Below, one piece after another: positions 1 to 34,141 of a stretch of DNA of 34,141 bases (positions are counted from its first letter, which is position 1; each line of letters opens with the position of its first letter). Source of the stretch: a virus; IMG/VR virus record IMGVR_UViG_3300047557_000956, positions 1 through 34,141 of that record. One strand, 5' to 3'. The notes under the pieces are model-generated. The model had not been told where the DNA came from. It ran no database searches and worked only from the letters and a program-made list of their open reading frames with translations. Position numbers and translations under genes: made by a program.

Positions 1-1
1 G

Positions 2-325
2 TTTCTTGGGTTGCTGCCGAACAATCCGAAAATCACGCCGTGCAACATCGACGGTATCATTGAGAGGAGGGGAAAATTCCTCGTCCTCGAATGGAAGCGC
101 GAGAAGGAGCCGATGTCCGAAGGGCTGCGCCGAACGCTACAGGCACTTGCAGGGACTACGGGTTTTCAAGTTTGGGTAGTGCGCGGCGATACGGACAACG
201 GGCTACGCATCGGACGGTTTTACTCGGTGTTACCTTTCGGCAAACCAAAGTTGTTAGGTGAAGGCGTGGATGAGTTCATTGCGGTGTACCGACTGTGGTA
301 TGAGTACGCCGACGGGTCTTTCTGA
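2..325 (+). CDS. PD-(D/E)XK-type nuclease-like protein, 5' end missing
   Basis: The reading frame is open to the left edge (codons from base 2), so the N-terminus is outside the window; the first in-window start, TTG at 11, is unlikely to be real. The visible part carries an Asp-Gly (IDGIIE) followed about a dozen residues later by a Leu-Glu-Trp-Lys strand (LVLEWK), the spacing expected for the Asp...Glu-x-Lys core of PD-(D/E)XK nucleases. A hydrophobic strand (FQVWVV) follows. It ends one base into the next gene (TGATG overlap), which is also nuclease-like, so the two probably belong to one replication/recombination operon entering from the left. The family assignment is from motif only. Confidence 0.6.
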   Translation, partial: FLGLLPNNPKITPCNIDGIIERRGKFLVLEWKREKEPMSEGLRRTLQALAGTTGFQVWVVRGDTDNGLRIGRFYSVLPFGKPKLLGEGVDEFIAVYRLWYEYADGSF

Positions 326-621
326 TGCGCTACGCCGCACGCCGGGATGCTAACGATGCCGCCATCACCGCAGCCGTGCGTAAGGCAGGGTTCACCGTGT
401 ACGACTTGGGACAGGCGGGGCAGGGTGTACCCGACAAACTGGTCACGGCTCCGGGCTTCGCGGCCTTCCTCGAAATTAAGACTTTGGGTGGGCAACTGCG
501 AAGGGGTCAGGAACGCTTTCAGATGGCGTTTGAGCCGCTCAACCAATGGTATCTGGCCCGTGACCCTGCCGAGACGGTCGCGTGGCTTCAGGCGCGGCTG
601 ACGACGACCCAGAAGCCTTGA
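325..621 (+). CDS. VRR-NUC-like PD-(D/E)XK nuclease
   Basis: This 98-residue protein is the size of stand-alone phage VRR-NUC/resolvase-type nucleases. Visible core: a charged N-terminal helix, the Val-Pro-Asp at residues 35-37, then the strand ending Leu-Glu-Ile-Lys (Glu50, Lys52), i.e. PD...ExK, followed by a Gly-Gly-Gln-Leu turn and a helix. Such enzymes cut branched or flapped DNA during replication, recombination or packaging; the substrate here is unknown. It starts on an ATG overlapping the TGA of the preceding nuclease-like gene, implying translational coupling. Its last 34 bases overlap the convergent methyltransferase gene tail to tail. Confidence 0.7.
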   Translation: MRYAARRDANDAAITAAVRKAGFTVYDLGQAGQGVPDKLVTAPGFAAFLEIKTLGGQLRRGQERFQMAFEPLNQWYLARDPAETVAWLQARLTTTQKP

Positions 622-1112
622 CCCATCAACTGGTGGTGCTGGAGGTGGTGGATGTGGAACCGTTCGCAGAGCCGGGGGAGCCACCAGCGGGCGCTTTCTT
701 GGATAAGGTGGGCGTTGCGCCCATCCGGCAGCACCTTGCCCGCCGGGCCTGTATGGATGGACAGGAACCCCAACCGGGGCATGATACGGGCGAGGTCATC
801 CAGCACGGCATCCAGACGGTCGGGTTCGATGTGCTCTAGCACATCAATGCAGCACACGAGGTCGGCTTCCTGCGGGTCGCCGTACTCGGGGAAGGCAGGG
901 TCGTAGGGGCGGTAGTCGAAAGCCAGCCCTGCGGCCTGTAGGGCGGTCTGGAGGTGCTTCTTCCCGGCCCCGTAGTCGCTGATTGACCGGACGGCGTTAT
1001 CCACAGCCAATTTAGCCACAAGGGGCGCAAAGGTGAGGGAGGCTACCCCGTAAGCAGGATTTGTGTGCAGTTCGACCTGCTGCGCCCGGTAGGCGTCGGA
1101 AATGGTGTCCAT
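588..1112 (-). CDS. class I SAM-dependent methyltransferase
   Basis: The 174-residue product shows a class I methyltransferase fold: a motif I-like DYGAGK at residues 46-51, an acidic residue closing strand 2 (Asp71), and the strand-4 block with Asp90 and the Leu-Glu-His typical of small-molecule/rRNA-type methyltransferases (residues 84-97). A later GRNAHLIQ segment and a Trp-Trp pair resemble a widespread phage methyltransferase group with unknown target. No N6-adenine (D/N)PPY or C5-cytosine motif is visible, so a DNA methylase role is not supported. It is a lone leftward gene between rightward ones. Upstream there is no spaced Shine-Dalgarno; a TAAACT hexamer lies six bases before the ATG, which could give a leaderless mRNA. 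Confidence 0.8.
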   Translation of the reverse strand: MDTISDAYRAQQVELHTNPAYGVASLTFAPLVAKLAVDNAVRSISDYGAGKKHLQTALQAAGLAFDYRPYDPAFPEYGDPQEADLVCCIDVLEHIEPDRLDAVLDDLARIMPRLGFLSIHTGPAGKVLPDGRNAHLIQESARWWLPRLCERFHIHHLQHHQLMGQGFWVVVSRA

Positions 1113-1118
1113 ACCCCC

Positions 1119-1124
1119 AGTTTA
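1119..1124 (-). promoter_or_regulatory. candidate -10 (TAAACT) for the methyltransferase gene
   Basis: On the minus strand the sequence reads GGTAAACTG, five bases, then ATGG. The TAAACT is six bases from the start codon, so transcription would begin at or next to the ATG. The same arrangement occurs before the small terminase gene at 3678. No clear -35 is visible: the upstream DNA is an oligo-T then oligo-C run. Confidence 0.3.
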
Positions 1125-1152
1125 CCCCGGCTAAAAAAAGTTGGGGGGGGGG

Positions 1153-1181
1153 TTGACGGGTAGGGCATGAAGCCCTAATCT
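1153..1181 (+). promoter_or_regulatory. sigma-70-type promoter with internal dyad
   Basis: TTGACG (1153-1158), a 17-base spacer and TAATCT (1176-1181) make a good -35 and a passable -10. The spacer contains a perfect inverted repeat, TAGGGC-ATGAA-GCCCTA (1161-1177), a plausible operator. Transcription would start near 1188 and read the small rightward genes beginning at 1227. Confidence 0.6.
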
Positions 1182-1189
1182 ACCCCCAT

Positions 1190-1205
1190 GCCAGCAACGG
1201 CTGGC
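1190..1205 (+). promoter_or_regulatory. 5' leader stem-loop
   Basis: GCCAGC-AACG-GCTGGC is a perfect six-base-pair hairpin. It ends immediately before the leader box at 1206. A stem-loop in the same place precedes the second copy of the box, so the pair looks like a designed leader, perhaps protecting the mRNA 5' end. Confidence 0.45.
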
Positions 1206-1229
1206 TCCACAGACAGGAGCAACGACATG
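1206..1229 (+). promoter_or_regulatory. repeated leader/RBS box, copy 1
   Basis: TCC then CACAGACAGGAGCAACGAC runs straight into ATG at 1227. It contains the Shine-Dalgarno AGGAG at proper spacing and decides the start of the next gene. Near-identical copies lie at 1604, and on the other strand at 31141 and 30740. Confidence 0.7.
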
Positions 1230-1568
1230 AACAACCTCATCCCCGGCAAGTCCCGCCCCCTGAATTCGCGCCAAGCCGAGCAGCACGAATTTGGAATTGT
1301 GGACAAGCGCGGTCGCTCGATTGGTGCTGTCATCTACCGCTTTTCGGTGGAGGTCATCAAAACTGATGACCGCAGCGGTTACGATGTGCGCTTGTATCGT
1401 GAAAACCAATTCGGTACGCAGTATGTGTTTTGTTTCCACGCGACTCGCGACGGTATTCACTTCGGCGGCGGCAAGCCCGACCAATGGTTTGCCACCGAAG
1501 CCGAGCGCGAAGATGGCATTCGCAAGTACCTGCAAAACGCCAAAGCCCGCGCCGTTAAAGCCGCCTAA
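1227..1568 (+). CDS. hypothetical early-type protein, 113 aa
   Basis: I do not recognise a family. The start at ATG 1227 (MNNLIPGK) is preferred over the upstream in-frame ATG at 1188 because the AGGAG of the leader box lies right before it, and 1188 would sit at the predicted transcription start. The protein looks soluble: beta-rich and aromatic in the middle (RFSVEVIK, YDVRLYRENQ, QYVFCFH) with a basic helical C-terminus ending AKARAVKAA. There is no signal peptide or membrane segment. It is the first gene behind the 1153 promoter and shares its leader with the 1625 gene and two genes of the leftward operon, which suggests an early regulatory or host-takeover role. Confidence 0.7.
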   Translation: MNNLIPGKSRPLNSRQAEQHEFGIVDKRGRSIGAVIYRFSVEVIKTDDRSGYDVRLYRENQFGTQYVFCFHATRDGIHFGGGKPDQWFATEAEREDGIRKYLQNAKARAVKAA

Positions 1569-1576
1569 CCTAACCT

Positions 1577-1600
1577 CGGCGGGGGACTGCCACCCCGCCG
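1577..1600 (+). promoter_or_regulatory. intergenic stem-loop before leader box copy 2
   Basis: CGGCGGGG, an eight-base loop, and CCCCGCCG make a perfect eight-base-pair hairpin between the 1227 and 1625 genes. No U-run follows, so a complete intrinsic terminator is unlikely. A processing or mRNA-stabilising hairpin fits better because the leader box follows at once. Confidence 0.45.
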
Positions 1601-1603
1601 CCT

Positions 1604-1627
1604 TCCACAGACAGGAGATACGACATG
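1604..1627 (+). promoter_or_regulatory. repeated leader/RBS box, copy 2
   Basis: TCCACAGACAGGAG then ATACGAC and the ATG at 1625. It differs from copy 1 at three adjacent positions only. It supplies AGGAG for the 131-residue gene. Confidence 0.65.
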
Positions 1628-2020
1628 AACATTTCCAACGCGACCGACGACCAAATCGCCCAGTTGATGGGCGACATCGCCACCGACCACGACGGTCGCG
1701 TGATGCGCCAGATTCTGACTGCGCTCGATTTTGTGGACACCCGCGATGTGTCTGACAGCCTCTGGATGGAATTGCTGTCCATCGTGGACTGTGTCACGAC
1801 CCCGAGTGTCGGCCCCACCTACGAGGTCGATGTAATCATGGCTGACCCCGAGACGGGTCGGTGGTACACCACCCCCGTGTGCGTCGGCAGGGTGTCCCGC
1901 GACGAGTGGGACTTAATGACTGACACCGACACCGTCCACTACGACATTTACGAGACGCGGGGCGAAGACGGCGTGACCACCGTCACCCGCGCAATCGCGG
2001 TGGTGCAAGGAGCCGCATGA
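1625..2020 (+). CDS. hypothetical acidic protein, 131 aa
   Basis: No family recognised. The sequence is strongly acidic, with many Asp residues (for example ATDDQ, DHDGR, MTDTDTVH), a helical first half and a beta-rich second half containing TYEVDVIMADPE and RWYTTPVCVGRV. It has no membrane segment. The ATG follows leader box copy 2. It ends in an ATGA overlap with a small HTH gene, so both are probably translated together. An acidic, small, early-positioned phage protein could be a DNA mimic or an inhibitor of a host enzyme, but that is a guess from composition only. Confidence 0.65.
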   Translation: MNISNATDDQIAQLMGDIATDHDGRVMRQILTALDFVDTRDVSDSLWMELLSIVDCVTTPSVGPTYEVDVIMADPETGRWYTTPVCVGRVSRDEWDLMTDTDTVHYDIYETRGEDGVTTVTRAIAVVQGAA

Positions 2021-2184
2021 CCGCCACCGCCTTCCGTGCCGCGCTCGCCCTCGCTGGACTCACACAGCGAGGTGCAGCGCGTGCGCTTGAAATCAACGAG
2101 CGCACGGTGCGCCGATACTGCGCGGGACACCCTGTGCCTCGCGTGGTCTGGCTTGCGCTAGAGAGGCTTGCAACGCGCCCGTGA
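2017..2184 (+). CDS. small helix-turn-helix protein, 55 aa
   Basis: A 55-codon gene starts at ATG 2017, overlapping the preceding TGA, with AAGGAG seven to twelve bases upstream. Residues 16-37 (TQRGAARAL then EINERTVRRYCAG) form a recognisable helix-turn-helix, with Ala-Ala in helix 1, a turn around Ile-Asn-Glu, and a basic recognition helix (RTVRRY). A Trp-Leu-Ala-Leu-Glu-Arg helix closes it, a pattern common in small phage and mobile-element DNA-binding proteins. It probably acts as a DNA-binding regulator; its site is unknown. It is short enough to be missed by length-filtered gene calling. Confidence 0.7.
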   Translation: MTATAFRAALALAGLTQRGAARALEINERTVRRYCAGHPVPRVVWLALERLATRP

Positions 2185-2196
2185 GGGGTCTAGAGT
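2168..2196 (+). promoter_or_regulatory. possible sigma-70 promoter
   Basis: TTGCAA (2168-2173), 17 bases, TAGAGT (2191-2196). Each hexamer matches consensus at four of six positions. It lies across the end of the HTH gene and would drive the gene starting at 2221. Moderate at best. Confidence 0.35.
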
Positions 2197-2220
2197 CATG
2201 GTATCCTCATGGGGGACGCT

Positions 2221-2589
2221 ATGGCTTCGCACGAAAAAAACGCCGCGTTGTTTGTCGGAACGATGCTGCACAGCGCGACCGTCACGCACCTCCAGCACCT
2301 TGCCACGAAGTCCTATGCCGCCCATCAGGCGTTGGGCGAGTATTACGATGCCATCCCCGACCTCGTAGACGCATACGCCGAGGCGTATCAAGGCCGCTAC
2401 GGCATCATCACGGGCTACGATGTTGAGTTCCACAAGAACCGCGACCCGAAGGCGTATGTCAGAGGGCTGCTGACCTTCCTCGACGAAATCAAGCCCGCGC
2501 TCCCGAAGGACAGCGACCTCGTTAACCTGTTCGACGCCGTGGTCGATGCGGTGACGAGCCTCAAGTACAAGTTGGAGAACTTAAGTTAA
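2221..2589 (+). CDS. Dps/ferritin-like helical phage protein (DUF5856-type)
   Basis: The 122-residue protein resembles a phage family I associate with DUF5856, which has a Dps/ferritin-like four-helix shape. Recognisable stretches are LHSATVTHLQHLATKSYAAH near residue 16, the acidic helix with DLVDAYAEAYQGRYG, and DSDLVNLFDAVVDAVTS near the C-terminus. The ATG at 2221 is chosen because GGGGGA lies five bases upstream; ATG 2209 is the longer alternative. Dps proteins bind DNA and detoxify iron and peroxide, but only His and acidic residues consistent with this are visible, not a proven ferroxidase site. The stop is followed two bases later by the next gene. Confidence 0.55.
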   Translation: MASHEKNAALFVGTMLHSATVTHLQHLATKSYAAHQALGEYYDAIPDLVDAYAEAYQGRYGIITGYDVEFHKNRDPKAYVRGLLTFLDEIKPALPKDSDLVNLFDAVVDAVTSLKYKLENLS

Positions 2590-2591
2590 CT

Positions 2592-3626
2592 ATGGCGAAG
2601 CCGTCACGGATTGCTGCCGCGCTCCAGTACCTTCAGCAGATGCGCGACCGTGCCGCCGAGTTTGGCGGTGGGGTGGTCGATACCCTTTCAGACCGCGCAC
2701 GGGATGTCGGTGGACTCGCTTACGAAGCCTTGACGAGCGACCCCAACATCGGGCGCATGACCACCGCCGAGTTCTCCCAAGCCGCAGACCGCCCTACGCC
2801 GCGCCTAGACGCGATGGGGCGTGGAGCCGTGGAGTTGGGTAGGGCTGTCCTCACGCAGCCCGTAGAGACGGGCAAGGCCGTTGTACGCGGTGAGATTGAG
2901 CGGGCGCGTGGTGCGATGGAAAGCCCCCGAGCGATGGGGCAGTACGCGGGTGAGTTCGTCAACCCGCTGCGCCTTGCCGCTGCGCTGCGCCGTGGGCCGA
3001 TGGCGCAAATGGGGGATGTCGTTGACACCAGCACGAAGGTAAAACCCGAAAACGAGGATATTGCACAGGCGTTGGAATTGCCTCCGACCGAAATGCCAAG
3101 CAGTCCTTTAATGTCATTTACTGAACGCAAAACGGCAGTAGGCCGCACCGCTTTAAAGAATCTGCATAAAGAACGAGGGGTGGAATATAAGGATTGGTCG
3201 TTTGAGCGCGGCGGGGCGCACACTCCTGCTGGCCCTAACTCCGGTTCACCGGCATTTGATGTGACGATGAATGGCACTTACCCCGATGATTTTTATGGGG
3301 TGAACGGGCTTCGATATTATGGAACCGGTTACGATGCTTTGGACTCTGACGCCTATTCAACCTTGAGCCGTTTAGCAGGCAGGCCAAACGCTACCGTAAC
3401 GGTGTATCGAGCCGTCGAAAAAGATGCGGAAGGAAAAATCAACCCCGGCGATTGGGTAACGACAAGCCGCGCTTACGCAAAAGAACATGGACAAAACGCG
3501 TTAAACAACAATTTTAAAATTGTCAAAAGCACGGTGAAAGCAAGCGATATTTGGACTTCTGGAGACTCCATGTTGGAGTGGGGTTATCACCCACAAGAGT
3601 CGTTGCCTGAAATCAGATGGCGGTAA
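2592..3626 (+). CDS. two-part protein with ADP-ribosyltransferase-like C-terminal domain
   Basis: The N-terminal half (about residues 1-150) is helical, Ala/Arg/Gly-rich and resembles virion-associated phage proteins. The C-terminal part (about 195-344) has an order of motifs like mono-ADP-ribosyltransferases: strand with Tyr-Arg (VTVYRA, residues 270-274), NPGDWVTTSRAYA (Thr-Thr-Ser at 290-292 as the S-T-S equivalent) and a late Glu329 in LEWGYHP. Such domains transfer ADP-ribose from NAD to host targets; some are injected by phages. The glutamate motif is not the classical (E/Q)xE, so activity is uncertain. The DNA for the C-terminal part (from about 3040) is visibly richer in A/T than that for the N-terminal half, suggesting a domain swap or acquisition. 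Confidence 0.6.
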   Translation: MAKPSRIAAALQYLQQMRDRAAEFGGGVVDTLSDRARDVGGLAYEALTSDPNIGRMTTAEFSQAADRPTPRLDAMGRGAVELGRAVLTQPVETGKAVVRGEIERARGAMESPRAMGQYAGEFVNPLRLAAALRRGPMAQMGDVVDTSTKVKPENEDIAQALELPPTEMPSSPLMSFTERKTAVGRTALKNLHKERGVEYKDWSFERGGAHTPAGPNSGSPAFDVTMNGTYPDDFYGVNGLRYYGTGYDALDSDAYSTLSRLAGRPNATVTVYRAVEKDAEGKINPGDWVTTSRAYAKEHGQNALNNNFKIVKSTVKASDIWTSGDSMLEWGYHPQESLPEIRWR

Positions 3627-3654
3627 TTGTGAGAACGAGCAGTCAAACAACGCG

Positions 3655-3671
3655 GTGAACAACGGTAAACT
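3655..3671 (+). promoter_or_regulatory. operator-like dyad and candidate -10 before the terminase genes
   Basis: GTGAAC-AACG-GTAAAC (3655-3670) matches the GTnnAC-N4-GTnnAC pattern also found at 31183 and 31879. The right arm overlaps TAAACT (3666-3671), which is six bases before the ATG at 3678. No convincing -35 and no Shine-Dalgarno are visible. It may be a regulated start point of late transcription. Confidence 0.4.
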
Positions 3672-3677
3672 GCCGAC

Positions 3678-3977
3678 ATGGTTAACACAGGTTCTTTTAA
3701 AAAAGGCAAGAAAGGTGGCCCCGGCAGACCGAAGGGTGTGCCTAACGAGTCAACGCAACTGGCGAGAGAGGCCATAGCGCGATTCGTAGACGGCAACGCA
3801 GGTCGATTGCAGGGTTGGCTGGACGAGATACACGCCGAGAAGGGCGCAGAGGCGGCGTTTAAGTGCTTCAGCGACCTGCTCGAATACCATGTGCCGAAAC
3901 TCGCCAGACACGAACACAGCGGGCCAGACGGCAAAGAGCAGCAGATGGTCATACGGTGGGGCAATCCGGTTGGCTGA
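3678..3977 (+). CDS. terS: terminase small subunit
   Basis: The 99-residue protein starts with a basic, Gly/Lys-rich arm containing GGPGRPKGVPNESTQLAREA, the signature of a common family of small phage terminase subunits. A helical DNA-recognition and oligomerisation region follows (residues 30-65), then the EYHVPKLARHEHSGPDG tail. It would bind the packaging site and hand DNA to the large terminase encoded directly downstream, which overlaps its end. No Shine-Dalgarno precedes the ATG; the start codon is immediately downstream of GGTAAACTG, so a leaderless or coupled start is possible. Confidence 0.8.
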   Translation: MVNTGSFKKGKKGGPGRPKGVPNESTQLAREAIARFVDGNAGRLQGWLDEIHAEKGAEAAFKCFSDLLEYHVPKLARHEHSGPDGKEQQMVIRWGNPVG

Positions 3978-5301
3978 CATCTGCCTGCCCTATAGCCCGC
4001 GCAGTGCCTTCCTGCCGTTCCACGACCGCACGAAGCGGTGGGCCTGTCTCGTCGCCCACCGTCGCGCTGGCAAGACCGTAGCCGCCGTCAACGACATCAT
4101 CAGGGCAGCGGTGATGTACAGGGGGGCGAATGGCCTGTTCGGGTATGTCGCGCCGTATCAGAACCAAGCCCGCCGCATCGCGTGGGACTACTTCAAGTAC
4201 TACGCCCAACCGCTCGTTAGCGACATCAACGAGCAGATGATGACCATCACGCTTGTTAACGGGGCGAAGGTCAGCCTCTTCGGCGCAGACAACGCAGACG
4301 CCATGCGTGGCCTCGGCTTCAGCGGCATTTACCTTGACGAGTACGGGGACTTCAAGCCCTCGGTGTTCGGCAATGTGATACGCCCCGCGCTCTCCGATAA
4401 ACAGGGCTGGGCGGTGTTCGCCGGAACCCCAAAGGGCAAGAACCAGTTTTGGGACATCTACGAGACGGCTCGGCGCATCCCCGACGAGTGGTTTGTCCTG
4501 CGCCTCCCGGCGAGCGAGTCGGGCCTATTGCCGCAGAGTGAACTCAACGCAGCAAAGGCGCAGTTGAGTGAGGACCAGTACCTCCAAGAGTACGAGTGCA
4601 GTTTCGAGGCGGCGATTCTCGGGGCGTTCTACGGCACGGAACTGCGTCTCGCAGAGCCGCGCATCAACGAGCGCGTGGTCTATGACCCCGAATTCCCCGT
4701 CTACACCGCGTGGGACTTGGGCTACCGCGATGACACCGCTATCTGGTGGTATCAGGTCGTGGGCGGCGAAGTGCGCTGCATCGACTTCTACGCCGTCTCG
4801 GGCGCAGACATTCGCGCTATCGCCGAAGTGGTCGTTAACAAAGGTTACCGTTACGGTAAGCACTATCTGCCGCATGACGCGCGCGCGAAGTCGCTTCAGA
4901 CGGGGCGCAGCATCGTTGAGCAGTTGGCCGACCACCTCGGCATCGGTCACTTATCCGTGGTGCCGAACATCGGGTTGCAGGACGGCATCCAAGCGGTGCG
5001 TCAGATGCTCCCGCGCACATGGTTCAACTCCGTGCGCTGCGGCGATGGGGTAGAGGCTTTACGCCAATACCAACGAGAGTATGATGAGGACAAGAAAGCG
5101 TTTAGGGCATCACCCCGACATGACTGGACATCGCACCCTGCTGACGCTTTCCGAATGTTGGCGGTTGCGTGGCGGCAGGAGCCTGCCGCGCAGAAGCCGC
5201 TGGAGAGCAAGGTGCTTATCGTTGGGCCGCAAAATCAGGTCACGCTCAACGATATGTGGCAAGTACACGACCGAAGCGTCTCTAGGAGGGCGCGCATATG
5301 A
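3970..5301 (+). CDS. terL: terminase large subunit (ATPase and nuclease)
   Basis: This is the packaging motor. Numbering from TTG 3970, the ATPase has Walker A HRRAGKT (30-36), Walker B with Asp-Glu 123-124 in GIYLDEYGD, and a motif III region, FAGTPKG. The nuclease half has Asp249 in TAWDLG, Asp303 in LPHDAR and Asp392 in HPADAFR as likely metal ligands. The length (443 residues) is normal. The start is uncertain: the family normally begins just before the LPYSPR motif, favouring TTG 3970 inside the end of the small terminase gene; the in-frame ATG 3889 would add 27 residues read from the small subunit's DNA in another frame. It ends in an ATGA overlap with the next gene. Confidence 0.92.
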   Translation: MADICLPYSPRSAFLPFHDRTKRWACLVAHRRAGKTVAAVNDIIRAAVMYRGANGLFGYVAPYQNQARRIAWDYFKYYAQPLVSDINEQMMTITLVNGAKVSLFGADNADAMRGLGFSGIYLDEYGDFKPSVFGNVIRPALSDKQGWAVFAGTPKGKNQFWDIYETARRIPDEWFVLRLPASESGLLPQSELNAAKAQLSEDQYLQEYECSFEAAILGAFYGTELRLAEPRINERVVYDPEFPVYTAWDLGYRDDTAIWWYQVVGGEVRCIDFYAVSGADIRAIAEVVVNKGYRYGKHYLPHDARAKSLQTGRSIVEQLADHLGIGHLSVVPNIGLQDGIQAVRQMLPRTWFNSVRCGDGVEALRQYQREYDEDKKAFRASPRHDWTSHPADAFRMLAVAWRQEPAAQKPLESKVLIVGPQNQVTLNDMWQVHDRSVSRRARI

Positions 5302-5603
5302 GTGGCGTTAATCTTCCGTATCAGTATCCCTACGAGACGGTGGCGGCTGGACAGACGGCGCAAGTGCTTGGCACCAACGGCGCGGTGAACGACTACTTGC
5401 ACCGCATCATCGTCACGGTGTCGGCTACGGCATCGTCCACCGTCAGCATCATTGACGGCAGCACGACCGTGCTGGACATCCCGGCTAACACGCCAGTCGG
5501 CGTTTACAGCCTTGAACTCAACCTCAACGCGGCCACCGGCCCGTGGAAAGTGACGACGGGGGCGGGCGCTGCCGTGCTGGCGGTCGGCCTGTTCAGCAAG
5601 TGA
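5298..5603 (+). CDS. small beta-rich structural protein, 101 aa
   Basis: It begins at an ATG overlapping the terminase TGA with a strong AGGAGG about eight bases upstream. The product is Thr/Val/Ala-rich with alternating beta strands (HRIIVTVSATASSTVSII, GVYSLELNLN, AAVLAVGLFSK), like small Ig-like or decoration proteins of phage heads. There are no cysteines or membrane segments. Its place between terminase and portal is common for minor head proteins. The precise role is not determinable. Confidence 0.65.
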   Translation: MSGVNLPYQYPYETVAAGQTAQVLGTNGAVNDYLHRIIVTVSATASSTVSIIDGSTTVLDIPANTPVGVYSLELNLNAATGPWKVTTGAGAAVLAVGLFSK

Positions 5604-5761
5604 GAAAGGCTGGACTCTACGCCAACATCCTAGCCAAGCAGGAGCGCATCAAGGCTGGCTCCGGCGAGAGGATGCGTAAGCCCGGTGACCCCGGTGCGCC
5701 GACCGCAAAGGCGTTTCGTGAGTCTGCGAAAACGGCTAAACCTGAGAAAAAGGGTTACTGA
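5600..5761 (+). CDS. small conserved phage protein, 53 aa
   Basis: A GTG start at 5600 overlaps the preceding TGA (GTGA). The peptide reads RKAGLYANILAKQERIKAGS, then GERMRKPGDPGAPTAKAF, and ends in a Lys-rich tail. This pattern, an Ala-Asn-Ile helix with a KPG/GAPT motif, is a small phage protein I have seen encoded next to portal or terminase genes in many podoviruses. It is basic (calculated by eye from many Lys/Arg). The function is unknown. The upstream frame from 5543 is open but lies within the previous gene and has no ribosome site. Confidence 0.6.
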   Translation: MRKAGLYANILAKQERIKAGSGERMRKPGDPGAPTAKAFRESAKTAKPEKKGY

Positions 5762-6054
5762 TGAGCGCAGCATGGCAGCGTAAGGAAGGCAAGAACCCAA
5801 AGGGTGGCCTCAACGCCGCTGGCCGCGCATCGTACAAGCGTGAGACGGGCGGCACGTTGAAGCCCCCGGTCAAGAAGGGTGACAACCCGCGCCGTGCATC
5901 GTTCCTCGCACGCATGGGCAACATGGCTGGACCGATGGAAAAGAACGGCAAGCCGACCCGCCTCGCCCTCGCGCTACGTGCGTGGGGTGCGTCGAGCAAG
6001 GAAGATGCGAAGGCGAAGGCCCGAGCCATCTCTGCGCGCAACAAGAAGGACTAA
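5761..6054 (+). CDS. conserved basic phage protein (DUF6321-like)
   Basis: The 97-residue product has the run WQRKEGKNPKGGLNAAGRAS near the N-terminus, then GDNPRRASFLARMGNMAGP and a C-terminal helix ending ARNKKD. This is a widespread phage family that I associate with DUF6321. It is strongly basic, without a membrane segment. It follows the 53-residue gene in a TGATG overlap and precedes the portal gene by three bases. Together the two small basic proteins could bind DNA or RNA, but no function is established to my knowledge. Confidence 0.65.
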   Translation: MSAAWQRKEGKNPKGGLNAAGRASYKRETGGTLKPPVKKGDNPRRASFLARMGNMAGPMEKNGKPTRLALALRAWGASSKEDAKAKARAISARNKKD

Positions 6055-6057
6055 CAG

Positions 6058-8277
6058 ATGGACGAGCGCGTCAGCCAAGAACTTGAGAAGTACCTGCGCG
6101 CTGTAGGTACCTACGACAACGAGTTTGCCAAGTGGCAGGCGCGCGTCAAGAAACTCGTCAAGCGATACCGTGACGACACGCGTGGGCCGTCGGGCAACGT
6201 GACGGCCAAGTTCAACATTTTGTGGAGCAACGTCCAGACGTTGATTCCTGCCGTCTACGCCAAACTGCCGAAGGCCGATGTGCAACGCCGCTTCGGTGAC
6301 AACGACCCCGTGGGCCGCGTGGCATCGCGTCTCATTGAACGCGCCATCGACTTTGAGATAGAACACTTCCCCGACTTCCGCTCGACCATGCGCTACGATG
6401 TCGAGGACAGGTTCTTGGGCGGTCGCGGCACGGCGTGGGTGCGCTACGAACCCCATGTCGCCCCCATCGGGGAGGGCGATGACGGCGTTCTCATCACCTC
6501 GGACATCGAAGAGGGCGAAGGCGCACCGCAACCGCTTGAGCAGATTGAGTACGAGCGCGCCCCGGTCGATTACGTCCATTGGAAGGATTTTGGACACTCG
6601 CAGGGCCGCACTTGGGAAGAGGTGGGTCAGGTATGGCGCTGGGTCTACATGACCCGTGAGGCGCTTGTGGAGCGTTTCGGCGCAGAGATGGCGCGCCAGA
6701 TACCGACCGACCAAGGCCCGGAGACGCTGAACGCCTACCGCGACAGCAAACGGCAATACAACCTCGCCAAAGTGTGCGAACTCTGGGACAAGGAGACGCT
6801 GAAGGTCTACTGGTTCTGCAAGGGGATGCCGCACTTCATCGACGTGCGCGACGACCCGCTTGGGCTGGAAGGGTTTTTCCCCTGCCCGAAGCCGCTGTAC
6901 GCCACAACGACCTCGGACAACCTCGTTCCCGTCCCCGACTTCGTGCTGTACCAAGACCAAGCGATGGAGTTGGACATCCTGTCTGACCGCATCGACGGGT
7001 TGGTGAAGGCTCTGCGCGTGCGCGGCGTGTATGACGCATCGCAGCCCGCCCTTCAGCGGCTGATGACGGAGGGCGACAACAACGCCCTTATCCCGGTGGA
7101 CAAGTGGGCGGCGTTCGGTGAGAAGGGTGGCCTCAAGGGCAGCATTGACCTGTTGCCGCTCGACACCATCGCCCAAGCCCTCGTCCAATGCTATCAGGCG
7201 CGTGCCGACATCAAGGGCCAGATATACGAAATCACGGGTATCGCGGACATTATCCGTGGGCAGTCGGCCCCCTCAGAGACGGCGACGGCGCAGCAAATCA
7301 AGGGCCAGTACGCGGGCCTGCGGCTGCGCTCCATGCAGGAGGATGTCGCGCTTTTTGCGACGGAACTCATCCGGCTGAAGGCGCAGGTCATGTGTACGCG
7401 GTATCAGCCGCAGACCATCCTTGCCTACGCCGCCGCCGAGCAGATGTCGGACGCGGACAAGCAACTCATCCCGCAAGCCTTGCAACTCATCCGTGACAAG
7501 CCGCTGCGGAACTTCCGCATCGACATCGCCGCCGATAGCCTTGTCCAGATTGACGAGGCGCAGGAGAAGCAGGACAGGATGCAGTTCCTGCAAGCCTTCG
7601 GCGGTTTTTTGCAGCAGGCGCTGCCGGTTGGCCAAGCCTCGCCGGAACTCGTGCCGGTGATGATGGACTTGCTCAAGTACGGCGTGCAGGCGTTCAAGGC
7701 GGCGCGTCCGCTGGAGGGTACGATTGACGCTGCCGTTGAGCAGTTGAAAGTAGTGGCGGGTCAGCCGCGTGAGAACCCCGAGATGCAACGGGCGCAGATG
7801 GAGGCGCAGATTGAGCAGGCCAAGTTGCAGCAGTCCGCGCAGATTGAGTCGCTCAAGGCGCAGAACGACCGGCAATTGGAACAGATGCGACAGCAGTTTG
7901 AGGCGCAACTTGCACAGCAGAAAATCGCCGCCGAGCAGCAGATGGCGAAGTACAAGGCCGACTTGGACGCTGCCACAAAGGTCATGGTTGCCCGCATCGC
8001 CGCCAACCCCGGCCTCGACATCCCCGCATTGGAGCAGCAGCAAGCCGTCACCGAGCGCGTCATGCAGGACATGGGCGGCGAGGTGAGACAGGCCATGCAG
8101 AACCTCGTTGCGCTCTACGGTCAGATGGCCTCGTCCAACGACGAGAACATGAGGGGCGTGCGTTCTGCCCTTGCCACGCTGACCGCCCCAAAGCGCATCG
8201 TGCGCGGGCCTGACGGTCGTGCGGTGGGCGTGGAGGCGGTGCAGCAGACCCTTGAACTGGAGCCGCGCCTGCAATGA
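6058..8277 (+). CDS. portal protein (head-to-tail connector)
   Basis: The 739-residue protein is the size of long podovirus portals. It contains an N-terminal helical clip region with FNILWSNVQTLIPAVYAKLP near residue 50, a central alpha/beta core (GTAWVRYEPHV, DYVHWKDFGHS), and the wing/crown pattern GIADIIRGQSAPSETATAQQ near residue 395-415, which is highly characteristic of this portal family. The C-terminus (about 570-650) is a long Gln-rich coiled coil, likely the barrel inside the capsid. The dodecamer would dock the terminase and the adaptor encoded at 14477. It begins three bases after the previous stop and overlaps the next start (ATGA). Confidence 0.9.
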   Translation: MDERVSQELEKYLRAVGTYDNEFAKWQARVKKLVKRYRDDTRGPSGNVTAKFNILWSNVQTLIPAVYAKLPKADVQRRFGDNDPVGRVASRLIERAIDFEIEHFPDFRSTMRYDVEDRFLGGRGTAWVRYEPHVAPIGEGDDGVLITSDIEEGEGAPQPLEQIEYERAPVDYVHWKDFGHSQGRTWEEVGQVWRWVYMTREALVERFGAEMARQIPTDQGPETLNAYRDSKRQYNLAKVCELWDKETLKVYWFCKGMPHFIDVRDDPLGLEGFFPCPKPLYATTTSDNLVPVPDFVLYQDQAMELDILSDRIDGLVKALRVRGVYDASQPALQRLMTEGDNNALIPVDKWAAFGEKGGLKGSIDLLPLDTIAQALVQCYQARADIKGQIYEITGIADIIRGQSAPSETATAQQIKGQYAGLRLRSMQEDVALFATELIRLKAQVMCTRYQPQTILAYAAAEQMSDADKQLIPQALQLIRDKPLRNFRIDIAADSLVQIDEAQEKQDRMQFLQAFGGFLQQALPVGQASPELVPVMMDLLKYGVQAFKAARPLEGTIDAAVEQLKVVAGQPRENPEMQRAQMEAQIEQAKLQQSAQIESLKAQNDRQLEQMRQQFEAQLAQQKIAAEQQMAKYKADLDAATKVMVARIAANPGLDIPALEQQQAVTERVMQDMGGEVRQAMQNLVALYGQMASSNDENMRGVRSALATLTAPKRIVRGPDGRAVGVEAVQQTLELEPRLQ

Positions 8278-8459
8278 TTACGACCACCAAAGGGCTGATG
8301 GACGAAACGCTCTTGGAGAAGCGCGAGGGCGTGGTGGACAACGAACACGAACACACCCGCTGGGTGGAATACTGGCATGAGGGCGAGTTGGTGCATCGGT
8401 CTGTCCATGTTCACCTCAAGCAAGTCCCAGCCCTGTTTGGCGAAACGGAGAAATTCTGA
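8274..8459 (+). CDS. small hypothetical protein, 61 aa
   Basis: The gene overlaps both neighbours by one to four bases (ATGA at 8274, TGATG at 8459), so it is part of the same translated string. The protein is acidic and rich in His, Glu and Val, with HEHTRWVEYWHEGELVHRSV forming likely beta strands. It has no membrane segment and no family that I recognise. The location between portal and head genes suggests a minor virion or assembly protein. Confidence 0.6.
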   Translation: MITTTKGLMDETLLEKREGVVDNEHEHTRWVEYWHEGELVHRSVHVHLKQVPALFGETEKF

Positions 8460-8914
8460 TGCCTAACTCGCAGGCGATGTGTACTTCGTTCAAGGTGGAA
8501 CTTCTCGGCGGTGTCCACGCCATCGGCACGCCCCCGACGCGCGCGACGACCGCGAAGGATTCGTTCAAGGCTGCGCTGTACGAGGCAACCGCCAGCCTCG
8601 GGGCGGCTACGACCGCGTATAACGCCTCTGGAGAGGTGTCGGGCGCGGGGTACAGCGCGGGTGGCATCGCGGTCACAAACGCCATATCGCCGTCCTCAAG
8701 CGGAACCACGGCGTATTGGACGCCCTCTGCCTCGTTCACCTACTCGGGGGTGACCCTGACGACGGCGTTTGATGCGGTTTTGGTTTACAACAGCACGCAG
8801 AGCAACAAGGCGGTCGCGGTTTACACCTTCGGGTCGCAGACGGTGACGGCGGGCAACTTCATTTTGACGATGCCGACCAACGACTCGTCCACCGCGCTGC
8901 TGCGGATTGTGTGA
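8459..8914 (+). CDS. conserved beta-rich virion protein, 151 aa
   Basis: The product resembles a phage structural protein commonly starting with a short Ser/Gln stretch, CTSFKVELLGGVHA, then a segment KAALYEATASLGAATTAY and a Gly-rich turn EVSGAGYSAGG. It ends in strands such as AVAVYTFGSQTVTAGNFIL. The overall look is a beta sandwich, as in tail-knob, fibre-attachment or head-decoration proteins. It is Ser/Thr/Ala-rich with no signal peptide. The exact virion position cannot be assigned from sequence. Confidence 0.65.
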   Translation: MPNSQAMCTSFKVELLGGVHAIGTPPTRATTAKDSFKAALYEATASLGAATTAYNASGEVSGAGYSAGGIAVTNAISPSSSGTTAYWTPSASFTYSGVTLTTAFDAVLVYNSTQSNKAVAVYTFGSQTVTAGNFILTMPTNDSSTALLRIV

Positions 8915-8920
8915 TGAGCC

Positions 8921-9445
8921 GTGGCGAAGGGGCCGTGGAACACAGGTACATGGGATGACGCGCAATGGGACAGTCTCCCGGTTACAAGCGTCACCGCAAC
9001 CGGGGTCATTGGAAATCAGACCAATTCGGTCGAGGTTGCCCTTTCCGGTGTGGGAGCATCTGGCGCGACAGGTGCTGTCGGCCTTCAAGGAGAGGTTGCG
9101 CTTACCGGGGTGGAAGCGACCGGAACCACCGGAACCCTCACAGCCTCTGTCGTCCCCATCGTCGTCATCGATGACTCCCACGAAGGCGACAAGACGCGCA
9201 AGAAGCGGTGGGAAGCGGAGCAAGAAAAGCGCGAAAAGCGCAAGCAAGAGTTAATCGCGGTTTACGAGCAACTGCACGAAGCACGACCGGAGATTGCCGA
9301 AAGGATTGTTGAACCGCATTTAACTGTTAACATCGCACAGCCCACAATTAATTGGGACGCGCTGTTAACGGACATCGACAGGGTAGAGAGACTGATGCGA
9401 GAGCATCAGGAGATGGACGACGAGGAAGTGTTGTTGTTGCTATGA
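8921..9445 (+). CDS. structural protein with Gly/Ala/Thr repeats and coiled coil
   Basis: The GTG at 8921 begins MAKGPWNTGTWDDAQWDSLP. Residues about 22-80 contain imperfect repeats built on a strand plus turn: VTATGVIGN, VALSGVGASGATGAVG, VALTGVEATGTTGTL. The second half switches abruptly to a highly charged Lys/Glu coiled coil (RKKRWEAEQEKREKRKQE) and an acidic C-terminus with MDDEEVLLLL. No Shine-Dalgarno is obvious, so translation is likely coupled to the previous stop six bases upstream. It could be a fibre-attachment or scaffold-interacting minor head protein. Confidence 0.6.
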   Translation: MAKGPWNTGTWDDAQWDSLPVTSVTATGVIGNQTNSVEVALSGVGASGATGAVGLQGEVALTGVEATGTTGTLTASVVPIVVIDDSHEGDKTRKKRWEAEQEKREKRKQELIAVYEQLHEARPEIAERIVEPHLTVNIAQPTINWDALLTDIDRVERLMREHQEMDDEEVLLLL

Positions 9446-9789
9446 AGCGGACTTATGTGATGGTAGACGGCGAGTTTGTGGAGCGCACGCGTGACAAACG
9501 CGGGCGGTATCACTATGTCGTGCCTGACATTGCGCCGTACAAGTCGATGATTGACGGGCGCATGATTACCTCTCGCTCGCAGCATCGCCGTCATCTCAAG
9601 GCCAACGGCTGCATTGAGGTCGGTAACGAGGACCCGACCAAATTCGTGAGCAAGCCCAAGCCGAAGAACAGCCGAGTAGATGTGTTGCGCCACCAGTTGG
9701 CGAACATGACGCACTCGGATGCCAACAAGTTGTTGTCGCGGTTGCGCGATGAAATCCGATTTACCCACGACCCCCACAGGAGACGGTAA
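9442..9789 (+). CDS. hypothetical protein, 115 aa
   Basis: The start is ATG 9442, overlapping the preceding TGA; an upstream in-frame start at 9352 would lie in the previous gene without a ribosome site. The protein is basic and Arg/His-rich, with KRTYVMVDGEFVERTRDKRG, then the stretch PYKSMIDGRMITSRSQHRRH, a motif I recall from phage proteins encoded just before scaffold genes. The C-terminus is helical and basic. It ends in a TAATG overlap with the scaffold gene. The role is unknown; head assembly is inferred from position. Confidence 0.6.
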   Translation: MKRTYVMVDGEFVERTRDKRGRYHYVVPDIAPYKSMIDGRMITSRSQHRRHLKANGCIEVGNEDPTKFVSKPKPKNSRVDVLRHQLANMTHSDANKLLSRLRDEIRFTHDPHRRR

Positions 9790-10751
9790 TGGAACAAGCC
9801 CCACAGGCAGAGACGCTCGACCGCAAGGAGTTGCTTGAACAGCAATTTGAGCAGGCCGACGAAACCCCCACACAAGGACGCGACGAGCAGGGGCGCTTTG
9901 CCCAGAAGCAGGTCGTAGAGCAGCCCGCAGAACCCGTCGAAGAACCCGTGTGGCGTAAGCCGCCTGCCTCATGGAAGAAGGAATACCACGAGTATTGGGC
10001 GAAGGCTGACCCCAAGATTCAGGAATACGCTTGGCAGCGCGAGGAACAGATGAAGCGCGGCGTAGAGCCGCTGCTCTCGAAGGCGCAGTTTGCCGATGCG
10101 ATGAATCAGGCGTTGGAGCCGTATCTGCCGACGATACAGGGGCTGGGATTGAAGCCCGAGCAGGCCGTCGCCGCGCTCGCGCAGGCCGACTACACGCTGC
10201 GTACCAGCCCCCCGGCGCAGAGGATGCAGTATCTGGTGCAGTTGGCTGCGTCTTACGGCATCAACCTTAACCAGATGATGCAGGGTGGTCAGCAGACCGC
10301 CCAACCGTCCATCGACCCGATGGTGTATCAGTTGCAGAACGAACTGAACACCGTCCGTGGCGAGGTCATGGGATGGAAGCAACAGCAGGAGATGGCTGAA
10401 AACCAGAACCTGCTGAACGAAATCAACAGTTTTTCGATGAAGGCCGAGTACTTTGAGGAAGCGCGTCCGACGATGATTCAGTTGCTCCAATCTGGGGTAT
10501 CTGAAACGCTGGAGGACGCTTACGAAAAAGCGATTCGGCTTGATTCAGAGTTGTTTGACAAGGTGCAGTCGGCCCGACAGGCAGAGACTGTACAGCGTCA
10601 GGCAACGGAGAAGAACCGGGCAGCGAAAGCCGCTCGAGCAGCAGCGGTCAGCGTCAGAGGTTCCACACCCGGAACTAACACGGCTCCCAAAGCGCATAGT
10701 CGCCGCTCAATGCTGGAGGAAGCGTTTGAAGAATCCAGTTCGCGGTTGTAA
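9789..10751 (+). CDS. capsid scaffolding protein
   Basis: The 320-residue protein is highly charged and Gln/Glu/Ala-rich, almost entirely helical, and sits directly before the major capsid gene, the classic scaffold position. The N-terminus contains an RDEQGRFAQ motif and the conserved PPASWKKEYHEYW segment near residue 58, typical of this scaffold family. A central Gln-rich region, a helical stretch around 185-215 and a basic C-terminus (from about 265, ending RRSMLEEAFEESSSRL) follow, fitting a capsid-binding tail. It would guide capsid assembly inside the procapsid and then leave. Confidence 0.8.
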   Translation: MEQAPQAETLDRKELLEQQFEQADETPTQGRDEQGRFAQKQVVEQPAEPVEEPVWRKPPASWKKEYHEYWAKADPKIQEYAWQREEQMKRGVEPLLSKAQFADAMNQALEPYLPTIQGLGLKPEQAVAALAQADYTLRTSPPAQRMQYLVQLAASYGINLNQMMQGGQQTAQPSIDPMVYQLQNELNTVRGEVMGWKQQQEMAENQNLLNEINSFSMKAEYFEEARPTMIQLLQSGVSETLEDAYEKAIRLDSELFDKVQSARQAETVQRQATEKNRAAKAARAAAVSVRGSTPGTNTAPKAHSRRSMLEEAFEESSSRL

Positions 10752-10774
10752 CCAACTGATAAGGAGTTAATCAA

Positions 10775-11794
10775 ATGGCTTTTGCCAATTCCTCTATCAG
10801 CGACATCATCGCTACCAACATCCAGAGCCGTAGCGGTGAACTCGCTGACAACGTGACGAACAACAATGCGTTGCTTCGTCGGCTGAAGGAGCGCGGGAAC
10901 GTCAAGACGTTCTCCGGCGGTAACGTCATCCTTCAGGAAATCATGTACAACGATGCGACCACAAACAACACCAACTCGTACTCCGGGTACGAGGTGTTGA
11001 ACGTCGGTCAGAACTCGCCCATCTCGGCGGCGCAGTTCAGCATCACGCAGTACGCGTCTGCTGTGTCCATCTCGGGTCTGGAGATGATTCAGAACTCGGG
11101 TAAGGAAGCCATCATCGACCTGCTCGACGGTCGTATGGAGGTTGCCGAGGCGCAACTGGCGAACCGCATCAGCGGTGACCTGTACGGCGATGGCACGGGC
11201 AACGCGGGCAAGAACCTGACGGGTCTTGCTGCGGCTGTGCCGGACAGCCCCTCGACTGGCACTTACGGCGGCATCAACCGTCAGGTGTGGTCGTTCTGGC
11301 GTTCGGTGGCCTACTCGGCAACGGGCGACGGCACGGGTGCTGTCACCAGCAGCAACATCCAAGGCTACATGGATGCGGTTGCGGTGCAGTTGATTCGTGG
11401 CACGGACAAGCCTGACCTCATCGTTGCGGACAACAACTACTACAAGTTCTACCTCCAGAGCCTTCAGGCCATCCAGCGCATCACGGACTCCGGTTCGGGC
11501 ATGGCTGGCGCTGGCTTCGCCTCGCTGAAGTACTTCGGCGCGGGCATGGCCTCGGATGTGGTGCTTGATGGTGGTATCGGTTCGTCGTCGTACAACAGCG
11601 GCACGGGCAATGCCAACCATATGTGGTTCCTCAACACCAAGTACCTGATGTTCCGCCCGCACAAGGACAGAAACTTTGTCCCGATTGGCGGCGACCGTCA
11701 GGCTGTCAACCAAGACGCTATCGTGAAACTGATTGGTTGGGCGGGTAACCTCACCTCGTCCGGCCCGCAGTTCTGCGGTGTGCTTATCAACTGA
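10775..11794 (+). CDS. major capsid protein (HK97-type fold)
   Basis: The gene has a strong AAGGAG seven bases before ATG. The 339-residue product has the size, position and pattern of an HK97-fold capsid protein: a short N-terminal arm, a helix with LADNVTNNNALLRRLKERGN, a beta E-loop region rich in Thr/Asn/Ser, the long spine helix (KEAIIDLLDGRMEVAEAQLA, residues 110-129), an A-domain with a Gly/Ser-rich stretch, and a C-terminal strand ending GPQFCGVLIN. No N-terminal delta domain or protease gene is present, in line with the separate scaffold. It is expected to be the most abundant virion protein. Confidence 0.88.
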   Translation: MAFANSSISDIIATNIQSRSGELADNVTNNNALLRRLKERGNVKTFSGGNVILQEIMYNDATTNNTNSYSGYEVLNVGQNSPISAAQFSITQYASAVSISGLEMIQNSGKEAIIDLLDGRMEVAEAQLANRISGDLYGDGTGNAGKNLTGLAAAVPDSPSTGTYGGINRQVWSFWRSVAYSATGDGTGAVTSSNIQGYMDAVAVQLIRGTDKPDLIVADNNYYKFYLQSLQAIQRITDSGSGMAGAGFASLKYFGAGMASDVVLDGGIGSSSYNSGTGNANHMWFLNTKYLMFRPHKDRNFVPIGGDRQAVNQDAIVKLIGWAGNLTSSGPQFCGVLIN

Positions 11795-11808
11795 TAGGGG
11801 ATACGAAA

Positions 11809-12291
11809 ATGCCAGTTATCGTTAATGGGTTCGCGTACCCCTCCCTCACCGATACGCAGACTACGGCTGCTATCAATGTGGGTACGGTTGTCACGCTGGA
11901 TGACGGCGGCACGGCGGTGTATGTCCGCGCTGCCTCTGCCATCTCGCAGTACAACGCTGTGTGCATCCCCAACACCAACATCGCCACGAACGCGACCACC
12001 GCGCGTGTTGCCGAAACCAAGCGTGTCGGCTTCGCGCAGGTGTCCATCGCCTCGGGCGACTACGGTTGGGTGCATACGGGCGGCAAGGTTCGCGTGAATG
12101 TGTCGGCTTCCTGCCTCCCGGCGGTCGCCCTCTACACCACGACGACCGAAGGCCGTCTGGACGACGCTACGGTGTCGGGTGCATTGGTTGCGGGTGTGGT
12201 CACGGAACTGACCGCCTCTGCCACCTCTGCCATGACCGCCGTGGCGGCGTGGACAATGGTTATCCCGGTTCCGTCCAACGCGACCCCGTAA
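11809..12291 (+). CDS. head decoration/stabilisation protein
   Basis: The 160-residue protein follows the capsid gene by 14 bases and has many beta strands separated by Gly/Ala/Thr turns: NVGTVVTLDDGGTAVYVRAA, ETKRVGFAQVSIASGDYGWV, GKVRVNVSASCLPA. The YGWVHTGGKVRV segment resembles DUF2190-like or decoration proteins that sit on capsid surfaces. It is Ala/Thr/Val-rich and without membrane segments. A role in stiffening the head is inferred from fold type and position. Confidence 0.7.
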   Translation: MPVIVNGFAYPSLTDTQTTAAINVGTVVTLDDGGTAVYVRAASAISQYNAVCIPNTNIATNATTARVAETKRVGFAQVSIASGDYGWVHTGGKVRVNVSASCLPAVALYTTTTEGRLDDATVSGALVAGVVTELTASATSAMTAVAAWTMVIPVPSNATP

Positions 12292-12293
12292 CC

Positions 12294-13067
12294 ATGCAAA
12301 AACTGGAACTCACGGTGCGGGCGGCTGGCGAGCCGGAGGAACTCTGTTCCAACATTCGCTCGTCGCTTGCCCGTGGGTTGCCAGAGTTGGCCCCCGCTCT
12401 CTGCACGCACGATGGAACATTCGTGTGTGTGGCGAGTGGGTGGTCAATGCCCAACTTCGTTGAGGAGATACGGGCAGAGCGCAAGGCGGGTCGCCCTATC
12501 GTCGCTGTAAAGGCCGCACACGACTTCCTGTGCGAGAACGGCATAGAGCCTGACCTGTGGGTCAACCTCGACCCCCGTGACCGCACAAGCGGTATACAGC
12601 GGCACAACGCGCACACGACCTACATGGTCGCCTCGCGCTGCCCCCCGGTCACTTTCGACACGCTGAAAGAGCGCAAAGTGGTGCTGTGGCACTCATGGTC
12701 GGAGGGGCCGGAACTAAAAGCCCTTGGTGCGGGCAAGTTGGCGGTAGGCGGCGGCACAACCTCGGGGATGCGTGCCATCAACATCGGTTACCTGCTCGGG
12801 TTCCGCAAGTTCGTGCTGTACGGCTACGACAGTTGCAACCGCGCGGACGGCATCAAGCGGTTTACGGGCGAAAAAACAGGCCCGACAATGGATGTGTACA
12901 TCGGCGCAGAGAAGCGCAAATTCACTTGCAACGCCGCAATGGCGCAGCAGGCAAACGAGTTCCAGATGATTTACACCGTGATGCCCGAAATTACGGTGGA
13001 GGCCAAAGGGCCGGGGTTGATTGCCGCCATTATCGAAGAACGCCGCAAGATGGCGATGGCGGCTTGA
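12294..13067 (+). CDS. MptE/DUF115-like Rossmann enzyme
   Basis: The start is ATG 12294 two bases after the previous stop; the long upstream frame back to 11961 is inside the decoration gene. The 257-residue product resembles the DUF115 family (6-hydroxymethylpterin diphosphokinase MptE-like): FVCVASGWSMPNF (43-55) as a nucleotide-binding loop, IVAVKAAHDFLCENGIEPDL (69-88), NLDPRD (91-96), and a later KFVLYGYDS. MptE transfers diphosphate to a pterin in archaea; related proteins occur beside glycosyltransferases in bacteria. The phage role is unknown. It is an enzyme-like gene within a structural run, which is unusual. Catalytic residues cannot be confirmed by eye. Confidence 0.7.
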   Translation: MQKLELTVRAAGEPEELCSNIRSSLARGLPELAPALCTHDGTFVCVASGWSMPNFVEEIRAERKAGRPIVAVKAAHDFLCENGIEPDLWVNLDPRDRTSGIQRHNAHTTYMVASRCPPVTFDTLKERKVVLWHSWSEGPELKALGAGKLAVGGGTTSGMRAINIGYLLGFRKFVLYGYDSCNRADGIKRFTGEKTGPTMDVYIGAEKRKFTCNAAMAQQANEFQMIYTVMPEITVEAKGPGLIAAIIEERRKMAMAA

Positions 13068-13068
13068 G

Positions 13069-13896
13069 ATGGCGATACCCTCACGGGTGTTGGGCGCAGG
13101 CGTAGACAGCCTCAAGACCGTCTCCATCTGCGGGGACGGTATTAGCACCGCGACCGCCGCCGGAACCTCGGCAGGCAATGCGCTGCAATTGACCTATGTT
13201 TACACCAATGTCACGAGCGCAGCGGTTGGCACGGGCGTAAGGCTACCTCCGACCGAGATGGGCGAGACGGTCATCGTCAAGAACAGCACCGCCAACCCCA
13301 TCACGGTGTACCCGTATGACGCGGGCAGCAGCATCAACAACGCAGGCTTCGGCACAATCAACGCCGACTGCTCGGCCATGTTCTTTGCCGTCAGCAACAC
13401 GCTCTGGGAAGAGTTGCAGGGCTTTGGGCGGTCTGTCCCCATCCTGCACTACGGGTCGTTTTCGGACACGACTTTGCAGGTTGCAGCGTCCATCAACACC
13501 GCCTACGGGATGACCTTTAACACCACCGATAGCAGCAACGGTGTGTCTATCGGTTCGCCCTCGTCGCGGCTCGTTGTTGATAATCAAGGCGTTTACAACG
13601 TCCAGTTCTCGGCGCAACTTGACCAAACTTCGGGCGGCACGGTTAACATCTACATCTGGCTGCGTAAGAACGGCGTTGACGTTCCCAACAGCGCCAGCAC
13701 CGTTGCATTGCAAGGAACTGCCTCAAGACTTGTTGCGGCGTGGAACTTCATCATCCAGTTGGAACCCACAAACTATGTCGAATTGATGTGGGCAACGGAC
13801 AATACCAACGCTAGAATCCTTGCAGCCAGTTCTACAAGCGTCTGGCCTGCGATTCCTTCGGTCATTGCGACCGTAACACAGGTCAACAACCTGTGA
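13069..13896 (+). CDS. fibre-like protein with C1q/TNF-like C-terminal domain
   Basis: The start is ATG 13069, one base after the previous stop. The N-terminal 120 residues are a small beta domain (DSLKTVSICGDG, GETVIVKNSTANPITVYPYD) like minor virion proteins. From about residue 124 the pattern HYGSFSDTTLQVAASINTAY, VDNQGVYNVQFSAQLDQTSG and IYIWLRKNGVDV matches jelly-roll C1q/TNF-like domains found at the tips of phage fibres, which trimerise and bind surface glycans. It lies between head and tail genes, so it could be a capsid-surface or neck fibre. Binding specificity is unknown. Confidence 0.65.
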   Translation: MAIPSRVLGAGVDSLKTVSICGDGISTATAAGTSAGNALQLTYVYTNVTSAAVGTGVRLPPTEMGETVIVKNSTANPITVYPYDAGSSINNAGFGTINADCSAMFFAVSNTLWEELQGFGRSVPILHYGSFSDTTLQVAASINTAYGMTFNTTDSSNGVSIGSPSSRLVVDNQGVYNVQFSAQLDQTSGGTVNIYIWLRKNGVDVPNSASTVALQGTASRLVAAWNFIIQLEPTNYVELMWATDNTNARILAASSTSVWPAIPSVIATVTQVNNL

Positions 13897-13927
13897 TTCT
13901 TCCCCCCTCCCCACAGGAGTAACGACG

Positions 13928-14473
13928 ATGCCTTTGGACAGCGATATTTTCAACGCAGACGAGCAACTCCAAGTCGAGTTCTACATTGCAAAGGATGTAG
14001 ACCCGAAGTGGGATGGCAAGCCGTTTGTGCGTATCAACATCCCCGGCGACAAGACGACCATCATCGAACAGCCGATGACAGAGGAACACAAGAAGCGGTT
14101 TCCGCGTCAGTACCTCTATTTTCAGATGAAGCAGAACGAGCAGGACGCGCCTGCGGTCGGCACTTCGCTCGACATCTGGTTTGCCGAAGGCAACGGCGAC
14201 ATCAACCGTGGACACATTGAGGAACTTCGCATCCTGAAGTTCCAGACCGTAGAGCAGATTGCCAGCGCATCCGACGCGCAATTGCAGCGCATCGGCATGG
14301 GCGGCGTTGGTCTGCGGGAGAAGGCAAAGGCGTTCCTTGCTCGGCGCAATCGCTCCGAGACGGAGAACCAACTCGAAGAAACCCAAAAGCAACTGGCTGA
14401 ACTTCAGGCACAGATGGCTGCGCTCATGGCGCGCAAGCCGGGTCGCCCGAAGCGAGTGCCAGCCGTGGAGTAA
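13928..14473 (+). CDS. conserved phage protein with helix-hairpin-helix-like segment, 181 aa
   Basis: The gene has ACAGGAGTAACGACG before ATG, a partial version of the early leader box. The N-terminal half is beta-rich (QVEFYIAKDVDPKWDGKPFV, RINIPGDKT). Residues about 105-135, with FQTVEQIASASDAQLQRIG and GVGLREKAKAFLA, look like the HeH/helix-hairpin-helix segment seen in some phage structural proteins. The C-terminus is a Gln-rich coiled coil and a basic tail (KPGRPKRVP). It lies between the fibre-like gene and the adaptor gene. The role is unproven; virion association is inferred from position. Confidence 0.6.
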   Translation: MPLDSDIFNADEQLQVEFYIAKDVDPKWDGKPFVRINIPGDKTTIIEQPMTEEHKKRFPRQYLYFQMKQNEQDAPAVGTSLDIWFAEGNGDINRGHIEELRILKFQTVEQIASASDAQLQRIGMGGVGLREKAKAFLARRNRSETENQLEETQKQLAELQAQMAALMARKPGRPKRVPAVE

Positions 14474-14476
14474 CGC

Positions 14477-15391
14477 ATGAGTACCACAACCATGTTGGCG
14501 TTGGTTCAGCAGGTCACCGCTGAACTGGGTTTGCCCATCCCCTCGACGGTCGCGGGAAACCCCAATCAGGATGTGGTACAGATTCTTGCCCTGATGAACG
14601 CCTCGGGGTACGAGTTGATGCGGCGTGCTGACTGGCGCGAACTGACCAAGCAGCACACCTTCTACACCGAAGCCATCAGCACCACGGGGACATGGACGAC
14701 CTCGGCGTATGCCATCACCGGCATCCCTGACACCTCGTCCATCGACTCGACCTATCAGGTGCAGGGTGTCGGTATTCCCAACGCCACCTATGTAACGGGC
14801 GTGCTGTCGCCGTCGTCCGTGTCCATCAACTACGAGCCGACCGAAGCGCAGGTCAACGGCAACCTGATATTCCAAAAGGTCAAGTACGCGCTGCCCTCGG
14901 ACTACTACAGCAGCGTCAACCGCACGCATTGGGACAAGAGCAAACGGTGGGAGATGCTCGGCCCCGAGTCGGCGCAGCAATGGGAGTGGCTGCTGTCGGG
15001 TTACATCTCGACAGGCCCGCGTATCCGCTATCGGCTGCTCGGCAAGTACTTTCAGATTTGGCCCGGCATGAACGCGGGTGAACTGCTCGGCTTTGAGTAT
15101 CGCAGCAACGCATGGGCCGAGAGCGCGGCGGGTGCTGCCAAGACCTCGTTTACGGCAGACACCGACACTTGCATCTATCCCGACCGCGTAATGGTGCTGT
15201 CCACCAAACTCAAGTACTTTGAGGCTAAGGGTTTCGACACGACCGCCCTTTTCCGTGACTACCTTGCGGAACTGGAAACGGCTATCGCGCAGGACACGGG
15301 TGCTGCCAACTTGTCCTTTGCCCCGCGCCCCGGCACGGTGCTTATCGGCTACGACAACATCCCTGACTCGGGCTACGGGTACGAAAACTGA
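14477..15391 (+). CDS. tail adaptor (gp4/tubular A-type) protein
   Basis: The 304-residue protein starts with a helical portal-binding region (TTMLALVQQVTAELGLP, then NQDVVQILALMNASGYELMR) and contains the RRADWRELTKQ motif characteristic of podovirus head-completion/adaptor proteins. A beta insertion (residues 65-135) and a C-terminal helical part with VLSTKLKYFEAKG and YLAELETAIAQD follow. It would form a ring under the portal to close the head and attach the tail hub encoded next. Its stop overlaps the hub start (TGATG). The length agrees with the family. Confidence 0.75.
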   Translation: MSTTTMLALVQQVTAELGLPIPSTVAGNPNQDVVQILALMNASGYELMRRADWRELTKQHTFYTEAISTTGTWTTSAYAITGIPDTSSIDSTYQVQGVGIPNATYVTGVLSPSSVSINYEPTEAQVNGNLIFQKVKYALPSDYYSSVNRTHWDKSKRWEMLGPESAQQWEWLLSGYISTGPRIRYRLLGKYFQIWPGMNAGELLGFEYRSNAWAESAAGAAKTSFTADTDTCIYPDRVMVLSTKLKYFEAKGFDTTALFRDYLAELETAIAQDTGAANLSFAPRPGTVLIGYDNIPDSGYGYEN

Positions 15392-16956
15392 TGGCTGTTG
15401 CCCGTCGCAAGTTGGTTCAGCGCGCTGCGGCCAATGTCGCCAGCCTGCCCGCGCCTGTAGGCGGGTGGAACGCGCGCGACTCGCTTGCGAACATGGCCCC
15501 TACGGATGCCGTGCAGTTGGACAACTACTTTCCCGGTGTCTCCAATGTCGTGCTGCGCGGCGGGTATGTGAAGCACGCCACGGGGTTCCCCGACGATGTA
15601 GAGACGCTGATGACCTACAGCGGCGGCACGACCGACCAGTTGTGGGCGGTGTCGGATGGCAAGTTCTACAACGCCACGGCTGCGGGGGTTATCGGCGCGG
15701 CGGCGGTCAGCGGGTTGTCCAACTCCAAGTGGGAATACACCAACATCACGACTTCCGGCGGTAACTATCTCTACGCCGCCAACGGGGTCAACACCCCGTA
15801 TCTTTACAACGGCACTTCGTGGACAAGCATCACGGGCGTATCTACGCCTGCCATTACGGGCGTCACAACCACCACGCTCACCTCTCCGACGCTGTTCAAG
15901 AACCGGATGTGGTTCATCCAAAAGGACACGCTCAAGGCGTGGTACCTGCCGACCTCCAGCGTCGGCGGTGCAGCGCAGGTGTTAGACCTGTCCTCTATCG
16001 CGCGGCTCGGCGGCGTATTGGTGTCGATGGCATCGTGGACGATTGACGCGGGTTATGGTGTAGATGACAACCTCGTTTTTGTCACCGACAAGGGTGAGGT
16101 CATCGTTTATCGCGGGACTGACCCTTCATCGGCCTCGACATGGGCGTTGATTGGCGTGTGGATTGTGGGTTCGCCCATCGGCAACCGCTGCTTGATGAAG
16201 TACGGCGGCGATTTGCTCATCCTGACGCTTGATGGGCTTGTGCCGCTTGCCTCTGCGCTGCAATCCTCGCGGCTTGACCCCAACATCGCGCTGTCGGACA
16301 AGATTCAAGGCGCGTTTGCGGCGGCGGCTGCGACCTACGGCAGCAACTTCGGGTGGTGTATGTTGTACAACCCGAAGAACAACGCCCTTATCGTCAATGT
16401 CCCCGTGCGCGAGGGCGCGCAAGAGCAGTTCGTGATGAACAACATCACCAAAGCGTGGTGCAAGTTCACGGGGTGGAACGCCTTTCATTTCGGTTTGTTG
16501 GATGACACCCCGTATTTCGGGGCGGCGACCTTTGTGGCAAAGGCGTGGACGACGGGCAGCGATGGGTACATTGACGATGCCAACAACATCAACGGTCGGA
16601 TACTGCAAGCCTTCAACTACTTTGAGACGCGCGGCGTAAAAAAGATTTTCACTCGCGCGCGGCCCTCTATCTTCAGCAACGGCACGCCTGCGGTGACGGT
16701 CGGCATCAATGTCGATTTCAACATTGCCGACAATGTGGCCCCTATTTCGTTCTCGCCGCCGACCACGGCGGTTTGGGACACCGCGCTTTGGGATACGGGC
16801 GTGTGGGGTTCAGACCTTGAGGTACAGAACAACTGGCAAGGCGTAACGGGCGTAGGGTTTTGCGGGGCTATCCAGTTCCAGAGCAGCAGCAAGAAACTGG
16901 CTATCCAATGGGCCTCAACTGACGTGGTGTATCAACTCGGATGGGCTGGCATATAA
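15391..16956 (+). CDS. tail hub/nozzle protein
   Basis: The 521-residue product has the N-terminal signature of podovirus nozzle proteins (P22 gp10/tubular B-type): PAPVGGWNARDSLANMAPTD, then DNYFPGVSNVVLRGGY. Repeated strands with YLYAANGVNTPYLYNG suggest a beta-propeller core. A late segment with VWDTALWDTGVWG is also typical. It would form the hexameric tail tube end below the adaptor. The last 16 bases overlap the acetyltransferase gene, in another frame. There is no signal of tape measure or tail tube genes nearby, supporting a short tail. Confidence 0.8.
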   Translation: MAVARRKLVQRAAANVASLPAPVGGWNARDSLANMAPTDAVQLDNYFPGVSNVVLRGGYVKHATGFPDDVETLMTYSGGTTDQLWAVSDGKFYNATAAGVIGAAAVSGLSNSKWEYTNITTSGGNYLYAANGVNTPYLYNGTSWTSITGVSTPAITGVTTTTLTSPTLFKNRMWFIQKDTLKAWYLPTSSVGGAAQVLDLSSIARLGGVLVSMASWTIDAGYGVDDNLVFVTDKGEVIVYRGTDPSSASTWALIGVWIVGSPIGNRCLMKYGGDLLILTLDGLVPLASALQSSRLDPNIALSDKIQGAFAAAAATYGSNFGWCMLYNPKNNALIVNVPVREGAQEQFVMNNITKAWCKFTGWNAFHFGLLDDTPYFGAATFVAKAWTTGSDGYIDDANNINGRILQAFNYFETRGVKKIFTRARPSIFSNGTPAVTVGINVDFNIADNVAPISFSPPTTAVWDTALWDTGVWGSDLEVQNNWQGVTGVGFCGAIQFQSSSKKLAIQWASTDVVYQLGWAGI

Positions 16957-17384
16957 CAAGCGGCCCCGATGTGGGCGAATGGGTATGCGACATCACGGGC
17001 GGCGGGTATCACGCTGAACGCTCCAACGCCATCGGGCTGCGTAAGGGCGATGAGTTGGTCTGCGGCGTGGTCTACGAGAACTGGAACGGGCGCAGCATCG
17101 TCTGCCACATCGCGTTCCTTGACCGCTTAACCCCGGCTTACATCGCCGCCATTTTCGACTATCCGTTCAATGTCTGTGGGGTTGACAAAATCATCGCCCC
17201 TGTGGGAAGCAAGAACGCGAAAGCGTTGTCGCTTGTGCGTAAAATGGGTTTCACCGAGGAAGCGCGAATCAAAGACGCCGACACCGACGGTGATGTTGTT
17301 TTCCTGACCATGACACGCGATGCGTGTCGTTTTTTAGGACACCGTTATGGGCAAAAAATCACCAGCACCGCCGCCAGCACCTGA
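16941..17384 (+). CDS. GNAT-family N-acetyltransferase-like protein
   Basis: The 147-residue protein has the GNAT layout: a central strand (SIVCHIAFLDR), a region equivalent to the acetyl-CoA loop followed by a helix (residues about 58-75), a strand with KIIAPVGSKNAKALSLVRKM and the Gly-Phe-Thr-Glu-Glu-Ala-Arg motif (KMGFTEEARI) that closes the fold. Such phage GNATs are often encoded between tail hub and ejection genes; substrates are unknown. The gene overlaps its upstream neighbour by 16 bases and its downstream one by 38, an unusually tight fit. The catalytic residue cannot be assigned. Confidence 0.7.
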   Translation: MGWHITSGPDVGEWVCDITGGGYHAERSNAIGLRKGDELVCGVVYENWNGRSIVCHIAFLDRLTPAYIAAIFDYPFNVCGVDKIIAPVGSKNAKALSLVRKMGFTEEARIKDADTDGDVVFLTMTRDACRFLGHRYGQKITSTAAST

Positions 17385-20172
17385 CTACGCGGGTGCGGCA
17401 CAGCAGCAGGGCATCGCCAACCTAGAGGCAGCGCGGCTCACGGCGCGGCTGTCGAACCCCAATGTCATCACCCCGCTTGGCGGGCAGCGCGTGACCTTCG
17501 GTCGCCCGCAGTTCAACATGAACGCCTACAACGCCGCGATGGCAGACTGGCGTGCGCGTAACCCGCAGGCTCCCGGCGCACCTCCCACGGGCGCACCGCC
17601 GACCGGAACGCCGCCCCAAAGCGCTCCGATTGATACGGGCGGTGGCGCGTTCCAGCCCACGACGGGTGACGAAACCGCGCGCGTTGGCGAAGGTTTGTAC
17701 GGCGACATGAAGCAAGGTGGTATGCCCGTTGGTCGGCGCGAAGCGTTGGGGCTGGACGATGGCCGCGAGTACACGCAGAACCGCGCTGACTTCACCACGC
17801 TGCCGTCAGGCGCGCAGGTTCCGACCGCTATGCTTATCGGCGGCAACCGCATTGATGCGTCTGGCATGGGGCCGGGAGCGGCAAACCGTGCAGCGCAGGG
17901 CTATGGCGGCGGGTACATGGGCGATGTAATGCCCACGCGCGAAATGTTCACCGAGATGGTGGACTTGGACACCCCAACGATTGAGCAATATCTCACCCCC
18001 GAGGCGCAGGCGACCCTTGAGGCGCAGCAGCGCGTTGAGCGTGCGCTGTCCGGTCTTGGCGAACAAGCCATCGGGCGCGTGTCGGACATTTACGCCACGA
18101 ACTTCACCCCGCAAGGCATACCCGCGCAGCAGTTCAACTTTGGCGGCTACGGCAACCTGCCGACCCTTCCCGAGTTGCGCGGTGAAGCAAGGGCTGATGT
18201 ATCCGCGCTCCCGGTCAACTTCGGCCCCACGGCGGGGCAGTACGGCATGGCTGCGGGTGGCCCCGCTGGCGTGCAGTTCGGCGGTTTGGACACCTCCGGC
18301 CTTGCCCCTGTGCAGACGGGGGTGGGCCAGTTCGGCACGGCGCAGGGTGGCCCAGCGGCGGGAACGCTGCAAGGGTTAAACCTGTCTGGTGTCGGCGGAG
18401 CGCAAGTCAATGTTACGCCGGGGCAGTTTGGGATGGCGCAAGGCGGGCCTTCGGGCATCGGCGCATCCACGCTCGACACCTCCGGTCTTGGCATGGCGGG
18501 CGGTGGGCCGGGCGGCGGTGCGTTCGGCGCAGCGCAAGGCGGCGTAAGCGCGCCGTCGCTTCGCGGTCAGTACGACCTAACAGGCGTGGGCGATGTGGCC
18601 CGTGCGCCGGAGGCTGCTGCGGCGATGCAGGGTGGCCCTGCCGCCCCGACACTTCAAGGCCAGTTGGACACCTCACAACTCGCCGCGATGCCCGTTAACG
18701 CGGGTATGACGGCGCAGCAAGCCATCATGTCGCGCCTTGAGCCGCAGTTGCAGCGTCAGCGGGCGCAATTGGAGACCCAACTCGCCAATCAGGGTCTGGT
18801 GCGCGGCGGCGAGGCGTACAACGCCGCTGTTCAAGAGCAGGCGCAACGCGAAAACGACCTGCGGACGCAAGCCGCGCTACAGGGCTTGAGCCTCGATATG
18901 GCGGCTCGTCAGCAGGGGCTAGGCGAGGCACAGGCATTGGGTGGCTTTGCTAACCAAGCGGCTCTGGCGGGCTTTGGCGCGGGGCAACAGGCCACGGCAG
19001 CGCAGAACGCGGCAGCGCAGCAGAACTTCCAGAACGCTTTGGCGCGTCAGGCTGCGGAGAACCAAGCGCAGCAGCAGGCTTTCGGGCAGCGGGCGCAGGC
19101 GGGGCAGTTCGGCAACGAGGCGCAGTTGGCGGCGTTCCAAGCGGCCCTTCAGAGTCAAGCGGCGGGCAATCAGGCCATCGGGCAAAACTTCGGTCAAGCG
19201 CAGGCCGCGCAGGCGATGGCGAATCAAGCGCAAGCGCAGAACTTCCAGCAGCGGTTGGCATCGGGTGAGTTTGGGCGGCAGGGTCAGTTAGCAGCGTTCC
19301 AGACGGCGCAACAGGCACAACAAGCACAAAACGCAGCGATGGCGCAGAACTTCCAGCAAGCCATGGCGGTTGACGAGGCTGCACGGGCCGCGCAAGCGCA
19401 GCGGTTTGGTCAGGCTGTTACGGGAACGCAGGTTGGTGCTGCGCTGACGGGTCAGCAATTTGAGATGGGTCAGCAGGCGCAACAAGCGCAGAACGCTGCT
19501 ATCGCCCAAAACGCGCAGATTGCGCTTCAGTCGGGTCAGTTTGCCAACCAAGCACAGGCGCAGCAGTTCGCGCAGCGGCTTGCGGCGGGTGAATTCGGGC
19601 GCGAGGCGCAAATGGCCTCGTTCCAGACTGGACAGGCAGCGCAGGAAGCCGTTAACCGTGCCATCGCGCAGAACTTCCAACAGGGTATCGGCGCGGCGGG
19701 TGCGTACAACACGGCTGCGGCACAGCAGTTCGGGCAGAACATGGACATCGCGGGGCTTTACAATGCCGCCCTCGCGCAGAACCAACAGGCGGCGTTGCAG
19801 CAGGCGCAGGCGCAAGCGGCTCTCCAAGCGCAAGGGTTCAACCAAGCGCAAGCAGCGGCGAACTTCCTTAACGCGCAGCGACAGGCGGCGATACAAGAAC
19901 AGTTGGCGTTGCGCTCGCAGCCGCTTAACGAGATTGCCGCCATCATGGGTGGCGCGCAAGTGCAGATGCCGCAGTTCCAAGCCTATCAGGGCGCAGAGGT
20001 TGGGGCGGCTCCCATCTTCGGCGCTACGCAGGCGGCGGGCAATTTCGCGCAACAGAACTACCAAAACCAAGTTGGCGCATACAACGCCCGCATGGGGCTG
20101 TACGGTAGCCTTGCTGGTGCGGCAGGCGCGGCGGCGGGTGGTGGCTTCTTCGGTAAAGGATTTGGTGGATAA
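17347..20172 (+). CDS. large Ala/Gln-rich ejection-type virion protein, 941 aa
   Basis: The protein opens with a basic Pro-rich arm (MGKKSPAPPPAPDYAGAA), continues with a Pro/Gly/Thr-rich segment, a stretch of Gly-rich repeats (about 280-440: AGGPAG, AQGGPA, AQGGPS motifs), and then more than 400 residues of Ala/Gln helices with repeating AQNFQQ, GEFGR and QAAFQ-like units. A Gly/Ala-rich hydrophobic tail (YGSLAGAAGAAAGGGFFGKG) could insert in a membrane. Position after the tail hub fits an internal head protein released during DNA ejection. AGGA lies seven bases before ATG. Low complexity means fold prediction by eye is weak. Confidence 0.65.
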   Translation: MGKKSPAPPPAPDYAGAAQQQGIANLEAARLTARLSNPNVITPLGGQRVTFGRPQFNMNAYNAAMADWRARNPQAPGAPPTGAPPTGTPPQSAPIDTGGGAFQPTTGDETARVGEGLYGDMKQGGMPVGRREALGLDDGREYTQNRADFTTLPSGAQVPTAMLIGGNRIDASGMGPGAANRAAQGYGGGYMGDVMPTREMFTEMVDLDTPTIEQYLTPEAQATLEAQQRVERALSGLGEQAIGRVSDIYATNFTPQGIPAQQFNFGGYGNLPTLPELRGEARADVSALPVNFGPTAGQYGMAAGGPAGVQFGGLDTSGLAPVQTGVGQFGTAQGGPAAGTLQGLNLSGVGGAQVNVTPGQFGMAQGGPSGIGASTLDTSGLGMAGGGPGGGAFGAAQGGVSAPSLRGQYDLTGVGDVARAPEAAAAMQGGPAAPTLQGQLDTSQLAAMPVNAGMTAQQAIMSRLEPQLQRQRAQLETQLANQGLVRGGEAYNAAVQEQAQRENDLRTQAALQGLSLDMAARQQGLGEAQALGGFANQAALAGFGAGQQATAAQNAAAQQNFQNALARQAAENQAQQQAFGQRAQAGQFGNEAQLAAFQAALQSQAAGNQAIGQNFGQAQAAQAMANQAQAQNFQQRLASGEFGRQGQLAAFQTAQQAQQAQNAAMAQNFQQAMAVDEAARAAQAQRFGQAVTGTQVGAALTGQQFEMGQQAQQAQNAAIAQNAQIALQSGQFANQAQAQQFAQRLAAGEFGREAQMASFQTGQAAQEAVNRAIAQNFQQGIGAAGAYNTAAAQQFGQNMDIAGLYNAALAQNQQAALQQAQAQAALQAQGFNQAQAAANFLNAQRQAAIQEQLALRSQPLNEIAAIMGGAQVQMPQFQAYQGAEVGAAPIFGATQAAGNFAQQNYQNQVGAYNARMGLYGSLAGAAGAAAGGGFFGKGFGG

Positions 20173-20447
20173 TGAGAACTCCATATCAGTCTTTTAACGC
20201 TCCCCCAACCATGAACGGCGGTCGTGGTCAGCGCATGGCGCGGATGCTCCAGATGCAGGGCCAGAGCCAGCAAATCAGCAACAACGCAGGGGCGCAGACG
20301 GATATGCAGTACACGCCCCCGCAGAACGCTGCGGATGTGAACCGTGCGCCCCGTCAGTTCCTGCGCCAGTACCCCAAGATGCCGAAGTCGCCGGGGATGA
20401 CCAACCCGCAGGGTGGCCCCGACCGGGGAGGGTTTGAGAATGGCTGA
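20172..20447 (+). CDS. small Gln/Pro/Met-rich virion-type protein, 91 aa
   Basis: The gene overlaps the preceding stop (TAATG) and the following start by eight bases. The product is low complexity, with Gln, Asn, Pro, Met and Arg (MARMLQMQGQSQQ, QFLRQYPKMPKSPG), and no predicted globular core or membrane segment. I do not recognise a family. It probably accompanies the large ejection-type proteins as a minor internal virion component, based only on position and composition. Confidence 0.55.
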   Translation: MRTPYQSFNAPPTMNGGRGQRMARMLQMQGQSQQISNNAGAQTDMQYTPPQNAADVNRAPRQFLRQYPKMPKSPGMTNPQGGPDRGGFENG

Positions 20448-21750
20448 CGGACGCTACGAAACAGTCTCGACCTTCGTTTTGCCCAACGAGTACCAGCGGC
20501 AAGCCGCCGAGGCGCGCCGTCGCCGCCGTATGGCTGAACTGATGGCGCAGCAGGCATACCAACCGGGTGACATCCAGAACGCCCCCATCCCCGCCGCTGC
20601 GCCTCTGGTGCAGGGTCTGCAAGCGTTCCTCGCCGCCCGTGGCGCACGCAAGGCCGAGGAAGCCGAGGAGAGCGCACAAGAGGCGCAAACGCGAGAGGCG
20701 CGCCAGTTCCTCAAAGCATTGACGGAGGAAGATACCGTCACGGAGGCCAAGCAGCCGGATATGCCGATGGGTACTCCGACCGTCACCGCGCCACAGTTGG
20801 AGGGCGGTCGCATCACGGCCCCTGCTCAAATCGACGTTGGCGCACCCCCGCCGATGGAAGCCCCGCAGGTGCAGTTGTCGCGCTATGGCAATCTGACGCA
20901 AGGCCAGCGGCGTGCGCTTGCCCTTGAGGGCGTGCTGACTAGCCAGAACCCGCTTGTGCAGAAAATCGGGCAGATGCAGTACGCGGCGATGCAGCCGCAA
21001 CGGCCCGAAATCGGCGCGGTCAGCCCTGCTGACTTTACGCCCGAAAGCCTTGCGGAGTATCAGCGCACGGGCAACTTTGGCGTGTTGAAACTGCGCGAGC
21101 AGCCCGTTAAAGCCCCTACCACGGAGGGCGGCATGATGTGGGATGCCGCGCAAGGCAAGTTTGTAGATATTCCCGGTTATGAGGCACAGCAAGGGCGCAT
21201 TGCTGCGGCCAAGCGTCCTGATGTGGTCGTGCGTGATGCCGCGTCAAAAGGCCCAAGCGAATCTGCTATGTGGCGAGCCGAAGATAAGTTGCGTGGCGAT
21301 TTTGAAGAAATCACCGCGCCGTTTAGGGCGCAACTTGCCGAAACGCAAAAAATTACAGACATTTTCAAAAATTACGGCAACGACGCAAAGGCGATTGCGG
21401 CAATTCCGCAGCAGTCGCTGGTTATCTTGCTTAACAAATTTCTTGACCCTACTTCGGTCGTGCGTGAGGGCGAGTTCAATCGCGTAGTTGAGGCGCAAGG
21501 GCTTGAGGCTCGCGCCAGAAACTATATTGCCCGCATCATGGAAGGCAAGCCGCTTGATGTAAGCGCAATCAATCAGATTGCCGACCTTGCCAAGTTGTAC
21601 GAGCGGGCCGCTGACGCAAAAATTCGTCAGTACGCGGGCGAATACTCCACGATTGCCGAGACTCGCGGGTTGGATGTTGGTACTGTCATCACCAACCCAA
21701 ACTATCGTCCGCGCAAAAAGATTGCCGACGAAGATGTTGAGGTGCAGTAA
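20440..21750 (+). CDS. ejection-type internal virion protein, 436 aa
   Basis: Start ATG 20440 has GGGGAGGG upstream; the extra residues from 20413 are less likely. The N-terminus is rich in Arg/Ala (EARRRRRMAELMAQQAY), followed by an acidic Glu/Ala helix (about 75-105), a Pro-rich linker, and a helical C-terminal half with LRGDFEEITAPFRAQLAETQ and FKNYGNDAKAIAAI. This resembles phage proteins encoded between tail hub and fibre that are ejected with the DNA. It overlaps the next start (TAATG). Function beyond virion delivery is unknown. Confidence 0.6.
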   Translation: MADGRYETVSTFVLPNEYQRQAAEARRRRRMAELMAQQAYQPGDIQNAPIPAAAPLVQGLQAFLAARGARKAEEAEESAQEAQTREARQFLKALTEEDTVTEAKQPDMPMGTPTVTAPQLEGGRITAPAQIDVGAPPPMEAPQVQLSRYGNLTQGQRRALALEGVLTSQNPLVQKIGQMQYAAMQPQRPEIGAVSPADFTPESLAEYQRTGNFGVLKLREQPVKAPTTEGGMMWDAAQGKFVDIPGYEAQQGRIAAAKRPDVVVRDAASKGPSESAMWRAEDKLRGDFEEITAPFRAQLAETQKITDIFKNYGNDAKAIAAIPQQSLVILLNKFLDPTSVVREGEFNRVVEAQGLEARARNYIARIMEGKPLDVSAINQIADLAKLYERAADAKIRQYAGEYSTIAETRGLDVGTVITNPNYRPRKKIADEDVEVQ

Positions 21751-23516
21751 TGGCTGAAATCAAAGAAGGCACCATCGGACGGCACAAGAAAACTGGGGAG
21801 CAACTCATCCGGCGCAACGGGGAGTGGGTTCCGCTTGAGTCTGCACCAATCCAAGCGGGTAGCCCCGCCGCTGCCGCGATGACACATACAACCGCAGCAC
21901 AGCCCTCTGCTGAAGCGCGTGGCCCGACTCCGTTTACGGTTGACCGTGATACTGGCGCGATGCGTCCGCTATCTGGAATGGAAAAGTTCCGTTACGGTTT
22001 CGGGCTTGGTGCGCGCAACATCGGGTTAAACCTTGCCGAAATGCTTGGGGTGACCTCTCCCGAGCGCGTCCGTGAAGCGCAGAAAGAGGCGGCTCCCATC
22101 ACGGGACAGTTTCCCGGCAATGTTGGAGCCTTCGCTGGAGAGACTGGAATGTTGCTTCCTGTCGGCATGGGCGTTGGCGGCATGGCTACGCGCATGGGCA
22201 TGGCCCCGCGTGGCGTGTTGGCTGGTGTCACGGAAGGCGGCGTGCAGGGCGCTGTGGCTGCTGGGCCTGATGACCCTTCAACCGAAAGCAGCGAGCGCCT
22301 TATGGGGCTTGGCGTGGGCGCGGCTACGGGTGGTGCGTTGCCGTCTGCAAAGCGCATGGCGCAGATGCTTGCGACCGGGCGCGACATGACCCCTGCTGCG
22401 CGAAGGCTGACCGAGCGCGGCGTTGACCTTACGCCGGGGCAGATGCAGCCCGAAAGCACCTACGGACAGATTGAAGAAGCCATGATGGCGATACCGGGGA
22501 TTGGCCCACGCATCAAAGCCGCGCGCGAGCGCGGGTGGACGCAGACGCAGAACTTGATTGCACAAGAAGCCGCCCCTCCCGGCTTTACGATGCAGCCGCG
22601 CCAAGACCCGCAGGCTATGTTTCGTGACCTGATTGACGCTTATGACAAAGCGTATGAGGTCGGTAAAGGATTCCCCGTTTCTCCGCGCATCATGCGGATG
22701 CAGGGAAAGGATGTCCCGCTGTCTGACGCGTTGAAGGTTCCTGCTAGGGCGTTTGGTGATGATGCTTCGCGCAAGTACGCCAATTCGTTTTTGGCAAACG
22801 AGTGGAGTGCGCTGCGTGGGCGGCAGTTGCAGAGCGATGACCTGTTTGCGCTGCGGTCGCGCATCCGCGCCAAAGCGCGTGACCTTCGCCAAAACAAGAA
22901 CGCGCCGTTTGAGGCTGCGGATATGCTCGAAAGTGCTGAAAAGCGCGTGACGGAAGCATTGGAATCGCAGTTGCCGCCCGATGTAATGCGGCAGATTCGC
23001 GCTATTGATGGCAAGTACGGCAACTTCAAAGTTGTCGAGGGCGCGTTGTTCCGCGCTGGCGACAGGGAAGGTGGGTTTACCCCCGCGCAATTCTCGCAGG
23101 AAGTGCGGCAAGGGGCGCAGTCGCGCATGGGCTACGCTGCGGGCGGCGGTCGGATGCGTAACATCGCTTCTGCGGGTCGAGAAGTGTTTGAGAACCGCCA
23201 GCCGCAGACGGGTCGATTGATGTTGACTGCTGCACCTGTTGTTGGTGCGGGCGGTGCTGCTGCTACTTTTGGCGGGCTTCCCGGTGCGCTTGCTGCGGGT
23301 GCGTTTACTGGTGCGGCTGCGTTGCCTTATCTTCGGAACGCGGCAGGCGATGTGGCGCGTGATGTTCTTGTTGGTCGCACCGCACCTCAAGTTGCGCTGC
23401 GTAATGTCCAACGCAAGATACGCCGAAACTTTACGCCGCAAGAGCGTGAAACGGTGGCGCGTTTATTGGCAACACAAGGTATCGTTCTTGGCGCAACGCC
23501 GGAAGAACAGGAGTAA
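21750..23516 (+). CDS. ejection-type internal virion protein with hydrophobic Gly/Ala stretches, 588 aa
   Basis: The N-terminus holds a small domain with GTIGRHKKTGEQLIRRNGEW. A Gly/Met/Ala-rich stretch (about 125-175: LLPVGMGVGGMATRMGMAPRG) and a second near residues 490-525 (AAPVVGAGGAAATFGG, LPGALAAGAFTGAA) look membrane-active, as in ejection proteins that build a channel through the cell envelope. The middle is helical and basic. The end has TPQERETVARLLATQG. It follows the 436-residue gene by overlap, and the tail-fibre gene begins six bases later. No lytic transglycosylase motif was found. Confidence 0.6.
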   Translation: MAEIKEGTIGRHKKTGEQLIRRNGEWVPLESAPIQAGSPAAAAMTHTTAAQPSAEARGPTPFTVDRDTGAMRPLSGMEKFRYGFGLGARNIGLNLAEMLGVTSPERVREAQKEAAPITGQFPGNVGAFAGETGMLLPVGMGVGGMATRMGMAPRGVLAGVTEGGVQGAVAAGPDDPSTESSERLMGLGVGAATGGALPSAKRMAQMLATGRDMTPAARRLTERGVDLTPGQMQPESTYGQIEEAMMAIPGIGPRIKAARERGWTQTQNLIAQEAAPPGFTMQPRQDPQAMFRDLIDAYDKAYEVGKGFPVSPRIMRMQGKDVPLSDALKVPARAFGDDASRKYANSFLANEWSALRGRQLQSDDLFALRSRIRAKARDLRQNKNAPFEAADMLESAEKRVTEALESQLPPDVMRQIRAIDGKYGNFKVVEGALFRAGDREGGFTPAQFSQEVRQGAQSRMGYAAGGGRMRNIASAGREVFENRQPQTGRLMLTAAPVVGAGGAAATFGGLPGALAAGAFTGAAALPYLRNAAGDVARDVLVGRTAPQVALRNVQRKIRRNFTPQERETVARLLATQGIVLGATPEEQE

Positions 23517-23521
23517 GGCAG

Positions 23522-25243
23522 ATGTCCTACAACGGCTCGGGTACATTCCTCATCAACACGGCAGGTCAGCCTGTCGTATCGGGTACGACAGTCTCGTCCA
23601 CGGCGTTCAACGCCCTGACGGCTGACCTTGCAACTGGCCTCTCGACCGCCATTACGAAGGACGGTCAGACAACGGTTACCGCCAACATCCCGATGTCCAC
23701 CTACAAGTTCACGGGTCTGGGGGCGGGGTCTGCCGCCACGGACTCTGCGAACCTGTCGCAGGTGCAGTCCACGGTCACCAAACTGCTTACGAGCGTCTCT
23801 GGGACGGACACCATCACGGCGGTAGGTGCGCCTGTGGTCGCCGCCTACGCCGCTGGGCAGATGTTCTACTTCGTCGCAGCGGGTGACAACACGGGCGCGG
23901 TGACGCTGAACATCGACTCGCTCGGCGCAAAGGCTGTGACCCGTGACGGGTCTGTAGCCCTTGCTGCGGGTGACATCAAGAGCGGCGAGGTGGTGGTGGT
24001 CGTTTATGACGGCACGCGCTTTCAAGTCGTCTCGCAGTTGAACAGCGCGGGTGATGCGCGGTTTGCCAATGTGTCTATCGCTTCGTCGCTCTATGTCGGC
24101 GGCGTGGCTACCATCGTCGGCAACGCTGGCTTTAGTGCCAATGTCTCCATCACCTCTGCGCTGTCCGTGGGCGGTGCGGCGACGATTACGGGCGCGACCA
24201 CGGTGGGCGGTGCGCTCACCCTCTCCGGCGGCACCGCCAACGGCGTGCTGTATCTGAACGGCTCGAAGGCGGCGACGAGCGGGAGTGCGCTGACCTTCAA
24301 CGGCACAAATCTCATCAACACGGCGGGGTATGTCAGCGCGGCAACGAATTTTCGGTTGAGTAACGCTTCGTTTTACCGAGTTGCAGACCAAAGCCCCGGC
24401 GGTTTTGTTGGTGGATACAACATCAAAAGCGACGGTTCGACGGGCGCGCAACATGACAGCACTGGCTCTGTCGCCGGTTTTGGTGTTTATCTTGACGCTC
24501 TGACTTGGTACGCCGGGGGTTCTGCTGCGGCAAACACGGTTGCTCCAGAGCGTATGCGCCTCACCAGCGCAGGCAACCTCGGCATCGGGACAAGTTCGCC
24601 TGCCCAAAGGCTAGAAGTTTTTGGCGCAAGCAATGGTGCGGCAAACACATACATTCGCGTCACGGCAAATATTGCGTCTGGATACGAAACAGGGTTGCAG
24701 TTCTTCGGCAACGGCGGGTCAATTGTCAACGCGCAAATTGCAGCAACGACTGAAGTTGGGAACGACTTCGGAAGGCTGACCTTTTCCACGGCAAACGCAG
24801 GCACGCTCACCGAGCGTATGCGCCTAGACAGCAGCGGCAACCTCGGCATCGGGACGACTTCGCCGGGGTCGCGCCTTGAGGTCAACGGCACCTCAAACCT
24901 CGGCGGCACGGCTGCGGCTGCGCGTGTGGGCCTCGGTGTGTTCAGCGCGGGCGTGGCGTCCATCTCGACGAGCGGCGCGAACGACCTGCATGTCGGCACG
25001 ACGAACGCCTCTGCGGCGTTCCGCGTCTACACGAACAACTCCGAGCGGTTGCAGGTCACGGGCGACGGCAATTATTCAATCGGCAACGCGCAGTTTGGCG
25101 GCGGCGTTCGTGTCGTCGGCATCATCAACGCGACGACCGTTCCAACAACCAACCCCACGGGCGGCGGCATCCTCTATGTCGAGGCAGGCGCGCTCAAGTA
25201 TCGCGGCAGCAGCGGCACCGTCACCACCATCGCCAACGCATAA
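23522..25243 (+). CDS. tail fibre/receptor-binding protein
   Basis: The 573-residue protein has a virion-attachment N-terminus (SYNGSGTFLINTAGQPVVSG, then TSTAFNAL-like residues), a Val/Ala/Gly beta region, and two copies of the fibre repeat ERMRL...GNLGIGT (about residues 343 and 431). Between them lies a receptor-type domain encoded by visibly A/T-richer DNA (24330-24800). No C-terminal S74 autoprotease/chaperone signature is present, although this GNLGIGTTSP repeat often precedes one. It would form trimeric fibres contacting the host surface. AGGAG lies about nine bases before ATG. Confidence 0.8.
   Translation: MSYNGSGTFLINTAGQPVVSGTTVSSTAFNALTADLATGLSTAITKDGQTTVTANIPMSTYKFTGLGAGSAATDSANLSQVQSTVTKLLTSVSGTDTITAVGAPVVAAYAAGQMFYFVAAGDNTGAVTLNIDSLGAKAVTRDGSVALAAGDIKSGEVVVVVYDGTRFQVVSQLNSAGDARFANVSIASSLYVGGVATIVGNAGFSANVSITSALSVGGAATITGATTVGGALTLSGGTANGVLYLNGSKAATSGSALTFNGTNLINTAGYVSAATNFRLSNASFYRVADQSPGGFVGGYNIKSDGSTGAQHDSTGSVAGFGVYLDALTWYAGGSAAANTVAPERMRLTSAGNLGIGTSSPAQRLEVFGASNGAANTYIRVTANIASGYETGLQFFGNGGSIVNAQIAATTEVGNDFGRLTFSTANAGTLTERMRLDSSGNLGIGTTSPGSRLEVNGTSNLGGTAAAARVGLGVFSAGVASISTSGANDLHVGTTNASAAFRVYTNNSERLQVTGDGNYSIGNAQFGGGVRVVGIINATTVPTTNPTGGGILYVEAGALKYRGSSGTVTTIANA
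24548..24591 (+). repeat. tail-fibre direct repeat, copy 1
   Basis: GAGCGTATGCGCC, a short variable stretch, then GGCAACCTCGGCATCGGGAC. Copy 2 lies exactly 264 bases (88 codons) downstream in the same frame, so recombination between them would keep the fibre reading frame. Confidence 0.75.
24812..24855 (+). repeat. tail-fibre direct repeat, copy 2
   Basis: The same two conserved blocks as the copy at 24548, with only the middle few bases changed. Both encode the ERMRL...GNLGIGT fibre unit. Confidence 0.75.
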
Positions 25244-25253
25244 GGAGCAACGC

Positions 25254-25571
25254 ATGGACATCAACTGGAACATCAGCCGCCTCGACTGCATCCCGAACCT
25301 CAACGGCACGGACTATGTGGCGACGGCGCATTGGCAATGCACGGGCGTCGAGGGCGAGCACAGCGCGAGCGTGTACGCGTCGTGCTCGTTCCCGGTCGTG
25401 GAGAACGGCGACCTCATCCCATACTCGGCTCTGACGCTTGAGCAGGTGCTGGGCTGGGTGTGGTCGAGCGGCGTGGACAGGGCCGCGACCGAAGAAACCG
25501 TAACGCGGGCCATCGAGCACCTCAAGAACCCGCCCATCGTCGCCCCGCCGCTGCCGTGGGTGGCCCCATGA
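25254..25571 (+). CDS. conserved phage protein (DUF7936-like), 105 aa
   Basis: The start at ATG 25254 has AAGGAG nine bases upstream; the longer open frame overlapping the fibre gene has none. The protein contains WNISRLDCIPNLNGTDYVAT, then HWQCTGVEGEHSASVYASC, a beta-rich pattern I recall from phage proteins encoded after the tail fibre. The C-terminus is helical (EETVTRAIEHL) and Pro-rich. The function is unknown; a fibre-associated or assembly role is inferred from position. It overlaps the next gene (ATGA). Confidence 0.6.
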   Translation: MDINWNISRLDCIPNLNGTDYVATAHWQCTGVEGEHSASVYASCSFPVVENGDLIPYSALTLEQVLGWVWSSGVDRAATEETVTRAIEHLKNPPIVAPPLPWVAP

Positions 25572-25717
25572 TTACGCTCACGCTCACGAAGGACGAGGTG
25601 CAGGCCATCCTGCAGGTGCTGGGCCAGTTGCCGACGAGCAGCGGCGTGTGGCCGCTGGCGGTCAAAATAAAGGAGCAGGCCGACAAACAGGTGAAGGAGG
25701 CATTTGGCGATGCGTGA
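25568..25717 (+). CDS. small helical protein, 49 aa
   Basis: The gene starts at ATG 25568 within the preceding stop overlap. The 49-residue product (ITLTLTKDEVQAILQVLGQL, a short turn, then KIKEQADKQVKEAFGDA) is two short helices and lacks a membrane segment. It resembles small phage proteins often seen before lysis genes. It ends eight bases inside the next gene. The function is unknown. Confidence 0.55.
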   Translation: MITLTLTKDEVQAILQVLGQLPTSSGVWPLAVKIKEQADKQVKEAFGDA

Positions 25718-26006
25718 CGATATGGACTCGGTAACCACCACGCCCCGCGAATGGAGTTTGCGGCTGCGAACCGTCGAGGCAAACCTTAAATCGCATGAGG
25801 AAGTCTGCGCCGACCGTTACAGGCGTTTAGGCGAGGATTTGGCGCAGTTCCGTTTGGAAATCAGCGCATCCCGTGGCGAGATGAAGGACATCATCCGCGA
25901 TGTCAGGGCCGACACGAGAACCACGAATCAATGGCTCATCCGTCTTGGTGTGGCGTTGTTGGCGGGGATGGGCGGCATCTTGTTCAAACTGGCGTTAGGC
26001 CAATGA
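25710..26006 (+). CDS. XhlA-like membrane-anchored coiled-coil protein (lysis-associated)
   Basis: ATG 25710 is chosen because AGGAGG lies nine bases upstream; a TTG six bases earlier is too close. The protein has an Arg/Glu-rich coiled coil (residues 17-70) and a single C-terminal membrane helix (75-95, WLIRLGVALLAGMGGILFKL). That layout matches XhlA/hemolysin-type lysis accessory proteins and some holin partners. It opens a lysis cassette in which the next four genes overlap it or each other. Confidence 0.6.
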   Translation: MRDDMDSVTTTPREWSLRLRTVEANLKSHEEVCADRYRRLGEDLAQFRLEISASRGEMKDIIRDVRADTRTTNQWLIRLGVALLAGMGGILFKLALGQ

Positions 26007-26425
26007 GCAGCCGCAAACTGACCGACCTGCACCCGCAGATGCAGCCGCTTGTCACGCGGTTGTTGGCGAACGCCAGAGCCGCAGGCATCGACCTACTGGT
26101 GACCTGCACCTATCGCTCCAACGAGGAACAGACGGCTTTGTACGCCATTGGGCGCACGAAGCCGGGGCGCATCGTGACGCGCGCGAAGGCTGGTCAGTCG
26201 AAGCACAATCACACGCTGAACGGCAAACCTGCCGCGTTGGCGGTGGATGTCGTGCCGCTGCGCGACGGCAAGCCGATATGGTCTGCATCCGACCCCGTGT
26301 GGAAACAAGTGGGTGAAATCGGTGAGAAGGTCGGGTTAGAGTGGGCAGGTCGATGGACGACCTTTCGTGAGTATCCGCATTTTCAACATCCGCAGGCAAA
26401 GACCCTGCAAAGGAGCAAGACATGA
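26003..26425 (+). CDS. endolysin, M15-type D,L-peptidase
   Basis: The 140-residue product has the zinc-peptidase M15 (VanY/L-alanyl-D-glutamate peptidase) signature: His68 in SKHN, Asp82 in AVDVV and His126 in YPHFQ as likely zinc ligands, with Glu113 in GLEW as the general base. An N-terminal YRSNEEQTALYAIGRT is typical. It cuts peptide cross-links of the cell wall. No signal peptide is present, so release needs the holin. It starts in an ATGA overlap with the XhlA-like gene. Confidence 0.88.
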   Translation: MSSRKLTDLHPQMQPLVTRLLANARAAGIDLLVTCTYRSNEEQTALYAIGRTKPGRIVTRAKAGQSKHNHTLNGKPAALAVDVVPLRDGKPIWSASDPVWKQVGEIGEKVGLEWAGRWTTFREYPHFQHPQAKTLQRSKT

Positions 26426-26595
26426 GCGGTGAACAAATTGCTGGTGTAGTGCGCGCGGTCGTGGCTGCGCTCGGTGGTTATCTCGTCGCGCGCGGCGTGA
26501 CGGACATGGAGACTGTGGCGGCTGTGGCGGGTGCGGTGGCTACCCTTGCTGCGGCGGTCTGGTCGGTGCTGTCGAAGCGCAACGAAGCCAAGTGA
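26422..26595 (+). CDS. holin, small two-helix (Pam3-gp28-like)
   Basis: A 57-residue gene starts at ATG 26422 (AAGGAG is nine bases upstream), overlapping the endolysin TGA. It encodes MSGEQIAGVVRAVVAAL, a first hydrophobic helix to about residue 24, a short polar turn with TDMETV, a second Ala/Val helix to about residue 50 and a basic tail (SKRNEAK). This pattern fits a small class II-like holin I associate with Pam3-gp28. It forms holes in the inner membrane to release the endolysin. It is short enough to be easily overlooked. Confidence 0.75.
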   Translation: MSGEQIAGVVRAVVAALGGYLVARGVTDMETVAAVAGAVATLAAAVWSVLSKRNEAK

Positions 26596-26954
26596 CACGC
26601 CTCGCCACCATCGTCGTGGTGGTGGCAAGCGTCTTTGGTGCGCTCTTTGGAGCGTACCGTTTGGGCGAGAGGACTGCGGAGGCGCAATACGAGCGCGCGG
26701 CCGCGGTCGAGCGCAAGCGGCACGATGCGGCGGTAGCAGCGCGTGACAAACTCATCGCGCAGTTCTCGCGTGACTTGGCGACAGCGCAGGCGCGTATCGT
26801 GACGCGACGGGAGCGGTTCACCCATGTCATCAAGGCTGACCCCGAGTCTGTCGATTGGGCTGCTGTGCGCCTTCCTGACGGCGTGCGCCACGCCCTCGGT
26901 GCGGATACCGCAGGCGTTGACGGAGCCGTGTCTACCGCCCCAAACGCCCCTTGA
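26592..26954 (+). CDS. Rz: inner-membrane spanin subunit (Rz-like)
   Basis: The GTG at 26592 overlaps the holin TGA. The 120-residue product has an N-terminal membrane helix (ATIVVVVASVFGALFGAY), then an Arg/Ala/Glu coiled coil of about 60 residues and the family's C-terminal motif DWAAVRLPDGVRHAL. It spans the periplasm with the outer-membrane lipoprotein encoded in another frame at 26824. The pair would fuse inner and outer membranes at lysis and marks a Gram-negative host. Confidence 0.8.
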   Translation: MTRLATIVVVVASVFGALFGAYRLGERTAEAQYERAAAVERKRHDAAVAARDKLIAQFSRDLATAQARIVTRRERFTHVIKADPESVDWAAVRLPDGVRHALGADTAGVDGAVSTAPNAP

Positions 26955-27252
26955 GACGAACGCAGACCTTGCTAGGGCGTACCTTGCGGCGAGGGGCTGC
27001 GTTGAGACGCTGAACCTTCAACTGCGGGCGATACGCGAGTTGGATGGCGGGGGTGGACTCGAACCACCGTTAACGGAGTCAAAGTCCGTTGTCCTGCCGC
27101 TAGACGACCCGCCAGTTTCACCAAGTATCGGGCCATCCCCGGTGGCAAGCCCAATTGGGCGGGGGGACGCGGCTCCATTCGTAGTGCCTGCGTGCCTTCA
27201 GGTTGCGGAACCAGTCGATGACCCATCTGACCATAGTGCCTCCACGCTGTAG
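26824..27252 (+). CDS. Rz1: outer-membrane spanin lipoprotein (Rz1-like), extended C-terminus
   Basis: The gene lies in the +1 frame, beginning inside Rz and running past its end. It has a lipoprotein signal: basic start, hydrophobic LSIGLLCAF, lipobox LTAC with the lipid-bearing Cys21. Pro-rich segments (PQALTEPCLPPQTPLE) are typical of Rz1. The first ~73 residues look normal. After about residue 73 the frame runs through the antisense strand of a tRNA-Gln (27041-27114), giving a non-homologous tail to residue 142. The C-terminal part is thus probably an accident of an insertion, or the gene is functionally truncated. Confidence 0.65.
   Translation: MSSRLTPSLSIGLLCAFLTACATPSVRIPQALTEPCLPPQTPLETNADLARAYLAARGCVETLNLQLRAIRELDGGGGLEPPLTESKSVVLPLDDPPVSPSIGPSPVASPIGRGDAAPFVVPACLQVAEPVDDPSDHSASTL
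27041..27114 (-). tRNA. tRNA-Gln, anticodon UUG, CCA encoded
   Basis: On the minus strand the sequence begins TGGCGGG and its partner CCCGCCA gives a perfect seven-base acceptor stem. The D arm reads GTCTAGCGGCAGGAC. The anticodon stem ACGGA/TCCGT encloses CTTTGAC with TTG as anticodon. A four-base variable region and a T arm GGTGG-TTCGAGT-CCACC follow, then discriminator T and an encoded CCA. All arms are intact, so it is likely functional; the discriminator T instead of the G common in glutamine tRNAs is odd. It lies 83 bases downstream of the leftward operon and antisense to the Rz1 tail. Confidence 0.9.
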
Positions 27253-27779
27253 GACTGTGACGGGGACTTCCAATCTCGCGGCGGTTCGCCCGAGATGTGG
27301 CTCGGGTCAACCCAATGCAGTTTGTTGTTGGGGTAGGCGATAAGCGGCCCCGACTCCAGCCGGATGATGTGGTGGTCTTTGCTCTGGTCGCTGACCTCCG
27401 ACCACCCCCCGTTGTGCCAAAACACGCTGAACAGGTAGACCCCCGGCCTCCACACCCCGTCCCGGCCCCGCGCGCGGACGCGGTGACCCCGCAGGAACTC
27501 CATTTCGCGTACCTCGGCATGGCGGCTGAAGGAATCCCACCAGCAGACGAGTTCCAAAGCCATTGGAGGGCATGGTTTGCCGACAAGGGCATGGATAGGC
27601 ACTCTGGCCCATTGCGCCCCACAGGCCGTCATAACGCTGAATAGAGGCACTCGGGCGGGTTCAGCACGGAACCCGAAGATGGTGCAGGGGGTAAACTCCC
27701 CTCTGCCCGTCTGGTGGTCATACAGGAATTCGTTGCGGATGAGGGCCGGGGTGTAGGGCGTATCTGCCATGAAGGTCAC
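27198..27779 (-). CDS. conserved phage protein of unknown function, 193 aa
   Basis: GTG 27779 overlaps the preceding TGA and has GGAGGGG at good spacing; ATG 27770 is the alternative. The N-terminus has LIRNEFLYDHQTGRGEFTPC, then IFGFRAEPARVPLFSVM, a pattern I recall from phage proteins in early operons. Aromatic strands with VYLFSVFWHNGGWSE follow, and the C-terminal part is helical with SVEALWSDGS. It has no membrane segment. It is the last protein gene of the leftward operon, before the tRNA. Confidence 0.6.
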   Translation of the reverse strand: MTFMADTPYTPALIRNEFLYDHQTGRGEFTPCTIFGFRAEPARVPLFSVMTACGAQWARVPIHALVGKPCPPMALELVCWWDSFSRHAEVREMEFLRGHRVRARGRDGVWRPGVYLFSVFWHNGGWSEVSDQSKDHHIIRLESGPLIAYPNNKLHWVDPSHISGEPPRDWKSPSQSYSVEALWSDGSSTGSAT

Positions 27780-28060
27780 AGCAGCCCCTCCTTCGTGAGT
27801 TGGGCGATTGTCCTCGCCATGCCCTCAAGGTGAGCAAGCCGCACATGGTCACGGTCGAGGTCGGTGTGCGCTCGGCGGTCGATGGCATCGTGACAGGCCG
27901 AGCAAGCCCACGCCCCAAGCAGGTCGGGCGACTTCAGCCCCATGCCCGACACCCCCGCAATCCGCACATGGGCCAGCACCACCGTCTCGCTGTTGTGGTT
28001 GCAGATGCCCTCTAGCCGCACCATGCAGCCCCGGCCTCTCGCGGCCTTACGCAGGTTCAT
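27776..28060 (-). CDS. DUF1364/YbcO-like nuclease
   Basis: The 94-residue protein resembles DUF1364 (YbcO of a cryptic E. coli prophage), a small HNH-like zinc nuclease. Visible are NLRKAARGRGCMVRL, a Cys-x-Asn-His motif, TVVLAHVRIAG, ACSACHDAID with a Cys-x-x-Cys-His, and RLAHLEGMART. The His/Cys pairs are spaced for metal binding and cleavage. Substrate is likely branched or structured DNA in recombination. It overlaps NinB by 14 bases upstream and couples to the next gene (TGA/GTG). Confidence 0.75.
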   Translation of the reverse strand: MNLRKAARGRGCMVRLEGICNHNSETVVLAHVRIAGVSGMGLKSPDLLGAWACSACHDAIDRRAHTDLDRDHVRLAHLEGMARTIAQLTKEGLL

Positions 28061-28457
28061 ACGACGGCTCCGGTATCACGATGCCCATCTCCAAGCACTT
28101 CGTTTCCAAGAACAACAGGTAATCGCTGAACTCTTGCTTGTTGAGCGTCGAGGAACGGCGCAGCGGTCGCAGCCGCTTCCTGCCGAAGCCCTCCAGCGTC
28201 TCCCATCCGAAACACTCGCCCAAGAAGTAGTCGTGCAGGTCATCGCGTGTCCACCCGCGCAGAGCCTCACCACCGCCCTCAAGGATGGACGGGTACACCA
28301 CGCCCCACAGAAACTTGTTCTGTTGGTTGGTACGGGGCTTCTTCCATTCCGTGACCTCGACCGCCCATGTCTTAAGCGGGTCGAGGCCAGACACCATCCG
28401 CGCGACGACAGATGCCATCGCGTCGGGTCTAGTGCCTCTCGGAAAGATGCGCTTCAT
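28047..28457 (-). CDS. ninB: NinB-like recombination protein
   Basis: ATG 28457 is chosen because it overlaps the glycosyltransferase stop (ATGA); the frame extends further upstream within that gene. The 136-residue product has the NinB pattern: EVTEWKKPRTNQQNKFLWGV, then WTRDDLHDYFLGECFGWETL and a C-terminal helix with EFSDYLLFLETKCLEMGI. NinB/Orf proteins bind single-stranded DNA and help recombinases in lambda-type phages. It sits with ERF and an SSB-like gene, a coherent recombination module. The length agrees with NinB. Confidence 0.8.
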   Translation of the reverse strand: MKRIFPRGTRPDAMASVVARMVSGLDPLKTWAVEVTEWKKPRTNQQNKFLWGVVYPSILEGGGEALRGWTRDDLHDYFLGECFGWETLEGFGRKRLRPLRRSSTLNKQEFSDYLLFLETKCLEMGIVIPEPSYEPA

Positions 28458-29137
28458 CGCTCGGATGCCCTCACGCGCGCGGCCCATTGTTTCCATTCGT
28501 GGGCGTATTCGACATTCTGCCATTCGTCAAACCACGGCCCGCCCTCGGTGAAGTGTACGCAGGTCGGGTCGGGAACCTGCGCGCGGGTGTGCCAGCCCTC
28601 GAGGTAGTTGAAGGTCGTCGGCAGTTCCCCGATGTGCTTGTCCTTCGTCCACGCAAAGCGATGCAGATACATCCCTGATTCAGTATTCACAATCGCCGGG
28701 GACAGGTTGAAGGTGTCGGGATGTTCGCAGTTGAACCACATGAACGATGACCAGTTCTTGCGCGGATATTGACGCTGCGCTTGACCGTCCATCTTCGTCA
28801 GCGCAAGCGGTTTGTAGTCGTGCTGCACTACCCACACGGCGACATCAGGGTTCGTGTATTCCAGAAGCGGCCTCAAGTTTTTGCGAACGACAAAGTCGCA
28901 GTCCATGAACAACGCCCGACCCCTGTGGTTGCAGAGCGCAGGGACGAGGAAGCGCGAGAACGTGAACTCCGTCGATGAGAACGGGTCTGGGGCGCGCCAA
29001 TACAACCCCATCTCGCGCAGGTCGTCCAACCTTAGCGGGAACACCTCGGCATCCGTGTGCGCCAGAATGGACGCACGGCAGACCTCGTAGGCGATGTCCT
29101 CGCGGCTGTCGTAGCCGACAAATATCTTGAGTTTCAA
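28454..29137 (-). CDS. GT-A glycosyltransferase-like protein (GT8-type)
   Basis: The 227-residue product starts KLKIFVGYDSREDIAYEVC, like phage glycosyltransferases, and has a Asp79-Cys-Asp81 (DxD) motif in ALFMDCDFVV, the metal/nucleotide-sugar site of GT-A enzymes. A late aromatic region with PTTFNYLEGWH and a His-Phe-Thr-Glu-Gly fits the acceptor side. It transfers sugar from a nucleotide sugar; the acceptor (DNA base, protein or surface glycan) is unknown. It lies inside the recombination operon, overlapping SSB-like and NinB genes by four bases each, an unusual place for a sugar transferase. Confidence 0.78.
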   Translation of the reverse strand: MKLKIFVGYDSREDIAYEVCRASILAHTDAEVFPLRLDDLREMGLYWRAPDPFSSTEFTFSRFLVPALCNHRGRALFMDCDFVVRKNLRPLLEYTNPDVAVWVVQHDYKPLALTKMDGQAQRQYPRKNWSSFMWFNCEHPDTFNLSPAIVNTESGMYLHRFAWTKDKHIGELPTTFNYLEGWHTRAQVPDPTCVHFTEGGPWFDEWQNVEYAHEWKQWAARVRASER

Positions 29138-29388
29138 AACGGCAAATCCTCATCGTCGTTGAAGGGCTTGTCGTCCATCACCGGGGCGCGCTTCGGCGGT
29201 GCGGCCTGCTTCGGCTCGAACTTCAGCGACATGAACGCATCGCCCGTCTTTTGGCTGCGCTTAATCCACGCGCTAATGTTGAGGTCGATGTTGTCGATGA
29301 CGGCAGACCCGCGATAGTCGGGCCGCTTGTCGTTGCCTTTTTTGTCGTTCTTGAAAAGAACACCACGATTGTTGTTGTCGTACTGCAT
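29134..29388 (-). CDS. short SSB-like protein with SSB-type C-terminal tip
   Basis: The 84-residue product begins QYDNNNRGVLFKNDKKGNDK, has a short beta domain with DNIDLNISAWIKRSQKTGDAF and MSLKFEP, a basic/Pro linker, and ends DDEDLPF, the acidic hydrophobic tip used by bacterial SSB to recruit partner enzymes. It is much shorter than a normal OB-fold SSB (about 150-180). The gene overlaps the ERF stop (TAATG) with GGAGA upstream. It probably binds ssDNA and recruits recombination proteins; the binding domain is divergent from OB-fold SSB by eye. Confidence 0.7.
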   Translation of the reverse strand: MQYDNNNRGVLFKNDKKGNDKRPDYRGSAVIDNIDLNISAWIKRSQKTGDAFMSLKFEPKQAAPPKRAPVMDDKPFNDDEDLPF

Positions 29389-30026
29389 TACCTTGTCTCC
29401 TTTGCCATCTTCACATAAGCCTTGAGCGCACTACGCTCCTTTGCCGTCAGCGCATCCGACACCGCGACATACAGGTCATAGTTCGACTTGATGCGGTCAT
29501 GAATGGCGTACACCGCTGCGGCAATGTCCTTTTCCTCGGCGTCAAGGTCGAACGCTGCGCGGAACTCCGCAACGAGCGGGTCACGCTCGGTCGCGCCGAC
29601 AGTTGTGCCGAGTTCGCCCCTCGGGTTGGTCGTGAACCCCCGCGCTTGCGCCGCCTCGGCATCGTCATCAATCTGCGCCAAGCCGACGATGGCGGCGAGA
29701 GCGTAGCGACGGGCGTATGTGATGCCCGACCCCTGCCCCTGCGGGCTGCTGTCTTTCGTCAGGACGGGCATCGACCCGCGCACCCATTGCCCGCTGCTGT
29801 GAGCGAGGGTGGTGACAAGCATCAGCCCCGCCTCGGTCGGCTCGGTGGTCTGGATGACTGCAAGACCGTTCGCCGCCAACTGCTTTCTGCAGGCGTCCCA
29901 GCAGGACGCAAGGTCGGCGTACTTGGACTTGAAGAACGGGTTGCTGCTGTCCTTCAGCGCCCCGGTGATGTCGGCCTGCGCTTTTGAGAGCGCGGCGGCG
30001 AGTTCTGCGATGTTGTCACTTTGCAT
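29388..30026 (-). CDS. erf: ERF-family single-strand annealing recombinase
   Basis: ATG 30026 is chosen because GAGGAGCAAC lies just upstream and the ERF domain begins there; the longer frame to 30218 covers two small genes. The 212-residue product has the ERF signature: SNPFFKSKYADLASCWDA near residue 30, NGLAVIQ, SPQGQGSGITYARRYALAAI near residue 105, then a DDDAEAA acidic stretch. ERF anneals complementary strands during recombination or genome circularisation, as in phage P22. It neighbours SSB-like and NinB genes, forming a module. The C-terminal part is helical and divergent. Confidence 0.9.
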   Translation of the reverse strand: MQSDNIAELAAALSKAQADITGALKDSSNPFFKSKYADLASCWDACRKQLAANGLAVIQTTEPTEAGLMLVTTLAHSSGQWVRGSMPVLTKDSSPQGQGSGITYARRYALAAIVGLAQIDDDAEAAQARGFTTNPRGELGTTVGATERDPLVAEFRAAFDLDAEEKDIAAAVYAIHDRIKSNYDLYVAVSDALTAKERSALKAYVKMAKETR

Positions 30027-30129
30027 TTTGTTGCTCCTCAAGTTCGCGCTGTTGTTGTTCCAAATCCATCTGATGCCACCACCCGTCATCATCGGCCCAC
30101 GGTGCATCTGACTGGTCAAAGTCATCCAC
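30016..30129 (-). CDS. small acidic protein, 37 aa
   Basis: A GTG at 30129 with AGGAGG six bases upstream opens a 37-codon frame: DDFDQSDAPWADDDGWWHQM then a Gln/Glu-rich helix ending EEQQNAK. It overlaps the ERF start by 11 bases, with the ERF Shine-Dalgarno inside its end. It is very acidic with two adjacent Trp residues. No family is recognised and the short length limits confidence. Confidence 0.45.
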   Translation of the reverse strand: MDDFDQSDAPWADDDGWWHQMDLEQQQRELEEQQNAK

Positions 30130-30247
30130 GGGCCACCTCCTCGGCTACGGTGCAAGAGCCGTCGCAGGGCGCGATGATGGCGGCGAGGACAAACATCAAC
30201 ACAATCAGCGACAGCCATATCGCTGCGCGCTTCATTGGGTCACTCAT
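30122..30247 (-). CDS. small membrane protein, 41 aa
   Basis: ATG 30247, overlapping the preceding stop by eight bases, starts SDPMKRAAIWLSLIVLMFVL AAIIAPCDG, i.e. one hydrophobic helix (residues about 8-26) after a basic start, with a Cys-Asp-Gly-Ser-Cys following. The end carries the AGGAGG used by the next gene. It could be a superinfection or inner-membrane modulator, but nothing specific is visible. Confidence 0.45.
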   Translation of the reverse strand: MSDPMKRAAIWLSLIVLMFVLAAIIAPCDGSCTVAEEVARG

Positions 30248-30482
30248 GGCCGACCCCCATTTTGACGAGGGCGTGTACCAACTCGCGCTCGGCGCGGGCG
30301 TACTCCTCGGCTTTCCACGTCAGCCGCCAGAGGTCGATGGCGTTCGGCGTGTCGTCAGCAACCTCCTGCGCCAGCGCGCAGTCCTCGGGGTGGCGGGTTT
30401 CAAGCATCCGCGCCCAAGCAACCTTCAGACGCTCGTCGGTGATTCTGCGGCCAGCGACCGCAAGGGCTATCCACGGGTTCAT
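30240..30482 (-). CDS. hypothetical helical protein, 80 aa
   Basis: The start ATG 30482 overlaps the preceding TGA (TGATG); a GTG at 30485 is the alternative. The protein is helical, with WIALAVAGRRITDERLKVAW, then RMLETRHPEDCALAQEVADD and an ending of mixed charge. No family, membrane segment or motif is recognised. It is a middle gene of the leftward operon; function unknown. Confidence 0.55.
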   Translation of the reverse strand: MNPWIALAVAGRRITDERLKVAWARMLETRHPEDCALAQEVADDTPNAIDLWRLTWKAEEYARAERELVHALVKMGVGHE

Positions 30483-30742
30483 CACAGACCCCCCAAGTAT
30501 CGGTTGAGGCGCGGGTTGTTGTCCTCGTCGTGTGACTCTTGCGCGTTTTCGACGAGTTTGAACACGGCGTCGCTGTCGATTTCCACAGGCGCGGGCAAAT
30601 CAACCCAGCCTGCGGTGGTGGCGATGCCGACGATGTACAGGCCGACCACCTGACCGTCCTCGACCTGCACACCAACATCGCAGGTCATGCCGATGACGTC
30701 TCGATTTTCGAGGACTTTCCAAAAATCGCGGTGCGTTAACAT
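30482..30742 (-). CDS. hypothetical protein, 86 aa, behind leader box copy 4
   Basis: ATG 30742 is set by the leader box whose AGGAG lies upstream; the frame extends to 30814 without another ribosome site. The product has LTHRDFWKVLENRDVIGM, a beta strand VGLYIVGIATTAGWVDLP, and an acidic C-terminus with DSDAVFKLVENAQESHDED. No family is recognised. Its first codons contain GTTAAC overlapping the start codon, which may couple regulation to translation. Confidence 0.55.
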   Translation of the reverse strand: MLTHRDFWKVLENRDVIGMTCDVGVQVEDGQVVGLYIVGIATTAGWVDLPAPVEIDSDAVFKLVENAQESHDEDNNPRLNRYLGGL

Positions 30743-30764
30743 TTCTGTTGCTCCTGTCTGTGGA
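30740..30764 (-). promoter_or_regulatory. repeated leader/RBS box, copy 4
   Basis: On the minus strand: TCCACAGACAGGAGCAACAG then AAATG. It matches copy 1 over the first 18 bases and gives AGGAG for the 86-residue gene. TTGACC lies just upstream. Confidence 0.65.
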
Positions 30765-30768
30765 AGGG

Positions 30769-31143
30769 TCAAACGGCTTCGCTGTCTGCGCTCGTCAAGG
30801 TTTCCGCATACCATGCGGTCGCGTTCTTTACGAAGTCTGCCTTGCCGTACTGACGAATCTCGGGCTTGACGCAGTACCGCACGGCGTTCTCGACGGTGTT
30901 GTTAAGCGGCGAAATGCGGCTACGGCGCAAGTCCGACATACGCTCGTTAACCTTGTCAGCGAAATGCCGACCGTGGCGGCTGTCAAGCCACACGGCGATT
31001 GCCTCGGGGTTGCAGCGCGTGGCGTTGTAGAACTCGCTGATGGCAACAGCCCACGCCCGACGCTTGTTGGTGCGGATGGTTCCGTAGAACCCGAACTTGG
31101 CGTTCTGCGTGGCGGGGAGGGAAATCGTGATGGTCGCGGTCAT
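30769..31143 (-). CDS. hypothetical protein, 124 aa, first gene of leftward operon
   Basis: ATG 31143 follows leader box copy 3 with AGGAG. The product has a beta N-terminus (TATITISLPATQNAKFGFYG), then a helix NKRRAWAVAISEFYNATR, AIAVWLDSRHGRHFADKVNE and a basic C-terminal segment before SADSEAV. No family is recognised. As the first gene behind the early promoter it is likely an early regulator or host-interaction protein. The same leader occurs before the 1227 and 1625 genes. Confidence 0.6.
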   Translation of the reverse strand: MTATITISLPATQNAKFGFYGTIRTNKRRAWAVAISEFYNATRCNPEAIAVWLDSRHGRHFADKVNERMSDLRRSRISPLNNTVENAVRYCVKPEIRQYGKADFVKNATAWYAETLTSADSEAV

Positions 31144-31164
31144 GTCGTTGCTCCTATCTGTGAA
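31141..31164 (-). promoter_or_regulatory. repeated leader/RBS box, copy 3
   Basis: On the minus strand: TTCACAGATAGGAGCAACGAC then ATG at 31143, close to copy 1 apart from two pyrimidine changes. Provides AGGAG for the first leftward gene. Confidence 0.65.
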
Positions 31165-31180
31165 GTGATTCGACGGGGAC

Positions 31181-31208
31181 AGGTTAACACAAGTTTACCC
31201 CCTGTCAA
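31181..31208 (-). promoter_or_regulatory. leftward early promoter
   Basis: On the minus strand TTGACA, 16 bases, TAACCT. The -35 is a perfect consensus. The GTTAAC and GTTTAC arms of the 31183 dyad overlap the -10 and spacer, so a repressor there would block it. Transcription would begin near 31174 and read the recombination operon. Confidence 0.65.
31183..31198. promoter_or_regulatory. operator-like dyad in divergent control region
   Basis: GTTAAC-ACAA-GTTTAC. It has the spacing of the dyads at 3655 and 31879 and lies across the leftward promoter. A further GTTAAC at 31237 overlaps the -10 of the opposite promoter. The likely ligand is the Cro-like protein encoded at 31252, by position. Confidence 0.5.
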
Positions 31209-31216
31209 CACCCCCC

Positions 31217-31244
31217 TTGAAATATTTTTCACCCTCGTTAACCT
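31217..31244 (+). promoter_or_regulatory. rightward promoter of the Cro-like gene
   Basis: TTGAAA (31217-31222), 16 bases, TAACCT (31239-31244). The start point would fall at about 31251-31252, i.e. at the ATG, so the message is probably leaderless. The -35 is back to back with that of the leftward promoter, eight bases apart. Confidence 0.6.
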
Positions 31245-31251
31245 CCCCTGT

Positions 31252-31473
31252 ATGGACATCCAGACAGCCCTTGCCGTCACAGGCTCCAAAGCCGCCCTCG
31301 CCCGTAAACTGGGAGTCAGCCGCCCTGCCGTTAGCAGGTGGTGCAAATCAGGGCGATTGCCGCCGATGCGCGTATGGCAATGGAAGGCTCTGGAAGCCGC
31401 CGCTGCGCCCTTTTCAGCGGCCCTTGAGCCGACCCCCCTGCCTACCCCTGCCCCGCACCACGAACCGCTATAA
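31252..31473 (+). CDS. Cro/YdaS-like repressor
   Basis: The 73-residue protein starts at ATG 31252 with no Shine-Dalgarno, immediately after a TAACCT -10. Residues 12-32 (SKAALARKLGVSRPAVSRWC) form a clear helix-turn-helix like Cro and YdaS proteins, followed by LPPMRVWQWKALEAA and a Pro-rich tail. It would bind operators between the divergent promoters and repress or balance them, as Cro or a CI-like protein does. There is no separate cleavage or oligomerisation domain, so the protein is the small regulator type. The long open frame upstream to 30748 lies over leftward genes and is not real. Confidence 0.85.
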   Translation: MDIQTALAVTGSKAALARKLGVSRPAVSRWCKSGRLPPMRVWQWKALEAAAAPFSAALEPTPLPTPAPHHEPL

Positions 31474-31479
31474 GCGGTT
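31463..31479 (+). terminator. short hairpin at the repressor stop codon
   Basis: AACCGC-TATAA-GCGGTT, six base pairs, overlaps the TAA stop and is followed by two T's only. A weak terminator or mRNA end. Confidence 0.3.
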
Positions 31480-31503
31480 TCCGCAGACCCCTAAAACGAC
31501 AAA

Positions 31504-31522
31504 CCCCCGCACTTGGCGGGGG
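31504..31522. terminator. GC-rich hairpin, possible terminator
   Basis: CCCCCGC-ACTTG-GCGGGGG, seven base pairs. Read on the minus strand it is followed by TTTGTCGTTTT, so it works best as a terminator of leftward transcription coming from the right, and weakly for rightward. Confidence 0.5.
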
Positions 31523-31523
31523 C

Positions 31524-31553
31524 TTGACGGGCCGGGGGAAGTGGCCTTACGCT
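31524..31553 (+). promoter_or_regulatory. possible rightward promoter
   Basis: TTGACG (31524-31529), 18 bases, TACGCT (31548-31553). The TTACGCTTG block recurs in the next promoter at 31897. It would transcribe the structured region. Confidence 0.25.
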
Positions 31554-31874
31554 TGAGATGCTGTTCTCGCGTGATGGTCAATTTACACGGCTGTTCTAGC
31601 CCTGTCAAACACCCCACCACGCGACCCCTTGACACGGGCATCTGTCACCGGCGGGGTGGGTGCAACTCCCACATGATGTTCAATCATCGACCAGACACCG
31701 GACACCACGGTCTGGCGGGTCTACCAACCGCGTCCATACGGGCATAGGTTGGACCCTCTTGGCTCCCAATGTTCTTGGGGGTTAGGGGGGTCCTTTCCCG
31801 GTCCTCCGAGCATGGGTCTTAAGAGTTTATCTTCGACAAAGAATCCTAGAATCTAGAAGCCTAAACTAAAATTG

Positions 31875-31903
31875 TTGCGTTAACCGCCGTAAACAGTTAC
31901 GCT
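31875..31903 (+). promoter_or_regulatory. possible promoter of the right-hand operon, with operator dyad
   Basis: TTGCGT (31875-31880), 17 bases, TACGCT (31898-31903). GTTAAC-CGCC-GTAAAC (31879-31894) lies in the spacer, with the same spacing as the two other dyads. The next gene starts at 31932. Confidence 0.4.
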
Positions 31904-31931
31904 TGCATCGTTCAACCACAAAGAGGTTCCG

Positions 31932-32462
31932 ATGAACGAACTCGACCAGCAAGCATGGGAACGCTGGGTCGCCTACCGCAAGGCGATTCGCAAGCCCATC
32001 AAACCTGCCTCCGAACACGCGATGAAACTCAAACTCGCGCGCTTCGGTGCTGACCAAGACGCGGTAGTAGAGCAGTCCATCGCCAACCAGTATCAGGGGC
32101 TGTTTCCGCTGAAGGACAAGCCGAAGCCCGACCGCCCGCAGAAGTCGCCCGAGCAGAAGGCTGCGGATGATGCGCTTTTCCTTCAGGCGCAGGAGCGTGC
32201 GGCAAGGGCATGGGACAAACTGGAGCCCTCCCCGCTGAACCGCTTGAAGTTGTGCGATGCGCTGTGGGCGCGCTACACCTGCATGGAGGATGGCGAGGAG
32301 GCGCGCGAGAAGTTCGAGTGGCTGCGCGGTGTCGTGGGGATGCACCTGCGCGAGGCTGAGCCGACCGAGGTGCTGAACGACCCGCATCTTCGGACGATGG
32401 TGTTTTGCATGTTTGGCCCGCGCGGCATTTCGCGCTTGAAGGAAAGAGAGGTGAAGCCATGA
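31932..32462 (+). CDS. replication-associated-like protein, 176 aa
   Basis: AAGAGG lies ten bases before ATG 31932. The N-terminus DQQAWERWVAYRKAIRKPIK, followed by PASEHAMKLKLARFG and VVEQSIANQYQGLFPLKDKP, matches a domain usually found at the C-terminal end of phage replication initiators or helicase loaders. The rest is helical and charged, with EAREKFEWLRGVVGMHLRE. Here it stands alone, without the initiator's winged-helix domain. It probably binds DNA or a replication partner; this is inferred from domain resemblance. It overlaps the next gene (ATGA). Confidence 0.5.
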   Translation: MNELDQQAWERWVAYRKAIRKPIKPASEHAMKLKLARFGADQDAVVEQSIANQYQGLFPLKDKPKPDRPQKSPEQKAADDALFLQAQERAARAWDKLEPSPLNRLKLCDALWARYTCMEDGEEAREKFEWLRGVVGMHLREAEPTEVLNDPHLRTMVFCMFGPRGISRLKEREVKP

Positions 32463-32490
32463 GCATCAACGACGGCGGCCCGGCGTTTCC
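32448..32490 (+). repeat. tandem-duplication repeat, copy 1
   Basis: A 43-base segment covering the ribosome site and first codons of the next gene. It recurs 203 bases downstream (32651-32693) with one difference, A to G, in the start codon. Confidence 0.85.
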
Positions 32491-32665
32491 ATCGTCCCAT
32501 CCGATTTGCCCGGAGGACGGCATGACCCTGCGCGACTGGTTCGCGTCTCAAGCGTTGGTGGGGCTTATTGCTGACCCAAGTCGAGACGGCAGTACTGACG
32601 ACAGGGCGCGGTATGCATACGCCTACGCCGACGCCATGCTGCGGGCGCGGGAGGTGAAGCCGTGA
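32459..32665 (+). CDS. conserved small phage protein, paralog 1, 68 aa
   Basis: ATG 32459 overlaps the preceding TGA. The product begins MSINDGGPAFP, has a central GMTLRDWFASQ and ends ADAMLRAREVKP, a widespread phage protein of unknown function. The next gene is its paralog. The middle differs between them, so one may have diversified. It has no membrane segment. Confidence 0.7.
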   Translation: MSINDGGPAFPSSHPICPEDGMTLRDWFASQALVGLIADPSRDGSTDDRARYAYAYADAMLRAREVKP

Positions 32666-32693
32666 GCATCAACGACGGCGGCCCGGCGTTTCC
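32651..32693 (+). repeat. tandem-duplication repeat, copy 2
   Basis: Second copy of the 32448 segment, starting with GTG instead of ATG at the start codon. A shorter copy of its upstream half recurs at 32881-32903. Confidence 0.85.
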
Positions 32694-32901
32694 GCGCCCG
32701 GCCAGTCAATTCATCAAGCCGGACCAGTCGGTGAATCAGTCGATGCCATGCAGCGGCATGACCCTGCGCGACTGGTTCGCTACTCACGCGACCGAAGAAG
32801 ATATTTTGGCGGCGCAAGGCACATATCGGCTCGTCACGCGGTACGAAGCGCGGTACATCCACGCCGACAACATGCTTAAGGCGCGGGAGGCGAAGCCGTG
32901 A
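32662..32901 (+). CDS. conserved small phage protein, paralog 2, 79 aa
   Basis: GTG 32662 overlaps the preceding TGA. It shares MSINDGGPAFP, GMTLRDWFA and a C-terminal LKAREAKP with the previous gene, but has a longer Pro/Gln/Ser middle (RPASQFIKPDQSVNQSMPCS) and a different helix (EEDILAAQGT). It arose by duplication. Function unknown. Confidence 0.7.
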   Translation: MSINDGGPAFPRPASQFIKPDQSVNQSMPCSGMTLRDWFATHATEEDILAAQGTYRLVTRYEARYIHADNMLKAREAKP

Positions 32902-33080
32902 GCGACCCCATCCAAATCCCCCGCGCCGTCGCCGTCGAGATGCGCGAGGCGTTGCGCGAGCATCTCTCCGGCGTCGATGATGACTGCGGCGAGGTGGACT
33001 GCGACGAGTGCAACGCCGTGCGCCCGCTGCGCGAGGCGGTCAGGGTGCTGGGTGAGGCGCTTCGGGGGGACAAGACATGA
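32898..33080 (+). CDS. small acidic phage protein, 60 aa
   Basis: GTG 32898 overlaps the preceding stop. The product has IPRAVAVEMREALREHLSGV, an acidic Cys-containing loop (DDDCGEVDCDECNAV) with three Cys that might bind zinc, and a short C-terminal helix. No family is recognised. It is part of the right-hand operon and couples to the next gene (ATGA). Confidence 0.55.
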   Translation: MSDPIQIPRAVAVEMREALREHLSGVDDDCGEVDCDECNAVRPLREAVRVLGEALRGDKT

Positions 33081-33370
33081 CCGACCGTGAACTACTTGAA
33101 CTCGCGGCGAAGGCGGCGGGGATTGAGATTAAATACAACTACCTTGGCACGCAGGATGCACGATGCGCGTGGTACCCCCTCGACGACGACGGCGATGCGC
33201 TGCGGTTGGCGGTGAAGTTGCGCCTGACGATTTATCACACAAGTGTGGGGGTGTCTGCATCAGAACCTGAAGGCCGCAGTATGCTCGAATTAAACGGCAC
33301 TGACCCCGACGCCGCCACCCGCCGCGCCATCGTCCGCGCTGCTGCTGAGATTGGGAGACAGATGCCATGA
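33077..33370 (+). CDS. conserved small phage protein, 97 aa
   Basis: The product begins MTDRELLELAAKAAGIEI, a start shared by many phage proteins, then YNYLGTQDARCAWYPLDDDG and DALRLAVKLRLTI, and ends AATRRAIVRAAAEIGRQMP. This is a recurrent phage family of unknown function. It overlaps both neighbours by four bases. No membrane or catalytic motif is visible. Confidence 0.65.
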   Translation: MTDRELLELAAKAAGIEIKYNYLGTQDARCAWYPLDDDGDALRLAVKLRLTIYHTSVGVSASEPEGRSMLELNGTDPDAATRRAIVRAAAEIGRQMP

Positions 33371-33642
33371 CCGACAACATCACCCTGCCCCGCGCCGTGG
33401 CCGAGCGGATACAAAATGCAATGCAGTTTTTGGTGGATGCGCTTGAGTTTGACCATGACATCGACGCCCTCGCAGCCCTCGACGCCGCGCTCGCGAAGCC
33501 GGAGCCGAAGCCGGAGCCTGCGACGGAGGAGCAATTGCGTCAGGCGCACAGGGGTCGCGGGGTCGCGCTGCTGCCGCATTTTCGCATCGGATGGCGCGAA
33601 GCCGAGCGGTTCCACGGCATCGTGAGGGAGGACGGGAAATGA
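33367..33642 (+). CDS. hypothetical phage protein, 91 aa
   Basis: The N-terminus (DNITLPRAVAERIQNAMQFL) resembles the start of the 60-residue gene at 32898 (IPRAVAVEMREAL), so the two may be distant paralogs. A Pro/Lys/Glu spacer (KPEPKPEPATEE) separates two short helical parts. It overlaps both neighbours (ATGA). Function unknown. Confidence 0.55.
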   Translation: MTDNITLPRAVAERIQNAMQFLVDALEFDHDIDALAALDAALAKPEPKPEPATEEQLRQAHRGRGVALLPHFRIGWREAERFHGIVREDGK

Positions 33643-33902
33643 CCGACGAGGAATTCCGAGCGTTTGTGCTAGAGGCGTTCAAATTGCAGCCGACCGGGGA
33701 CTATCACTACCCGTTCGCGCCCAATCAACTGCGCCACCTTGTCGCCCGAGCGGTCGAGGCCGAGCGGGAGGCGTGTGCGCGGGTGTGCGAGAACGGATTG
33801 ACGATTGCGTCGAGCATGACTGCTTTGGATGACATGGAAATGTGGGGCGAGAAGTTTGCCGCCGCCATCCGTGCGAGGGGGAGCGATGGAACAGCCACCT
33901 GA
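33639..33902 (+). CDS. conserved small phage protein, 87 aa
   Basis: ATG 33639 overlaps the preceding TGA. The product contains TDEEFRAFVLEAFKLQPTG and AVEAEREACARVCENG, the latter a motif very common in phage hypothetical proteins, and ends FAAAIRARGSDGTAT. It is helical with paired Cys. Function unknown. It overlaps the next gene by 17 bases. Confidence 0.6.
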   Translation: MTDEEFRAFVLEAFKLQPTGDYHYPFAPNQLRHLVARAVEAEREACARVCENGLTIASSMTALDDMEMWGEKFAAAIRARGSDGTAT

Positions 33903-34011
33903 CTTCGGCCCGTTGTTCCGGTTGCTGCGCGATGCGCTCATCGTGATGCTGGCAATCTTGTTGTTCTGCGCGCTGCTGCTGAAGGTTGTGTTACATGACC
34001 CGCACCTGTAA
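33886..34011 (+). CDS. small membrane protein, 41 aa
   Basis: ATG 33886 follows GGGGGAG at good spacing. The product, MEQPPDFGPLFRLLRDALIV followed by MLAILLFCALLLKVVLHDPHL, has one strong membrane helix (residues about 17-34). It overlaps the last gene. Possible membrane-acting phage protein; no specific function is visible. Confidence 0.55.
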   Translation: MEQPPDFGPLFRLLRDALIVMLAILLFCALLLKVVLHDPHL

Positions 34012-34141
34012 GCAATGCAACCAAAAGTTCGCGGGCGCGTCGAGCATCCTCCAGCATCGACTCGGCGCGTGTGGTGGCGAGGAACTGCTGAAGGCGCGCG
34101 GGTGGGTCAAGACGCGCGCGGGGTGGGTGTCGCCGCAGCGC
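33995..34141 (+). CDS. zinc-ribbon-like phage protein, 3' end outside window
   Basis: The frame is open to the right edge (49 codons). The N-terminus TRTCKQCNQKFAGASSILQH followed by RLGAC places Cys-x2-Cys and His-x4-Cys for one zinc finger of the C2HC type. The next residues (EELLKARGWVKTRAGWV) match a recurrent phage protein. It may bind DNA or RNA. Overlaps the previous gene by 17 bases. Confidence 0.6.
   Translation, partial: MTRTCKQCNQKFAGASSILQHRLGACGGEELLKARGWVKTRAGWVSPQR

Follow-up and report, generated by a model that had tools for sequence, protein, structure and literature searches.

The window analysed here is a 34,141-base virus record from IMG/VR. Its rightward genes encode terminase, portal, head, tail and lysis functions, and its leftward operon comprises phrog_8020, ERF annealing protein, SSB, NinB and HNH genes. 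Beyond the leftward operon lies an HTH gene, which a non-coding stretch separates from an O-like replication gene (31932–32462, plus strand; phrog_678, E 1.2e-15) that has a normal SD (−7.0). The first gene of the leftward operon (30769–31143, minus strand) is the phrog_8020 gene, to which no function is assigned. The earlier note had given the leftward operon a strong RBS box, and indeed AGGAG (31155–31151) precedes the ATG of this gene at 31143; an SD is kept in the leftward genes of the relatives. The window is nearly complete because one relative, G001, has overlapping ends that define a complete unit of ~34.3 kb and another, G002, carries a 127-base repeat at its ends. A tRNA-Gln (ttg) gene lies between the lysis genes and the leftward operon (27041–27114, minus strand) and has a GTTAAC inside it. 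Only the C-terminal third of the protein encoded at 2592–3626 matches phrog_2579 ("ParB C-terminal domain"), and the name is probably misleading.

The HTH gene (31252–31473, plus strand) encodes a 73-residue protein. Its description as Cro-like held up: the protein matches Pfam YdaS (PF15943) with 34.8 bits, above the cut-off, and phrog_35 (transcriptional repressor), and its AlphaFold model (pLDDT 76) lies nearest to N15, Xfaso1 and P22 Cro in Foldseek. The top matches were all Cro, with E-values of only 0.016–0.14, and phmmer agreed weakly. It is thus a small HTH protein with Cro-like sequence and fold. We found no close relative of it among cultured phages.

Two promoters lie back to back in front of this gene. 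The leftward promoter PL (31208–31181, minus strand) consists of TTGACA (31208–31203), a 16-nt spacer and TAACCT (31186–31181); the rightward promoter PR (31217–31244, plus strand) consists of TTGAAA (31217–31222), a 16-nt spacer and TAACCT (31239–31244), and its predicted start is 31251–31252. The −35 boxes are 8 bp apart, and the PR −10 is separated from the ATG at 31252 by 7 nt (CCCCTGT) with no SD. All the letters and distances that had been claimed for this pair were present on direct reading. A sigma-70 consensus scan of the window listed neither PL nor PR, and in a single sequence the promoter pair is not above chance; it is significant because it is conserved among relatives.

We compared 75 related loci, which yielded 34 upstream sequences including that of the window; one of them (L078), a distant outlier, was left out, leaving 33 haplotypes. 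The PR layout was kept in 33/33, as TTGnnn-16-TAAC(C/T)T with a constant 16-nt spacer and variable intervening letters. The gap between the −10 and the ATG was 7 nt in 19 haplotypes, 8 nt in 12 and 6 nt in two, with 14 different gap sequences. None of the 33 had an SD before the repressor ATG, and the anti-SD duplex at ATG 31252 was −0.3 kcal/mol, whereas the window's other plausible starts ranged from −3.1 to −10.7; positions 28406 and 27768, which were also listed, have no start codon. The TTGACA of PL was kept in at least 30/33 haplotypes, and its −10 shifts position in some. Because the haplotypes are related and mosaic rather than independent, we claim no p-value. The repressor frame is open upstream; however, ATG 31252 is very probably the correct start, since it is the last start codon preceding the HTH domain and residues 1–4 (MDIQ) are invariant among close relatives.

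A wider set of loci was collected by a DNA pattern for the RNA that lies downstream (see below). Most have a Cro-like ORF upstream of this RNA (131 ORF matches in 148 loci, some of them cut). Among 79 distinct starts from 11 protein clusters, 65 have TANNNT 5–9 nt before the ATG and three more have TTAAAT 6 nt from it, a leaderless-type total of ~68. The other 11 starts, which belong to five small clusters, are preceded by a canonical SD, and the SD-bearing clusters lack that −10; this tally was made by inspection, as the automatic SD label also catches an upstream GGCGG in the operator. At loci with the type I RNA, 33/39 distinct starts have TANNNT and no SD. Only 13 of 141 ordinary starts, called mechanically, have TANNNT at that distance, and several of the 13 are other candidates (terminase, methyltransferase). 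The two marks of a leaderless gene, absence of an SD and a conserved −10 about 6–8 nt before the ATG, are therefore both present, in agreement with the leaderless-type start that the earlier note had proposed. Judging from these comparisons, the Cro-like repressor mRNA of this group, whose members are uncultured phages of ~34 kb, very probably begins at the start codon.

The candidate operator of the repressor consists of two GTTAAC-like boxes 10 bp apart. One copy lies at PL (GTTAACACAAGTTTAC, 31183–31198), where an extra box, GTCAAC (31204–31209), overlaps the −35. A second overlaps the −10 of PR (TTTCACCCTCGTTAAC, 31227–31242) and reads TTTYAC-N4-GTTAAC in 33/33 haplotypes, with conserved boxes separated by four variable bases. 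A third (GTTAACCGCCGTAAAC, 31879–31894) lies between the boxes of PO, the promoter of the replication gene (31875–31903, plus strand; TTGCGT 31875–31880, 17 nt, TACGCT 31898–31903). Period 10 is the commonest among box-pair periods, and pairs with this period were observed three times with at most one mismatch (Markov mean 0.05) and seven times with at most two (Markov mean 0.43). The pairs are located at PL, PR, PO and the terminase promoter; of the rest, two are within coding sequences and another is at the junction of two genes (2575). In some relatives the PL pair moves relative to the −10 and is thus not simply a promoter element. The corresponding PL, PR and PO promoters of five relatives contain these sites too, and protein clusters with other recognition helices have, by eye, other palindromes at the same place. 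These sequences are likely the repressor's binding sites in several phage promoters.

The fourth promoter belongs to a probable small terminase gene (3678–3977, plus strand), which lies directly before the large terminase gene, has a weak SD (−3.1) and is a second gene with a leaderless-type start. Its operator, GTGAACAACGGTAAAC, and the overlapping −10, TAAACT (3666–3671), span 3655–3671 (plus strand), and the −10 ends 6 nt before the ATG at 3678. The −35 is poor in the window (GTCAAA); by eye, most relatives have TTGnnn at 18 nt. The pattern GTRAAC-N4-GTAAACTG-N4-CATG was found in 52 stretches representing 25 haplotypes, four of them seemingly unrelated. In 12 cases the ATG opens a 98–99-residue terminase-like protein without an SD, and in nine it opens a 12-codon ORF that overlaps the apparent terminase start. 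This 12-codon ORF, found after the operator in relatives including L096 and L103 (window 3655–3680), is a possible leaderless upstream ORF. A methyltransferase-like gene was considered as a third leaderless gene: at 1119–1135 (minus strand), TAAACT lies 6 nt before its ATG at 1112, together with operator-like GTTTACCCCGGCTAAA. The start is of the leaderless type in only ~4/15 haplotypes, and we keep it as a weak candidate.

Taken together, these observations make it probable that the segment serves as the early control region in a phage of ~34 kb, in which a leaderless Cro-type repressor acts through operators shared by several promoters; this degree of confidence applies to the explanation as a whole. 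The Cro-type gene would be transcribed rightward from PR into an mRNA that starts at or within one base of the AUG, because the PR −10 ends 7 nt before the ATG, and that, given the conserved spacing, would be translated without an SD. Comparative footprinting suggests that a dimer of the 73-residue protein binds the 16-bp site formed by two GTTAAC-like boxes. The sites overlap PR, PL, PO and the small terminase promoter, so that the protein could repress its own gene, the recombination operon, the O-like gene and the terminase gene, and its rising level would damp or time early and packaging transcription. The next transcription unit would be a structured RNA upstream of the replication gene, linked to the switch by its position only.

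The locus had been interpreted in the earlier note as an immunity-type switch, a reading that our results did not support. A lambda-type immunity switch has a CI-type gene opposite cro, and an integrase. Here the gene opposite the cro-like gene is phrog_8020, followed by the ERF, SSB and NinB recombination genes and not by a second repressor. We found no tyrosine integrase (PF00589) in 16 records, no serine recombinase (PF00239) in 8 records and no S24 (CI-type) repressor (PF00717) in 8 records, absences that are meaningful in the relative whose overlapping ends show it to be complete and in the one with end repeats. The phage may still lead a temperate or plasmid-like life based on the repressor alone, in which the protein would be the immunity repressor of a plasmid-maintained or Xer-integrated phage that needs neither integrase nor CI. 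That sites lie at four promoters, the terminase promoter among them, points more to global shut-off than to cro-like fine control. However, no convincing partition gene was found, a bacterial genome collection contained no relative of the repressor and only 40–46% relatives of the terminase, and both the fold and the gene order (before an O-like gene) are cro-like. We therefore regard an immunity repressor as unlikely, though still the most credible of the alternatives.

Could transcription of the repressor gene instead begin farther upstream, at an unseen start, and give the mRNA a short leader of the normal kind? The PR −10 is inside the operator, so the conservation of TAAC could stem from the operator alone, and TAACCT would then be only an operator half; at PL and PO, GTTAAC stands as an operator box by itself. 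Moreover, TAACCT matches only 3/6 bases of the sigma-70 consensus, which the host's own sigma factor may not follow. Counter to this, conservation extends to the −35 TTG at 16 nt and to the distance from the ATG, and clusters with different operators still hold a −10 at 6–8 nt from the ATG. The uniform absence of an SD among the haplotypes, and its appearance in just those clusters that lack this −10, also argue against a leader, which we consider improbable. That PL and PR are separate promoters without shared regulation, their boxes chance AT-rich sequence, would fit their absence from the consensus scan and is very improbable, given that the box pairs are far above Markov expectation and recur at homologous promoters.

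The favoured arrangement, a leaderless Cro-type repressor with shared operators, is already known in kind. Lambda, which has an integrase and CI, produces a leaderless cI message from PRM, and its cro message has a leader. The window resembles lambda in having a leaderless-type repressor message and a small HTH repressor before an O-like gene, and differs in that the leaderless gene is the cro-like one, as in PY54. In PY54, which like N15 is a telomere phage, the cro and cI mRNAs start at the AUG by 5′ RACE and a 16-bp palindrome is bound by Cro (PMC4488713). Among solved folds, that of N15 Cro is nearest to the 73-residue protein. PY54 is unlike the window in that it is temperate, has cI, and its Cro binds one site, which is not at its own promoter, whereas the window has candidate sites at four promoters and no CI that we could find. 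In CP-933P, YdaS is a Cro analogue and not a toxin, and PaaR2, the CI analogue, was reported to be leaderless (PMC8630535). The PaaR2/YdaS-YdaT locus likewise has divergent promoters in a short intergenic region; however, the leaderless gene there is PaaR2 and not YdaS, and the window has no CI analogue opposite. Because leaderlessness of PY54 cro and of PaaR2 is published, the core is a variation on known systems. What sets the window apart from the published cases is how its candidate operators are spread, that no CI partner was found, that the terminase start is also of the leaderless type, and that the RNA is present; it goes beyond them in that the leaderless arrangement is conserved in many relatives, beside an RNA that is not in Rfam.

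Leaderless phage repressors are known from few cases. In the natural series formed by the related phages, the same gene at the same locus is leaderless in some and SD-led in others, which opens the reason for leaderlessness to testing; in addition, operator sequence can be matched to changes in the recognition helix. The adjoining RNA is supported by covariation, has no Rfam family and occurs in more than 100 phage contigs.

This covarying structured RNA, which exists in two interchangeable forms and is absent from Rfam 15, is the most novel part of the locus. In the window, a terminator-like hairpin (31500–31526, minus strand) lies between the repressor gene and the RNA region (31555–31813), which is preceded by a promoter-like element (31524–31553, plus strand; TTGACG 31524–31529, 18 nt, TACGCT 31548–31553) that is kept in relatives with TACGCT, TATCCT or TAACCT as its −10. 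Between their HTH gene and their O-like gene, the relatives have an RNA of either type I or type II. Type I, to which the window's RNA belongs (31618–31813, plus strand), was aligned from 23 sequences including the window's, after chance matches of its loose pattern (L310, L319 and L332) had been left out; 94% of cells were paired (slid controls, 41–58%) and 16 pairs were changed on both sides. Type II, aligned from 55 sequences, had 98.3% of cells paired (slid controls, 27–41%), with changes on both sides in 24 pairs and 295 cells. Both structures were derived from the scored alignments themselves, which favours them, and the margins are large. Helix 5 of type II (88–92 with 138–142) is a pseudoknot, 100% paired with three compensating pairs. 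Type II occurs in at least ~120 IMG/VR stretches, for example L010:3370–3591 and L156:9721–9942.

Rfam 15 gave no family at gathering on the window, and at E≤1 nine loci gave only two sub-threshold snoTBR5 matches. Neither type matched a cultured phage, and a literature search, which is weak evidence, found nothing specific on such an RNA. The next SD-bearing ORF after the RNA belongs to the O-like family in 66/90 distinct cases, and our guess is that the RNA serves the replication operon in cis, as a leader or antitermination RNA. We give an even chance to a broader proposal, in which the leaderless cro-like gene belongs to the same regulatory cassette as the RNA next to it, an undescribed RNA of two architectures, one pseudoknotted, whose target would be either the replication operon (in cis) or the switch (in trans).

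The promoter-like TTGACG elements at 31524–31553 and 1154–1182 contain a short inverted repeat between the −35 and the −10; its two arms flank a G-rich loop and show covariation from relative to relative (GGCC/GGCC, GGGC/GCCC, GGCA/TGCC). The best sigma-70 match of the region, TTGACA-17-TAAATT (31608–31580, minus strand), points toward the hairpin at 31526–31500 and may produce a short antisense RNA.
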